A stretch of 57,625 nucleotides of DNA, from positions 1 through 57,625 of the forward strand of contig MHDC01000038.1 in NCBI GenBank assembly GCA_001803415.1, written 5' to 3'. Below, one piece after another: positions 1 to 57,625 of the stretch (within the stretch, counting starts at the first letter, position 1; each line of letters begins with the position of its first letter). The position numbers were made by a program, and so were the translations under genes. This DNA is from Microgenomates group bacterium RBG_16_45_19 (lineage in GTDB: Bacteria > Patescibacteriota > Microgenomatia > UBA1400 > RBG-16-45-19). The notes beneath the pieces were generated by a model. It was not told the DNA's origin and did not search any database. It saw only the letters and a list, made by a program, of their open reading frames with translations.

Positions 1-115
1 CCCACGCTGCCGGGATGAAAGTTATCATCTTTGAAACTTTTAATCATTACCCTGGTGCTGATTATTACTTTAACTCGTTTAAACAATTACTAGAAATCAT
101 TCGAGAAATAGATTC

Positions 116-1033
116 TTAAACTCCAACTGCCTTCTCTAAATACTCCTTTACCTGTCCTTCCCATTGTTTGATGCCCGAACCGATAAACACCACCTGTGAT
201 TTATCGGCCTTAAAGTTGGGTAGTGCCTGCCAGGTGATCCGGCCAAAGACGCCATTGACTAACTGCCACCCCTTCCCGGTTTTTAATATCCCTTTTATCC
301 GGTAAAAAGAGTTCGGTCGGCAGGCTTTAACCACCTGATCAATTAGTTCCACCCTGACTATTCCGGTCGTCTCCCACCCAAACGTCTCCACCGTTTCGTG
401 CTCATGGTGTTCGTGGCTGGTCAAAGCGTCTAACGCCGCCCACTTGTCTCGGGCGTTGGGCAGACCAAACAAAACCTGCGGCTTGACCACCCCACCAGCC
501 GTCTCGATTTTAACGGTATCCGGATTCAAATCGTTAATATCCTCTCTAACCTGATAGAGTTTATTTTCATCGACCAAGCCGGTCTTATTAAAAATGATCA
601 AATCGGTGTGTTTGGCTTGATCTCGGGCCACAAAACTTTTATCTTTGACCTTCACAAAATTCAGGCAATCGACCACCACAATCACGCCGTCTACATAGAC
701 TTTGGGATTTTTCTTGAGTTCCAAGATGATCGGGAAGGGTAAGGCGTTGCCCGAAGCTTCGATAATAATCCGTTCCGGCCGCACTTGATCAATCAGTTCG
801 TTAATGCCCGGATTCAGTTCCCCCACCAAGACACAACATAAACAGCCGTTAACCACTTCTTTAACCCGTAAATTGGCGTTGCGGGCTAATTGGGCGTCGA
901 CATTAACATCCCCGTACTCATTTTTAATCATGGCAAACTTAACCGGCTTTCTATATTGCTTCAAGGCGTTCAGGATAATCGTCGTCTTACCGCTGCCCAA
1001 GTACCCGCCAAAGATCGTCACCGGCGTTTGCAT
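116..1033 (-). CDS. CobW/COG0523-family GTPase (putative metal chaperone)
   Basis: Walker A GGYLGSGKTT near N-terminus and CLCC metal-binding motif (NGCLCCVLVG), typical of COG0523. Confidence 0.93.
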   Translation of the reverse strand: MQTPVTIFGGYLGSGKTTIILNALKQYRKPVKFAMIKNEYGDVNVDAQLARNANLRVKEVVNGCLCCVLVGELNPGINELIDQVRPERIIIEASGNALPFPIILELKKNPKVYVDGVIVVVDCLNFVKVKDKSFVARDQAKHTDLIIFNKTGLVDENKLYQVREDINDLNPDTVKIETAGGVVKPQVLFGLPNARDKWAALDALTSHEHHEHETVETFGWETTGIVRVELIDQVVKACRPNSFYRIKGILKTGKGWQLVNGVFGRITWQALPNFKADKSQVVFIGSGIKQWEGQVKEYLEKAVGV

Positions 1034-1072
1034 ACCTTGGTTATAGCATGGGGCTTGGTTATACTGGTAGCA

Positions 1073-1816
1073 ATGCCCGTCCTACTGGCAATTATTCTCG
1101 CCAACGTTCTGATCAGCGCCGGCTCACTCCTGGGGGTGGTCACTTTATCGATTAAGGCCGCCAAGCTCCAACAGGTTCTCTTATTATTAGTGGCCATGTC
1201 GGCCGGAGCCTTGGTGGGGTCGGCCTTTTTACACCTCTTGCCCGAAGCCATCGAGGCTGCTTCGGCTTTGCCGGTCTTGGGTACCGCCTTAATTGCCTTT
1301 ATCTTCTTTTATCTATTTGAAAACTTTTTCTATTGGCGCCACTGTCATCGTGGCCATTGCGATATTCATGCCTTTGGTTATTTGAATTTAGTTGGTGACG
1401 CTATGCATAATTTCTTGGACGGTCTAATTATTGCCGCTGCTTTTTTAACCACTCCGGCCTTGGGGGTGGCTACTACCCTAGCCGTAGCCCTCCACGAAAT
1501 CCCTCAGGAAATTGGTGATTTCAGCGTCCTGCTCTACTCCGGCTTCTCGCGCCAAAAAGCCATTCTGGCCAATGTCTTAGTGGCCATGACTGCCATTCTC
1601 GGCGGAATCATCGGCTACATGCTACATGATTCCGGTTTAAACCTGGAAGCGCTCCTAATTCCCTTAGCTGCCGGCGGTTTCTTGTATATCGCCACTGCTG
1701 ACCTCATGCCCGAAATCCACAAAGAAAAGAACCGGGCTAAGGCGCGCTTGGCCTTTATCATGTTTCTTTTGGGGATTGCCCTCATGGCCGGTCTCAAACT
1801 CATCGGCTGGGAATAA
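1073..1816 (+). CDS. ZIP-family zinc/metal transporter
   Basis: Multi-TM protein with HNFLDGLIIAAAF and HEIPQEIGDF motifs of ZIP transporters. Start moved from 890 to ATG 1073 because the longer ORF overlaps the divergent cobW gene. Confidence 0.9.
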   Translation: MPVLLAIILANVLISAGSLLGVVTLSIKAAKLQQVLLLLVAMSAGALVGSAFLHLLPEAIEAASALPVLGTALIAFIFFYLFENFFYWRHCHRGHCDIHAFGYLNLVGDAMHNFLDGLIIAAAFLTTPALGVATTLAVALHEIPQEIGDFSVLLYSGFSRQKAILANVLVAMTAILGGIIGYMLHDSGLNLEALLIPLAAGGFLYIATADLMPEIHKEKNRAKARLAFIMFLLGIALMAGLKLIGWE

Positions 1817-1828
1817 ATATTCTCCCTG

Positions 1829-1857
1829 TTGACAGACCAGGCTTCCCCTGATAAATT
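1829..1857 (+). promoter_or_regulatory. Candidate sigma70-type promoter upstream of rpoB
   Basis: TTGACA (1829-1834), 17 nt spacer, TAAATT (1852-1857), in the 237 bp gap before rpoB. Confidence 0.6.
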
Positions 1858-2053
1858 ACCGTTATCAAGCCTGATTATTCAAGGCGTGATTGTCCACGTC
1901 TTTTTTAGTAGTTGTATCCAAACTAGACTCAGTCACCAGCACCGGCGGTAATCCTCTTATTTCCCACCGCAAGTTGTCTGAACCCCCAAACCTACCTGCT
2001 CCAGCCAGATTAATGGGTGATGAACTGAGGCATATCGGTCTTCGCTTGTCACT

Positions 2054-5000
2054 ATGGCTAAAACTACCCGAGTATATTTAGGTAAAGCGAACCTGCCTCT
2101 CCCTAAGCTTGATCTGGTCGCAGTGCAGCAGAATTCTTACACTTGGTTCCTCACTCACGGTATTCGTGAAGCTTTTAACGAAATTAACCCGGTCGAAGAT
2201 TTTACCGGCAAGAATTGGTCGCTCGAATTTTTAGATTATGCCTTTGGTAACACCAAACACACTCCTTCCGTCGCTCGCAATAAAGGCGTCACCTACGATG
2301 TTCCCTTAAGAGTCAAAACTCGTTTGACTAATAAACAAACCGGCAAATCGGTCACCCAAGAGGTCTTTTTAGGTGATATTCCCCGAATGACCGAAAACGG
2401 GACCTTTATCATCAACGGCATCGAAAGAGCTGTAGTTAATCAAATCGTCCGTTCCCCGGGCGTTTTTTATTCCGGGGTGATTGATCGTTCTTCCGGTCGT
2501 TTACTCTATCAAGCCGAACTCCGGCCGATTCGGGGTTCTTGGTTGGAGTTCATGATCAGTAAGAACGACGTCATTTCGGTCAAGATAGATCGTCACCGTA
2601 AAATTGCCGCCACCACCCTGCTTCGGGCGGTCGGTTTGGATAGCGACGAAGCCTTAATTAACCAGTTTAAAGCCGCCAACACCGATCCGCAGCATGATTA
2701 TTTGGCGGCCACTTTAAGTAAAGACATCACTAAAACCCGGGCTGAAGCCTTAATGGATATCTATCAAAAGATGCGACCCGGTGAACCGGCGGTTCTAGAC
2801 AACGCCGAGGAATTTTTCCACGAACTGTTCTTTGATCCTCGTCGTTACGATCTCGGCAAAGTTGGCCGCTACAAGCTCAATCGCCGTTTAAGTCTAAACA
2901 TCACCAATGATCAGCCTAATCACGTTTTAACCTCAGAGGATATCATCGGCACTATTGACTATCTCATTAACCTCCAAAATCAACGCGGTCGGGTGGACGA
3001 CATCGATCACTTGTCCAACCGCCGGGTGCGTTCCGTCGGTGAGTTGGTCAACGTTTCCGCCTTCCGCATTGGTTTATTACGCTTAGAACGATCGATTCGG
3101 GAGAAAATGTCCTTAACCAAAACTGACGAAGACATTAAACCCAACCAACTGGTTAATGCCCGGCCGGTCATCGCCACTATTTCCGAATTTTTCCGGCGTA
3201 ACCGTCTTTCCACTATCTTGGACCAAACCAATCCCCTCTCGGAAATTGATAACTTAAGACGCCTGTCGGTCATGGGTTCCGGCGGTGTCACTCGCGAGCG
3301 AGCTTCCTTCTCCATGCGCGACATCAACGCCTCCCAGTATTCCCGGATTTGTCCGGTCCGTTCTCCCGAAGGTCCCAACATTGGCTTGGTCACCTATCTT
3401 TCCCTTTACACTCGGGTCAACGAGTTTGGTTTTTTGGAAGCTCCCTACCGTAAAGTCCAGTCAGTTGTCCGCGGCGGTAAAACCAAAATGCAGGTGACCA
3501 ATGACATTGTCTATTTTGCCGCCGATGAAGAAGCTGAGCATTACATTACCCAAGCCGAAGTCGATATCGATGACCGGGGTTTCATTAAAGAACCGTGGGT
3601 TCCTGTCCGTTACAATGGTGAGTTTATGGAAGCACCGGTGGAGCAGGTGGAATATATCGATATTGCCACCCGCCAAGTGTTTGGTACCGCCGCCTCCCTC
3701 ATCCCCTTCATCAGTCACGACGAGGCTAACCGGGCGCTCATGGGTACGCACATGCAATGTCAGGCCGTCCCCTTAGTTAAACCCGAAAGTCCGATTATTG
3801 GTACCGGGATGGAAGCAGCTATCGTTGCCGCTCTCCATCATGCCGTCCGGGCTCGCCACGCCGGTACCATTGAGTATGTTGACGCTACCAAGATCGTGAT
3901 CAAACTGACCGAGCCGATCAAAGATTTAAGCGTCATCCCCGAAGCTGAATTTATCCAACTCACCGCCGATCGGGAAACCTACCTTTTGAAAAAATTTATG
4001 CGTTCGGCTCAGTCGACGGCTTATTCCCAACGTCCTCTGGTTTCCATCGGCGATCGGGTGACCCAAGATCAAGTCATCATTGACGGACCGGCCTGTGACC
4101 ACGGCGAATTGGCTTTAGGCAGCAATCTGGTGATTGCTTACACCTCCTTTGATGGCTTAGGTTACGAAGACGCTATCATTATTTCCGATCGTCTCGTCAA
4201 AGAAGATACCTTAACCTCCATTCATATTAATGAATACGATGCGGTGGTGATGGACACCAAGTTGGGTCCTGAAGAATTAACCCGGGACATTCCCAACGTC
4301 GGTGAAACCGATCTCCGCAATTTGGGTGACGACGGCATCGTGGTTTTGGGCTCGGTGGTTGGTCCCAACGATATTTTAGTCGGTAAGATTGCTCCTAAAG
4401 GTGAAACCGAGTTAACCGCCGAAGAACGGCTGCTTCGCGCTATTTTTGGCGAAAAAGCCCGCGAAGTTCGGGATACTTCTTTAAGAATGCCCCACGGCGA
4501 ATCGGGCACTATCATCGACGTTAAAGTTTTAGACCGGGAGGAAGGCGACGAGCTGGACCCGGGGGCGATCAAAAAGGTCGTGGTCAGAGTGGCACAAATG
4601 CGCAAAGTGACTGTCGGTGATAAATTGGCCGGTCGTCATGGCAACAAGGGGGTTATCTCCCAAATCATCCCCCAAGCCGACATGCCTCACTTGGAAGACG
4701 GCACGCCGGTGGACATTATCATTTCGCCGCTCTCGGTTTTAGCCCGGATGAATTTAGGCCAACTCTTGGAAGCTCATTTTGGCTGGGCGGCCAAAAAATT
4801 GGGCTATCAGGTCAGCCTACCCGTCTTTGAGGAAATCCCCGAAGCTCACATTCAAGCCGAGCTGGCCAAAGCCGGTTTACCGGTCGACGGCAAAGCTCAA
4901 CTTTATGACGGCCGTAGCGGTGAAGCTTATCAGGAAAAGACGGTGGTCGGTATTGGCTACATGCTCAAACTCATCCACATGGTTGAGGATAAAACCCACG

Positions 5001-5449
5001 CCCGCTCCACCGGACCCTATTCTTTAGTTACCCAACAGCCTCTGGGTGGCAAAGCTCAAATGGGTGGCCAGCGCTTGGGTGAAATGGAAGTTTGGGCTTT
5101 ACAAGCTCATAAAGCGGCTCACACTCTCCAGGAAATGTTAACCATTAAATCTGATGATGTGGTTGGCCGCGCCCGAGCCTTTGAAGCCATTGTCGAGGGT
5201 CAAGACATTCCCGAAGCCACCGTCCCCGAATCGTTTAAGGTTTTAGTCAAAGAATTGAATTCCTTAGCTTTAGATGTGGTGCCTTTGGAACAAACCGAAG
5301 TTGTCGTCGATGAACCGGTGGCCGAGGCCGACGCTGCCGTCGCTGGCACTATCACCGACGACCAAGGTGTGGTCGTGGCTGAAACGGAAGACTCACCGCC
5401 TGATGCCCCCGAACCACCCGCTCCACCCTTAGAAACAGGAGAAGCTTAA
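2054..5449 (+). CDS. rpoB: DNA-directed RNA polymerase subunit beta
   Basis: 1131 aa with canonical RpoB motifs ([72 protein letters not shown]). Confidence 0.99.
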
Positions 5450-5456
5450 ACCCTAT

Positions 5457-8400
5457 ATGAAAAATATTGTCGACTTTCAAGGTCTCCAAATCCGTCTGGC
5501 TTCGCCTGACACTATCAAAAGTTGGTCTCACGGCGAGGTCATCAAACCGGAAACCATCAATTACCGGACCTTAAAACCCGAAAAAGACGGCCTCTTTTGT
5601 GAGCGTATTTTTGGCCCGACTAAGGACTGGGAATGTTATTGCGGTAAGTACAAACGGATTCGTTATCGGGGCATTATTTGTGATAAATGCGGGGTCGAAG
5701 TCACACTCTCTCGAGTGCGGCGCGAGCGCATGGGTCACATTCAACTGGCTTGTCCGGTAGTCCACGTCTGGTTCTTTAAAGGTGCCCCCTCCAAGCTGTC
5801 CCTCCTCTTAGATATTTCCCCCCGCAATCTCTCCTCGATCATTTATTTTTCTCAGTACGTCGTTCTTAATGTCGATCTGGACCAAAGGCTTAAAGTCATC
5901 GAACAATTAGATCTGGACCTGGAAGCCAAAAAACAAGAACTCACCAAGGAAGCTAAAATCAGTCTGGAAAAAGAAAAAGCTGAGCTTAAAAGTCATCTGG
6001 CCGCCATTAAAACCGAATTGAAAAATAAAGAGCAGCAGGACTTAAAAACTGAAGAAGCCAGAATCAAAAGCAAACAACGGCTCAAGCACCTCAAGGATAA
6101 CCTGGATCATCAAATCCAAAACGCCGAAGACATCTACAAAACCATCAAAGATATGGTCAAGCGGCTGGAAGTCCGTTCGGTCATCAGTGAAGATGAATAT
6201 TTAAAGCTGGTCGATTATCACGCCGCCGATCACATCACCGTTGGCATGGGCGCCGAAGCTTTGGTACAACTGGTCAAACAGATTGACATTGAAAGCCTGG
6301 CTAGCGAACTCCGGGAAGAATCCAAGAAAGGCCAAGGGGCTAAACGGATCAAGGCCAGCAAAAGACTGCGGGTGGTTGAAGGTATGAAAACCGCCCACAT
6401 CGATCCTGCTTGGATGATTTTATCGGTCTTACCGGTCATCCCGCCGGACTTAAGGCCGATGGTCCAATTATCCGGTGGGCGGTTTGCCAGTTCCGACCTG
6501 AACGATTTATACCGCCGGGTTATCAACCGCAACAATCGCTTAAAACACCTCATCGATCTTGGCGCTCCGGAAATTATTTTGCGCAACGAAAAACGGATGC
6601 TTCAGGAAGCCGTCGATGCCTTAATCGATTCCAGCCAACAGAAAGAGACGGCTGCCCGGCGTAACCGCAAACAACTCCGCTCCCTCTCGGAAATGTTAAG
6701 GGGTAAACAAGGCCGCTTTCGTCAGAACCTCCTCGGTAAAAGAGTCGACTACTCCGGTCGATCGGTCATTGTCGTTGGCCCCGAACTCCAACTGACCCAA
6801 TGCGGTTTACCCAAAGATATGGCTTTGGAAATGTTCCGGCCTTATGTCTTGCGCGAATTAATCAAATCGGGTATTGCCCCCAACGTCAAATCGGCCAAGA
6901 ATGCTTTAGTCCGCCGCGTCCCCGAAGTTTACGACATTCTTGAAGAGATCATTGCCCATCATCCGGTACTCCTCAACCGTGCCCCCACCCTGCATAAACT
7001 CGGTATTCAGGCTTTCTATCCGGTTTTAGTCGAAGGTAATGCCATTCGCATTCACCCTTGTGTCTGTGCCGGTTATAACGCTGACTTTGACGGCGACCAA
7101 ATGGCCGTGCATGTCCCTTTGTCCAACGCCGCCCAAAGCGAGGCCGCCTCTTTGATGATGCCCGACTCCAATCTCCTCAAACCGGCCGACGGCTCTCCCA
7201 TCACTGTACCCAACAAAGAAATGGTTATGGGTTGTTATTACCTGACTATGTTCTCGCCCCATCTTGAACCCCACCCCACCATCTTTAGCTCTCCCGAAGA
7301 AGCCGAGTTTGCTTACCAATCTCGTTTAATCGCTTTAACTCAACCCATCTCGGTCCGCTTACTTCTTCCTGGCGGTAAAACTCAGATCCTGGTCACTAGC
7401 GTCGGCCGTATCCGTTTTAATCAGGTTTTACCTGAAGAACTGCGTTACCTCAACGAACCCATTAATGCCGGTTCGGTCAAGCAGTTGATTCGGAAAGCCA
7501 TCAAACTTTATGACCGGGAACGCATTGTTAAATTGATCGATCAGCTCAAAGACTTAGGTTTTCAAGCGGCCACTCAATCCGGTCTGTCCGTTTCGGTCGC
7601 GGATAACGTCATGATTAATACCAAACCGGCTTTGATTGAAGCCGCCAATAAGCGTGCCGAAACTGTCCAAGACAATTTCAAAATGGGCTTAATCACGGCC
7701 GAAGAAAAACGCCGTCTGACCCAAGAAATTTGGATGGAGACCACTGATGAAATTGCCGACCAAACTTGGAATATCTTTACCCCCGACAATGCCGTCAAAA
7801 TTATTATTGATTCCGGCGGTACCCGGGCTTCCAAAGACCAAGTCAAACAATTAGCCGCCATGCGCGGTCTGGTCGTCGATCCTTTAGGCAAAATTGTCGA
7901 ACTGCCAACTAAATCCAACTTTCGTGAAGGCTTGTCCGTATTTGAATATGTCACCTCCAGCCGTGGTTCCCGTAAAGGTTTAACCGATTCTGCTCTTAAA
8001 ACTGCCGACGCCGGTTACCTCACCCGGCGCTTGGTTGATGTCGCTCATGACGCCATTATTCGTGAACTCGATTGTGGCACCAAAGACCACCTGATTATCT
8101 CCGTTCAGGGCAAACGCGGTCCGACCTTTAGTCGTCGTCTCACTGGTCGGCTGGTCGCCCAAAAAGTCATCGACCCCAAAACTAAGAAAGTTCTGGCCGC
8201 CGTCGGTGACCTGCTCGATGAGGAATTGGTCGAAGTCTTAGAAGCCAAAAAAGTCTCTCAGGTGGCCGTCTTTTCCCCTTTAACTTGTCAGGCTCGTTAT
8301 GGTTTATGCGCCAAATGCTACGGTCGCGATTTCTCGACCAAAGAATTAGTCAGTTTAGGCACTCCGGTCGGGGTCATCGCCGCCCAGAGTATCGGTGAAC

Positions 8401-9173
8401 CGGGTACTCAATTGACCATGCGGGTCAAGCATGCCGGTGGCATTGTTGGTTTAGATGTGACTCAGGGGTTGCCCCGGGTAGAAGAATTATTCGAAACCCG
8501 GATTCCCAAAAATGTCGCTCCCCTAAGTGATTTTGCCGGTAAATTGATCGTTAACGAAAAACCGGACGGCTACGTCATTACCTTAAACTCCACCAAGAAA
8601 CCGATTAAAACCAAAACTTATACTATTCCCTTAACCAGTCTCTTAAAAGTGACCGATGGCGACCTGGTCGGTGCCGGCACTCAATTGTCGGCTGGGTCTT
8701 TGGATATCAAAGACATCCTCGAAATTAAGGGTCTCTTAGCCGCCCAAGAATATCTGCTCGCCGAAATTCAAGCGGTTTATGAATCCCAAGGTATTCCGAT
8801 TAATGACCGCCATTTCGAAGTCATTATTCGCCGCATGAGTGATAAAGTGGTGGTCGAGCAGTCGGGTGATACTACCCTTCTACCCGGTGAAATCGTCGAG
8901 CGGGCTTTCTTTAATCAAGCCAATGAACGGGTCATTGCCGAAGGGGGTGAACCGGCCACGGCTCAAGTCATTATTCTAGGTATTTCCACCGCCAGTCTGC
9001 ACACTCATTCTTGGCTCTCGGCCTCCTCTTTCCAGGAAACTACCAATGTTTTAACCGACGCTTCCATCCAAGGCAAAGAGGATTATTTATTGGGCCTAAA
9101 GGAAAATGTCATTATCGGGCGCTTGATTCCCACTTCTTCTGAGCGCGCCGTCATTAGTCATCTTTACTCTTGA
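5457..9173 (+). CDS. rpoC: DNA-directed RNA polymerase subunit beta'
   Basis: 1238 aa, [16 protein letters not shown] catalytic motif, N-terminal zinc site [36 protein letters not shown]. Confidence 0.99.
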
Positions 9174-9197
9174 CATCAAGACCGGGCCGATTAAGAT
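9170..9197 (+). promoter_or_regulatory. Candidate promoter for rpsL-rpsG overlapping the rpoC stop codon
   Basis: TTGACA (9170-9175), 16 nt spacer, TAAGAT (9192-9197). Confidence 0.4.
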
Positions 9198-9222
9198 AAG
9201 GAAGTTAGAAAAGGTAAATATT

Positions 9223-9663
9223 ATGCCTACCATTAATCAGTTGATTCGTAAAGGCCGTCGCCATAAGCTTAAACCTCTTAAAGCCGCTGCTTTGCGCAAA
9301 AGCTACAGTGCCAAAGATCAACGGGTCACCACCCTTTTCAACCCGCAGAAACGCGGTGTCTGTACTATTGTCAAAACCATGGCTCCCAAAAAGCCCAATT
9401 CGGCGCTGCGTAAAGTCGCCCGGGTTCGGCTGTCCAACCGCCAAGAAATTACCGCCTATATTCAGGGTGAAGGTCATAATTTAGCCGAACACTCCATTGT
9501 TTTGGTCCGCGGTGGCCGGGTTAAAGATTTACCCGGTGTAAAATATCATATTATCCGCGGCAAATATGATTGTGCCGGGGTGGCTGACCGCCGCTCCAGC
9601 CGGAGTAAATATGGCGTTCGTCGGGTCCCGGCTCTAGCTGCTGCTGCTCCCACCACCACCTAA
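9223..9663 (+). CDS. rpsL: 30S ribosomal protein uS12
   Basis: [11 protein letters not shown] start, [36 protein letters not shown]. Confidence 0.98.
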
Positions 9664-9680
9664 AATAATTTAAAATTTAT

Positions 9681-10163
9681 TTGTATATGCGTGCCAAAAC
9701 CGCCAAAATCCGTCCCGCCCGTGCTGATCCCCTCTACCAATCGGTCGAATTAAACCAATTGGTTAATCGGGTCATGTTTGACGGCAAGAAATCGGTCGCT
9801 TTAAAACAAGTCTACCAGGCGTTAACTATCATTAAAGAGTCTGGCCAAACTGACCCCTTAGCCGTTTTTAATCAAGCCATCGCCAATATCATCCCCAAAA
9901 TGGAAGTTCGGTCCCGTCGGGTCGGCGGCGCTGCCTACCAAGTCCCCATGCCCGTTCGGCCTCGCCGAGCTTTTGCGTTAGCGGTTCGGTGGTTGGTCAT
10001 CGAAGCCCGCAAACGCTCTAGTGCCGAATACCACACTTTTGCCGCTAAACTAGCTGCCGAACTACTCGACGCTGTTAAAAACGAGGGTGGCTCCGTCCAG
10101 AAAAAACTGACCACTCATAAAATGGCTGAAGCCAACAAAGCTTTTGCTCACTTTCGCTGGTAA
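9681..10163 (+). CDS. rpsG: 30S ribosomal protein uS7
   Basis: Family sequence [30 protein letters not shown]; position after rpsL. Start could be 9687. Confidence 0.97.
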
Positions 10164-10183
10164 TTTCCCCAATCATAACCTCT

Positions 10184-12352
10184 ATGGCTCAGCCTCACGC
10201 TCAACCCCAAACCGTGCCCTTGGACCGGATTCGCAATATCGGGATTATCGCTCATATTGATGCCGGTAAAACCACCACCACCGAACGTATTCTTTATTAC
10301 ACCGGCAAGACTTACAAGATCGGTGACATTGATGAGGGCAGCACCCAAATGGACTGGATGGATCAGGAGCGGGAACGGGGGATTACTATCGTCTCGGCCG
10401 CCACTACCACTTTTTGGATCCCGGTCTTTGACACCGCTGTTGCCAAAGCTCCCTACCGCCTGAATATCATTGACACTCCCGGTCACGTCGATTTTACCGC
10501 CGAAGTGGAACGCTCCCTCAGAGTCCTTGACGGCGGCATCACCGTCCTCGACGCTAACGAAGGGGTGCAATCGCAATCGGAAACGGTTTGGCGCCAAGCT
10601 GACAAATACCACATCCCGCGTCTCTGCTTTGTCAATAAAATGGATAAAATCGGGGCCGACTTTCTCATGGTCGTCAATGATATTAAGACCAAACTAGCCG
10701 TCAAACCGGCCATTATGACTTTGCCTATCGGCAAGGAAGCCACCTTTACCGGTGTGGTTCAGCTCTTGGAACGCCAGGCGGTGGTTTGGACCGGTGACGC
10801 CACTGGCGCCAAATACCAAATTGAGGCCATCCCGGCCGACATGACCGAAGCCGTCGACCACTATCGGCATCAGCTGGTCGAACAAATTGCCGAAACCGAC
10901 GAAGCCCTGTTAGAAAAATACGTCAATAACCAAGAAATTAGCCTACATGAGTTAAAAGCAGCTTTGAGGCGAGCGGTCATTGCCTATCAATTGGTGCCCA
11001 TCTTTTGTGGTTCCTCTTTACGCAATAAAGGTGTCCAACTCCTCTTGGATGCCGTAGTCGAATATTTACCCAGCCCCATGGACATTAAGTCGATCAAAGG
11101 CCTCAATCCCAAAACCAACCAAGAGGAAACCCGGGACTTGGTGCCTGAAGCTCCTTTTGCCGCGCTGGCTTTTAAGATTCAAACCGATTCTCATGTTGGT
11201 CGTTTGACCTATGCCCGCATTTACTCGGGTACGGTTAGATCCGGTAGTTACGTGGTTAACGCTAATACCGGCACCAAAGAGCGACTCGGTCGGCTGCTCT
11301 TAATGCACGCCAATCAGCGGGAAGAAATTAATCTCGCCCAAGCCGGTGAAATTGTGGCCATTGTTGGCCTCAAAGACACCCGCACCGGTCATACCTTAAC
11401 CGACGAAACTCACCCGATTACTTTTGAAGGTATCGTTTTTACCGAACCGGTGATTTCTTTAGCCATCGAACCGAAAACTAAAGCCGACCAAGAAAAAATG
11501 GGTATGGCTTTAAACAAACTGGCTGAGGAGGATCCCACCTTTAAAGTTCGGGTTGACCATGAAACCGGCCAAACCATCATTGCCGGCATGGGTGAACTCC
11601 ACCTGGAGATCATTACCGATCGGATGAAGCGCGAGTTTAGCGTCGCCGCCAACGTCGGTTCACCTCAGGTAGCTTATAAAGAAACCATCACCAAAACCGC
11701 CCAAGCAGAAGGCAAGTTTATTCGTCAATCCGGTGGTCGGGGACAATATGGTCATTGTTTCCTGCGCCTTGAACCTAAAAATCGCGGTGAAGGTTTCGAA
11801 TTTAAAAACGAAATCACCGGCGGGGCTATCCCCCGTGAGTTTATTCCGGCTATCGAAAAAGGGGTTAAGGAAGCCATGGAAAACGGGGTTTTGGCTGGCT
11901 ATCCTCTGGTGGATATGACTGTCGCCGTCTACGATGGCACTTTCCATGAAGTCGATTCTTCCGAAAATGCTTTTAAAATTGCCGGTTCGATCGCCCTTCA
12001 GTCCGGCGTTAAACAAGCTGGCTTGATCCTCCTCGAACCTATCATGAAAGTGGAAGTCACCACCCCCGAAGATTTTATGGGTGAGGTCATTGGTGATCTA
12101 TCCAGTCGCCGGGCTCAAATTTTAGGCACTGACAATCGCGGTAATACCCGAATAATTACTGCCTTGGTCCCCTTGGCAGAGATTTCCAGGTATGCTACAA
12201 TACTCCGCAGTATTACCCAGGGTAGGGCAGGGTATTACATGGAACCAAGTCATTATGACCAAGTCCCTACTCAAATAGCCCAAGATATTATTATCAAATC
12301 CGGAAAGGAGCCGCATGGCAGCCACTTACCAACGCACCAAACCACACATTAA
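10184..12352 (+). CDS. fusA: Elongation factor G
   Basis: [56 protein letters not shown]. 3' end overlaps tuf by 38 nt. Confidence 0.98.
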
Positions 12353-13496
12353 TATTGGTACCATTGGTCATGTCGACCACGGTAAAACCACTTTAACCGC
12401 CGCCATAACTCAAACTTTAGCCAAAAAAGGTTTTGCTGAAGCCAAAAAATTTGAAGATATTGACAACGCTCCCGAAGAACGCGCTCGGGGGGTCACCATC
12501 AATGTCACTCACGTCGAGTACGAAACCGAAAAGCGTCACTATGCCCATATTGATGCTCCTGGTCACGCTGACTATATCAAAAACATGATTACCGGTGCCG
12601 CCCAAATGGATGGCGCTATTTTAGTCGTCGCCGCCACCGATGGCCCTATGCCTCAAACCCGCGAGCATATCCTTTTAGCCAAACAGGTGAATGTCCCCCG
12701 TTTGGTCGTGGCCTTAAATAAAGTTGATGCCGTCGATGATCCCGAACTCTTAGATTTAGTCGAGATGGAAATTCGCGAACTCTTAAAGAAATATGAATTT
12801 CCGGGTGATGACATTCCCATTATTCGCGTTTCCGCCCTCAAAGCCCTTGAAGGTGATGCTAAAGCCCAGGAAGCGATCATGGAATTGATGAACAAAGTTG
12901 ACGAATATATCCCCATTCCCGAACGGGATTTGGACAAACCCTACCTCATGCCGGTCGAGGACGTCTTCTCCATTAAAGGTCGGGGCACCGTCGCCACCGG
13001 TCGGATTGAACGCGGCAAAGTCAAAGTCGGCGACGATATCGAAATTATCGGCCTCAAAGATACCAAAAAATCAACCGTCACCGGCGTGGAGATGTTCCGA
13101 AAGACCCTCGATGAAGGTCAAGCCGGCGACAACGTTGGTATTCTCTTGCGGGGGATCGAAAAAGATGATGTCGAGCGCGGCCAAGTCTTAGCCAAACCCG
13201 GCTCTATTACTCCGCATACTGACTTTGAAGCCCAAGTTTACATCCTCACCAAAGAAGAGGGTGGTCGCCACAGCCCCTTTTTCACCGGCTACCGGCCTCA
13301 ATTCTACGTGCGGACGACTGACGTCACCGGTGAAATTGCTTTACCCAAGGGGGTCGAAATGGTCATGCCCGGTGATAACGCCACCATGACAGTTAAATTA
13401 ATTCAGCCGGTCGCCATGGAAGAAGGCTTCCGTTTTGCCATCCGTGAAGGTGGTAAAACCGTTGGCGCTGGTGCCATTACTAAAATCTTAAAATAA
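12315..13496 (+). CDS. tuf: Elongation factor Tu
   Basis: [46 protein letters not shown]. Preceded by SD AAGGAG inside fusA. Confidence 0.99.
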
Positions 13497-13513
13497 ATCA
13501 AGGTATCAAAACC

Positions 13514-13538
13514 AACCCGGGCTATTACTCGGGTTTTC
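13514..13538 (+). terminator. Weak intrinsic terminator/attenuator after tuf
   Basis: AACCCG-10 nt-CGGGTT stem followed by TT (short U tract). Confidence 0.45.
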
Positions 13539-13571
13539 TGATCAACCAGGCTGCCCAAAAACCCTAAGGTT

Positions 13572-13880
13572 ATGGCTCAAGACCGGATCCGCGTACGTTT
13601 AAAATCATTTGACCATCGTGTCATTGACGAAGCCGCCAAAAAAATTTTAGAGACGGCCTTGGCTACCGGAGCCACGATTGTTGGTCCGGTGCCCTTGCCC
13701 ACCCAAAAAAAGCGCTTCATCGTCTTGACCTCGCCTCATGTGGATAAAAACGCCCGGGAGCGCTTTCAACTCTTAACTCATAAGCGGCTCATCGATATCC
13801 TCAAACCCACGGGCAAAACCATCGATGCTTTGATGCATCTGGAATTGCCAGCCGGCGTCGGCATCGAAATCAAAATGTAA
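13572..13880 (+). CDS. rpsJ: 30S ribosomal protein uS10
   Basis: [43 protein letters not shown]. Confidence 0.98.
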
Positions 13881-14004
13881 TTAACCGCTTAACTGATTAT
13901 TAAATAAGTCAGGGAAGTGATCGTGCGTCACTCGACTGAAATTAAACAAACAATGTGGGGTAAATTGACCAAGTGATGGTACCGGTTAGCTTTGTTTTTT
14001 AAAC

Positions 14005-14030
14005 AGGCGACCGACCCCGGCCGCTTTTTT
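14005..14030 (+). terminator. Terminator/attenuator-like hairpin in the rpsJ-rplC gap
   Basis: GCGaCCG ACCC CGGcCGC followed by TTTTTT (14025-14030), within a 176 bp non-coding gap. Confidence 0.55.
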
Positions 14031-14056
14031 ATTGGTCTTTACCCGAAAGGTGACTT

Positions 14057-14635
14057 GTGGCCATAATTTTTGGTTTTAAAAAGACAATGACTCAAACTTG
14101 GTCGGAAGCCGGTCGGCGTCAACCGGTGACCGTGATGACCATTCCCCCGCTGACCGTCGTTCAAGTCAAGACTCCGACCGTAGACGGTTACCATGCCCTA
14201 AAAGTCGGTTTTAGCTTGGGATCTAAACCCCGTCATTTTCGCGAAATCCGCCTGTCTGATCCCCCCACCGCCAAAGTTCAAGACGTCTTAAATTTGGCTG
14301 ATTTAGTCAAATTAGGTGATCGCTGCCACGTCACCGCTCTCTCCAAAGGTCATGGGTTTAGTGGTGTGGTCAAGCGCTGGGGATTTAAGGGTGGTCCCAA
14401 AACTCATGGTCAGTCGGACCGTCAGCGAGCCCCGGGTTCCATCGGTCAGGGCACCGACCCCGGCCGAGTCCATAAAGGTAAGAAAATGGCCGGTCATTCA
14501 GGTCAAACTAACCACCAGGTTAAAAACTTGCAGGTTGTTAAAATTGATCCGGAAAATCAGGAGCTCTGGCTTAATGGGCCGGTGCCGGGAGCTGTCGGTA
14601 CTCTCTTGAAAGTCACTCTTCCTAATCAAATCTAA
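14057..14635 (+). CDS. rplC: 50S ribosomal protein uL3 (GTG start)
   Basis: GHGFSGVVKRWGFKGGPKTHGQSDRQRAPGSIGQGTDPGRVHKGKKMAGHSG. Confidence 0.97.
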   Translation: MAIIFGFKKTMTQTWSEAGRRQPVTVMTIPPLTVVQVKTPTVDGYHALKVGFSLGSKPRHFREIRLSDPPTAKVQDVLNLADLVKLGDRCHVTALSKGHGFSGVVKRWGFKGGPKTHGQSDRQRAPGSIGQGTDPGRVHKGKKMAGHSGQTNHQVKNLQVVKIDPENQELWLNGPVPGAVGTLLKVTLPNQI

Positions 14636-14641
14636 AAGCCT

Positions 14642-15268
14642 ATGCCACTCACCATCCCCCAATACGATTATCAAGGTAAACCCCAGGGTACCGTCACCGT
14701 GTCGGCCACCTATTTTAAAGCCAAAGCCAATCCTGCCTTGGTCACTCAAGCCTTGCGAATTTATCAATCTAATCAGCGACAAGTGACCAGAAAGGTGAAA
14801 ACCAGGGGCGAGATTGACCGGACCACTCAAAAAGTCTGGCGCCAAAAAGGCACCGGTCGGGCTCGTCATGGTTCTCGCCGGGCGCCAATCTTTGTCGGTG
14901 GTGGGGTCGCCCATGGACCCACCGGTCAGGAAAACTTCCGGCTTGCCCTACCCCAAAAAATGCGCCGGGCCGCCCTCAAAACCGCTTTATCTGATCACTA
15001 CCGCCGCTCTAGCCTTAAAGCGATCCTGGATTTAACGCCGCTTAAAGGCAAAACTAAACCACTCATCAAGTTGTTTTCTAAAATGGAGCTATATCCCCAA
15101 TGTCCCAAAGTCTTATTAATTTTAGATTCACCCTATCCTGAGGTCCTGCGGGCTGGCCGCAACCTTGAGTGGCTGTCCGTTAGTCAAGCTAAACGCCTGA
15201 ATCTGTTTGAAGTTTTAAATCATCAAGTCTTGGTCTTTACTACCAAAGCCCTGGATCAGTTAACTTAA
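14642..15268 (+). CDS. rplD: 50S ribosomal protein uL4
   Basis: KTRGEIDRTTQKVWRQKGTGRARHGSRRAPIFVGGGVAHGP. Confidence 0.97.
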   Translation: MPLTIPQYDYQGKPQGTVTVSATYFKAKANPALVTQALRIYQSNQRQVTRKVKTRGEIDRTTQKVWRQKGTGRARHGSRRAPIFVGGGVAHGPTGQENFRLALPQKMRRAALKTALSDHYRRSSLKAILDLTPLKGKTKPLIKLFSKMELYPQCPKVLLILDSPYPEVLRAGRNLEWLSVSQAKRLNLFEVLNHQVLVFTTKALDQLT

Positions 15269-15281
15269 TCTAGCCACCGCT

Positions 15282-15560
15282 ATGAAACCGCTCGTCACCG
15301 AAAAAACTACCCAGCAGGCTGAACTTAATCAGTACGCCTTTTTGGTGCCCACTCACCTCACCAAATCCCAGTTGAAAACCAGGCTTGAAGCTCTCTATGG
15401 CGTCAAGCTGATTAAGCTCCATACTCAGAGACGTCGGCCTCTGTCTCGACGTACCGGCCGGAAGCGCTTACCCACCCCTGTCCCGGCGCTCAAAAAAGTT
15501 ACCATTACCGTTAAAGCCGGTCAATCATTAACCGTGACTCAATTTAAGGCGGTTTCATGA
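15282..15560 (+). CDS. rplW: 50S ribosomal protein uL23
   Basis: KPLVTEKTTQQAELNQYAFLV; position in S10 cluster. Confidence 0.94.
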   Translation: MKPLVTEKTTQQAELNQYAFLVPTHLTKSQLKTRLEALYGVKLIKLHTQRRRPLSRRTGRKRLPTPVPALKKVTITVKAGQSLTVTQFKAVS

Positions 15561-16396
15561 CTCTCATCACTCGCTTACCCACCAGTCCTGGCACTCGACA
15601 CCGGCAAAACCTCCGCGGTGATTGGGTCACGGCTGCTAAACCGTTTAAACCCTTAACTCTGGCCAAAGCCAAAATTACCGGTCGTAATTACCAGGGAAGA
15701 ATTACCGTTAGACATCGTGGTGGCGGCGAAAAACGCCGTCTCCGGCTGATCGATTTCAAACGGGATAAACACGACATCCCCGGCCAGATTGTTTCGATTG
15801 AATATGACCCCAACCGCACCGCCAATATTGCTTTAGTTGTCTATACCGATGGCGAAAAGCGCTATATCTTAGCTCCTCATGGCCTTAAAGTGGGCATGCG
15901 GATTATCGCCGGAGCTAAGGGGGAAATCGAATTAGGTCACGCCTTGCCTCTAAAAAAGATTCCGGTTGGCACCCCCATCCATAACTTAGAATTGCGTCCC
16001 GGTAAAGGCGGTCAGCTCTTGCGTAGTGCCGGTTCAGCCGCCTTGATTCAGAGCAAAGAAGGGGCTTTCGCCACGGTCGTCTTGCCTTCCAAAGAGATTC
16101 GCCTTATTCCCCTTGACTGTTATGCTACCATTGGTCAAGTTAGTAATCCCGAGTGGAAGACCCTTAGCTTAGGCAAGGCCGGTCGCCAGCGCCATCGGGG
16201 CATCAGGCCTCATGTCCGGGGTACCGCCCAGCATCCTGGGAGTCATCCTCATGGTGGTGGTGAAGGCCGCTCTGGCGTTGGATTGGTCCAACCTAAGACT
16301 CCCTGGGGTAAGCCAGCCCGTGGTAAGTTGACTCGCCACCGCAAGAAATATTCGCGTTCATTAATTATTAAATCTCGCCGTCAGTCAGGTCGCTGA
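15557..16396 (+). CDS. rplB: 50S ribosomal protein uL2
   Basis: [53 protein letters not shown]. Confidence 0.98.
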
Positions 16397-16401
16397 TATC
16401 T

Positions 16402-16686
16402 ATGAGTCGCAGTGCAAAAAAAGGGCCATACGTCAATGATAAGCTTTTAAAGAAAGTGATGCGGCAAAAGTCCCAAGGGTTAAAAGAACCCCTTAAAACC
16501 TGGGCTCGATCGAGTCAAATCCCGCCCGAGTTTGTCTCCCACACTTTTTTAGTCCACAACGGCAAAAGCTTTAAAGAAGTCTATGTTAATGAAACCATGG
16601 TCGGCCACCGCTTGGGTGAGTTTGCCCCCACCCGTTATTTCCATGGCCACGGCCGCATGGTTAAACGGATCTTAACCAAAACCTAA
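16402..16686 (+). CDS. rpsS: 30S ribosomal protein uS19
   Basis: [55 protein letters not shown]. Confidence 0.97.
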
Positions 16687-16695
16687 ACCAAAAAT

Positions 16696-17100
16696 ATGAT
16701 CACAACCGTTAAGGCTCACCAAAAATTCTTGCGTCAAACCCCGCGAAAACTGCGCCTGGTGGCTCAGAGTTTTAAAAATCTGCCTCTGAACCAGGCTCTC
16801 AGTCGTTTAGACTTTATCGATAAACGGGCTGCTCGGTTACTCAAGCCGGTGGTCATCCAAGCTCAAAAAAATGCCATCAATAATGCCCACTTGCAACCAG
16901 ACTCGCTGACTGTGTCAGCCATTACCGTTGACGCCGGTCCGATTATCAAACGCTGGCAACCGGTGAGTCGGGGGCGGGCTCACTCGATTTTAAAACGTAC
17001 CTCCCACCTGACTGTCACCGTCACCGGCCTAACTCAAACCGTTAAAACCGCCGCCAAGCCAGCCACAGTTGAGCCAGCCAAAACTAAGAAAGTCAAATAA
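16696..17100 (+). CDS. rplV: 50S ribosomal protein uL22
   Basis: LRQTPRKLRLVAQ, GRAHSILKRTSHLTV. Confidence 0.94.
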   Translation: MITTVKAHQKFLRQTPRKLRLVAQSFKNLPLNQALSRLDFIDKRAARLLKPVVIQAQKNAINNAHLQPDSLTVSAITVDAGPIIKRWQPVSRGRAHSILKRTSHLTVTVTGLTQTVKTAAKPATVEPAKTKKVK

Positions 17101-17101
17101 T

Positions 17102-17758
17102 ATGGGTCAAAAAGTTCATCCCTTCGGTTTCCGCCTCGGGCCACTCTACACCTGGAAGTCCCGCTGGTACGCTCCGGCCAAAGATTATCTTGGCGCCACC
17201 CTTGAAGATTACCAAGTCCGCCACTTTCTTCATCAACAATTAACCGGTGCCGGTTTGGCTCAGGTGGAAATTGAACGCTCCATCAACACCATGAAATTGA
17301 TTCTCCACGTTTCCCGCCCGGGAGTAGTGATCGGACGCGGCGGTGCCAATTTGGAGCAATTAAAACTGAATCTCTTAAAACTCTTAAAAATTAACCCTAA
17401 AGATGTTAAAACCCGGAAACTGGATATTAAAGTTGAAGAAATTAAAAATCCCGATCTCCAAGCCATCCTGGTGCTCGAACGGCTTAAAGACCAGCTAGAA
17501 AAACGCTATCCTCATCGTCGGGCCGTCGCCCAAGCCTTGGATAAAGTCATGGGGGCTGGAGCTCAAGGTATCAAAATCGTCCTCTCGGGTCGGATTGGCG
17601 GGGCGGAAATCGGCCGTACCGAAAAGTACAGCCGCGGCTCGATTCCCACCCAAACTCTGCGAGCCGATATTGATTATGCGGAAAAACCGGCTTATACCCG
17701 TTCCGGCTATGTCGGGATCAAAGTCTATATCTATCGGGGTGAACGCGCTACCAACTAA
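17102..17758 (+). CDS. rpsC: 30S ribosomal protein uS3
   Basis: MGQKVHPFGFRLG at ATG 17102 (ORF track starts upstream at 17069); GVVIGRGGANLEQLK KH motif. Confidence 0.97.
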   Translation: MGQKVHPFGFRLGPLYTWKSRWYAPAKDYLGATLEDYQVRHFLHQQLTGAGLAQVEIERSINTMKLILHVSRPGVVIGRGGANLEQLKLNLLKLLKINPKDVKTRKLDIKVEEIKNPDLQAILVLERLKDQLEKRYPHRRAVAQALDKVMGAGAQGIKIVLSGRIGGAEIGRTEKYSRGSIPTQTLRADIDYAEKPAYTRSGYVGIKVYIYRGERATN

Positions 17759-17789
17759 TTATCAGTTATCCGTAATCTGTCATCTATCT

Positions 17790-18197
17790 ATGTTGCAACC
17801 TAAAAAACAAAAATACCGCAAAGCTTTTCGCGGCCGCCGCCGGGGTTTAGCCGCTCGAGCCACCACTTTAAGTTTTGGTGATTTTGGCCTCAAAGCTGCC
17901 GCCTCTGCCTGGTTGACTGCCAGACAAATCGAAGCCGCTCGCAAAACCATTACTCATCACACTAAGCGCTTGGGTAAACTGTGGCTCCGCCCTTTTCCGG
18001 ACAAACCGGTTACTAAAAAGGGTGCCGGTGTTCGGATGGGTTCGGGCAAGGGTGATATTGATCATTACGTGGCCGTCATTAAACCCGGTCACCTGATCTT
18101 TGAACTCTCAGGTGTGACTCAAACCATTGCCCGGGAAGCTTTTCGCAAAGCCTCTCATAAACTGCCGATGAAAACCGTTATCGTGACCAAAACTTAA
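17790..18197 (+). CDS. rplP: 50S ribosomal protein uL16
   Basis: MLQPKKQKYRKAFRGRRRG at ATG 17790 (internal to ORF 17595); GVRMGSGKGD. Confidence 0.97.
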   Translation: MLQPKKQKYRKAFRGRRRGLAARATTLSFGDFGLKAAASAWLTARQIEAARKTITHHTKRLGKLWLRPFPDKPVTKKGAGVRMGSGKGDIDHYVAVIKPGHLIFELSGVTQTIAREAFRKASHKLPMKTVIVTKT

Positions 18198-18206
18198 AGT
18201 TACCTT

Positions 18207-18419
18207 ATGAAACAAAAGGACAAAACTAAATATCAGCAAAGCCCGCTGCCGGAATTACTTAAAGCTAAGCAACAGCTTCAGCGCCAGCTAATCGAGACTA
18301 AAATTAGTCTTGAGGCCGGCAAACTAAAAAATGTGCACCAGGTTCGCACCCTTCGGGCTAATCTCGCCCGGATCTTAACCATTATTCGGGCTAAAACCCT
18401 GGTTGTCAGCAAAGGTTAA
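18207..18419 (+). CDS. rpmC: 50S ribosomal protein uL29
   Basis: Small helical protein, LKNVHQVRTLRANLARILTIIR, between uL16 and uS17. Confidence 0.92.
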   Translation: MKQKDKTKYQQSPLPELLKAKQQLQRQLIETKISLEAGKLKNVHQVRTLRANLARILTIIRAKTLVVSKG

Positions 18420-18422
18420 TTT

Positions 18423-18689
18423 ATGAAACTGTTTATTGGTAACGTCATTTCTGTCAAGATGAAGCAAACCGCCGTGGTCAACGTTACTCGTGCTTGGACT
18501 CATCCCATCTATCACAAAACCATCAAACGCACCAAAAAATACTTAGTTCATGACCCCCAATCCCTAGCGGTGGTCGGTGATGTTGTCCGTTTTGCTCCCG
18601 CCAAACCTTTCTCCAAACGGAAGCATTTCATCTTACGCGAAGTGGTCAGTCATCATCAGTTAACTCAGCCTGTAGAAGCTAACCTCTAA
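18423..18689 (+). CDS. rpsQ: 30S ribosomal protein uS17
   Basis: [39 protein letters not shown]. Confidence 0.95.
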
Positions 18690-18693
18690 CTTT

Positions 18694-19068
18694 ATGGTCC
18701 AACTCCGGACGGTAATCACTCCAGCAGACAATTCCGGCGCTAAAAAGCTCCGCATAATCATGATTCACGGCGGTTCTAAACACAAATTCGGCACCGTTGG
18801 CGATCTGATCACCGCGTCGGTCATTGAAGCTGATCCCAAAGGTTTGGTTAAAGCGGGGGAAATGGTTAAAGCGGTCATCGTTCGGGTTAAAAAAGAGGTC
18901 AGACGTTTGGACGGCAGCTACATTCGTTTTGACGACAACGCCGCCGTTATTATTGACGGCTTGGCTACCAAAAATCCTCGAGGAACTCGGGTCTTTGGGC
19001 CGATCGCTCGGGAAGTCAAAGACGCCGGTTTTACCAAAATTGCCTCGCTCGCCCCGGAGGTGCTATGA
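18694..19068 (+). CDS. rplN: 50S ribosomal protein uL14
   Basis: [46 protein letters not shown]. Confidence 0.97.
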
Positions 19069-19391
19069 AACTTAAACTCAACGACCAAGTCATCGTCATT
19101 AGTGGCAAAGATAAGGGGAAAAAGGGCAAAATCACTCATGTTTACCCTAAAACCGCCCGGGTTTTAGTTGGAGGCATCAACCAGTACCGGCGGCACTTAA
19201 AAAAACGCAGCGATAAAACCCCTGGTGGTATCGTCTCACTGGAACGACCTTTACCGGCGGCCAACGTCATGTTGCTTTGCCCCCATTGTCATAAACCGAC
19301 TCGGGTCGGTTATGTCATTACCAAGACTGCTGAAAAATATCGTCGCTGTCGGCTGTGCGACCAGCAAATTGATCCAGCCGCTAAAGTTTAA
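19065..19391 (+). CDS. rplX: 50S ribosomal protein uL24
   Basis: KOW motif [20 protein letters not shown]. Confidence 0.95.
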
Positions 19392-19396
19392 TCCTT

Positions 19397-19954
19397 ATGG
19401 AACCACTAGCCGTTGAATACCAGCAACGCCTTGTTAAGGAGCTCCAGCAAACCCTGAAGCGCTCCAATCCTTTGTCGCTGCCACGTTTAAGCAAGATTGT
19501 CGTCAATGTTGGTGTCGGTAAAAGTGACCATCGCGATCAAGTCGTTAAAAATGTAGCTGATCAGTTACTGGTCATCACCGGCCAGAAACCCAAAGTGACC
19601 CGGGCTAAACAATCAATCTCCGGTTTTAACCTTAGGCAGGGTGATCCGGTTGGTGTCGCCGTCACTCTCCGCGGCCGGTGCATGTATCAATTTTTTGAGA
19701 AGCTGGTTCGGATCGTCCTCCCCCGAGTCAAAGATTTTCAAGGTGTCTCACCCGAAGCTTTTGATCAATCCGGGACTTACACCTTAGGTTTATCTGAGCA
19801 AATTGTTTTCCCTGAGATCGAATATGATAAAATCGATACGGTTCGAGGCCTGGAAATCACCATTGTCACCACTGCCCGCAATCCGGCCGAAGCCAAATTG
19901 TTGTTAACTTTATTTGGTATCCCTTTCCGTCGAGAGGAGGCAACTAGTGGCTAA
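19397..19954 (+). CDS. rplE: 50S ribosomal protein uL5
   Basis: [43 protein letters not shown]. Confidence 0.97.
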
Positions 19955-20132
19955 AACCTCGCAAATTGTCAGATCTCAAAGAGTGCCCAAATTTAGTACT
20001 CGCCGGGTACATCGTTGCCAACTTTGTGGCCGGTCCCGGGCTTATTTGCGTTATTTCGGACTTTGCCGGATTTGTTTTCGCCGCCTGGCTTTGCGCGGTG
20101 AACTCCCCGGCGTCACCAAATCTAACAACTAA
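19947..20132 (+). CDS. rpsN: 30S ribosomal protein uS14, zinc type (GTG start)
   Basis: [44 protein letters not shown]; overlaps rplE stop. Confidence 0.95.
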
Positions 20133-20134
20133 CT

Positions 20135-20521
20135 ATGACCGACCCCATCGCTGACATGTTAACCCGGATCCGCAACGCCTTACGGTCCCATCAAGCGATC
20201 GTCCTCATTCCTCATTCAAAAGTCAAGGAAGCCATTGCCGTGGTCTTAAAACAAGAGCAGTACATCAATGATTACCGCGTGACTACCACTCAACCAAAAG
20301 TCATTGAACTCAATTTGCGCTATGTCGCTGGTCAACCGGCGATTTCCCACTTGAAACGCTTAAGTAAACCCGGTCGTCGGCTTTACACTTCCGCCAAGCA
20401 CTTACCTTCAGTTTTAGGTGGTTACGGCTTGACTATTCTCACTACCAATCAGGGAATCCTAACCACCAAAAAAGCTCGAAAAGCCAACCTTGGCGGCGAA
20501 GTCCTCTGCCAAATCTATTAA
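20135..20521 (+). CDS. rpsH: 30S ribosomal protein uS8
   Basis: TDPIADMLTRIRNA; C-terminal GGYGLTILTTNQGILTTKKARKANLGGEVLCQIY. Confidence 0.97.
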   Translation: MTDPIADMLTRIRNALRSHQAIVLIPHSKVKEAIAVVLKQEQYINDYRVTTTQPKVIELNLRYVAGQPAISHLKRLSKPGRRLYTSAKHLPSVLGGYGLTILTTNQGILTTKKARKANLGGEVLCQIY

Positions 20522-20526
20522 ATCAT

Positions 20527-21078
20527 ATGAGCCGTTTAGCCTTAAATCCACTGACCATTCCTTTAGGGGTGACTGTCAGTCTCAAAGAACAAACCGCGAC
20601 TGTCACCGGTCCTTTGGGGACTTTAACCCAAGCCATCCCCGCGGACATCAAATTGGAATTAACGCCAACTGATCTTAAAGTCAATCAAGTGGCCACCACC
20701 TATCAAGCTCAAGCTAATCAGGGCTTGATTTACCGCTTGTTGGAAAATATGATCATCGGGGTTACCACTGGCTTCAGTCGCCATCTGGAATTAGTCGGTA
20801 CCGGTTATCGGGCTAAGCCACAAGGTGATCAATTGGAAATCAACGCCGGCTATTCCCATCCGGTCAAGTTCCAGCCGCCACCAGGCATTCGTCTCCAGGT
20901 TCCCACGGAAACGACTATCGAAGTCCACGGCATTGATAAGCAGCTGGTGGGTCAGGTGGCTGCCAATATCCGAGCCATCCGCCCACCTGAACCCTATAAA
21001 GGTAAAGGTATCCGTTATCAAGGCGAGTACGTTCGCCATAAAGCCGGTAAAACCACTAAGGTCGGTGCAGCCGCTTAA
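20527..21078 (+). CDS. rplF: 50S ribosomal protein uL6
   Basis: LELVGTGYRAKPQGDQLEINAGYSHPV, RAIRPPEPYKGKGIRYQGEYVRHKAGK. Confidence 0.97.
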   Translation: MSRLALNPLTIPLGVTVSLKEQTATVTGPLGTLTQAIPADIKLELTPTDLKVNQVATTYQAQANQGLIYRLLENMIIGVTTGFSRHLELVGTGYRAKPQGDQLEINAGYSHPVKFQPPPGIRLQVPTETTIEVHGIDKQLVGQVAANIRAIRPPEPYKGKGIRYQGEYVRHKAGKTTKVGAAA

Positions 21079-21103
21079 AATTTATCTAAATTAAGTCATT
21101 TCT

Positions 21104-21454
21104 ATGAAATCTACTTCCACTCAGACCCGTCTGCACCGTCAGCGCCGAACCCGGTTAAAGCTTAAAGACCAAGTTGCCCGACCTCGGCTACACGTTTACC
21201 GCTCCAATCGCTACTTATACGCTCAAATTATTGATGATGCTCAAGCCAAGACCATCGTCGCCGCCTCGGAAAAAGAGCTTAAAACACCGGGTAAGACTAA
21301 AACGGAACGAGCCCACCAAGTCGGGGCTTTGCTGGCCACCAAAAGCAAAACCAAAAAAATAACTCAGGTTAAATTTGACCGTGGTCGTTATCGTTATCAT
21401 GGTCGAGTCAAGGCTTTAGCCGAAAGCGCTCGAGCTGGAGGTTTAATTTTTTAA
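21104..21454 (+). CDS. rplR: 50S ribosomal protein uL18
   Basis: RPRLHVYRSNRYLYAQIIDD, YRYHGRVKALAESARAGGLIF. Confidence 0.96.
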   Translation: MKSTSTQTRLHRQRRTRLKLKDQVARPRLHVYRSNRYLYAQIIDDAQAKTIVAASEKELKTPGKTKTERAHQVGALLATKSKTKKITQVKFDRGRYRYHGRVKALAESARAGGLIF

Positions 21455-21473
21455 AGTCAAACTGGATCAAACT

Positions 21474-21959
21474 ATGAGACCCACCTACCACCATGCTTCT
21501 GCCTCGGAATTTGAAGAAAAAATTATTCAAGTCAACCGAGTCAGCAAAAAAACTAAAGGCGGTAACCAAATTGGTTTTTCCGTCCTGGTGGTCGTTGGTG
21601 ATCGTCAGGGTAAAGTCGGTGTGGCTCTGGGTAAAGGACCGGATGTCATGTCTTCGATTAAGAAAGGGGTCCGCAAGGCAAAAAAAAGACTTATCACCGT
21701 GCCCTTGCGCCGGGGGACCATCCCGTTTGCCTTGGTCACCAAGTATGGTGCCGCTAAAATCCTGCTTAAACCGGCTCCGGTTGGTTCAGGCATCATTGCC
21801 GGTGGCGCGGTTCGCTCCGTTATCGAAGTCGCCGGTATCCAAAATATCGTCGGTAAAGTCCTCGGTTCCAATAATCAAGCCAACAACGCCTATGCTACTT
21901 TTAAAGCCTTAGCCCAAATCCAGCGCCTGGTCAAGTTACGTCAAGTACCCATGACTTAA
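21474..21959 (+). CDS. rpsE: 30S ribosomal protein uS5
   Basis: FEEKIIQVNRVSKKTKGGNQIGFSVLVVVGDRQGKVGVALGKG. Confidence 0.97.
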   Translation: MRPTYHHASASEFEEKIIQVNRVSKKTKGGNQIGFSVLVVVGDRQGKVGVALGKGPDVMSSIKKGVRKAKKRLITVPLRRGTIPFALVTKYGAAKILLKPAPVGSGIIAGGAVRSVIEVAGIQNIVGKVLGSNNQANNAYATFKALAQIQRLVKLRQVPMT

Positions 21960-21962
21960 ATT

Positions 21963-22409
21963 ATGCTCAAACTCCACCAATTACCCAAGAGTACCAGCCC
22001 TTCCCATAAACGACGCGGTCAAGGCTACGGCTCCGGTAAGGGTGGTCATACTTCTGGCCGAGGCCAGAAAGGCCAACTCAGCCGAAGCCGCCTTCCGCTC
22101 TGGTTTGAAGGTGGTCAGTTGCCGCAAATTCGCCGCTTTCCTTTTATTCGGGGTAAAAGTCGTTTTGATCGCCTGCGGCCCCGACCCATCATACTCAACT
22201 TGACCGACCTAAACCGCTTTCCCTCAGGCACTGTCGTCACCCCGAAAACTTTATTGGCTGCCCGTTTGGTCAGTCAGACCGAATTAGCTTCCCATCCCAT
22301 TAAAATTTTAGGTCAAGGTACTTTAAAATCGGCCTTGACCGTGTCACTCCCGACTTCTAAAGCCGCTCAAACCAAGATTGAAGCCGCTGGTGGGAAAGTC
22401 AGTCTGTGA
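21963..22409 (+). CDS. rplO: 50S ribosomal protein uL15
   Basis: [37 protein letters not shown]. Confidence 0.97.
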
Positions 22410-23692
22410 GTCAGCTGGTCAATACCTTAAGTCATGTTTTTGCTATTGTCGAATTGCGTCGTAAAATTTTCTTTACCCTGGCCATCTTTGCTGCCTATCG
22501 GCTTTTTGCCCATATTCCCTTAGCCGGGGTAAACACCGGCCAACTTAAGGACCTCTTTGCTCAGAACCAATTTCTGTCATTGCTGGATATTTTTTCCGGC
22601 GGCACCCTGGCTAACTTCTCCATCATGGCTTTGGGTCTAGCCCCCTACATTAACGCCTCGATCATTCTCCAACTCCTAACTTTAGTTATTCCCAAATTGG
22701 AAGCTTTGAGTAAGGAAGGTGAAGCCGGCCGGGAACAAATCAATCAATATACTCGCCTCCTCACTCTCCCCTTAGCCGTGGTTCAGGCCATTGGTGTGCT
22801 GTTTCTTTTAAACAGTCAAAGCTTACTCATCCGTTTTCAGTTACCCACTCTCATTGTCAGTGTCGTCATTCTGGTGACCGGTACTGTCATTGCCATGTGG
22901 CTGGGTGAGCTGATCACTCTTTACGGTATCGGCAACGGCATCTCCATGCTCATTTTAGCCGGCATTGTCGCTCGTTTGCCCGTTTCCTTTGCCCAAACTT
23001 TATTTACTTCCCAGGCCGAAACTATCTTTAACTTGATCATGATTATCGGCATCGCCGTTTTGGTCATTGCCGGCATCGTGGTTATGGATGTGGCTGTTCG
23101 TAAAGTCCCCATTCACTACGCCCGACGGGTGCGTGGCAGTCGGCTTTTGGGTGGCCAAAGTACCTTTTTACCCTTAAGACTTAATCAGGCCGGGGTGATT
23201 CCCATTATCTTTGCCGTTTCCCTGGTCTTAGTCCCCTCGATTGTCGGCCGGGTTTTAACCAACCTCCCCAATCCCACCTTAGCTTCACTGGGAGCTAGTC
23301 TGGTCGCCGCCTTTTCTCCCCAAAGCGTCGTCTATAACCTGATTTACTTCGGCTTAGTCGTCTGTTTCACTTATTTTTATACGGCGGTGGTTTTTGATCC
23401 ACAAAAAATAGCCGATGAAATCAAGAAAAACGGCGGCTTTATTCCCGGAATTCGCCCGGGTAAAGCCACGGCCGACCACCTTTCTTACATCATTACTCGG
23501 ATTACCCTCTTGGGAGCCCTATTTTTAGGGGTGATTGCCATTATGCCCTCGATTGTCCAAGGCATTACCGGGGTGACCGCCCTGACTATCGGCGGCACTG
23601 GTATTTTAATCGTCGTTTCCGTTATTTTAGAAACCTCAAAGCAGGTCGAAGCCATGCTCGTCATGCGCAATTATGATAGCTTTTTGGATTAA
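22406..23692 (+). CDS. secY: Preprotein translocase subunit SecY (GTG start)
   Basis: Multi-[39 protein letters not shown]. Confidence 0.98.
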
Positions 23693-23710
23693 TGCCCATT
23701 AAGGGGGATC

Positions 23711-24274
23711 ATGAAAATCATACTCATTGGTATTCAAGGCGCTGGTAAATCGACTCAAGGCAATCTGCTCTCCCGCAAGTTAAAAATTCCCTACCTTTCT
23801 TCCGGTCATATTTTCCGGGAAATGGCCAAGGAGAAAACACCCTGGGGTCGTTATGTTAAAGAGACCATTAACGCCGGCGTCCTCATTCCTGATGCCAAAA
23901 CGGTTAAAATTATCGAAGCCTATCTTCAGCGCCTCGAATATGCCAACGGCTATATTTTGGATGGTTTTCCGCGGACTGTACCTCAGGCTAAAGCTTTTAG
24001 TAACGGCGTCGACTGCGTTATCTATCTGACTGTCTCCGATAAAGAAGCCCTCTGGCGTCTTTTTGGTCGTTTAAGTCAGGAAAATGGTGTCCGGGAAGAT
24101 AATACTTTAGACGCGATCTACAAACGGATTCAATCTTTTCATGAGCATACCAAGTTGGTCATCAGTCATTACAAACGCCGGCGTCTTTTAGAAGCAGTTG
24201 ATGGCGAACGTCCGATTAAAGTCATCTATCAGGATATTCTGCGTCGTTTGCCTAAATATTCTTCCCGACCTTGA
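23711..24274 (+). CDS. adk: Adenylate kinase (short, no long LID)
   Basis: LIGIQGAGKSTQGNLLSRKL, GYILDGFPRTVPQAKAF. Confidence 0.9.
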   Translation: MKIILIGIQGAGKSTQGNLLSRKLKIPYLSSGHIFREMAKEKTPWGRYVKETINAGVLIPDAKTVKIIEAYLQRLEYANGYILDGFPRTVPQAKAFSNGVDCVIYLTVSDKEALWRLFGRLSQENGVREDNTLDAIYKRIQSFHEHTKLVISHYKRRRLLEAVDGERPIKVIYQDILRRLPKYSSRP

Positions 24275-25020
24275 TGGTTATGTCCACGGCTTCCGCTTAC
24301 CTTGACACTTTTCGCCAAAACGGTCATAGAATTGCTACCATTAGGCGCACTTTAGTTAACTACACCCAAACTCAAAAGCAACTGGCTGCTATCGAAGCTT
24401 TAGCTAATCGCTTGATCCAAAAGGCCGGCGGTGAACCGGCCTTTAAAAAAGTCCCGGGTTATCGTTATGCCACTTGCATCTCGATCAATGACGCCATTGT
24501 CCATAGTCCCCCCTTGGGCCAACTCCACTCGGGTGATTTAGTCACTCTCGATACCGGCATGAGTTACCACGGTACCACCTCCGATACCGCCGTGTCCTTT
24601 GTCATTGGCCCACCCACCCCTTTTCAGAGTCACTTTCTTAATGTTGGCCGCCGCACCCTGAAAAAGGCTATTGCCGCCGCCACCGTCGGCCATAAAGTCT
24701 ACCACCTGGCCAAAACCATTCAAACCCACATTGAAGCCGCAGGTTTTAACGTCACCCGCAATTTAACCGGTCATGGTCTCGGTCAGACTATGCACGAACC
24801 ACCCCCCATCCCCTGTTTTATCTCCAAAGACCCGCAATTAAACCAACCCTTGACTGCCGGTATGGTCTTGGCCATTGAAGTCATGTACATGGCCGGTAAT
24901 TGGCCGCTTAAAACCGATCCTGATGGCTGGACCATGCGGACGGTTGATGGTTCTCTGTCCGCCGTCTTTGAAGAGGATATTTTAATTACACCCCGTGGAC
25001 CAGAGGTCCTGACCAACTGA
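24271..25020 (+). CDS. map: Methionine aminopeptidase type I
   Basis: GDLVTLDTGMSYHGTTSDTAVSF, LTGHGLGQTMHEPPPIPCF, GMVLAIEVM. Confidence 0.95.
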   Translation: MMVMSTASAYLDTFRQNGHRIATIRRTLVNYTQTQKQLAAIEALANRLIQKAGGEPAFKKVPGYRYATCISINDAIVHSPPLGQLHSGDLVTLDTGMSYHGTTSDTAVSFVIGPPTPFQSHFLNVGRRTLKKAIAAATVGHKVYHLAKTIQTHIEAAGFNVTRNLTGHGLGQTMHEPPPIPCFISKDPQLNQPLTAGMVLAIEVMYMAGNWPLKTDPDGWTMRTVDGSLSAVFEEDILITPRGPEVLTN

Positions 25021-25038
25021 CCCAAAAGTGACCTCCTC

Positions 25039-25067
25039 TTGTCCCAGGCTGATTCTTTTGTTAAAAT
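25039..25067 (+). promoter_or_regulatory. Candidate promoter for infA
   Basis: TTGTCC (25039-25044), 17 nt spacer, TAAAAT (25062-25067). Confidence 0.45.
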
Positions 25068-25078
25068 AGCCCCGGCTT

Positions 25079-25107
25079 CACCTGTTTATGTCAGGTGTAG
25101 TTTTTTT
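25079..25107 (+). terminator. Terminator/attenuator hairpin in the infA leader
   Basis: CACCTG-TTTATGT-CAGGTG, then TAG and seven T's (25101-25107). Confidence 0.6.
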
Positions 25108-25134
25108 GTTGACCAAAGCAAAAATGCGGAGGGT

Positions 25135-25410
25135 ATGCCCCAAGCCAAACAAATTCTAGAGCTGGAAGGTATCATCACTGAAGCCTTACCTAACACCATG
25201 TTCCGCGTCCAAGTGGCGCCGTCGGCTCCGGAAGAATATCAGGGTCGTACCATCCTTTGCACCTTAAGCGGGAAAATGCGTCTCTACCGGATTCGGGTTA
25301 TGCCCGGTGATGAAGTTCGTCTGGAAATGACTCCTTACGACAAAGATCGGGGCCGGATTACTTATCGCAAGCGGGAACCAGCGGCCGACCATCCTCGGGT
25401 TGCCTCATAA
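25135..25410 (+). CDS. infA: Translation initiation factor IF-1
   Basis: [62 protein letters not shown] 25135 with GGAGGG upstream preferred over ORF-track start 25039. Confidence 0.95.
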
Positions 25411-25459
25411 ATTCTGTTTGGAGGCTACCGTTAATCCCCTTTTCCGTCACAGTCATCTT

Positions 25460-25573
25460 ATGAAAGTCAAAGCCAGTATTAAGCCACGATGTAAACAATG
25501 TAAAATTGTTAGGCGTCACGGGAAAATTTACATTACCTGTGTTAATCCCCGCCACAAACAACGCCAGGGCTAA
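25460..25573 (+). CDS. rpmJ: 50S ribosomal protein bL36
   Basis: Manual translation [37 protein letters not shown], zinc ribbon (CxxC..C..H). Too short for the ORF track. Confidence 0.96.
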
Positions 25574-25585
25574 AGAAAAATAGTT

Positions 25586-25981
25586 ATGCCACGTCTAGCT
25601 GGAGTCGATCTACCCGAAAATAAGCGCGCCGAGGTCGCCCTAACCTATATCTATGGCATCGGTCAGGCTAACGTTAAAGTCGTTTTAGCCAAAGCTGACG
25701 TTAATCCTGATAAACGTGCCCGTGATTTTACCGCTCAAGATATCAATCGGCTCCAAAAAATTCTCGAAAGCTATAACCTTGAGGGTAATTTACGCAAACA
25801 AGTTCATGAAAACATTCAACGTTTACGGCGCATCGGTGCTTATCGTGGCCTGCGCCATGCTGCCGGTCTACCGGTTAGAGGCCAGCGGACTCGGGTCAAC
25901 GCCCGGACCAAACGTGGTCGGCGCATGACCGTCGGGGCCTTGAAGAAAGAAGCCATGACCAAAGTCGAAACCGCTAAATAA
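25586..25981 (+). CDS. rpsM: 30S ribosomal protein uS13
   Basis: RLAGVDLPENKRAEVALTYIYGIG, GAYRGLRHAAGLPVRGQRTRVNARTKRG. Confidence 0.98.
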   Translation: MPRLAGVDLPENKRAEVALTYIYGIGQANVKVVLAKADVNPDKRARDFTAQDINRLQKILESYNLEGNLRKQVHENIQRLRRIGAYRGLRHAAGLPVRGQRTRVNARTKRGRRMTVGALKKEAMTKVETAK

Positions 25982-25984
25982 CTT

Positions 25985-26371
25985 ATGCCAGTCGGTCTTA
26001 AACGTCCAGCCGCTGCCCGAGCCGTCACCAAAGGGGCGATGTATGTCGCCGCCAGCTTTAATAACACTTTGGTCACCATTACCGATGAGCAGGGTCAAAC
26101 CTTGTGCTGGAGTTCGACTGGGAAAATGGGTTTTTCCGGTAGCCGCAAATCAACCCCCTTTGCTGCCACCGTCGCCATCGAAAAAGTCTTAGAAGAGGCT
26201 AAATCCTGGGGTTTAAGGGAACTCAAAGTTTATCTTAAAGGACCGGGTGCCGGCCGGGATGCGGCTCTCAGGGTCTTAAAAAACCAACCCTTTAAAATTA
26301 GCTTACTGGCGGATGTCACTCCCATCGCTCATAACGGCACTCGCCCCCGAAAAAAGAAACACAACCGCTAA
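25985..26371 (+). CDS. rpsK: 30S ribosomal protein uS11
   Basis: ASFNNTLVTITDEQGQTLCWSSTGKMGFSGSRKSTPFAA, DVTPIAHNGTRPRKKK. Confidence 0.97.
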   Translation: MPVGLKRPAAARAVTKGAMYVAASFNNTLVTITDEQGQTLCWSSTGKMGFSGSRKSTPFAATVAIEKVLEEAKSWGLRELKVYLKGPGAGRDAALRVLKNQPFKISLLADVTPIAHNGTRPRKKKHNR

Positions 26372-26372
26372 T

Positions 26373-26981
26373 ATGTCTCGCTACCTTGGTCCTAAAAACA
26401 AACTGGCTCGCCGCGCCAATCTGGATTTAAGCTTGAAGACTAATCCAGCTAAATTAGCCCGCCGGCTGAATATTCCCCCCGGCCAGCATGGCCGTAAAGG
26501 CACCAAAAAACTGTCCGATTACGGCTTACAGTTGCGGGAGAAGCAGAAAGTCAAATGGGTCTATGGGGTGCTTGAAGCTCAGTTTAGACGCTATTACCTT
26601 AAAGCCACTAAAAATCCGGCGGCCACCGGTGAAGAATTGCTTCGGCTTTTGGAACGACGCCTCGATAATGTCGTTTACCGCTTGGGTTTAGCCCCGACCC
26701 GTCCCTCAGCCCGACAATTAATTGTTCACGGCCATGTAAAGGTTAACCGTCGTCCCGTCGACCGCCCCTCTTACCAAGTCAAAGTCGGTGACACTGTCAC
26801 TTTGTCTCCCCGGGCTTTAAAAATCCCGACCATAAAAACCCTGTTGGATCAGAAAAATATCTTAGTTCCATCTTGGCTTAAACGCCAGGCTGTCGTTGGC
26901 AAAATGGTCTCCCTGCCACAGAAAAATGACTGGCAGCTGGATGTCAATGAAAATTTAATCGTTGAGTCTTATTCACGCTAA
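26373..26981 (+). CDS. rpsD: 30S ribosomal protein uS4
   Basis: MSRYLGPKNKLARRANLDL from ATG 26373; S4 domain LERRLDNVVYRLGLAPTRPSARQLIVHGHVKVN. Confidence 0.97.
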   Translation: MSRYLGPKNKLARRANLDLSLKTNPAKLARRLNIPPGQHGRKGTKKLSDYGLQLREKQKVKWVYGVLEAQFRRYYLKATKNPAATGEELLRLLERRLDNVVYRLGLAPTRPSARQLIVHGHVKVNRRPVDRPSYQVKVGDTVTLSPRALKIPTIKTLLDQKNILVPSWLKRQAVVGKMVSLPQKNDWQLDVNENLIVESYSR

Positions 26982-27026
26982 GCTTGATTAATCATCAATC
27001 ATTAACCATTAACCATAAGGATATTT

Positions 27027-27986
27027 ATGCTTCAACCCACTTTTTCGGTCCAAATTGCTGAAGAAAGCCAAGGTTACGCTAAATTTATTATCGAACCCTT
27101 GGAGAAAGGTTACGGCCAAACCCTAGCCGTTGGCTTACGTCGTGTCTTATTAACCTCGATGGAGGGGGCCGCCATTTCTTCGGTGCGTCTGGAAGGCGTG
27201 CCGCATCAATTTACTACCTTAGCCGGGATGAAAGAAGACGTGGTCGACTTAATTTTAAATCTAAAGCAATTAAACGTCGCCCTGACTGGTGACACCGATT
27301 CAGTCACCCTTAAACTGGATGTTAAAGGTCCGCGCTCGGTCACCGGCGCCGATTTACCGTTGCCGTCAACCGTTGTTTTGGCCAATCCTGATCAACCGCT
27401 TTGTGTTCTAGCCGATAGCAAAGCCAAACTGGTGGCTGAAATTACCATCAGTAAAGGCCGAGGTTACTCTCTGGCTTCGGATCGGCCGACCGGTAGTCTG
27501 GGCGAAATTCCGGTTGATGCCGCCTACTCACCCGTTCGTAAAGTGGCTTATAAAATCGAGGCGACTCGGGTTGGTCGCCGGACCGATTTCGACCGCTTGA
27601 TTTTAGAATTATGGTCTAACGGCACTATTGCCTCCCGTGAAGTTCTAGATCGAGCCGCCAAAATCTTAGTCGCCCATTTTCAGCAGATCTACGAACCGGT
27701 GATCGTCGAGACTCCTAAGGAAATGACTTTTGCCGACCGCTATGAAGACGAAGTCTATAAATTGACCGTTGAAGAATTGGACTTGCCGACCAGAATCGCT
27801 AACGCTTTGCGCAAAGGTGGCTACAAAACGGTTAAAGACCTGGTCAATGCCAAAAAATCAGATATTGCCAAAGTTAAGAATTTAGGCGAAAAGTCAGTCG
27901 ATGTCGTCGCTGGTGCGTTATCTCAGAAAGATCTGACATTAGCCGATGCTGCCGTCGACTCTTCACCTGAAGCTAAATCCCTATGA
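27027..27986 (+). CDS. rpoA: DNA-directed RNA polymerase subunit alpha
   Basis: FIIEPLEKGYGQTLAVGLRRVLLTSMEGAAISSVRLEG; C-terminal LDLPTRIANALRKGGYKTVKDLV alphaCTD. Confidence 0.98.
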   Translation: MLQPTFSVQIAEESQGYAKFIIEPLEKGYGQTLAVGLRRVLLTSMEGAAISSVRLEGVPHQFTTLAGMKEDVVDLILNLKQLNVALTGDTDSVTLKLDVKGPRSVTGADLPLPSTVVLANPDQPLCVLADSKAKLVAEITISKGRGYSLASDRPTGSLGEIPVDAAYSPVRKVAYKIEATRVGRRTDFDRLILELWSNGTIASREVLDRAAKILVAHFQQIYEPVIVETPKEMTFADRYEDEVYKLTVEELDLPTRIANALRKGGYKTVKDLVNAKKSDIAKVKNLGEKSVDVVAGALSQKDLTLADAAVDSSPEAKSL

Positions 27987-28498
27987 GACACCGTCTTCAA
28001 GGTCATAAATTAAATCGTAATTCAGCCCAGCGGCGGGCTTTGTTTAAGAATTTAGCCCGCTCGCTCATCGAACATCAACGACTGACTACTACTTTAGCCA
28101 AAGCCAAAGCCGTCCAAGGTAAATTTGACCGGTTGATGGTTCAAGCCAAATCCGGTACCCTCAAAGACCGCCGCCTCATTGAAGCCGTCATCAATGACCG
28201 GCGTTTGGTTAACCGCTTGGTCATGGACTTGGCTCCCTTAAGTCGCCAGCGGGCCAGCGGTTTTACCCGGATTATCCGCTTAAACCGAAATCGGGGTGAC
28301 GCTGCCCTTAAAGTCCGCTGGGAATTGGTTGATCTGCCTCAAGCGGAACCCGAACCAACCAAAGCCAAAGCTAAAACCAGAAGTAAACTCAAAATTAAAC
28401 CGATGCCGCCACCCACTACCAAAGAATCGCTTAAACCGAAGGCTCCGTCTCCGGTTCCAACTTCGGCCGGACCAGTCACTTTAAGGAAAACACCATGA
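27983..28498 (+). CDS. rplQ: 50S ribosomal protein bL17
   Basis: MRHRLQGHKLNRNSAQRRALFKNLARSLIEHQRLTTTLAKAKAV; Lys/Pro-rich C-terminal extension. Confidence 0.96.
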   Translation: MRHRLQGHKLNRNSAQRRALFKNLARSLIEHQRLTTTLAKAKAVQGKFDRLMVQAKSGTLKDRRLIEAVINDRRLVNRLVMDLAPLSRQRASGFTRIIRLNRNRGDAALKVRWELVDLPQAEPEPTKAKAKTRSKLKIKPMPPPTTKESLKPKAPSPVPTSAGPVTLRKTP

Positions 28499-28932
28499 CC
28501 ACCACCACCACCAAACTCAGCCAGATTCACCGCTCTTGGTATTTCCTTGATCTAAACGGGCAAACTTTAGGTCGAGCCTCCACTCAGATTGCCGCCTGGC
28601 TCATCGGTAAACACCGGCCTTATTATACGCCCAACCTAGATTGTGGCGATTATGTAGTGGCCATCAATGCTAGTCAGGTTAAAGTTACCGGTCAGAAACC
28701 AACCACTAAACTCTATCGGCATCATACCGGTTTTCCTGGTGGTTTTCGCGAATTAACTTATAGCCAAGTGGCCGCCAAAGATCCCCGGGAGATTATTATT
28801 AAAGCCGTTACCGGTATGCTCCCCAAAAATAAACTCCGCTCGCGCCGTTTAAAGCGGTTGAAAGTGTTTGTCTCAACTGAGCATCCTTACACCGCCCAAT
28901 TAAACCAGGAGTCTTATGGCTCAACCAACTAA
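28495..28932 (+). CDS. rplM: 50S ribosomal protein uL13
   Basis: WYFLDLNGQTLGRASTQIAAWLIGKHRPYYTPNLDCGDYVVAINA. Confidence 0.97.
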   Translation: MTTTTTKLSQIHRSWYFLDLNGQTLGRASTQIAAWLIGKHRPYYTPNLDCGDYVVAINASQVKVTGQKPTTKLYRHHTGFPGGFRELTYSQVAAKDPREIIIKAVTGMLPKNKLRSRRLKRLKVFVSTEHPYTAQLNQESYGSTN

Positions 28933-29338
28933 AACCGCCACCGCCAAAGCCAAATACGTCTACGCCATCGGTCGGCGCAAAACCGCTACCGCCCGAGTTC
29001 GTCTCTTCCTTAAAGCTGGGGATTGGTTGGTCAATGATCAAGCTATCGCTCAATATTTTCCGGGTGAAGTCGCCCGTCATTATTACTCCCAACCCTTAAA
29101 GCTCCTGGGTAAAAGCGAAACCTTCAGTTTTACGTCCAGAATCGTTGGTTCCGGTAAAACCGCTCAACTTCAGGCCATGGTTCATGGCTTGTCTCGGGCT
29201 TTAATTAAAGTCGATCCCGCCTTCAAATCACCGCTTAAACAGGCCGGTTTTATCACCCGTGATTCCCGGATGAAACAATCACGTCAAATCGGCACCGGCG
29301 GCAAAGCTAGACGCAAAAAACAAAGTCCCAAGCGCTAA
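28916..29338 (+). CDS. rpsI: 30S ribosomal protein uS9
   Basis: YVYAIGRRKTATARVRLF; C-terminal RQIGTGGKARRKKQSPKR. Overlaps rplM by 17 nt. Confidence 0.97.
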   Translation: MAQPTKTATAKAKYVYAIGRRKTATARVRLFLKAGDWLVNDQAIAQYFPGEVARHYYSQPLKLLGKSETFSFTSRIVGSGKTAQLQAMVHGLSRALIKVDPAFKSPLKQAGFITRDSRMKQSRQIGTGGKARRKKQSPKR

Positions 29339-29347
29339 ACTAAGGTT

Positions 29348-30340
29348 ATGCGGCGCTTTTTGGTTATCAGTTTTTTCACCTGCCTTTTGATTGGTTTATG
29401 GTCGGTTGGCTTACGTCAAGGCTATTTAAACCATTTTTCTCTACCAGATCCGATTTTAAGTTTTTTTCGTCATTTTGGTTTGACTGGTCCACCCTCACCC
29501 GCCGCCGCCCCACCGGTCCAAACTTCTCCCCAGGAAATCTTTACCAAGATTAATCTCTATCGCCAAAATCAAGCTTTGGCAGTCCTTTCGGCTGATCCCG
29601 CTCTTTGCTCGGCTTTAAATTTAACTGCTGATCAACCCCTGACCGACGCCGTCCTGGCCATTTGCCCCCAGTGTACGCGGGCGGCTTTGGTCACCGCTTC
29701 GGCCTATGTCAGCCCCAACGAACTCTTAACTGCCCTGATTTTTGAAGACGCCACGCATAACCATCTCTTAAGTCCCACCGCTCGTTATTTATGCCCGACG
29801 ACCGCTCAGGGTAAATTAGCCTTACTTTTTGTCGAGCAAGCCACCCGCGAAGCTCTGGCTCAACCCTCGCCAACTTCGGTTCCGGTTAAACCGGTGGTAG
29901 TCGTTTCTCAACCCCCCAAAAACTTTACCGAAGCCGAATTATGGCAAGCCCTGGTTAATTATCGTCAAGCTCATCAACGCTCCAGTTTGATTCATGAAGA
30001 ATCCATCTGCCAATATGCCCGCAAGCGCGTTCAAGACCAAATCAACCTCATGGCCCAAACCGACGCCTCCGCTTATCCCAATTCTGATAAATATCCCCTC
30101 GATGATCATCAGGGTTTCAATCAAGACGCTGATTCCGGCTTAGCCTTTGACCTGGCCGGAAAAAACCACTTAGCCGAAAATTTAGCTTATTGGCCTGATG
30201 CCCAGTATGCCCATCAAATTATTGAATGGGGTTGGGATACTTCGACTGAAGGCCATCGGGAAGCTCAGTTATCCAACGACTGGACTCATGCCTGCCTGGC
30301 CGGTAGCGACGGTTTTTACGTCGCCATCTTCGGCTATTAG
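29348..30340 (+). CDS. Secreted/anchored CAP (SCP/PR1)-domain protein
   Basis: N-terminal signal anchor; C-terminal HLAENLAYWPDAQYAHQIIEWGWDTSTEGHREAQLSNDWTHACLA; possible degenerate second CAP-like unit N-terminally. Confidence 0.8.
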   Translation: MRRFLVISFFTCLLIGLWSVGLRQGYLNHFSLPDPILSFFRHFGLTGPPSPAAAPPVQTSPQEIFTKINLYRQNQALAVLSADPALCSALNLTADQPLTDAVLAICPQCTRAALVTASAYVSPNELLTALIFEDATHNHLLSPTARYLCPTTAQGKLALLFVEQATREALAQPSPTSVPVKPVVVVSQPPKNFTEAELWQALVNYRQAHQRSSLIHEESICQYARKRVQDQINLMAQTDASAYPNSDKYPLDDHQGFNQDADSGLAFDLAGKNHLAENLAYWPDAQYAHQIIEWGWDTSTEGHREAQLSNDWTHACLAGSDGFYVAIFGY

Positions 30341-31008
30341 CTTTTCAGTAAGCTCAGCTGTCGCTTTCTTAAAAAAGTTCGTTGCTGTTGGTAACTGGGA
30401 TCGAATTGCTCCACTAACTGCCAAAACTTCAAGGAATGATCATGGTGTTGGATGTGGGCCAGCTCGTGAATTACCACGTAATCGATTACCGCCGGCTTAA
30501 AGTGAATCAAGCGCCAGTTAAAGCTTAAATGGTTTTTGTGGCTGCAGCTACCCCAGCGGCTTTTTTGTTGTCTAAAGCGTAGCGGACCTGGCGTAACCTG
30601 CATCAGTCTCGCCCAACTGGCCGACCGCTCCCTGATTTCCCGTTCTCCCTCCCGTTTTAACCAGGTCACCAACATCTTTTTGGCATCTTTTCCCAACCCT
30701 GTCACCGGTGATACCGTAATTTCCTTTGGCTTAACCATGATTCTTGATTCTTGATTCATGATTCTAATTTTATATAGCCTTCCCAAATAACTTACCACCT
30801 TCTGTTCCCAATCAAATACCGGCTGGACTTCTCGATGTAATCTGACTCTGGCTTGCTGTCGCTTAACCCAAGTCTCATTGGTTTTGACGAAGCGCTCAAT
30901 CAGTAGTTTTGGCACATAAGCCGGAGCGGTAACGCCTACCTGCCCGTCGGCCTCCACCCGGATCTTAATTGAACCGCTCCGTCTTAAGCGTTTTAATTGA
31001 TACTCCAT
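30337..31008 (-). CDS. YgjP-like (DUF45/WLM) metallopeptidase
   Basis: HELAHIQHHDHSLKFW zinc motif; start moved to ATG 31008 (MEYQLKRLRRSGSIKI). Confidence 0.88.
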   Translation of the reverse strand: MEYQLKRLRRSGSIKIRVEADGQVGVTAPAYVPKLLIERFVKTNETWVKRQQARVRLHREVQPVFDWEQKVVSYLGRLYKIRIMNQESRIMVKPKEITVSPVTGLGKDAKKMLVTWLKREGEREIRERSASWARLMQVTPGPLRFRQQKSRWGSCSHKNHLSFNWRLIHFKPAVIDYVVIHELAHIQHHDHSLKFWQLVEQFDPSYQQQRTFLRKRQLSLLKS

Positions 31009-31042
31009 TGCCCTCCTGGTTTTTGTAGTATAAACTACCCTT

Positions 31043-31432
31043 ATGGCTGTCTTTACCACTAATATTGAAACTGCCACTTTGAAGAATTCCCATTTTCGCC
31101 AGGTTTTATTTACTGGCCAACATCAGCAGCTGGTGGTCATGAGCTTAAAGCCCCAAGAAGAAATTGGGGCTGAGGTCCATGATGAGGTTGATCAGTTTTT
31201 CCGTTTAGAAGCCGGTGAGGCTAAATTTATCGTTGATGATCAAACTTTTACTCTTAAAGCCGATGACGTCATAATTATCCCGGCTGGTTCCCAGCATAAC
31301 GTCATCAACCCTTCTGCTTCTGAAGCTCTCAAACTCTACACTATCTACGCTCCCCCCAACCATCCGCCCGGGACGGTTCACCCCACCAAAGCCGAGGCTG
31401 ACGCCGCCGAAGCCACCGCCCACCACTCTTAA
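31043..31432 (+). CDS. Cupin-domain protein
   Basis: EIGAEVHDEVDQFFRLEAGEAKFIVDDQTFTLKADDVIIIPAGSQHNVIN. Confidence 0.88.
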   Translation: MAVFTTNIETATLKNSHFRQVLFTGQHQQLVVMSLKPQEEIGAEVHDEVDQFFRLEAGEAKFIVDDQTFTLKADDVIIIPAGSQHNVINPSASEALKLYTIYAPPNHPPGTVHPTKAEADAAEATAHHS

Positions 31433-31453
31433 TCTGCCTGTTACAATAGCCCC

Positions 31454-32698
31454 ATGCTCGCTCAGCCGGTCTTCCAAGTTTCCGAGTGTATTGAAGCTTT
31501 AAATCAACATTTGTCCCTCGTCGGTGAGATTGTGGTTGAGGGTGAGCTAGGCCGCCTGGACGTTAAGAACGGCCGGTTGTTGTTTGGCACGCTCAAAGAT
31601 GCCGTTTCCAGCTTAGATTTTTTCTCCATGTCTCACCTTGTCAAAAATTTCCGCCAGTTCGAACCAGGCATGTTGGTTCAAGCTTACGGCTCGCCCGGCT
31701 TGTATAAAACCTCGGGCAAATTCCGCCTCTTGGTCAACCAGTTGGTGCCGGTGGGTGAGGGTGCCCTGCAGATCGCCTATGATAAACTCAAAGCCCAGTT
31801 GCAACGGGAGGGATTGTTTGCTCCCGAACGGAAGCGGCCTCTGCCTCCCTGGCCTCAAACTATTGGCTTAATCACCGCCGTTGGCTCGTCCGCCCAAGCC
31901 GATCTACTCAAAATTATTACCGCTCGTCGGGGAGGGTTAACTATTTATACTTTACCGGTCAACGTTCAAGGTCGGGAAGCCATCCCCAGTATTTTAAAAG
32001 CCTTTGCTTACCTCAACTATCATCCATCAGCCATCGATCTGGTCATTATAGCCCGGGGTGGCGGCTCGCTGGAGGACCTGGCTGCCTTTAACTCCGAAGC
32101 CGTCTGCCGGGCTGTTTTTGGCTGTCCGGTCCCGGTGATGGCGGCGATTGGTCATGAAGACAATTGGTCTCTCTGCGATTATGTCGCCGACCTCAGAGCC
32201 AGTACCCCCAGCCACGCTGCCGAATTGGCCGTTCGCGATCGACTCGAAGTTTTAAGAGAAATTATCACTTCCCACCAGTGGCTCCATCAGCGCCTGATCC
32301 GTGATTTAAAAACCAAAGAAACGACAGTAAACCAAGCTACCCTGGCCATTCGCCGCCGCCTTCACCGTCTGACCGCCACCGTTAACCAAACCCTCGGCAA
32401 AATCCCGGTTATGGCTGTCTCGCTTCAATCACTCCTCCATCAATATCGTCAAACCTTGGATCACTCCCTGCCTCAATTTTACAGTCGGCTTAAGCGTGAT
32501 CAGGCTTTAAAGCAGCAAGACTTAATTCATCTAGAACGTCTTTTGACCTCATTGGATTACCGGGTCGTCTTACGCCGCGGCTATTCGATTACTCGCTTAA
32601 AAACCGGCCGCATCCTCAAACGGGCTGATCAAGTCAAACCTGGCGCTGCTCTTCAGACTCAGCTGTCACACGGGGCTATCAATTCGATTGTTAATTAA
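31454..32698 (+). CDS. xseA: Exodeoxyribonuclease VII large subunit
   Basis: OB-fold N-terminus, IGLITAVGSSAQADLLKIITAR, DLVIIARGGGSLEDLAAFNSEAVCRA, IGHEDNWSLCDYVADLRASTPSHAAELA. Confidence 0.96.
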   Translation: MLAQPVFQVSECIEALNQHLSLVGEIVVEGELGRLDVKNGRLLFGTLKDAVSSLDFFSMSHLVKNFRQFEPGMLVQAYGSPGLYKTSGKFRLLVNQLVPVGEGALQIAYDKLKAQLQREGLFAPERKRPLPPWPQTIGLITAVGSSAQADLLKIITARRGGLTIYTLPVNVQGREAIPSILKAFAYLNYHPSAIDLVIIARGGGSLEDLAAFNSEAVCRAVFGCPVPVMAAIGHEDNWSLCDYVADLRASTPSHAAELAVRDRLEVLREIITSHQWLHQRLIRDLKTKETTVNQATLAIRRRLHRLTATVNQTLGKIPVMAVSLQSLLHQYRQTLDHSLPQFYSRLKRDQALKQQDLIHLERLLTSLDYRVVLRRGYSITRLKTGRILKRADQVKPGAALQTQLSHGAINSIVN

Positions 32699-32716
32699 TT
32701 TTAAAAAGGAGCCTCT

Positions 32717-32929
32717 ATGTCCAATGAACCAGCCTTAACTTTTGCCAAAGCCTATGCTGAACTCCAAACGATCACCCAGGAATTTGAGGCCGGAGAACTG
32801 GATTTGGAAAAAAGTATTCCCCGCTTCAAACGGGCCACCGAGCTGGTCAACTTCCTTAAAAAAGAACTGGTTAAGATGGAATCCCAAATCGAAGAAATCA
32901 ATTTAGATAATCAGGAAGGATTATCCTAA
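32717..32929 (+). CDS. xseB: Exodeoxyribonuclease VII small subunit
   Basis: TFAKAYAELQTITQEFEAGELDLEKSIPRFKRATEL; directly after xseA. Confidence 0.93.
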   Translation: MSNEPALTFAKAYAELQTITQEFEAGELDLEKSIPRFKRATELVNFLKKELVKMESQIEEINLDNQEGLS

Positions 32930-35900
32930 ACTTTCAATCTCCGCCTCTCTTTGATTTTACCCCCCACCCAGACTATACTACCCCCGCCAAGTAATAAGAT
33001 ATTGACGATAATAAACAGTCCGCTAAATCCTCCCGGCAAGCCAATGCCACTTCCGTCACCATCCAAGGCCATGGCTATACCCATCCCTCCGCCCCCGCCT
33101 CCAAATCCTGCCGGAGCCCCATAATATTCCATAGTAAATTTGTTGGAATTTAGTATGTCCGCTCCCAGCATTGGTGAAAAAATGCCTGTAATCGGCATTC
33201 CTCTCGGTCGGGGCACGCTAATCACCCCGCCCCCCTGGTTCTGGGTAAACTGCTGCTCGTCAAACCGGTCATAATCTTGCGACAAATTATCCAAATTCTG
33301 TTGCTGCTGGGCATTAACCAAAGCAATTAATGATGAATACGGGGTAATAAAATGGGTTTCTACCGCTAAATTGTGGTAAGCATCCAATAACGACAAGTTC
33401 TGCATCACTGGTTGGGCGTAAGTTTTTAAGCTCTGCTGTATCCACACTTGGGTCGTCACTTGTGAAGCTGCGGTCGAGGCGGTCTTAATTTCCCCTAAGG
33501 CCGTCATCAGACCGGTAATCTGGCTCAGATTATATTGTTGGTTATTATCAAGTTTTGTCCACCAGTACATCCCCGGCATTCCGGCTTCATTTACCAATTT
33601 AGCTTGATAGGCATAACGTAAGGCCTCGGTAATGCTGGCGAAAATATAGCTGCCGCTTTGAATCATGGTCGTAATTCTTTCTGGATCCAAACTTACTCCT
33701 CCCCGGCTGGGTACCAGGTAAATTGGGGTATTCTTGGGGATAGACCATGACTGCCATTCCGTTGCAGAAAATTGCTTACCGGTTAAAATAATGTAGGCGT
33801 CGTAATTACCCTGGTTGACAATCTTGTTTAACCCATCTAAAGAGTGTTTGCCAAAATTAACTTGGTTATTAACCAAAGTGTCTTTCCATTGAGCGTAAGC
33901 TACTGCCTCGCCGGTTAAATCATTAAAAGGCATGATTTCCACCTGATAATTTTCGGATAAATCCGAGAGGGAGGCTAATTCCTTAATGGCCTTTTCATGA
34001 CCCGCCCCGGCCGAAGTATCAATCAAGACCGCAATTTTTATTGGGCTAGACCCTTTTGGCAGTCCCGGTTGGCATGAAGCCTGTCCGTCAAAATTTGACA
34101 GGGTGGCTGTACTCACTCCCAAATCAACTTGGTCGGTATCTTTCCACTTGATTTGACACAAGCTTTCTTTAATCGCTGGTGATGGGGGGATATAGTTTTG
34201 CTGGCTATCGAAACTGACCCACTCGCCATCCACCTGAGCCGAAAGCTTTACCGTCTTATCGGTCATTAAATTTTGCGCTCTGATGACTTGCGGCAAGTAA
34301 AACCCGTCGGGCGTCAATGGTGTCAGGTAGATAATTTCGATCTTTTGGGGCTTACCCCGTGGCATCGTGGTGTTATTTGTTCCTGGGATGGGAAATACCC
34401 TCAAACGGTATAGACTTGATCCGATTTGTTCCAACAGGGCTGGATCGCGCCTTTGGACTAGTTCCTGCTGGTAAGTCTGTTGGGCTGCCCCCCGGGGCGC
34501 TATCTGGCCTTCGTATTCCAGGTTAGGTCCCAATTTCAAACCGGTCACCACCGCCTCAGGCGGTAATGTAAATTCATAAATCACTTCCTGGTCACTCCAC
34601 TCATTTGTCGTATAAGTTTCCCCGTAAATCACTTGCCCTAATGGCCCTTGCCCTAAGGAGTCAACTTTTATATCCCGGCTAACTAATTTAACATTTTTAT
34701 TTTGCGGAAACTCACTTTGCGGTGTTCCCCATACCCCATGGCCATATAGATAAGTGTAGGCTTCATCTAGTTCGTCCCAAGGCACCTTTTCTTGGTAAAC
34801 AAAGGGGTAAGCTACTGCCAGAAACACTGTTTGGATCGCATCCGCTAAGGGTTCCGGAAAACCTAAAACCTCATGGTACCCCTCACTGATAAAATCATTC
34901 CCAGCTGTCAGTAAATAATTCTCCCGTCTTTCATAAATTTGTTTTATATCAGCCGTTACTTCACTTTTTCTGGGAACAAGCTCCTGGGCAATTTTTAGCT
35001 TCTCACTATAATTATTAGCCTTTAATAAGGTTCCCAGCTGCTTAGCTGATTTGGGGTAACCGCCGGGGACTGATAAAACCACTACTACTGCCAGCCACAC
35101 CACAGCCCCAACCGTTACCCACTTTGAGAATTTGTTTCCTTCTGAAGCTGCCAAAACTTCAAAATCTTTCCGCCACTTTTTCAATAACACGTAAGTCAAT
35201 AGATATGGCAGCCATATGGCCGCCTCAACGAGAAGGAACCCTAACAAGCGGAAGCCAAAACTAACCAAATTGCCTAGAATATCCACCGGCATCGAGATCA
35301 AATCCCCGTATCTGCCGTAGGGGTTTATGAGGTTAGCAAAAAAATCTTCAAAAAAAGCTTGGGCAGCCGTCCCTGTTAACGGGCCGACCACAAAAGTCCA
35401 CAAAATCAGGCCGTATATCAGGGTGAGCGTTATCCAAATAGCCAGCCAAATAACCGCCTGCTGTTTATTATAGGGTAAATTTACTAAGCCTTGCTGGTTA
35501 AAATAAATAAAAACCGGGGAGATTAACAGAATCAACAAGAAGAAATTAATCAGGGGGATAGATGATGCTGCCACCAACAGGCTGACTCCCGCTAAAAATA
35601 GTGTTGGGATTTCGACTCTAAAAAACAGTTTCGACAGCTGCTGGCCTTCTTTGCCGATGTGTTTATAAAGCACATAACCGGTTGCCGCCAACGGTGTCGC
35701 CAATAAAATCAGCCCGTAGCTAATTTGGAAAATACTCCAGTTTTTCCCTATGGTGACTAGATCGACTAAAGCCCCGCCAAATAATAGCCCAACTGCCAAC
35801 AAGCCAAAATAAACTAAGTAAAAAAGGTGGTATCCCCAAAATAAAAAGATCATGCCCCAGGCATTCCCACCGCTTGCCTTGGGGTGAGTTTCGGCTTCGA

Positions 35901-36198
35901 GTTTAGTTTCACCTGCATGTGTTTCAGGTGTCAGGCTCTCAATCACTACTCGCCTAGCACTTTGCTCTACTTCGGCTCTAAAAGCAGCCGGCGTGATATC
36001 TTCATCACCAGCTAATAACCTGATCTTACCCGATTCAATATCCACGATGACTTCGGTAGTGATGGGTGCTTTAGGGTATTTTTGGGTGTAAGCTGCTAAA
36101 ACCGCCTGTTTAATTTTTATGACTAAATCAGTCTGGGTAGCCCCCTGAGATACCGCTAACTTAAACAACGACCCCAACTCGCTCGTCATACATCTCAC
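32926..36198 (-). CDS. Large multi-TM protein with VIT and vWA-like domains and an N-terminal NusA-N-like domain
   Basis: VIT-like region EVIYEFTLPPEAVVTGLKLGPNLEYEGQIAPRGAAQQTYQQELVQRRDPALLEQIGSSLYRLRVFPIPG; vWA-like IKIAVLIDTSAGAGHEKAIKELASL; many TMs; N-terminus KQAVLAAYTQKYP...VDIESGKIRLLAG..DITPAAFRAEVEQSARRVVIES. Start could be 36189. Confidence 0.75.
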   Translation of the reverse strand: MRCMTSELGSLFKLAVSQGATQTDLVIKIKQAVLAAYTQKYPKAPITTEVIVDIESGKIRLLAGDEDITPAAFRAEVEQSARRVVIESLTPETHAGETKLEAETHPKASGGNAWGMIFLFWGYHLFYLVYFGLLAVGLLFGGALVDLVTIGKNWSIFQISYGLILLATPLAATGYVLYKHIGKEGQQLSKLFFRVEIPTLFLAGVSLLVAASSIPLINFFLLILLISPVFIYFNQQGLVNLPYNKQQAVIWLAIWITLTLIYGLILWTFVVGPLTGTAAQAFFEDFFANLINPYGRYGDLISMPVDILGNLVSFGFRLLGFLLVEAAIWLPYLLTYVLLKKWRKDFEVLAASEGNKFSKWVTVGAVVWLAVVVVLSVPGGYPKSAKQLGTLLKANNYSEKLKIAQELVPRKSEVTADIKQIYERRENYLLTAGNDFISEGYHEVLGFPEPLADAIQTVFLAVAYPFVYQEKVPWDELDEAYTYLYGHGVWGTPQSEFPQNKNVKLVSRDIKVDSLGQGPLGQVIYGETYTTNEWSDQEVIYEFTLPPEAVVTGLKLGPNLEYEGQIAPRGAAQQTYQQELVQRRDPALLEQIGSSLYRLRVFPIPGTNNTTMPRGKPQKIEIIYLTPLTPDGFYLPQVIRAQNLMTDKTVKLSAQVDGEWVSFDSQQNYIPPSPAIKESLCQIKWKDTDQVDLGVSTATLSNFDGQASCQPGLPKGSSPIKIAVLIDTSAGAGHEKAIKELASLSDLSENYQVEIMPFNDLTGEAVAYAQWKDTLVNNQVNFGKHSLDGLNKIVNQGNYDAYIILTGKQFSATEWQSWSIPKNTPIYLVPSRGGVSLDPERITTMIQSGSYIFASITEALRYAYQAKLVNEAGMPGMYWWTKLDNNQQYNLSQITGLMTALGEIKTASTAASQVTTQVWIQQSLKTYAQPVMQNLSLLDAYHNLAVETHFITPYSSLIALVNAQQQQNLDNLSQDYDRFDEQQFTQNQGGGVISVPRPRGMPITGIFSPMLGADILNSNKFTMEYYGAPAGFGGGGGGMGIAMALDGDGSGIGLPGGFSGLFIIVNILLLGGGSIVWVGGKIKERRRLKV

Positions 36199-36205
36199 TT
36201 CTATT

Positions 36206-36230
36206 AATCAAGTTTACTTTAAACTTGATT
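36206..36230. promoter_or_regulatory. Perfect 11 bp palindrome with 3 nt loop upstream of the VIT/vWA gene
   Basis: AATCAAGTTTA-CTT-TAAACTTGATT. Confidence 0.6.
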
Positions 36231-36250
36231 CTGAAGTAAAGTACTCAGCT

Positions 36251-37423
36251 TTAAATTCCGACTAAAGTTAATTCCCTTTCAGCTCGAGTAACTCCGGTGT
36301 ATAACCACCGAGACCAGTCTTCGTCGCTCATGTGTTGATTTCTTTCTTCAAAGAGTAAGACTTTTGGGGCTTGCGAACCTTGAGCTTTATGGACGGTTAA
36401 AGCGTAACCTAGGTCCCATAAATCCCCCAGAGCTTTATATTTTAAGCCGTCAAACTCGGCTAAAGTGGTTAACTGATTAAACTGGTGGGCACTGATTTTG
36501 CCGGCATAAATTAAGCCGTCGTCTAAAGTGATTTCCACCTCGTACCAATGCAGCTTCTCCTCATCAAATATGGGTATGGTTTTATGCAATTGTCCGGTCA
36601 TGCCGTTATAAATGCCCTTTTGCCAGTTGTTTTTAAGGCAAATCAGTCTCTCACCCACTCGCGGGGTTTCACCGTCAAAGGTCAGGTACCCGCGGATGGC
36701 TTGGTTAAGCTTCACCCGGGTATGATTGAAACCGGTTAAAATTAACCAATCTTGATTATATTGCCTTAAAATTTCTTCCACCTCTTGTCCGGTAACGCTG
36801 TCATATCTATTTAATTTCCTCACCGTCTGGCTATAATTTGCGATCGGGATTTGACCCGTTTCCCTGGCCATAATGGATAAGCGAATGATCGGATTGCTTT
36901 GGGCTTGCCGGTGAATCGTCTCTAACTTCAACCGTGGCTTGGCCATCAGATTATAGCGCCCGTTGACCGGCGGCAATTGGCCATGGTCGCCGACGGCAAT
37001 AATCGGCCGCTTAAAGCTTAATAAATCCTGCCATATCAACTCATCTACCATACTGGCTTCGTCTGCCAAAATTACCTCAGCTTGGATATCTTTTTTAAGC
37101 CGCCAACCGGTAATTTGACCTTGGTCGTTGGTCACCGGCGCATAAATTAACGAGTGGATGGTGGAAATACTATCCTTGGCGTAGTCAACTCGCTGCCGCT
37201 TTAAGGTCGCCGCTAACACCCGACTGGCCTTGCCGGTATAGGCGCAGAAGGCTACCCTGGCGTTTGGCTCCAGGTGATGCAGTAGTTTTCGCCATAAGGC
37301 CACCGTCGTCGTTTTACCGGTCCCGGCATACCCACCCAGAGTGATGGCCGGACTATCTGGTCGACTAAGCCAGGTTATCAACTGACTTAAAACTGCCTTT
37401 TGCTCGCGGCTGGCTGCTACCAT
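36251..37423 (-). CDS. RecD-like/UvrD_C_2 ATP-dependent helicase
   Basis: TLGGYAGTGKTTTVALW Walker A, VILADEASMVD, VGDHGQLPPV, C-terminal LTVHKAQGSQAPKVLLF and WLYTGVTRAERELTLVG. Confidence 0.92.
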   Translation of the reverse strand: MVAASREQKAVLSQLITWLSRPDSPAITLGGYAGTGKTTTVALWRKLLHHLEPNARVAFCAYTGKASRVLAATLKRQRVDYAKDSISTIHSLIYAPVTNDQGQITGWRLKKDIQAEVILADEASMVDELIWQDLLSFKRPIIAVGDHGQLPPVNGRYNLMAKPRLKLETIHRQAQSNPIIRLSIMARETGQIPIANYSQTVRKLNRYDSVTGQEVEEILRQYNQDWLILTGFNHTRVKLNQAIRGYLTFDGETPRVGERLICLKNNWQKGIYNGMTGQLHKTIPIFDEEKLHWYEVEITLDDGLIYAGKISAHQFNQLTTLAEFDGLKYKALGDLWDLGYALTVHKAQGSQAPKVLLFEERNQHMSDEDWSRWLYTGVTRAERELTLVGI

Positions 37424-37450
37424 GGGCTGATTGTAACGTATACTGGATTT

Positions 37451-38710
37451 ATGCGCCTGCGCTCTCGAAGTTATCCCTCACCCGCCTTGACCCCGGCTCT
37501 CGGACAGCCCTGGCTTAAACGGCTCTGTCTCTACTCCATTATTCTGATGTTCGTCGGCTTGGGTGACGCCATCATGACTTATTTTTCCCCGGTCTATATT
37601 AATCGGCACCTCAATAATGAAATGATCATGGGTTTGATCATTGCCACCTCTTCGATGGTCGGCCTCGCCTGCGACATTCTCTTTGGGGAATTCTTTAGCG
37701 GTAAACCTCATTCCTTTTTTCTCCTCCGCTCCATTGCCGTCGCCGGTCTGTTCTCCCTCTCTTTTATCTTTTTTCCACCCTTGGTGGCCTTGCTGATTCT
37801 GAGCATGGCCTTGTGGGGGATTTATTATGAATTAATTCTTTTTTCCGATTTTCATTTTATTAACCACGCCCTCGACCACCCCCACCACTCCCTGGGTTGG
37901 AGTATCATTAAAATGTTTACCGGTTTGGCTTATCTCATTGGTCCTTTAATTGCCGGTTTTCTGTTAACCTTTAATGAAACTTTTCCCCCCTTGGGGGCTT
38001 TGGTCATGTTTCTGGTTGCCTTCAGTCTGTTTCTCATTTTTCGTCCCCGGCTCGATAAACGCTCTCCGGCTGATATTCACCAAACCGCCCCCAAACGTAA
38101 TTTACTCCATGAATTTAAAGTCTGGCGTCTCCTCTTACCCAAACTCTGGCCGGTCATGCTCTTTATCCTTATCTTAACCATGATGGATGCCGCCTTTTGG
38201 ACCGTCGGCTCAGTTTTGGCCGACACTATGAATCATGGTGGCTTCCTCGTCGTTGCCTATATGTTACCGTCGCTGTTTGCCGGTTATCTGGCTGCCCGCT
38301 TTTCCCCCCGTTATGGTAAAAAACGGACCGCTTTTGTCACCGGTTTGATTTGCGGCTGCCTCTTTGCCCTTTCTGGCTTAACCGCCGCTTCTCCTCTTTT
38401 CGTGATTCTCATTTTCGTCGCCTCCATTTTTCAAGGTATGGCCATGCCCGAAATTTTTGGAGCCATCGAGGATTATTTGGAACGCATGGGTCACTCCGCC
38501 AATACCCTCGTTGGTTTAGAAAATTCGACTACCAGCCTCGCTTTTATTATTGGCCCGATTTTCGCCGGCTTAATCGCTTCTGTTCTCTCGGAACTCTTAA
38601 TGTTTTCTGTCTTTGGTTTGCTGATCGCCGGTATCTCTTTGTTGGCTTTACTGATTGTCCCTCGTAAAATCCACTTGCCCCAAACCGCCCTCAATCAGGT
38701 TGGCTCTTAA
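37451..38710 (+). CDS. Major facilitator superfamily transporter
   Basis: ~12 predicted TM stretches; start moved to ATG 37451 to avoid overlap with the divergent helicase. Confidence 0.8.
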   Translation: MRLRSRSYPSPALTPALGQPWLKRLCLYSIILMFVGLGDAIMTYFSPVYINRHLNNEMIMGLIIATSSMVGLACDILFGEFFSGKPHSFFLLRSIAVAGLFSLSFIFFPPLVALLILSMALWGIYYELILFSDFHFINHALDHPHHSLGWSIIKMFTGLAYLIGPLIAGFLLTFNETFPPLGALVMFLVAFSLFLIFRPRLDKRSPADIHQTAPKRNLLHEFKVWRLLLPKLWPVMLFILILTMMDAAFWTVGSVLADTMNHGGFLVVAYMLPSLFAGYLAARFSPRYGKKRTAFVTGLICGCLFALSGLTAASPLFVILIFVASIFQGMAMPEIFGAIEDYLERMGHSANTLVGLENSTTSLAFIIGPIFAGLIASVLSELLMFSVFGLLIAGISLLALLIVPRKIHLPQTALNQVGS

Positions 38711-39636
38711 TCGAGTAACCGGCGGTAGACTCGTTCCGGTTTTGGCCCGACCAAAGCTGTCTCTCCAATAAAGACTGTCGGGGTTCCATATATACCCATG
38801 TTGAGTAAGGCCGCCTGTTGGGCTTGGACCAGCCGGGTGGTGGTTTCGGCACTTAAGCACTGGTTTAACGCTGCTTGATCCAAACCCAATTCTTTAAGGA
38901 GATTATCCACATATTGTTTATCCGTCACTTGCTCCGGGGTATTGGTTAACAATCGGTCCAGATATTCACCAAATCGCTCGGGTTTTAGAGTCTGCACGCA
39001 GACATCGTACGGTAACAGGTATTTAGTTTCACTTCTGGTCGGATAGTGGGCAAATCGAACTTCGGCTTGAGACTCAGCCAACACCTCTTTCAAGCTGGGA
39101 TAAGCTTGGCGCGTAAAGGGACAGGCCACACAGCCCACCAGCAATACCACCGGTTTTCCAATCTGGCCATTTTGATAGCGGGGAAAGATGGTTTGGTCAA
39201 TCCCCTCGACTGACAAGGCCTGACTGGCTAAAGCCGAGTCGGTACACTCGGCCCCCTTAGCCCCGGTCGCTTGATTGTTGCTGTTGGTCGGATCAAAGAC
39301 GCAAAATTCGCCCTGATTAAATTGACCTTGGCAGCTGCCCCAAGCCCAATAATTATAGACACCCCGTATGGTCCAGATTGACGTCACCGTCATCCCCATG
39401 ACTAATCCCCAGGCTAACCATTCAAAGCGGCGGTAAACCCAGCCGGCTATTTTAGGCGACCGCGCCAAGACCGGCCCCAGCATTTTAGCTTTGATTTTAA
39501 CGTCAAAGCCGGTTTGACATGGCTGTCTGGTCAGCCGGCGAAAGACGCAGTCAAACGCCTCCCGGGCTAATTGCCGGTGGCTGGCACTGAATAATCCCAA
39601 AATCGATAAAATGACTAAAGCGATTAGACATGGCAT
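38707..39636 (-). CDS. Membrane-anchored thioredoxin-fold (DsbA/glutaredoxin-like) protein
   Basis: CVACPFTRQAYPSLKEVL, GIYGTPTVFIGE; TM segments; start moved from 39768 to ATG 39636. Confidence 0.75.
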   Translation of the reverse strand: MPCLIALVILSILGLFSASHRQLAREAFDCVFRRLTRQPCQTGFDVKIKAKMLGPVLARSPKIAGWVYRRFEWLAWGLVMGMTVTSIWTIRGVYNYWAWGSCQGQFNQGEFCVFDPTNSNNQATGAKGAECTDSALASQALSVEGIDQTIFPRYQNGQIGKPVVLLVGCVACPFTRQAYPSLKEVLAESQAEVRFAHYPTRSETKYLLPYDVCVQTLKPERFGEYLDRLLTNTPEQVTDKQYVDNLLKELGLDQAALNQCLSAETTTRLVQAQQAALLNMGIYGTPTVFIGETALVGPKPERVYRRLLD

Positions 39637-39640
39637 AAAT

Positions 39641-40855
39641 TTAGACCATTCGCCTGACGGCTTTAACCGCTTCGACCAGACTGACGGCTTCGGCTTCAGT
39701 GTTATAGAAGTAGCTACTGGCCCGGACCGAGCCCTGGATGCCCCGATCGTTAAACCAGGAATGGACACAGTGTTGACCGGATCTCACCATGATCCCGTAA
39801 GCTTCATCCAGTAACGCCGCTATTTGGTGCGGATCAACCCCCTCGAGGTAAAAGGCCACAATCGAACCCCGTAGCTTTGGATCCTTAGGACCGATAATCT
39901 TTAAACCGTTGATCTCCCTTAAACCTTGACTGATGATTTGGTTTAAATGGCTTTCGTGAGATTTGAGTTTGTCCCAGCCGATCTTGGTCAGATAATCAAC
40001 GGCCGCGCCCAAACCCATAATGCCGGCATAATCCTGTAGGCCGGCTTCGAATTTTTCCGGTAAAGGTAGGTGCTGGTAATCAGTGTAAGTGGTGGACACG
40101 ACCGTGTCACCGCCCACTAGAAAACCCTCCATTTTGTCTAGGCAGGTTTTTTTGCCATAGAGCCCGCCGATACCCGACGGCCCCATCATTTTATGTCCGG
40201 AAAAAGCTAAAAAGTCTACCTCTAACTCGGTCACCTTCACTGGTTGATGGGGGACACTTTGAGCGGCATCCACCATCACTAGTGCTCCTGCTCGATGGGC
40301 TAGTTGGGTGATGGTTTCGATGGGATTAGTCACTCCGTCCAGATTAGAGGTCATGACCCAACTGACTAGCTTTGGTCGCTCCTGGGTTAGAGCCTGTTCA
40401 AACCTAACCTGGTCAAACCGGTTATCCGGGGTTGACTTAACTACTGCCAGCTTAATCCCCCGCGTTCGCTGCAGTTTTAACCAAGGCACTAAATTGGAGT
40501 TATGTTCTTTGTCCGAAATTAACACCGTCTCGCCGGCTTTAAGCTCTAAACTGTTAGCCACTAAATTGATCCCCTCGGTGGTATTTCGGGTAAAAATGAT
40601 CTCTTCGGCCAATTTTGCCCCGATAAAATTCTTAACACTTTCTCGAACTGCGCTGACTGCTTCGGTTACCGCTCGGGCTAAGCGGTGGTTCGATCGGCCG
40701 GCGCAAGCCGACATCTCGGTGTAATAGCGCTGGATTTCCGTCAGGACTGCTTGAGGTCTGAGACTCATACAAGCGTTATCGAAATAAATTAGTGGTCGAC
40801 CTTTAATTTGCCTTGATAACATGGGGAAATCAGCCCGGATTTGGTCTAAGTCCAT
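39641..40855 (-). CDS. sufS: SufS-like cysteine desulfurase (class V aminotransferase)
   Basis: YFDNACMSLRPQAV, FTRNTTEGINLVANSL, FLAFSGHKMMGPSGIGGLYGKK, MVRSGQHCVHSWF. Confidence 0.92.
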   Translation of the reverse strand: MDLDQIRADFPMLSRQIKGRPLIYFDNACMSLRPQAVLTEIQRYYTEMSACAGRSNHRLARAVTEAVSAVRESVKNFIGAKLAEEIIFTRNTTEGINLVANSLELKAGETVLISDKEHNSNLVPWLKLQRTRGIKLAVVKSTPDNRFDQVRFEQALTQERPKLVSWVMTSNLDGVTNPIETITQLAHRAGALVMVDAAQSVPHQPVKVTELEVDFLAFSGHKMMGPSGIGGLYGKKTCLDKMEGFLVGGDTVVSTTYTDYQHLPLPEKFEAGLQDYAGIMGLGAAVDYLTKIGWDKLKSHESHLNQIISQGLREINGLKIIGPKDPKLRGSIVAFYLEGVDPHQIAALLDEAYGIMVRSGQHCVHSWFNDRGIQGSVRASSYFYNTEAEAVSLVEAVKAVRRMV

Positions 40856-40858
40856 AAC

Positions 40859-41617
40859 CTACTCACTTATTGTCGCCGAGTCAGTCGCTGGTAAAAGTGG
40901 TTCCAGCACCGCTTGGAACGCCGCCAAACCTTGGGGATTTTCAATCCGGCTGCCATTAACAAAAAAAGAGGGGGTGCCGTTTAATCGATTGGCCAAAGCA
41001 CTTAAATAATCGGCTTTAACTAAGCCCTTGACCGCTTTCGAGTTTAAATCCTGTTTAAACTGGTCCGAATTTAAGCCCAGTTCTTGAGCATAGCCCATCA
41101 TGATCTTAGATGCTTGACCAGATTCGGCCCATTCTTCTTGCCGCTCAAAGAGTAGGTGATTCATTTCCCAAAATTTACCCTGCTTGCCGGCGGCTTCAGC
41201 TGCCTGGGCGGCTAAGTTGGCCCGCGGATGGATTTCTTTCAAGGGGAAATGACGGTAGACCACCGCCAGTTGGTCAGGGTAAAGCTGAGTTAGTTGTTCT
41301 ATCAGGGGACTGTATAAACGGCAGGCCGGACATTGAAAATCTGAATATTCAACGATCACCACGGCCGCCGCTTTATTGCCTTGATACCAATCCGTTTCCA
41401 AGACTTGATTGACGGGTTTCACGCCCTCACCAGCGGGTACCGGGATATAACGGCTATAAGCCCACCACCCGATTAAAACTACCAACCCTACTCCCAAGCC
41501 AAACTTGATCAACCGGCGCCACCCCACCTGTTTGCTTTGAGTGGCGATTTTAGCCTGTTTTTCCTGTTTCCTTAAAGCTTTCCGTTCGTCTTTAGTCAAG
41601 GGGGGATCACTTTCCAT
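40859..41617 (-). CDS. DsbA-family thiol oxidoreductase
   Basis: VIVEYSDFQCPACRLYSPLIEQL with CPAC; NGTPSFFVNGSRIENPQG; N-terminal TM. Confidence 0.92.
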   Translation of the reverse strand: MESDPPLTKDERKALRKQEKQAKIATQSKQVGWRRLIKFGLGVGLVVLIGWWAYSRYIPVPAGEGVKPVNQVLETDWYQGNKAAAVVIVEYSDFQCPACRLYSPLIEQLTQLYPDQLAVVYRHFPLKEIHPRANLAAQAAEAAGKQGKFWEMNHLLFERQEEWAESGQASKIMMGYAQELGLNSDQFKQDLNSKAVKGLVKADYLSALANRLNGTPSFFVNGSRIENPQGLAAFQAVLEPLLPATDSATISE

Positions 41618-41659
41618 AGGCCATACTTTAGCAGAAACCAGGTATTTATCAAGGCAAAA

Positions 41660-41929
41660 TTAACTTCTGATCTCGAAAGTGGCAAAACCTTGGATCTTCC
41701 CCGTTTTTATCGCCACCATCTCTACCCGAGCCAACGGCGTCTCCTGCTTTAACCAAGTGATCAAGTCCTTCAGCGCTTCGGCCTTACCTTCGGCTTCGAT
41801 ATAAACCGTCCCATCGGCTTGATTCATGACGAAGCCTTTGAGCCCCAAGCTGGCCGCTTTCACTTGGGTAAAGTTGCGGAAACTAACCCCCTGGACTCGT
41901 CCCGTCACTGTCAAATTTAAGTGTTTCAT
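41660..41929 (-). CDS. acyP: Acylphosphatase
   Basis: TVTGRVQGVSFRNFTQVKAASLGLKGFVMNQADGTVYIEAEG. Confidence 0.95.
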   Translation of the reverse strand: MKHLNLTVTGRVQGVSFRNFTQVKAASLGLKGFVMNQADGTVYIEAEGKAEALKDLITWLKQETPLARVEMVAIKTGKIQGFATFEIRS

Positions 41930-41974
41930 CTGTTGTATAATTACCTAGCATACCATGCCAGCGTCTCTTTTAAG

Positions 41975-42424
41975 ATGCAATTAACCAGTCCTGTCTTTAG
42001 CCATACCGACTTTATTCCCCAGGCATATACCTGTGACGGGGCTAATCTCCACCCCCCTTTAACCATTGTCGGTGTCATTCCCGGTGCTAAAAGCTTGGTG
42101 CTGATTGTCGACGACCCGGATGCACCCGGCGGCCTTTGGACTCATTGGCTGCTCTGGAATTTAGATCCTCAAACCACCGAGATTTCCGCCACCGCTACCC
42201 CGGTGGGGTCCATTCAAGGCCTTAACGACTTTGGCGATGAGGGCTACGGCGGACCTTGTCCGCCCTCGGGTATCCATCATTATCGTTTTACGCTTTATGC
42301 TTTAAGTAAAATCTTCGAGCGGGAATTAACTCCGTTAGCCAAACGAGCTGACGTGGATCGGGAAATCACTGGTCACATTCTCGATCAAGCTCAGCTTATT
42401 GGCTTGTATCAACGTATACTTTAA
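41975..42424 (+). CDS. PEBP/YbhB-YbcL (RKIP-like) family protein
   Basis: FIPQAYTCDGANLHPPLTI, LIVDDPDAPGGLWTHWLLWNLDP, GYGGPCPPSGIHHYRFTLYAL. Confidence 0.95.
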   Translation: MQLTSPVFSHTDFIPQAYTCDGANLHPPLTIVGVIPGAKSLVLIVDDPDAPGGLWTHWLLWNLDPQTTEISATATPVGSIQGLNDFGDEGYGGPCPPSGIHHYRFTLYALSKIFERELTPLAKRADVDREITGHILDQAQLIGLYQRIL

Positions 42425-42452
42425 GACTGTTTCTTCCTTTTTACCCGTCTCT

Positions 42453-42713
42453 TTATCGCTTCCAACGCTTCAGGCTGGTTGACCAAGCCGAAATTAACCA
42501 CGGTAAGACTCCCATTAAAACGCCGGCCATCGGTTGATTAAGCTTGTCTTTAATCAGGTTTTGCATTTCGTCCAGACGTTTATCCATGGCGGCTTGCCAG
42601 GTTTTAACCTGCTTATACATGACCACCATCGAAATAGTCATCACCACCAAAAAAACAAACCAACTGAAAAAGAAGATCATCCCCCAAAAGTAAAACCAAT
42701 CTTGGACGCTCAT
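42453..42713 (-). CDS. Small membrane protein, unknown function
   Basis: One strong N-terminal TM (FYFWGMIFFFSWFVFLVVMTISMVVMY); adjacent to next ORF. Confidence 0.6.
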   Translation of the reverse strand: MSVQDWFYFWGMIFFFSWFVFLVVMTISMVVMYKQVKTWQAAMDKRLDEMQNLIKDKLNQPMAGVLMGVLPWLISAWSTSLKRWKR

Positions 42714-42714
42714 A

Positions 42715-43194
42715 TTAATTAGCCGTTTTCCGCGGTCGGCGTTTAGCCTTTGGTTTAACCGCTGGCGTGGTTAACAAGGCATAATCCTGCATCAGGTAGT
42801 CTTTCAGCATCCCCACTTGGGTCCCGGTGACCTTACCTGCCTGCTTCATGCCGGCAACCACTTCATTTACCAAGGTGGTATATTTGTCTCGATCAACTCT
42901 ACCCAAAGCCTTTTTGGCCGCTGCCACTTTCTCTTTAAGGATCTTAACGGCGTTGGTATAAATTTTTTGGATATTCGCCGGTACCGTTTCTGCCAGTTCC
43001 TGGACCGTTTCTGTCGCCCATTCCGCCCCCTCGGCCAATCTGGTTTTGGTAAACTTAATTCTTTTTTTAACTAGTGGTCGAGTCTCCCCCTTTTCATCGG
43101 TTCCAGCCAATAAAGCCAGGATGCCGCCGATGGTCGAACCCACCAGAAAAATAACCATACCGGAAAAAGGACCAGCGTAACGATTCTGATTCAT
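42715..43194 (-). CDS. YtxH-like membrane-anchored helical protein, unknown function
   Basis: N-terminal TM, Lys/Ala helical body, SD GAGGAG upstream. Confidence 0.6.
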   Translation of the reverse strand: MNQNRYAGPFSGMVIFLVGSTIGGILALLAGTDEKGETRPLVKKRIKFTKTRLAEGAEWATETVQELAETVPANIQKIYTNAVKILKEKVAAAKKALGRVDRDKYTTLVNEVVAGMKQAGKVTGTQVGMLKDYLMQDYALLTTPAVKPKAKRRPRKTAN

Positions 43195-43461
43195 AGCTCT
43201 CCTCTCAATTTATTAATGATATTTTGCGAGATTATAGCACAGGATCGGTCAAAGTTCACTAACTCTCTTTGATTGTTATAGGATTTATTATTCTTTTAAG
43301 TCTGGTTGCCATATAAAAGTGGTACCATCAAAATCAAAATATATCATCATAGAATATCTGATAGATCAATCTATTATTCAAATAAAAAGTCTAGCACCAT
43401 CTTGAGCCAAGTGATAAAATCCCATAAGTAGGCAAAAATGTGCTCATGTTAGAATTAGGTC

Positions 43462-44001
43462 ATGACCCCCAAAACTATCAACGTGGCCGTCGGCTCGACC
43501 AATCCCGTCAAAATTAAAGCGGTTACCAGCGCCTTTTCGCGGGTTTGGCCCGAAGTTAAGCTGGCTGTCACCGGCGTTACCATCCCTTCAGGGGTCGCCG
43601 CTCAACCGCTTAGCGACGTTGTGGCTCTTCGCGGGGCAAAGATTCGGGCAAATAAAGCCATTAATAGCGGTCTTTATACTTATGGTGTCGGTATTGAAGG
43701 TGGTTTGCAATCAATCAATCAACGCTGGTTTGCCTGCGGTTGGGTGGCTGTGGTTAACCGTCAGGGTCAAGTCGGTTTAGGCTCTTCCGCCCGAATTATC
43801 GTCCCCCCGAAAATGATGACCTCGATATTAAAGGGTCAGGAGTTGGGCACTGTCGTCGATCATTTTTTTGAGACCCATAATGCCAAACAAACTGATGGTC
43901 ACTTTGGCTTCATGACCAACCAAGCTATCACCCGGACTTCGGGTTACATCGACGGGGTCATCATGGCCTTAGCTCGTTTTCTTCACCCAGACTTGTTTTA
44001 A
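43462..44001 (+). CDS. yjjX: Inosine/xanthosine triphosphatase (YjjX/DUF84)
   Basis: VAVGSTNPVKIKAVTSAFSRVWP, LRGAKIRANKA, YGVGIEGGL. Confidence 0.9.
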   Translation: MTPKTINVAVGSTNPVKIKAVTSAFSRVWPEVKLAVTGVTIPSGVAAQPLSDVVALRGAKIRANKAINSGLYTYGVGIEGGLQSINQRWFACGWVAVVNRQGQVGLGSSARIIVPPKMMTSILKGQELGTVVDHFFETHNAKQTDGHFGFMTNQAITRTSGYIDGVIMALARFLHPDLF

Positions 44002-44049
44002 ACTGTTGCTTCTTGCTTCCAAGCTTGTTATACCAGTATTAAGGTATCT

Positions 44050-44649
44050 ATGGCTAATCCGGTCAGCGAGGCAATCAATCGCCACTATCTCCAAGTTCAG
44101 GCTTTAACCCCTGCCTCGGCTCAAACCACTTTCGGTTCCGCTACCTCAACCCCGTCCATTGATTGGTTTTCTCTGGCTACGCCGGCCTTTATCGTCTTTA
44201 CGGCTTTGTTAATTGTGGGCATTATTGGCTTACTTCTGACTCACACCAAAAATATCAACAAACTCCTAGTGGTCATCAGCATCGCCTTTCTCACCAGTTT
44301 AGTTCCGGTCAGTCTCAATTTAGTCAATCAGCAAGCTAGCTTAGTCACTAAGGCTGGTGCCGGTGATGTTCCCACCCAAGTCTTAGTTGATCAAGTCACC
44401 CCCACTGGTTTTGACGTTTCCTGGCAAACTGATAATCCCTCTGTCGGTGCCATTCGTCTCCGGGAGCCGGGTCAACCTCCCGAATATAATCGGATTATTG
44501 CCGAGGATCAGGAGACCGGCATTTATACCCATATTATCCGCGTTACTGATCTTCGGGCCGCTACCACTTACGCTTTTGAGGTGCTTTCCGGTGGCAATTG
44601 GTACAACGATCAAGGCCAACCATTATTGGTCACCACTCGGTCACCTTAA
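44050..44649 (+). CDS. Membrane-anchored fibronectin-III-like protein
   Basis: Two TM segments then DQVTPTGFDVSWQTDNPSVGAIR...VTDLRAATTYAFEVLSGG. Confidence 0.7.
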   Translation: MANPVSEAINRHYLQVQALTPASAQTTFGSATSTPSIDWFSLATPAFIVFTALLIVGIIGLLLTHTKNINKLLVVISIAFLTSLVPVSLNLVNQQASLVTKAGAGDVPTQVLVDQVTPTGFDVSWQTDNPSVGAIRLREPGQPPEYNRIIAEDQETGIYTHIIRVTDLRAATTYAFEVLSGGNWYNDQGQPLLVTTRSP

Positions 44650-44653
44650 GGTT

Positions 44654-46228
44654 TTATTCCAAATTATTCGCCAGCGTGATCAAGTCGTTTAACGAGGCTT
44701 TGGTCGAACTGATAAAGATCAAAACATTAACTCTGGTCGTATACATCACCGCTCTTAAAGCCCCCTTAGAATTAATTGTTTCCAGGGTATAAGCGGTGTC
44801 TTGGGTCGCTCCCGGCACTAACACTGCCGCCGGCGACGCCATCCCAGTCAGCAAGCCTGAGGCAAACTGGGCCGTGGCGAAGCCTGGGGGCACGTCTACC
44901 TGGCGTAAAATGATCGGCGATGGTCCACCCCTCTGGCTTTGCTGCCCTAAGGGATAATCAAAGGTGACTTGCACAAAATCAGTCCGGCCGTTGAGCATGC
45001 CTTCACCTTGATTGATCCGGTACTGGGTTTTATAAGTCCGGCCACCCGGAATAGCTTTGGGTTTATATAAATTGAAACTGACTTGTTCCTCCACCGCCGA
45101 AAAAGCGTAATTGTCGCTAAAAGCAAAAGCGTAGGCGCCCCCGAGTAAACCGCCGATAATGAAAATGCTAAAAAAGGTAAACAAACTCACCATCGCTTTA
45201 CTGTTCCGGTTATTATAGCTGCCGGTTGACCTAAACCAAGAAAAACAGACTGCGGTTAAGATCGCTAACGCCAAAAACGCGTATTGGTAAACAAAAATTC
45301 CTTTTATTAAAAAATTAATCAAGTTAGCTGGTAGGTTGAGGTTAGCGGTCGCGAGGTTGGTTAATGGCTCCAGTTGAACCGACATTAACCGGCGGGTCAT
45401 CCCGACCATGATTGGAGCGCCTAAGGCCACCATCACTCCCAACACCCAGCCGGTTCTGGAGCTTTCTTTCAGGTAAACACTCGCCCAAAAAGAGGCAATC
45501 GCCGCCAACAGTAACATCAACGGTAACGCTCCCAAAAGCGGTGCTTCCTTTAAAAAGGCAAAAGCTAAGGCTTGACCTTCTAGCAAGAACCGGTTGAACT
45601 GATAGCCAATCAAGAGCAATCCCAAGCTGATCAATAAATAGAATCCCCCCATCAGTAAATAAATCAGACTTAAGCCTCTGGCTAATACCGGTGCCGTTTC
45701 CTGGGCGGAGATGATTGTCCCGCCCATCGTTTGCGGTGGTGGGATGACCGCGGCTGCCGGCGGGACGGTCATGACCGGTTTTAACGGTGGTTTGACCGTC
45801 GTTGGCACCGCGGTTACCTGAGTCGGTGCCGGTTTATAAATGTTTACCACTACCGGTTGGGGGGCAATGAGCGGTGCCGTTTCGGTGGCTGGTTTAACTG
45901 GATAATAAATTCCCGGAAGATTAGGAGTCGTGGTAAATTGACCCGCGATCTTAGTCGGTGTTGTGGCTGCTTCCAGGGGTGGGGGGGATGCCTGGTTCTG
46001 CACCACTTGGGGGTATTCGACTGGTTTTATGGGCGCCGATGGGGTTAACCACGCCGGTACCGCTGCTGGCGGCTGGTTACTGATCGGTTCATACAAACTC
46101 GCCAATTGAGGCAAACCGGCTGCCGGGGCGGGGTTGATGGGCTCTTCGTACTCTAACCCCAATTCTGGGGCCGGAGGCAGACCAAAACCACCCACCGCTG
46201 GCTTAACTGCCTGGGCAGGGTCATTCAT
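44654..46228 (-). CDS. Membrane protein with Pro-rich N-terminal domain, unknown function
   Basis: Long Pro/Ala-rich N-terminus then about five TMs. Start MNDPAQ at ATG 46228, 24 nt downstream of ORF-track start. Confidence 0.65.
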   Translation of the reverse strand: MNDPAQAVKPAVGGFGLPPAPELGLEYEEPINPAPAAGLPQLASLYEPISNQPPAAVPAWLTPSAPIKPVEYPQVVQNQASPPPLEAATTPTKIAGQFTTTPNLPGIYYPVKPATETAPLIAPQPVVVNIYKPAPTQVTAVPTTVKPPLKPVMTVPPAAAVIPPPQTMGGTIISAQETAPVLARGLSLIYLLMGGFYLLISLGLLLIGYQFNRFLLEGQALAFAFLKEAPLLGALPLMLLLAAIASFWASVYLKESSRTGWVLGVMVALGAPIMVGMTRRLMSVQLEPLTNLATANLNLPANLINFLIKGIFVYQYAFLALAILTAVCFSWFRSTGSYNNRNSKAMVSLFTFFSIFIIGGLLGGAYAFAFSDNYAFSAVEEQVSFNLYKPKAIPGGRTYKTQYRINQGEGMLNGRTDFVQVTFDYPLGQQSQRGGPSPIILRQVDVPPGFATAQFASGLLTGMASPAAVLVPGATQDTAYTLETINSKGALRAVMYTTRVNVLIFISSTKASLNDLITLANNLE

Positions 46229-46279
46229 ACCCTTAAGTATACCCAACTCCAAGTTAAAGTTTACCGTTAAATTTTTTCA

Positions 46280-46308
46280 TTGACATATCCGTTACAATAA
46301 AATAAGCT
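46280..46308 (+). promoter_or_regulatory. Candidate promoter
   Basis: TTGACA, 17 nt spacer, TAAGCT; SD AGGAGG before ATG 46351. Confidence 0.4.
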
Positions 46309-46350
46309 TTCCTGTCCAAGTGTGATCACCTGTCGTTAATTAGGAGGCCT

Positions 46351-46842
46351 ATGCTCTTCGCTTTGATTATTTATCTTCTCTCTCAGTTATCTCCTTACCC
46401 TTCTGCTTCGGTGGCCCCCGTTATTTACCCACTACCGCCGGCCAAATCGGCGCCTCTGGGCGCCGCCCAAGCTACCCCGACTTTAAAGCCTCCGGCTTCA
46501 CCTTTAAATCCAGAGACTCCCCCTAAAGCTCAGGCCGAAAATTTGGCCAGTGGCCAGGTGATCAAGTCGGTGCCAGAAGTGGCCATCAGCCGGTCGCCAG
46601 TGCTGATTCCCTGCCTAATTGATTTACGTAATTGTGAACCCACCGGTAAACCTAAACCGACTCCAACCCCTTTGCCTAAAGTCGAGCCGACCGCCCGCCC
46701 GCTACCGAGGCTGACCCTGAAACCGGAACCGTTACCAATTGAGCCCATTTCCCCTCTTCCCACCGGCTGCCCTCGTCCGGTAAATTATAAATTAGATCAA
46801 CCAGATATCTATATACCTGAGTGTCCCCTGGAATCTATCTAA
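46351..46842 (+). CDS. Secreted Pro-rich protein, unknown function
   Basis: N-terminal hydrophobic signal then Pro-rich low-complexity; good SD (TTAGGAGG). Confidence 0.6.
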   Translation: MLFALIIYLLSQLSPYPSASVAPVIYPLPPAKSAPLGAAQATPTLKPPASPLNPETPPKAQAENLASGQVIKSVPEVAISRSPVLIPCLIDLRNCEPTGKPKPTPTPLPKVEPTARPLPRLTLKPEPLPIEPISPLPTGCPRPVNYKLDQPDIYIPECPLESI

Positions 46843-46845
46843 TCC

Positions 46846-47361
46846 ATGCCCGTTCGTCAACTCTACTCACCCCCCCAAATTCAACGCAGCATTAACCGCT
46901 TGGCTAAACAAATCGCCGCCGATTATCGGGGTAAACCGCTGATTTTAATCGGTATTCTCCGTGGTGGCTTCATTGTCTTGGCTGACTTAGTTCGGGCTTT
47001 ATGGTTGGCCGGTCATCATGATTTAGATATCGATTTTATTACTACTAGTAGTTATTTAGAGAGTAATATTTCGGCTCAAGTACCACCCAAGATTATCGTT
47101 GATTTAAACCGGAGTCTGGCTGGTCAGCATGTTTTGATTGTTGAAGATATCTGTGATACTGGCCTGACTCTTAACTTAGTCCAAAAGCAGCTTCGGGCGG
47201 CCGGACCCAAATCCTTAAAAACCTTCACCTTTCTTGATAAACCCTCCCGACGTCAAGTCCCGGTTAAACTTGATTATATTGGCTTTACCGTCAACGGTTG
47301 GATCGAGGGTTATGGCCTGGATGCTGATCGGGCTTGTCCCTCAGTTGTGGTCAAAACCTAA
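46846..47361 (+). CDS. hpt: Hypoxanthine phosphoribosyltransferase
   Basis: LILIGILRGGFIVLADLVRAL, VLIVEDICDTGLTLNLVQKQL. Confidence 0.93.
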   Translation: MPVRQLYSPPQIQRSINRLAKQIAADYRGKPLILIGILRGGFIVLADLVRALWLAGHHDLDIDFITTSSYLESNISAQVPPKIIVDLNRSLAGQHVLIVEDICDTGLTLNLVQKQLRAAGPKSLKTFTFLDKPSRRQVPVKLDYIGFTVNGWIEGYGLDADRACPSVVVKT

Positions 47362-47362
47362 A

Positions 47363-47890
47363 TTACCGGATAAATAGGAATGCTGCGGTTTGATTAACGA
47401 TCTCCCCGCAACCATAAGTCCACTCGGCCAGTAGATTGTCTCGGTGTCCGCCACTCTCAATCCAAGCTTGGACTACGGCCGCCGTGGATACATCCGTCCC
47501 CCACCATAAATTTTCGGCGCTGGCTGAATGAGGCATCGCTTTAATTGCCTCCAGGTAACCGCTATGGTCTAAATTCCGGCCGACTGCTGCCGCCCGCCCT
47601 CTTGCTGCCTCACATAAAGCCGTCAATGGCTTTAACTCTGATTTGCCCTGTTGTCTTCGGTAATCATTCACCGCCGCTAGTAAGGGGGGAGTTGGCCGCT
47701 CCATCTGTCTCGCCGGTGGTCCGGTTGGTATTGGCGTCGGTGCTTCTGGTCTGGCTATGAGTGAGCTGATCGTGGCTTCAGGCTTATGCTGATAGTAGAC
47801 ATCACTGTAATTGGTTACTTTTGGCCAACTGGTAATAGTCATCATCCCCAAACTTAATTTCACCATGACCTCGGTCCATTGGTTTATCAT
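47363..47890 (-). CDS. CAP (SCP/PR1)-domain protein
   Basis: AAVNDYRRQQGKSELKPLTALCEAARGRAA..LDHSGYL..SAENLWWGTD..VQAWIESGGHRDNLL. Confidence 0.88.
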   Translation of the reverse strand: MINQWTEVMVKLSLGMMTITSWPKVTNYSDVYYQHKPEATISSLIARPEAPTPIPTGPPARQMERPTPPLLAAVNDYRRQQGKSELKPLTALCEAARGRAAAVGRNLDHSGYLEAIKAMPHSASAENLWWGTDVSTAAVVQAWIESGGHRDNLLAEWTYGCGEIVNQTAAFLFIR

Positions 47891-48000
47891 TCAATAAATT
47901 AAATAATTAAACAATACTTTAAAATAACCACACATCCACCCAAAATTCAACCGCATTTACCTATACCCTCAAGATACTTTTCTTAAGTTATAATACGCAC

Positions 48001-48453
48001 ATGAAACCCATCAAATCACTTATCCAAACCTACCCTTATCGGACTGTCGCTTTGATTCAGTCACTGATCGCTACCGTCGGTAGTTTATTCCTTAGCCAAG
48101 TTTGGCTCTTAGTCCCCTGTGAACTGTGTTGGTTTCAACGGATCTTTATGTATCCCCTACCATTTATTCTGGGGATCGGTTTGATCAGACGGGAAACTAA
48201 ACTTTATCAATATGTCTTACCCCTCAGTTTGATTGGTCTAACCATCGCCGCCTACCATACCTATCTCTACTATTACGCTAACTATTCTCTCAACGGTGCC
48301 AACGAGACCGTCATGATCGCTTGCAGCGGTGGTGTCTCCTGTACTAATCAACTGATTGAATGGTTTGGGTTTATTACCGTCCCCTTGCTCTCATTTCTTG
48401 CCTTCTCAGTTATCACCCTAGCCATGCTCAAGGAACGCCACGACTCCATCTAA
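48001..48453 (+). CDS. dsbB: DsbB-family disulfide bond formation protein
   Basis: Four-TM protein with VPCELCWFQRIFMYPLPFILG and the second Cys pair (CSGGVSC). Confidence 0.92.
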   Translation: MKPIKSLIQTYPYRTVALIQSLIATVGSLFLSQVWLLVPCELCWFQRIFMYPLPFILGIGLIRRETKLYQYVLPLSLIGLTIAAYHTYLYYYANYSLNGANETVMIACSGGVSCTNQLIEWFGFITVPLLSFLAFSVITLAMLKERHDSI

Positions 48454-48470
48454 TCAATAGCTTTCCCTTG

Positions 48471-48571
48471 GTCGCAATTACTGAACGAAGCTCGAACCTT
48501 TATTGAACGAAACTCCGACTGATTGCCGCGCTTTGCGCGGCATAAACTGAACGCTCAGGCGGGCTAAAAGG
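48471..48571. repeat. ~101 bp inverted repeat, copy 1
   Basis: Reverse complement of 53326-53426 with two observed mismatches; contains the 8 bp-stem palindrome TGCCGCGC-TTT-GCGCGGCA. Confidence 0.97.
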
Positions 48572-49602
48572 TAAGATAATAATGATTCAGCTCCTTGGTT
48601 TAGGTTGATTCCTTTTTCCTCTAATCCGTCATATACTCCACCTGTATTCTGATCAACCATTCTAGCCCCCAAAATATTTCTCCCATGATACCAATCGAGA
48701 GCTTTTTGGGCCCAATCTAAATATTTTTTTTCTTTGGTAACCGAAAACGCTTCGGTGCAGGCTTCCACCACTGAACCCGCCTCAATCGGTTGTTGCACGA
48801 AAAGAGCTTTTTTGCCGTTTTTTTCAAACCACCCTCGATAACCCGGAAAAGAAAAACAGTCTAATTTTTTGTCATAAATCTGTTCCAGTAATAAATCTAA
48901 AGATTCCTTAGCGATATTCAAATATTTTATATTGCCAAAAACTGAGTAAGCCCAAAACAAAGCCCATGGCAATCTCCCAATATCATATGTAATCTTATCC
49001 TCAAACCATCTCCACGAAATGTCAGAGTTTTTTTCGTAGCTGGTTATTAATTCATCAGATAATATTATTGCCATTTTTTTAAAGTCATATTTACTCATCT
49101 GTCCAATTTTTTTTTTGGAGATTTTAACCTTTATATAATTTTCTAACACCGATCCCAGTTTGGAGCTACACTGATCTCTCACCAATAGACCGTAAATCAA
49201 CCATGCCTTGCTCCTAAGGGATTCTACCTTTTCGATATATTTTACGTACTGATCAAATAAGAACATGCCTGTCAGTTTCTGGTCATCCCTTAACCCCAGT
49301 TTTATAGTATCCGCTAATCCCGCCATTGCCCGGCCAAAATTTTCTCCAATGGACTCATTTTCCCAAACCAAATTCTGATTCAGATCATTCTTATAACTAT
49401 ATTTCCCAGCAGCCGATACTAAAAATTTCAAGTAAATATCAACCAATTTTTCCTCTTTCAATCGAAGTGCCACCTGTAAAGCTCGCGCATTATCATCCAC
49501 GCAGTACCCCTCCCGCAAATCTGGCGTAGCTATCAAACAATGCTCTGCTATCCCGACCATGTCCGTCATCCGATAAAGGTGATCAAGCTTTGGTTTATTC
49601 AT
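48478..49602 (-). CDS. Glycoside-hydrolase-like (alpha/alpha-barrel) protein
   Basis: 374 aa; HCLIATPDLREGYCVDDNARALQVALRL, QQPIEAGSVVEACTEAF, GVYDGLEEKGINLNQGAESLLSYLLARL; next to GT4 genes. C-terminus encoded by repeat copy 1. Confidence 0.75.
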   Translation of the reverse strand: MNKPKLDHLYRMTDMVGIAEHCLIATPDLREGYCVDDNARALQVALRLKEEKLVDIYLKFLVSAAGKYSYKNDLNQNLVWENESIGENFGRAMAGLADTIKLGLRDDQKLTGMFLFDQYVKYIEKVESLRSKAWLIYGLLVRDQCSSKLGSVLENYIKVKISKKKIGQMSKYDFKKMAIILSDELITSYEKNSDISWRWFEDKITYDIGRLPWALFWAYSVFGNIKYLNIAKESLDLLLEQIYDKKLDCFSFPGYRGWFEKNGKKALFVQQPIEAGSVVEACTEAFSVTKEKKYLDWAQKALDWYHGRNILGARMVDQNTGGVYDGLEEKGINLNQGAESLLSYLLARLSVQFMPRKARQSVGVSFNKGSSFVQ

Positions 49603-50626
49603 GTTTTTCCTTTGCCTTCAAAATTTCTTGATATACTTTTTCATAATTATCTACCATTCGTTCCACCGTAAAGTTTTTATCTACTCTTTCCCTACAATTT
49701 TTCCTGGAAATTAGGTCAATATTTTTCATAGCCCGTTCTGCTTCTTTGAGATTTTTAACAACAAAGCCCGTTTTTCGATCGTCAATTACTTCAGGAATAG
49801 ACCCCAATTCCATTCCGATAACGGGTGTCCCAGTTACCATCGCCTCAATGAGAGTTAAGCCAAATCCTTCGGGGTAGGTGTTTAAATGAAGAAAGCCATA
49901 AGCGTTTTTCAACAGAGCTTTCTTGTCTTCCTCGTCGACTAATCCTACATATTGGATTTTAGAATTTAGATGAGGTTTGATTTCTTTTTCAAAGTATTCT
50001 TTATTTTCTGAAGCGATAAGGCCGGCAATTTTTAGGTTAGCGTTTAGTTTTTTTACCAACTTTATCGCATTATGGACACCTTTATCCGGAGATATTCGAC
50101 CGATAAAACAAAAATAATTATCTGGCTTACCGTTATACGGGTACTCGTTTACCGGAATACCGTGATAAATATTGGCTATATAATTTAAATCCGGTGCGTG
50201 TTTTCGATCGGCATAGCTTATTGAAACATAATGGGTATTTGAATATTTTTTGTAAATTTGGATAACTTGCGGAGAGGAAAAACCGTGGATGGTAGTAACA
50301 ACGGGGGTTTTAACCAGTTTTGAGAAAACAAGCGGGTAAGCATCGTAGTGATTATGGATAATATCGTATTGATCTGAGTCTTCAAAAACCGAAGCCGTAT
50401 GAAGGTATTGATAAACTCTTGGTTCTAAACCGGAGTTTTCCATTATCGGTTTAGGACAGACCCATTTTAACCGGGCAGTAGTTACCGAATCTCCTGTTGC
50501 GTAAAGAGTTACTGTATGGCCGAGTTTCACCATTCCTTCTGCGATACGACTGGCAATTAATTCCCACGGGCCGTATGTAGTCGGAGGAGTTCTCCAATGA
50601 ATTGATGAAAGAATAGCAATTTTCAT
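49595..50626 (-). CDS. GT4-family glycosyltransferase
   Basis: YICFIGRISPDKGVHNAIKLVKK-type motif (FCFIGRISPDKG), NTYPEGFGLTLIEAMVTGTPVIGMELGSIPEVIDD. Confidence 0.93.
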   Translation of the reverse strand: MKIAILSSIHWRTPPTTYGPWELIASRIAEGMVKLGHTVTLYATGDSVTTARLKWVCPKPIMENSGLEPRVYQYLHTASVFEDSDQYDIIHNHYDAYPLVFSKLVKTPVVTTIHGFSSPQVIQIYKKYSNTHYVSISYADRKHAPDLNYIANIYHGIPVNEYPYNGKPDNYFCFIGRISPDKGVHNAIKLVKKLNANLKIAGLIASENKEYFEKEIKPHLNSKIQYVGLVDEEDKKALLKNAYGFLHLNTYPEGFGLTLIEAMVTGTPVIGMELGSIPEVIDDRKTGFVVKNLKEAERAMKNIDLISRKNCRERVDKNFTVERMVDNYEKVYQEILKAKEKHE

Positions 50627-50631
50627 TACGT

Positions 50632-51819
50632 TTATTTTTTTAAAATAGTAATTGTTTTAAAAAGATCGAGGTATCGAAGTCCTATATTTGACCAGGTCAT
50701 TAACCTTCCGTAATCGTACGCTTTTTGGCTAATTTTTTCTTTTTTATCCTGATTTTCCCACAATTCTATTACCGCAGAAGCAATCGAGTCAGCGTCCTGA
50801 AAAGGAACAAGAATACCTCTGGTATTGTTTAGAACCTCCTTCGCATATAAATATGGGGTGGAAATACAACATTTTCCTGCGCCTAGGGCATAAGCAAGCG
50901 CTCCGGAGGCAGCTTGTTGGGGATCAAGATACGGGGAGACATAAAAATCAATGGTTTTTAACCAATCGATTAATTCGTCAAGCGAAAGATATTTGTTAAC
51001 AAATTTGACATTCTTTTCTATTTTTAGTCTTTTTATTTCCTTTTCAAGAAAATTGCGGTATTCTTCGCCGTTAGTTTGTAAAAATACCGGGTGTGTTTGT
51101 CCGATTACTAGATATAAAACATTTGGATAAATTTTGGCGATAGTAGCCACGGCATCTAAAGCATACTCAATTCCTCTCGTTGGAGTTAATAGATTAATAT
51201 TACCAAGAATTATCTTTCCGGTAAGTTGTTTTTTCTCCTTATATGTATCTGTCGGAGCAAATGTAAAATCGGGCGTTCCGTGCGGGATGACTATAATTTT
51301 TTCTCTAGAGGCGCTATATGTATTGACCAATTTCTCCTTAATTTTTTCCATCATAACAACGACAGCATCCGATTTTTTAATTAACCTTTTTAAAATTGCT
51401 CCTTCCCGACTGTTTGGATCATCTAGTACGGTGTGGAGGGTAGTTACTAGCGGTTTTTTTAGCGATTCTACAAAAGGAATAATATATTCACCACATTGAC
51501 TGCCGTACAAGCCATATTCGTGTTGGAGTGAGATAATATCAGTACTCGATTGATTAATGTAGTTAGCTGCTTCAAGATAAGTATGTAACTCCTCTTGTTT
51601 AATTTTGTATTTTACTTCCCACGGGTAATTTATACGCTCTTTTGGCCTTGTGGTGGCCATAATTTCTGCCAAATTATGAGGATTAAGTAAGTTGATCGCG
51701 TTAGTTAAATCTTTTGTATAAGTGGCAATACCACACTTACGGGGTATGTATGAAGAAAGGTAAATAACCCTAATTTCTTTAGACTTTGAAGTTAAAAGTT
51801 TTTCTAAGTTTTTTGTTAT
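50632..51819 (-). CDS. GT4-family glycosyltransferase; true N-terminus extends beyond ORF-track TTG start at 51672
   Basis: In-frame upstream translation KEIRVIYLSSYIPRKCGIATYTKDLTNAINLLNPHN is the typical GT4 N-terminus. No ATG/GTG/TTG before the in-frame stop; first post-SD codon candidate is ATA 51819. Start uncertain. Confidence 0.8.
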   Translation of the reverse strand: MTKNLEKLLTSKSKEIRVIYLSSYIPRKCGIATYTKDLTNAINLLNPHNLAEIMATTRPKERINYPWEVKYKIKQEELHTYLEAANYINQSSTDIISLQHEYGLYGSQCGEYIIPFVESLKKPLVTTLHTVLDDPNSREGAILKRLIKKSDAVVVMMEKIKEKLVNTYSASREKIIVIPHGTPDFTFAPTDTYKEKKQLTGKIILGNINLLTPTRGIEYALDAVATIAKIYPNVLYLVIGQTHPVFLQTNGEEYRNFLEKEIKRLKIEKNVKFVNKYLSLDELIDWLKTIDFYVSPYLDPQQAASGALAYALGAGKCCISTPYLYAKEVLNNTRGILVPFQDADSIASAVIELWENQDKKEKISQKAYDYGRLMTWSNIGLRYLDLFKTITILKK

Positions 51820-51959
51820 ACTTGAGATCCTTCCTTTACTTGCGTTTCATCTCGTTGAGAAATCAGCCCATAATATACCACTAATCTTCCATTTTGTACA
51901 ATTGTGCCGGTTGGAAAAACTACATTGTTTGTTTGTCCTATCTTTTCTTGAGCTGCGTC
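51816..51959 (-). pseudogene. C-terminal remnant of a second GH130-like protein
   Basis: Translates to DAAQEKIGQTNNVVFPTGTIVQNGRLVVYYGLISQRDETQVKEGSQV*, homologous to KASWEKSGVTNNVVFPTGAVVRDKRLYIYYGAADK of the intact neighbour. Confidence 0.88.
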
Positions 51960-52951
51960 AACAGCTCTGTGAGGTCAACAGATTTAGCGGCGATTAACTT
52001 GTCAGCAGCCCCATAATAAATATAAAGTCTTTTATCTCTTACTACTGCTCCGGTAGGAAAGACAACATTATTTGTAACACCACTTTTTTCCCAAGAAGCC
52101 TTTGGGGAAAACAGAGGTTCTTTTAATCGCCCCAAAACTTTTAGGGGATTTTTGAGATCAAGTAGGGCAGCGGAGGCGTGATAGATTTTTCCAAAAGGAG
52201 AATCCTGCACCGCATGATAGATAATAAGCCATCCGTCTTTTGTTTCGATAGGGGGACAACCACCGCCAATGTTGCGGTTTTCAAACCAAAAAAGAGGATC
52301 AAGTACAATAAAATCACCTAAATTCTTGAAATAATTGCGCCAGCAGTCTTTTGTAAGTTCGGAGAAATTATTAAAGTAAACAATTTGGATTCCGGGTAAT
52401 ATTCGGTGGAGAAGAGCAAATTTATGATTGAATTTTTGGGGAAAGAGGGAGGCGTCTTTTTCAAATAGCAGAATGTCCTTGCCTTCCCTTTCTTTATAGA
52501 GCATTTCGAACATGGTATATATTTCTCTGACTTTTGACTCGCGAAAAATGTCTTCCGCTTCATCGTAAGAGATTTTCGGCGAGATAAGGCCTTGTTTGGC
52601 GAAATGGACAAGATCTTTACTTGTGGCGTAGGCAATAAGAGCATTTTTACCGTAATGGGCAGTATAGAGAAGGTAATATGTTCCTTCTAAAAGAGTAATT
52701 CTGGGATCTTCTACACCTTTTTTCTCATAATCATATTCCTGGGATAAGATTGGCTCTTTAAGTCTTTTTACAACTTTATTATCTTTCAGCTGGCAGTAGC
52801 CTATGGAAGAAACATCATTGCGGTTAATTGCCCGATAAAACATGTGGGTAATGTCATCCACCTGGATGCAGGCAGGGTTTAAAACACCTTTATTTTCGAA
52901 TTCCAGATTTGTTTTTTCTAAAATTATTCCCTCGTTTTTGACTGTAATCAT
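51938..52951 (-). CDS. GH130-like glycosidase/phosphorylase-family protein
   Basis: Five-bladed propeller-like repeats; GVEDPRITLLEGTYYLLYTAH, GGGCPPIETKDGWLIIYHAV, TNNVVFPTGAVVRDKRLYIYYGAAD. Confidence 0.88.
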   Translation of the reverse strand: MITVKNEGIILEKTNLEFENKGVLNPACIQVDDITHMFYRAINRNDVSSIGYCQLKDNKVVKRLKEPILSQEYDYEKKGVEDPRITLLEGTYYLLYTAHYGKNALIAYATSKDLVHFAKQGLISPKISYDEAEDIFRESKVREIYTMFEMLYKEREGKDILLFEKDASLFPQKFNHKFALLHRILPGIQIVYFNNFSELTKDCWRNYFKNLGDFIVLDPLFWFENRNIGGGCPPIETKDGWLIIYHAVQDSPFGKIYHASAALLDLKNPLKVLGRLKEPLFSPKASWEKSGVTNNVVFPTGAVVRDKRLYIYYGAADKLIAAKSVDLTELLTQLKKR

Positions 52952-52980
52952 AATCTTTAATTCCTCAATTGGTTAGACTT

Positions 52981-53208
52981 TTATTTACCCTGTAATTGAT
53001 AACCGGTTAATTCATCCAAACCAACCCCGAGGGCTTTCGCCATTTTCTTTAGCGTATCAAGCGTTGGGTTAATATTCTCGCCCTGCTCAATCTTAATAAT
53101 CGTGTTGTTGGCAACATCGGCGAGCTTGGCGAGACGATCTTGCGAAAGCCCCTTTTTCTCTCGTAGCTTCTTAAGATTTTTTGATAGCGGATATTCTTGC
53201 TTTGACAT
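52981..53208 (-). CDS. XRE-family HTH transcriptional regulator
   Basis: NLKKLREKKGLSQDRLAKLADVANNTIIKIEQGENINPTLDTLKKMAKALGV. Confidence 0.93.
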   Translation of the reverse strand: MSKQEYPLSKNLKKLREKKGLSQDRLAKLADVANNTIIKIEQGENINPTLDTLKKMAKALGVGLDELTGYQLQGK

Positions 53209-53284
53209 AGTTTATCTACATTAGTACTATTTTAATGATACTATAAAATACATTTTCAGTCAAAATATTCGGGAGCAATGATTT

Positions 53285-53319
53285 GTTGTGTGCGCACGGA
53301 TGGGCGGCGCAAACACAAC
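53285..53319. repeat. Imperfect hairpin beside inverted-repeat copy 2
   Basis: GTTGTGTGCGC - 11 nt loop - GCGC(AA)ACACAAC. Confidence 0.75.
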
Positions 53320-53325
53320 CCCCTT

Positions 53326-53426
53326 CCTTTTAGCCCGCCTGAGCGTTCAGTTTATGCCGCGCAAAGCGCGGCAATCAGTCGGAGTTTCGTTCAAAAAAGG
53401 TACGAGCTTCGTTCAGTAATTGCGAC
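53326..53426. repeat. ~101 bp inverted repeat, copy 2
   Basis: Reverse complement of 48471-48571 with two mismatches. Confidence 0.97.
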
Positions 53427-53449
53427 AAAGTTAGAACCGAATTTCGCAA

Positions 53450-53479
53450 TTGTTAGCTCGCTTTGCGAGCAATTATAAT
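53450..53479 (+). promoter_or_regulatory. Candidate promoter of GT2 gene with a palindrome in the spacer
   Basis: TTGTTA (53450-53455), 18 nt spacer containing GCTCGC-TTT-GCGAGC, TATAAT (53474-53479). Confidence 0.55.
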
Positions 53480-53510
53480 CTGATAAAATGATATCAAGAA
53501 TACAACAATT

Positions 53511-54221
53511 ATGAAACTAAATTTTCCTAAATCACCAGCCACCTCTTGGGTTATAAGGACGAAAAATGAAGAAAAATGGTTCGGTAAAGTTTTGGAAACC
53601 CTTTTTATGCAATCTAGGCTTGATTTTGAAGTGATAATCGTAGACTCCGATTCTACAGACAAAACTATCGAAATTACAAAAGACTTTCCGGTTCGAAAGA
53701 TTATTAACGTTTCTGAAAAAGACTTTAATTATAGCTATGCGCTTAATCTTGGAATTAAAGAGTCTTGGGGCGAATACATAGGAATTATTAGCGGCCATTC
53801 GCTTCCTATAAGTCGAACATGGTATCAGGATGGGATGAAGAATTTTGCTGACCCTAAAATGGCAGCAGTGACAGGTTGCTATACGGCATTACCCGATGGT
53901 TCCCTAGATGAGGAACTAGGCGATCTTCATTTTGATCAGAGACGACTGGAAAAAGAGTATTATTGCAAATGGATGACCAACACAAACGTAATTATCAGAA
54001 AGGATTTGTGGAGAAAATACCCATTTGATGAGAGGCTAGAAGAGTGTGAGGACTATGATTGGGCTTGTGAAATGATTGCAAGAGGATGGAATATTGTTAA
54101 AGACCCAAGATTCAACGTTTATCATTCTCATGGCGGGATTGGAAGATCAACTTACAGTGAAAGGGTTCCCACTTGGCAAAGGGTTTGTGCACTTATTGAT
54201 AAAAAGAAAAGACCGAGCTAA
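53511..54221 (+). CDS. GT2-family glycosyltransferase
   Basis: SWVIRTKNEEKWFGKVLETLFMQSRLDFEVIIVDSDSTDKTIEI; NTNVIIRKDLWRKYPFDERLEECEDYDWACEMI. Confidence 0.93.
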   Translation: MKLNFPKSPATSWVIRTKNEEKWFGKVLETLFMQSRLDFEVIIVDSDSTDKTIEITKDFPVRKIINVSEKDFNYSYALNLGIKESWGEYIGIISGHSLPISRTWYQDGMKNFADPKMAAVTGCYTALPDGSLDEELGDLHFDQRRLEKEYYCKWMTNTNVIIRKDLWRKYPFDERLEECEDYDWACEMIARGWNIVKDPRFNVYHSHGGIGRSTYSERVPTWQRVCALIDKKKRPS

Positions 54222-54240
54222 CCTTCTTGTAGAGGCATAT

Positions 54241-55161
54241 ATGGAAAATCAAATTAATGTTGGTAATCAAAATACCCAGCAAATCGGTCAAAATCCTATT
54301 AACCAAAATGTACAAACTACAGGAAATCCGAAGGTAAAATATTTGGCCTTAGGAATAGTGGTTTTTCTTGGATTTTTACTTTTTGGTCTTGGTGGGTATT
54401 ACTTTGGTAAACAGTCAACAAATTCCTATCAGGATTCAAAAAAAACAGCAAATCAACCTCTCCCCTCTTCGACTACTACTGAAGCTGACGACGCGGCCGA
54501 CTGGAAAGTATATTCAAATGAGAAGTATGGATTTGAAGTAAAATACGATCCTGAATCAAGTCCAACCGAACAAGTTGGAACCGAAGACACTGGTCAATTT
54601 ACATATTTACTATTGGTTAAATTTGGAACAAATCCGTTAAAATTTCCGCATGGCTATACATTAACAGTTAATAAACAAAAATCTTTAGATGACTATCGTA
54701 CGGAGTTAATTGGTCACAGCACTGACAAAATTGATTCAGAAAAAGAAACAACGACCAATGATAGTACTTGGACAAAATTAAATTATCAAATATTTCTGAC
54801 AACAGATTATATTCCTGTTACAACAGCAATTTTAAGCAAATCTGGATATAGTTATACTATAACTGCCAGCATACTAGATATTGACCAAATCCTTTCTACT
54901 TTTAAATTCAGAATAAAATACACTGACCTAAGTGAACTAAAAACTGCGGACGTACTTGTTCAAGATGGGTCGTACTACGGACCACCTTTCGATCCAGATT
55001 TATATCAACTTGAGATCGGACAATCAAATCATCTGTTTGCTAAAAGTGACACAGTAAATCTCAAACAGTATTTAGGTAAGCGTATTAAAGTTAGCTATCG
55101 AGAAATCAAGGGGATAGTAATGGGCGAACAACAATTAGTAATTGTTGAATCTGTTGATTAA
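54241..55161 (+). CDS. Membrane-anchored extracytoplasmic protein, unknown function
   Basis: MENQINVGNQNTQQIGQNPINQ..., one TM (YLALGIVVFLGFLLFGLGGYYFG), extracellular domain. Start moved from 54076 to ATG 54241 to avoid GT2 overlap. Confidence 0.75.
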   Translation: MENQINVGNQNTQQIGQNPINQNVQTTGNPKVKYLALGIVVFLGFLLFGLGGYYFGKQSTNSYQDSKKTANQPLPSSTTTEADDAADWKVYSNEKYGFEVKYDPESSPTEQVGTEDTGQFTYLLLVKFGTNPLKFPHGYTLTVNKQKSLDDYRTELIGHSTDKIDSEKETTTNDSTWTKLNYQIFLTTDYIPVTTAILSKSGYSYTITASILDIDQILSTFKFRIKYTDLSELKTADVLVQDGSYYGPPFDPDLYQLEIGQSNHLFAKSDTVNLKQYLGKRIKVSYREIKGIVMGEQQLVIVESVD

Positions 55162-55163
55162 AA

Positions 55164-55478
55164 GCGATTGCGGAGCAATCGCAAAAATCGCGCGCGCAAA
55201 AAATAATTGCGAAGAATTGGCATTCTTCGCAAAACGTGTCGGTTCGAACTTCTTTTTATCCAATCGGCAGCTCGCGGCCGAATATAAAAAGGGCTTCTCG
55301 GCGCTCCGTGCGGACGGCGGTGCACGGAGCGCCTCCACCCTTCCGGACTCTTTTTCTCTTTTGGTCGGCGTTCCTGGACGAATTGAGGAACGCCTGGTAC
55401 AAACTCAATTCTTTCGAGTTCAGTGTACCAAATATCGGTCGATTTCTCAATCCAAATCCAGCCTTACTCATTATGAGT
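55164..55478. repeat. Dense array of perfect/near-perfect inverted repeats
   Basis: Hairpins at 55164-55182, 55207-55232, 55253-55290, 55300-55333, 55367-55394, 55395-55430 and a small palindrome at 55466-55478. Confidence 0.9.
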
Positions 55479-55607
55479 TGAGGGGTATGGGTTGCCACGA
55501 GACCTTCATATTTTATGATTACTGAGTCCTTGTAAAACTGCAATGAATTTTTTCAAATTACCAGAGAACTTCTCCCCAAAATAAGCTATAATTGCAGATA
55601 GATTGAT

Positions 55608-56402
55608 ATGAAGAAAAATAAGACAGCAATTGTCACTGGTGGGGCGATGGGCTATAAAACTGGCGGCACTTCTATTGGCGGTGCAATCTCCATAAAACTT
55701 GCGAAAGAAGGCTTCAGCGTAATCGTCGTTGATTTAGGCGAAATGGGACAGAGAACGGTGGACGTTATTAAGAAAAATGGCGGGGACGGAATATTTCTCA
55801 AAGCAGATGTTACCAATACGGAGGAAGTTAATAAAATCATTGACACAATCAAATCAACTTATGGTAGTCTTCATTGTCTTGTAAATTGTGTTGCTCGTTA
55901 TAGCCCTGGTATGGGGAAAAATGTAGCTGACATTTCAGAAGAAGAATGGAATAAAACTCTTGAGGTGAATTTAAACGGGTATTTTAAAATGGCAAAGTAT
56001 TCGATTCCCTTGATGCTTGAATCAGGTGGTGGAACGATTATAAACATATCTTCAATTGAGAGCCAGGTAGTATTACCTAACTTCAGTGTTTATTCTGTCT
56101 CAAAGGCTGCTGTTGACGCATTAACCAGAACTATGGCTGTGGATTTTGCTCCCAAAATACGATCAAATTCTGTTGTGCCTGGCTTCGTAAAGATTGCCAA
56201 CTCAGAGAATAACAGAACCCCAGAACAGCTTGAGAAATGGTATAGCGATATTTCAAAGCAGTATCCAATGAAGCGAGTCTGTGAAGTCGATGAAATTGCA
56301 AATATAGTTGCGTTTCTGGCAAGTGACCAATCTTCTTACATCAACGGACAAGCGATCGTAGTGGACGGGGGCAAGACCATCGCTGACACTCACGAGTTTT
56401 GA
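55608..56402 (+). CDS. Short-chain dehydrogenase/reductase (SDR)
   Basis: TAIVTGGAMGYKTGGTSIGGAISIKLA; NCVARYSPGMG; YSVSKAAVDALTRTMAVDFAPKIRSNSVVPGFV; SSYINGQAIVVDGGKTIAD. Confidence 0.93.
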   Translation: MKKNKTAIVTGGAMGYKTGGTSIGGAISIKLAKEGFSVIVVDLGEMGQRTVDVIKKNGGDGIFLKADVTNTEEVNKIIDTIKSTYGSLHCLVNCVARYSPGMGKNVADISEEEWNKTLEVNLNGYFKMAKYSIPLMLESGGGTIINISSIESQVVLPNFSVYSVSKAAVDALTRTMAVDFAPKIRSNSVVPGFVKIANSENNRTPEQLEKWYSDISKQYPMKRVCEVDEIANIVAFLASDQSSYINGQAIVVDGGKTIADTHEF

Positions 56403-56493
56403 TTAAATATTTTATGTCTGATCGGTACCCCGTAAACTAAGACAATCTTCTACGACTCAGCGTTACAATACGGTCGTAAGAAAGGAGTCTTAA

Positions 56494-56595
56494 ATGCAGC
56501 GGAAAATGATCCCCAATTTGGAGATACTCGATACTTTTGTTACTGCATTGTTTGAGTTGAAAAGTTCTAACAAAAAGCCAGTTTTGGCTTCTTGA
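56494..56595 (+). CDS. Possible small protein (33 aa)
   Basis: MQRKMIPNLEILDTFVTALFELKSSNKKPVLAS* with SD AAAGGAG 8 nt upstream; TACAAT at 56464-56469. Confidence 0.4.
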   Translation: MQRKMIPNLEILDTFVTALFELKSSNKKPVLAS

Positions 56596-56637
56596 TAGTG
56601 TAATTATTGGCTCTTTTTGATATAATCCGAGTCAGGT

Positions 56638-56706
56638 TGATATAACCAGCCACTCAAGTTAGAATAATTTGAAACCGCCAGATTGGTTATATCAGTCAGG
56701 CGGTTT
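56638..56706 (+). promoter_or_regulatory. Overlapping alternative inverted repeats in a 5' leader
   Basis: TGATATAACCA (56638-56648)/TGGTTATATCA (56684-56694) and AAACCGCC (56672-56679)/GGCGGTTT (56699-56706). Confidence 0.6.
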
Positions 56707-56729
56707 GTTATTGAATGGAGGTGAATATT

Positions 56730-57050
56730 ATGGCAGAAGAAAGAGCAGGTTTCCAAAGACCACAGCCAACCCGAGATAACTGGACATCTCGGCTTAGGCA
56801 AGAACACGGTCTTCATACGGATGCATCAATGGAAGAAGTTGAGCAGAAGGCGATCTCTTTATTGGGAAGTCCTCCCACAGCAATTACTGGAGCTGAGTTA
56901 GTTTTAGGTCGTAGGGTAGATGCAGGAGATAAAGAAATTACACCCATAATTGCAACTCCTGGATTAAGTCCCGAAGACAGGTTTAGGCTTCTATTGTTAC
57001 GAAAATCTGTGGAGGATATGCAAGAAGAACAGGGTGGGGAAAAGGGTTAA
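56730..57050 (+). CDS. Hypothetical protein
   Basis: MAEERAGFQRPQPTRDNWTSRLRQEHGL from ATG 56730, SD GGAGGTGA at 56717. Confidence 0.6.
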   Translation: MAEERAGFQRPQPTRDNWTSRLRQEHGLHTDASMEEVEQKAISLLGSPPTAITGAELVLGRRVDAGDKEITPIIATPGLSPEDRFRLLLLRKSVEDMQEEQGGEKG

Positions 57051-57064
57051 GCCCTTGTGTCAAT

Positions 57065-57550
57065 ATGGAAGAAGAGCTTGATATAACCAAACTCAAGTAT
57101 GTTTTGTATGCTCGTAAATCAACCGAAGACGAAACGAGGCAGGTAAAGTCAATTGAAGACCAGATTGAAGAGTGTAAGATTTTTGCCAAAAGAGTCGGAA
57201 TAACTTTCGTTGATATTCTTCAAGAGTCGAAATCCGCCAAACGACCAAATAATCGCCCCATCTTCAGACAAATGCTTGATGACATCAAAGGAGGCAAATA
57301 TGACGGAATTTTATCATGGCACCCTGATAGGCTCTCCCGAAATATGCTTGAAGGCGGTGAAATCATTAACATGATTGACGAAGGGGTTATTCAAGACCTC
57401 AAGTTCGTGACTCACCATTTTACCAACGACGCCAGTGGAAAGATGTTACTCGGAATTGCATTTGTACTCTCGAAAGAGTTTTCGGATAAGCTATCTACTG
57501 ATGTTACGAGAGGAACAAGGAGAAGGCTCAATAACGAGGGCAGGATATGA
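57065..57550 (+). CDS. Serine recombinase, N-terminal catalytic (resolvase) domain only
   Basis: YVLYARKSTEDETRQVKSIEDQIEECKIFAKRVGI..FRQMLDDIKGGKYDGILSWHPDRLSRNMLEGGEII; stops at TGA after RGTRRRLNNEGRI. Confidence 0.88.
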   Translation: MEEELDITKLKYVLYARKSTEDETRQVKSIEDQIEECKIFAKRVGITFVDILQESKSAKRPNNRPIFRQMLDDIKGGKYDGILSWHPDRLSRNMLEGGEIINMIDEGVIQDLKFVTHHFTNDASGKMLLGIAFVLSKEFSDKLSTDVTRGTRRRLNNEGRI

Positions 57551-57625
57551 CCCCCAAAAACTGTACCGGTTCTAGTTCTCAAATCTTCGGTTAAACTTCG
57601 CTCGATTTAATTGGCGTTTTCATCT

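Follow-up and report, generated by a model that had tools for sequence, protein, structure and literature searches.

Long inverted repeats around a glycan gene set in a patescibacterial contig: the probable cargo half of a tRNA-targeted large serine recombinase element

The window analysed here is a whole contig of 57,625 bp from a draft genome of 1.37 Mb (45 contigs, 4.2% contamination). A repeat search followed by alignment identified an inverted pair of 105 nt arms at 48467-48571 and 53326-53430, which were 97% complementary (3 mismatches) and 4,754 bp apart. This was the sole inverted pair in the range searched (46000-57625). A preliminary description of the locus had given 101 bp repeats with two substitutions, which is correct for 48471-48571; the pairing runs 4 bp further out with one extra mismatch. 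The repeat pair is real, and a chance origin at such length is not credible. All main open reading frames between the arms were on the minus strand, as had been described. In the following feature list, arms enclosing cargo genes are termed A arms, arms flanking the recombinase gene M arms, and the large serine recombinase LSR.

48467-48571, plus strand: left A arm, an attR-like element end (chromosome-core-A) according to the repeat pair, the relatives and the GC change at the same point
48467-48474: core of the left A arm, CTTGGTCG, the reverse complement of CGACCAAG
48478-49602, minus strand: cargo, C5-epimerase C-terminal / GH76-like protein, with its last codons inside the left arm
49595-50626, minus strand: cargo, GT4 glycosyltransferase
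50632-51840, minus strand: cargo, second GT4 glycosyltransferase
51938-52951, minus strand: cargo, GH130 (beta-1,4-mannooligosaccharide phosphorylase family; E=1e-48)
52981-53208, minus strand: cargo, XRE/HTH_3 regulator
53326-53430, minus strand: right A arm, the putative A half of an inner attP (A-core-M') according to the repeat pair and the family anatomy
53423-53430: core of the right A arm, CGACAAAG
53431-53475, minus strand: possible M' remnant (copy of the LSR 3' end), suggested by a resemblance by eye to LSR C-termini
55142-55363, plus strand: LSR 3' end remnant, matching the corresponding end of the contig C1 LSR (same genome) at 73% identity (profile match E=0.005)
directly after this remnant, to about 55400: core TTTTGGTCG and a degenerate A-like half-site, a second attP-like junction
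57065-57550, plus strand: LSR catalytic domain (profile E=3.5e-50), with a stop at 57548-57550 near the contig end

To the right of 53475 the gene order was GT2 and hypothetical genes, the copy of the LSR 3' end (55142-55400), an SDR gene and the LSR catalytic domain. The latter was 51% identical over 150 amino acids to the nearest family query, and could belong to the element in the window or to an adjacent one. A serine-recombinase fragment on this side had been pointed out before and proved relevant, as an LSR fragment lies in the expected direction from the right arm. The window held no intact LSR, the catalytic domain alone remaining; the tRNA search of the whole contig returned no tRNA genes, and the profile search with the LSR gave no match at 53431-53475. 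Cores were visible only at the attR-like end and the inner site (CGACCAAG and CGACAAAG). The block between the repeats had been called AT-richer, which applies at its left border and not at its right one: the GC content, about 49% before the left arm, dropped there to 35-41% and stayed low past the right arm up to the contig end at 57625. The foreign segment is thus larger than the arm-bounded block.

The preliminary description had proposed a comparison of the repeat with the full genome and with related genomes. In the whole draft genome the repeat was present in two copies only, both in the window, and a MITE or other dispersed repeat of this genome was ruled out by that copy number. A DNA search found relatives in 40 of the 380 sampled genomes of the phylum (Patescibacteria), and identity to matches from other families reached 96%. 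The best-conserved part of these relatives was the outer 46 nt, and many of the matches were inverted pairs. Integron attC sites were ruled out as well, the repeat having no attC-like fold and the outer 46 nt being conserved as a DNA motif, not as a hairpin. A scan of viral contigs gave no match to the repeat core and five matches to the LSR, mostly weak or partial.

At the loci fetched for these relatives, long inverted repeats bounded units of 1.7-15 kb, often two of them adjacent (the genomes matched to named records, G028 = L101 and G034 = L107, belong to Patescibacteria). In such pairs one unit carried a serine recombinase, with tRNA genes adjoining its outer end, and the other carried unrelated genes. 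Window-type arms had at their tip a core that was the same as the tRNA 3' end (TGGTCG/CGACCA, TGGTGG/CCACCA, TTGGCGG/CCGCCAA, TGGCAGG/CCTGCCA). Cargo-only units joined straight to tRNA genes were also found (L061, L064, L074), and may represent a non-autonomous form or have arisen by deletion.

The family recombinase, in the relatives and on contig C1, was an LSR with Resolvase, Recombinase and zinc-ribbon domains. Six aligned homologues, used as a query against public genomes, retrieved 531 relatives, the best 80 of which were used; these came mostly from Patescibacteria, and some from Omnitrophica and Bacteroidetes. Inverted M arms flanked the LSR on both sides at 64 of the 80 loci. An antisense tRNA gene whose 3' end abutted the LSR 3' end was present at 59 of the 72 loci with enough sequence, and a tRNA gene at the LSR 5' side at 3 of 51. 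The background rates, in random windows of the same size from the same loci, were 0.9% for tRNA genes and 0.09% for M arms. In a second sample, which partly overlapped the first, the tRNA gene at the LSR 3' end was present at 19/25 loci and the M arms at 25/30. Using an E-value below 1e-60, the LSR was detected in 109 of the 380 genomes of the phylum (about 29%).

In the eight complete elements the A-arm and M-arm repeats shared exactly 3-6 nt, equal to the tRNA 3' core, and attL, attR and attP had a common core; across the family the core was 3-7 nt and the same as the tRNA 3' end. This gives the order tRNA-core-M>LSR<M'-core-A>cargo<A'-core-chromosome. Each half of a family element (LSR or cargo) was bracketed by its own near-identical inverted arm pair, and the M arm overlapped the coding 3' end of the LSR.

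LSR attachment sites differ in the place of the zinc-domain motif, which attP has 5 bp further out from the centre than attB (Rutherford et al., PMC3783163). The tRNA T-loop motif recurred in the A arm at 30 of 37 loci, lying 5 bp (13 loci) or 6 bp (17 loci) further out than in the tRNA. This shift matches the attP/attB difference, and A-core-M was accordingly assigned as attP and the tRNA 3' end as attB. On the same comparison tRNA-core-M reads as attL and A-core-chromosome as attR, and every complete integrated element seen keeps an intact attP inside.

An arrangement of this kind might also arise from two independent transposon-like units, a cargo unit with A and a recombinase unit with M terminal repeats, each inserting at tRNA 3' ends. 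We consider this unlikely: each unit does have its own inverted repeat, and the cargo-only units at tRNA genes exist, but the repeats meet exactly at the common core, A-core-M makes up a bipartite attP whose A side has the right motif spacing, and the tips carry tRNA cores with no target-site duplication beyond the core. A DDE transposon with terminal inverted repeats was looked for too; no transposase was found among the cargo genes, and no target duplication beyond the core.

Phase variation typically involves surface-glycan genes, and the preliminary description had raised a programmed inversion of the block. Under that explanation the block would be an invertible phase-variable cassette whose glycan genes change orientation with respect to an outside promoter when the arms recombine. 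The arms are indeed inverted and 97% identical and, as in known invertons and phase-variable switches, surround genes that all have the same direction. Here, however, the arms have the character of half att sites, their outer tips carrying the tRNA core; the same arm family sits at tRNA genes and brackets unrelated cargo elsewhere, no flipped forms are known, and the window is devoid of an intact recombinase. In addition, LSRs are normally restricted to attP x attB, other site pairs needing a directionality factor (PMC3783163). Programmed inversion was therefore not supported and is very improbable, while occasional flips by homologous recombination between the arms are possible.

The sharp GC change at the arm, together with the draft state of the genome (45 contigs, 4.2% contamination), could point to an assembly or binning artefact in which a 49% GC contig was chimerically joined to a 38% GC contig through the repeat. 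Such a GC difference is, however, normal for acquired islands, and the same anatomy was recovered in closed genomes, which excludes an assembly artefact for the family. The arms and the tRNA gene were as expected in four single-contig genomes (G168, G108, G006, G137), and only in G137 was the far A arm not found. The genome of the window itself carries on contig C1 a complete small sister element at a tRNA-Lys gene, with M arms of 103 bp that are 100% identical and an M-core-A junction. An artefact is very improbable.

The unoccupied attB was seen for two family members. In the closed genome G006 a tRNA-Ile gene is followed by the recombinase and the cargo, and in G029, a closed genome belonging to the same genus, that tRNA-Ile gene lies within 30 bp of a gene region that is 5.8 kb off in G006. 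Between the tRNA-Ile gene and this region G006 also has a stretch of about 0.5 kb that carries a degraded HIT-like gene. The second case is the 15-kb element of G074, where a 59 bp stretch lies just outside the far A arm; in G174 the same tRNA-Pro gene directly precedes this stretch (90% identical). The 59 bp resemble an M arm and may be the scar of an older element. Synteny was lost in the empty-site comparisons of L064 and L095.

Taken as parts of one element, these features would fit the following course. The A-core-M junction would serve as attP and the 3' part of the tRNA gene as attB, with the T-loop sequence acting as the zinc-domain motif. Recombination of attP with attB by the LSR would yield attL (tRNA-core-M) and attR (A-core-chromosome), and a second attP, inverted and intact, would remain between the two halves after integration. 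Excision at the outer sites would then release a circle in which two inverted attP copies split the recombinase half from the cargo half. In the window, the left arm would be attR-like and the right arm the A half of the inner attP. A single-stranded fold-back integration via the two inverted attP copies was rejected, since it would leave hairpin-capped chromosome ends and not the observed order.

We consider it very likely that an LSR mobile element targeting tRNA 3' ends is integrated here and that 48467-53430 forms its cargo half. The earlier suggestion that the repeats mark a mobile unit was hereby borne out, with the arms as half attachment sites. This segment is best read as a complete cargo half whose ends are intact and which adjoins what is left of one or more further elements. 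We infer that the LSR half of the element in the window has decayed or is cut off by the contig end and that its tRNA gene is off the contig. The target was probably tRNA-Pro, as suggested by the CGACCA/CGACA core and by a relic from the same order (G236) in which an A arm lies 0.3 kb from a tRNA-Pro gene. No empty site was found for the insertion in the window, the matches of its DsbB-like neighbour in genomes of the same order having no tRNA gene nearby.

The M arms had a median identity of 61% between elements and of 100% within elements (121 element pairs with recombinases at least 70% identical), and only one of the two M-arm copies per element is coding. These values indicate that the two attP copies are homogenised by some process. 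The likeness within elements suggests a common state, e.g., a circle for recombination, or that one arm was copied from the other. The orientation bias, with the tRNA gene at the LSR 3' end in 59 loci and at the 5' end in 3, implies unequal use of the two attP copies, and the copy upstream of the LSR gene might serve regulation.

The cargo of the family included type II and type III restriction-modification systems, an EcoRI-type methylase with a GmrSD/HNH nuclease, a Thoeris ThsB TIR protein, a CBASS-type cyclase, transporters, a radical SAM protein, and an XRE plus ImmA/IrrE pair. The cargo is interchangeable, being a glycan gene set with GH130 in the window and often anti-phage defence in the relatives.

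Known LSR integrative elements (prophages, IMEs, islands) share the Resolvase/Recombinase/zinc-ribbon LSR, the attP/attB/attL/attR logic and the 5-bp motif shift (PMC3783163), but the present family differs in the second, inverted and homogenised attP inside, in the M arm lying over the LSR 3' coding end and in having tRNA genes as the usual target. The Islander abstract describes tyrosine integrases as catalysing tRNA insertion (PMC4383910). The tRNA islands of such integrases, including tycheposons, resemble the family in their insertion at the tRNA 3' end, the tRNA left whole and the small swappable cargo, defence genes included, whereas here a serine recombinase acts at the tRNA and the inverted arms are quadripartite. 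In the yeast 2-micron plasmid (FLP/FRT) two inverted copies of the recombination site divide the circle into two unique regions. The circle proposed for the family would be divided by inverted sites in the same way, as deduced from the integrated structure. The family differs in recombinase class and in its chromosomal integration. The inverted attP duplication appears to be undescribed; a search of open-licence papers found no description of such elements. This second attP raises a clear new question.

Opinion is evenly balanced on a broader proposal, in which these elements would be a widespread class of minimal elements and their circle with two inverted attP copies the serine-recombinase counterpart of the 2-micron layout. 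The attP pair would then be homogenised in every cycle and needed for the life cycle (e.g., for LSR regulation, for amplification or for keeping an intact attP after integration), and the class would be a major vehicle of defence and surface-glycan genes in Patescibacteria.

Gene movement in the streamlined and mostly uncultured Patescibacteria is poorly known, and here a single recombinase family reaches more than a quarter of the sampled genomes (~29%), inserts mostly at tRNA 3' ends and carries swappable cargo from restriction-modification, Thoeris and CBASS to glycan genes. Because the att sites are readable almost to the base, the family provides hundreds of new serine integrases with predicted attP, attB and conserved tRNA targets, and such integrase/site sets would be useful for genetic tools in Patescibacteria.

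The contig designated C1, from the same genome as the window, carries a complete element of the same family, in which the large serine recombinase (LSR) reads into its tRNA target. This element, a second junction within the window and an example of an ORF derived from a tRNA gene are located as follows.

C1:19383-22250 (within locus L039, C1:19000-24000), complete element of 2.8 kb at tRNA-Lys(ctt)
Window 55142-55400, second attP-like junction: copy of an LSR 3' end, then TTTTGGTCG, then an A-like half-site
L061:4120-4440, ORF from antisense translation of a tRNA gene

The C1 element comprises the LSR, M arms of 103 bp each (100% identical), A arms and, as cargo, one small ORF. The LSR frame passes through the tRNA-Lys(ctt) gene in antisense, giving the C-terminus ..SPEGFEPSTRRLRGVCSTTEL... 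In loci L059 and L061 and on C1, ORFs that look spurious and contain motifs such as GFEPST or GSNLRPSVLE correspond to tRNA genes translated in antisense, into which LSR C-termini of the family extend; motifs of this type in databases may have the same source. The second attP-like junction in the window suggests remnants of tandem or nested elements. Separately, the GH130 gene appears to have a partial duplicate of its 3' end at 51840-51960, which is the GH130 remnant of the preliminary description.

Other arrangements at tRNA genes were also observed. The tRNA rarely lies on the 5' side of the LSR (L110, L114, L124; in L114 and L124 on that side only), possibly reflecting integration or inversion via the other attP copy. 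In L061, L064, L074 and L094 the A arm is joined directly to the tRNA 3' end without an LSR, and these are read as cargo-only or deletion forms. In L272 (G168:C1:386000-405900), from a member of the window's order whose genome is a single contig, one tRNA cluster holds two facing elements, at tRNA-Leu and tRNA-Gln, approximately 1.6 kb apart.

The arms break assemblies, since many draft contigs begin within M', the arm immediately upstream of the LSR (L102, L116, L117, L119, L127, L129, L133, L140, L148, L149, L151, L154), and the family is therefore probably under-recorded. Close LSR homologs also occur in records labelled Bacteroidetes/Flavobacteriales and Omnitrophica (L127, L128, L138, L141, L143, L174, L176 and L104, L108, L109), and several of these have M arms and an adjacent tRNA; either the family extends beyond Patescibacteria or these contigs were mis-binned.

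In the closed genome G006 (C1 of that genome) a palindromic repeat of approximately 28 bp is scattered in many copies, one of which adjoins tRNA-Pro.
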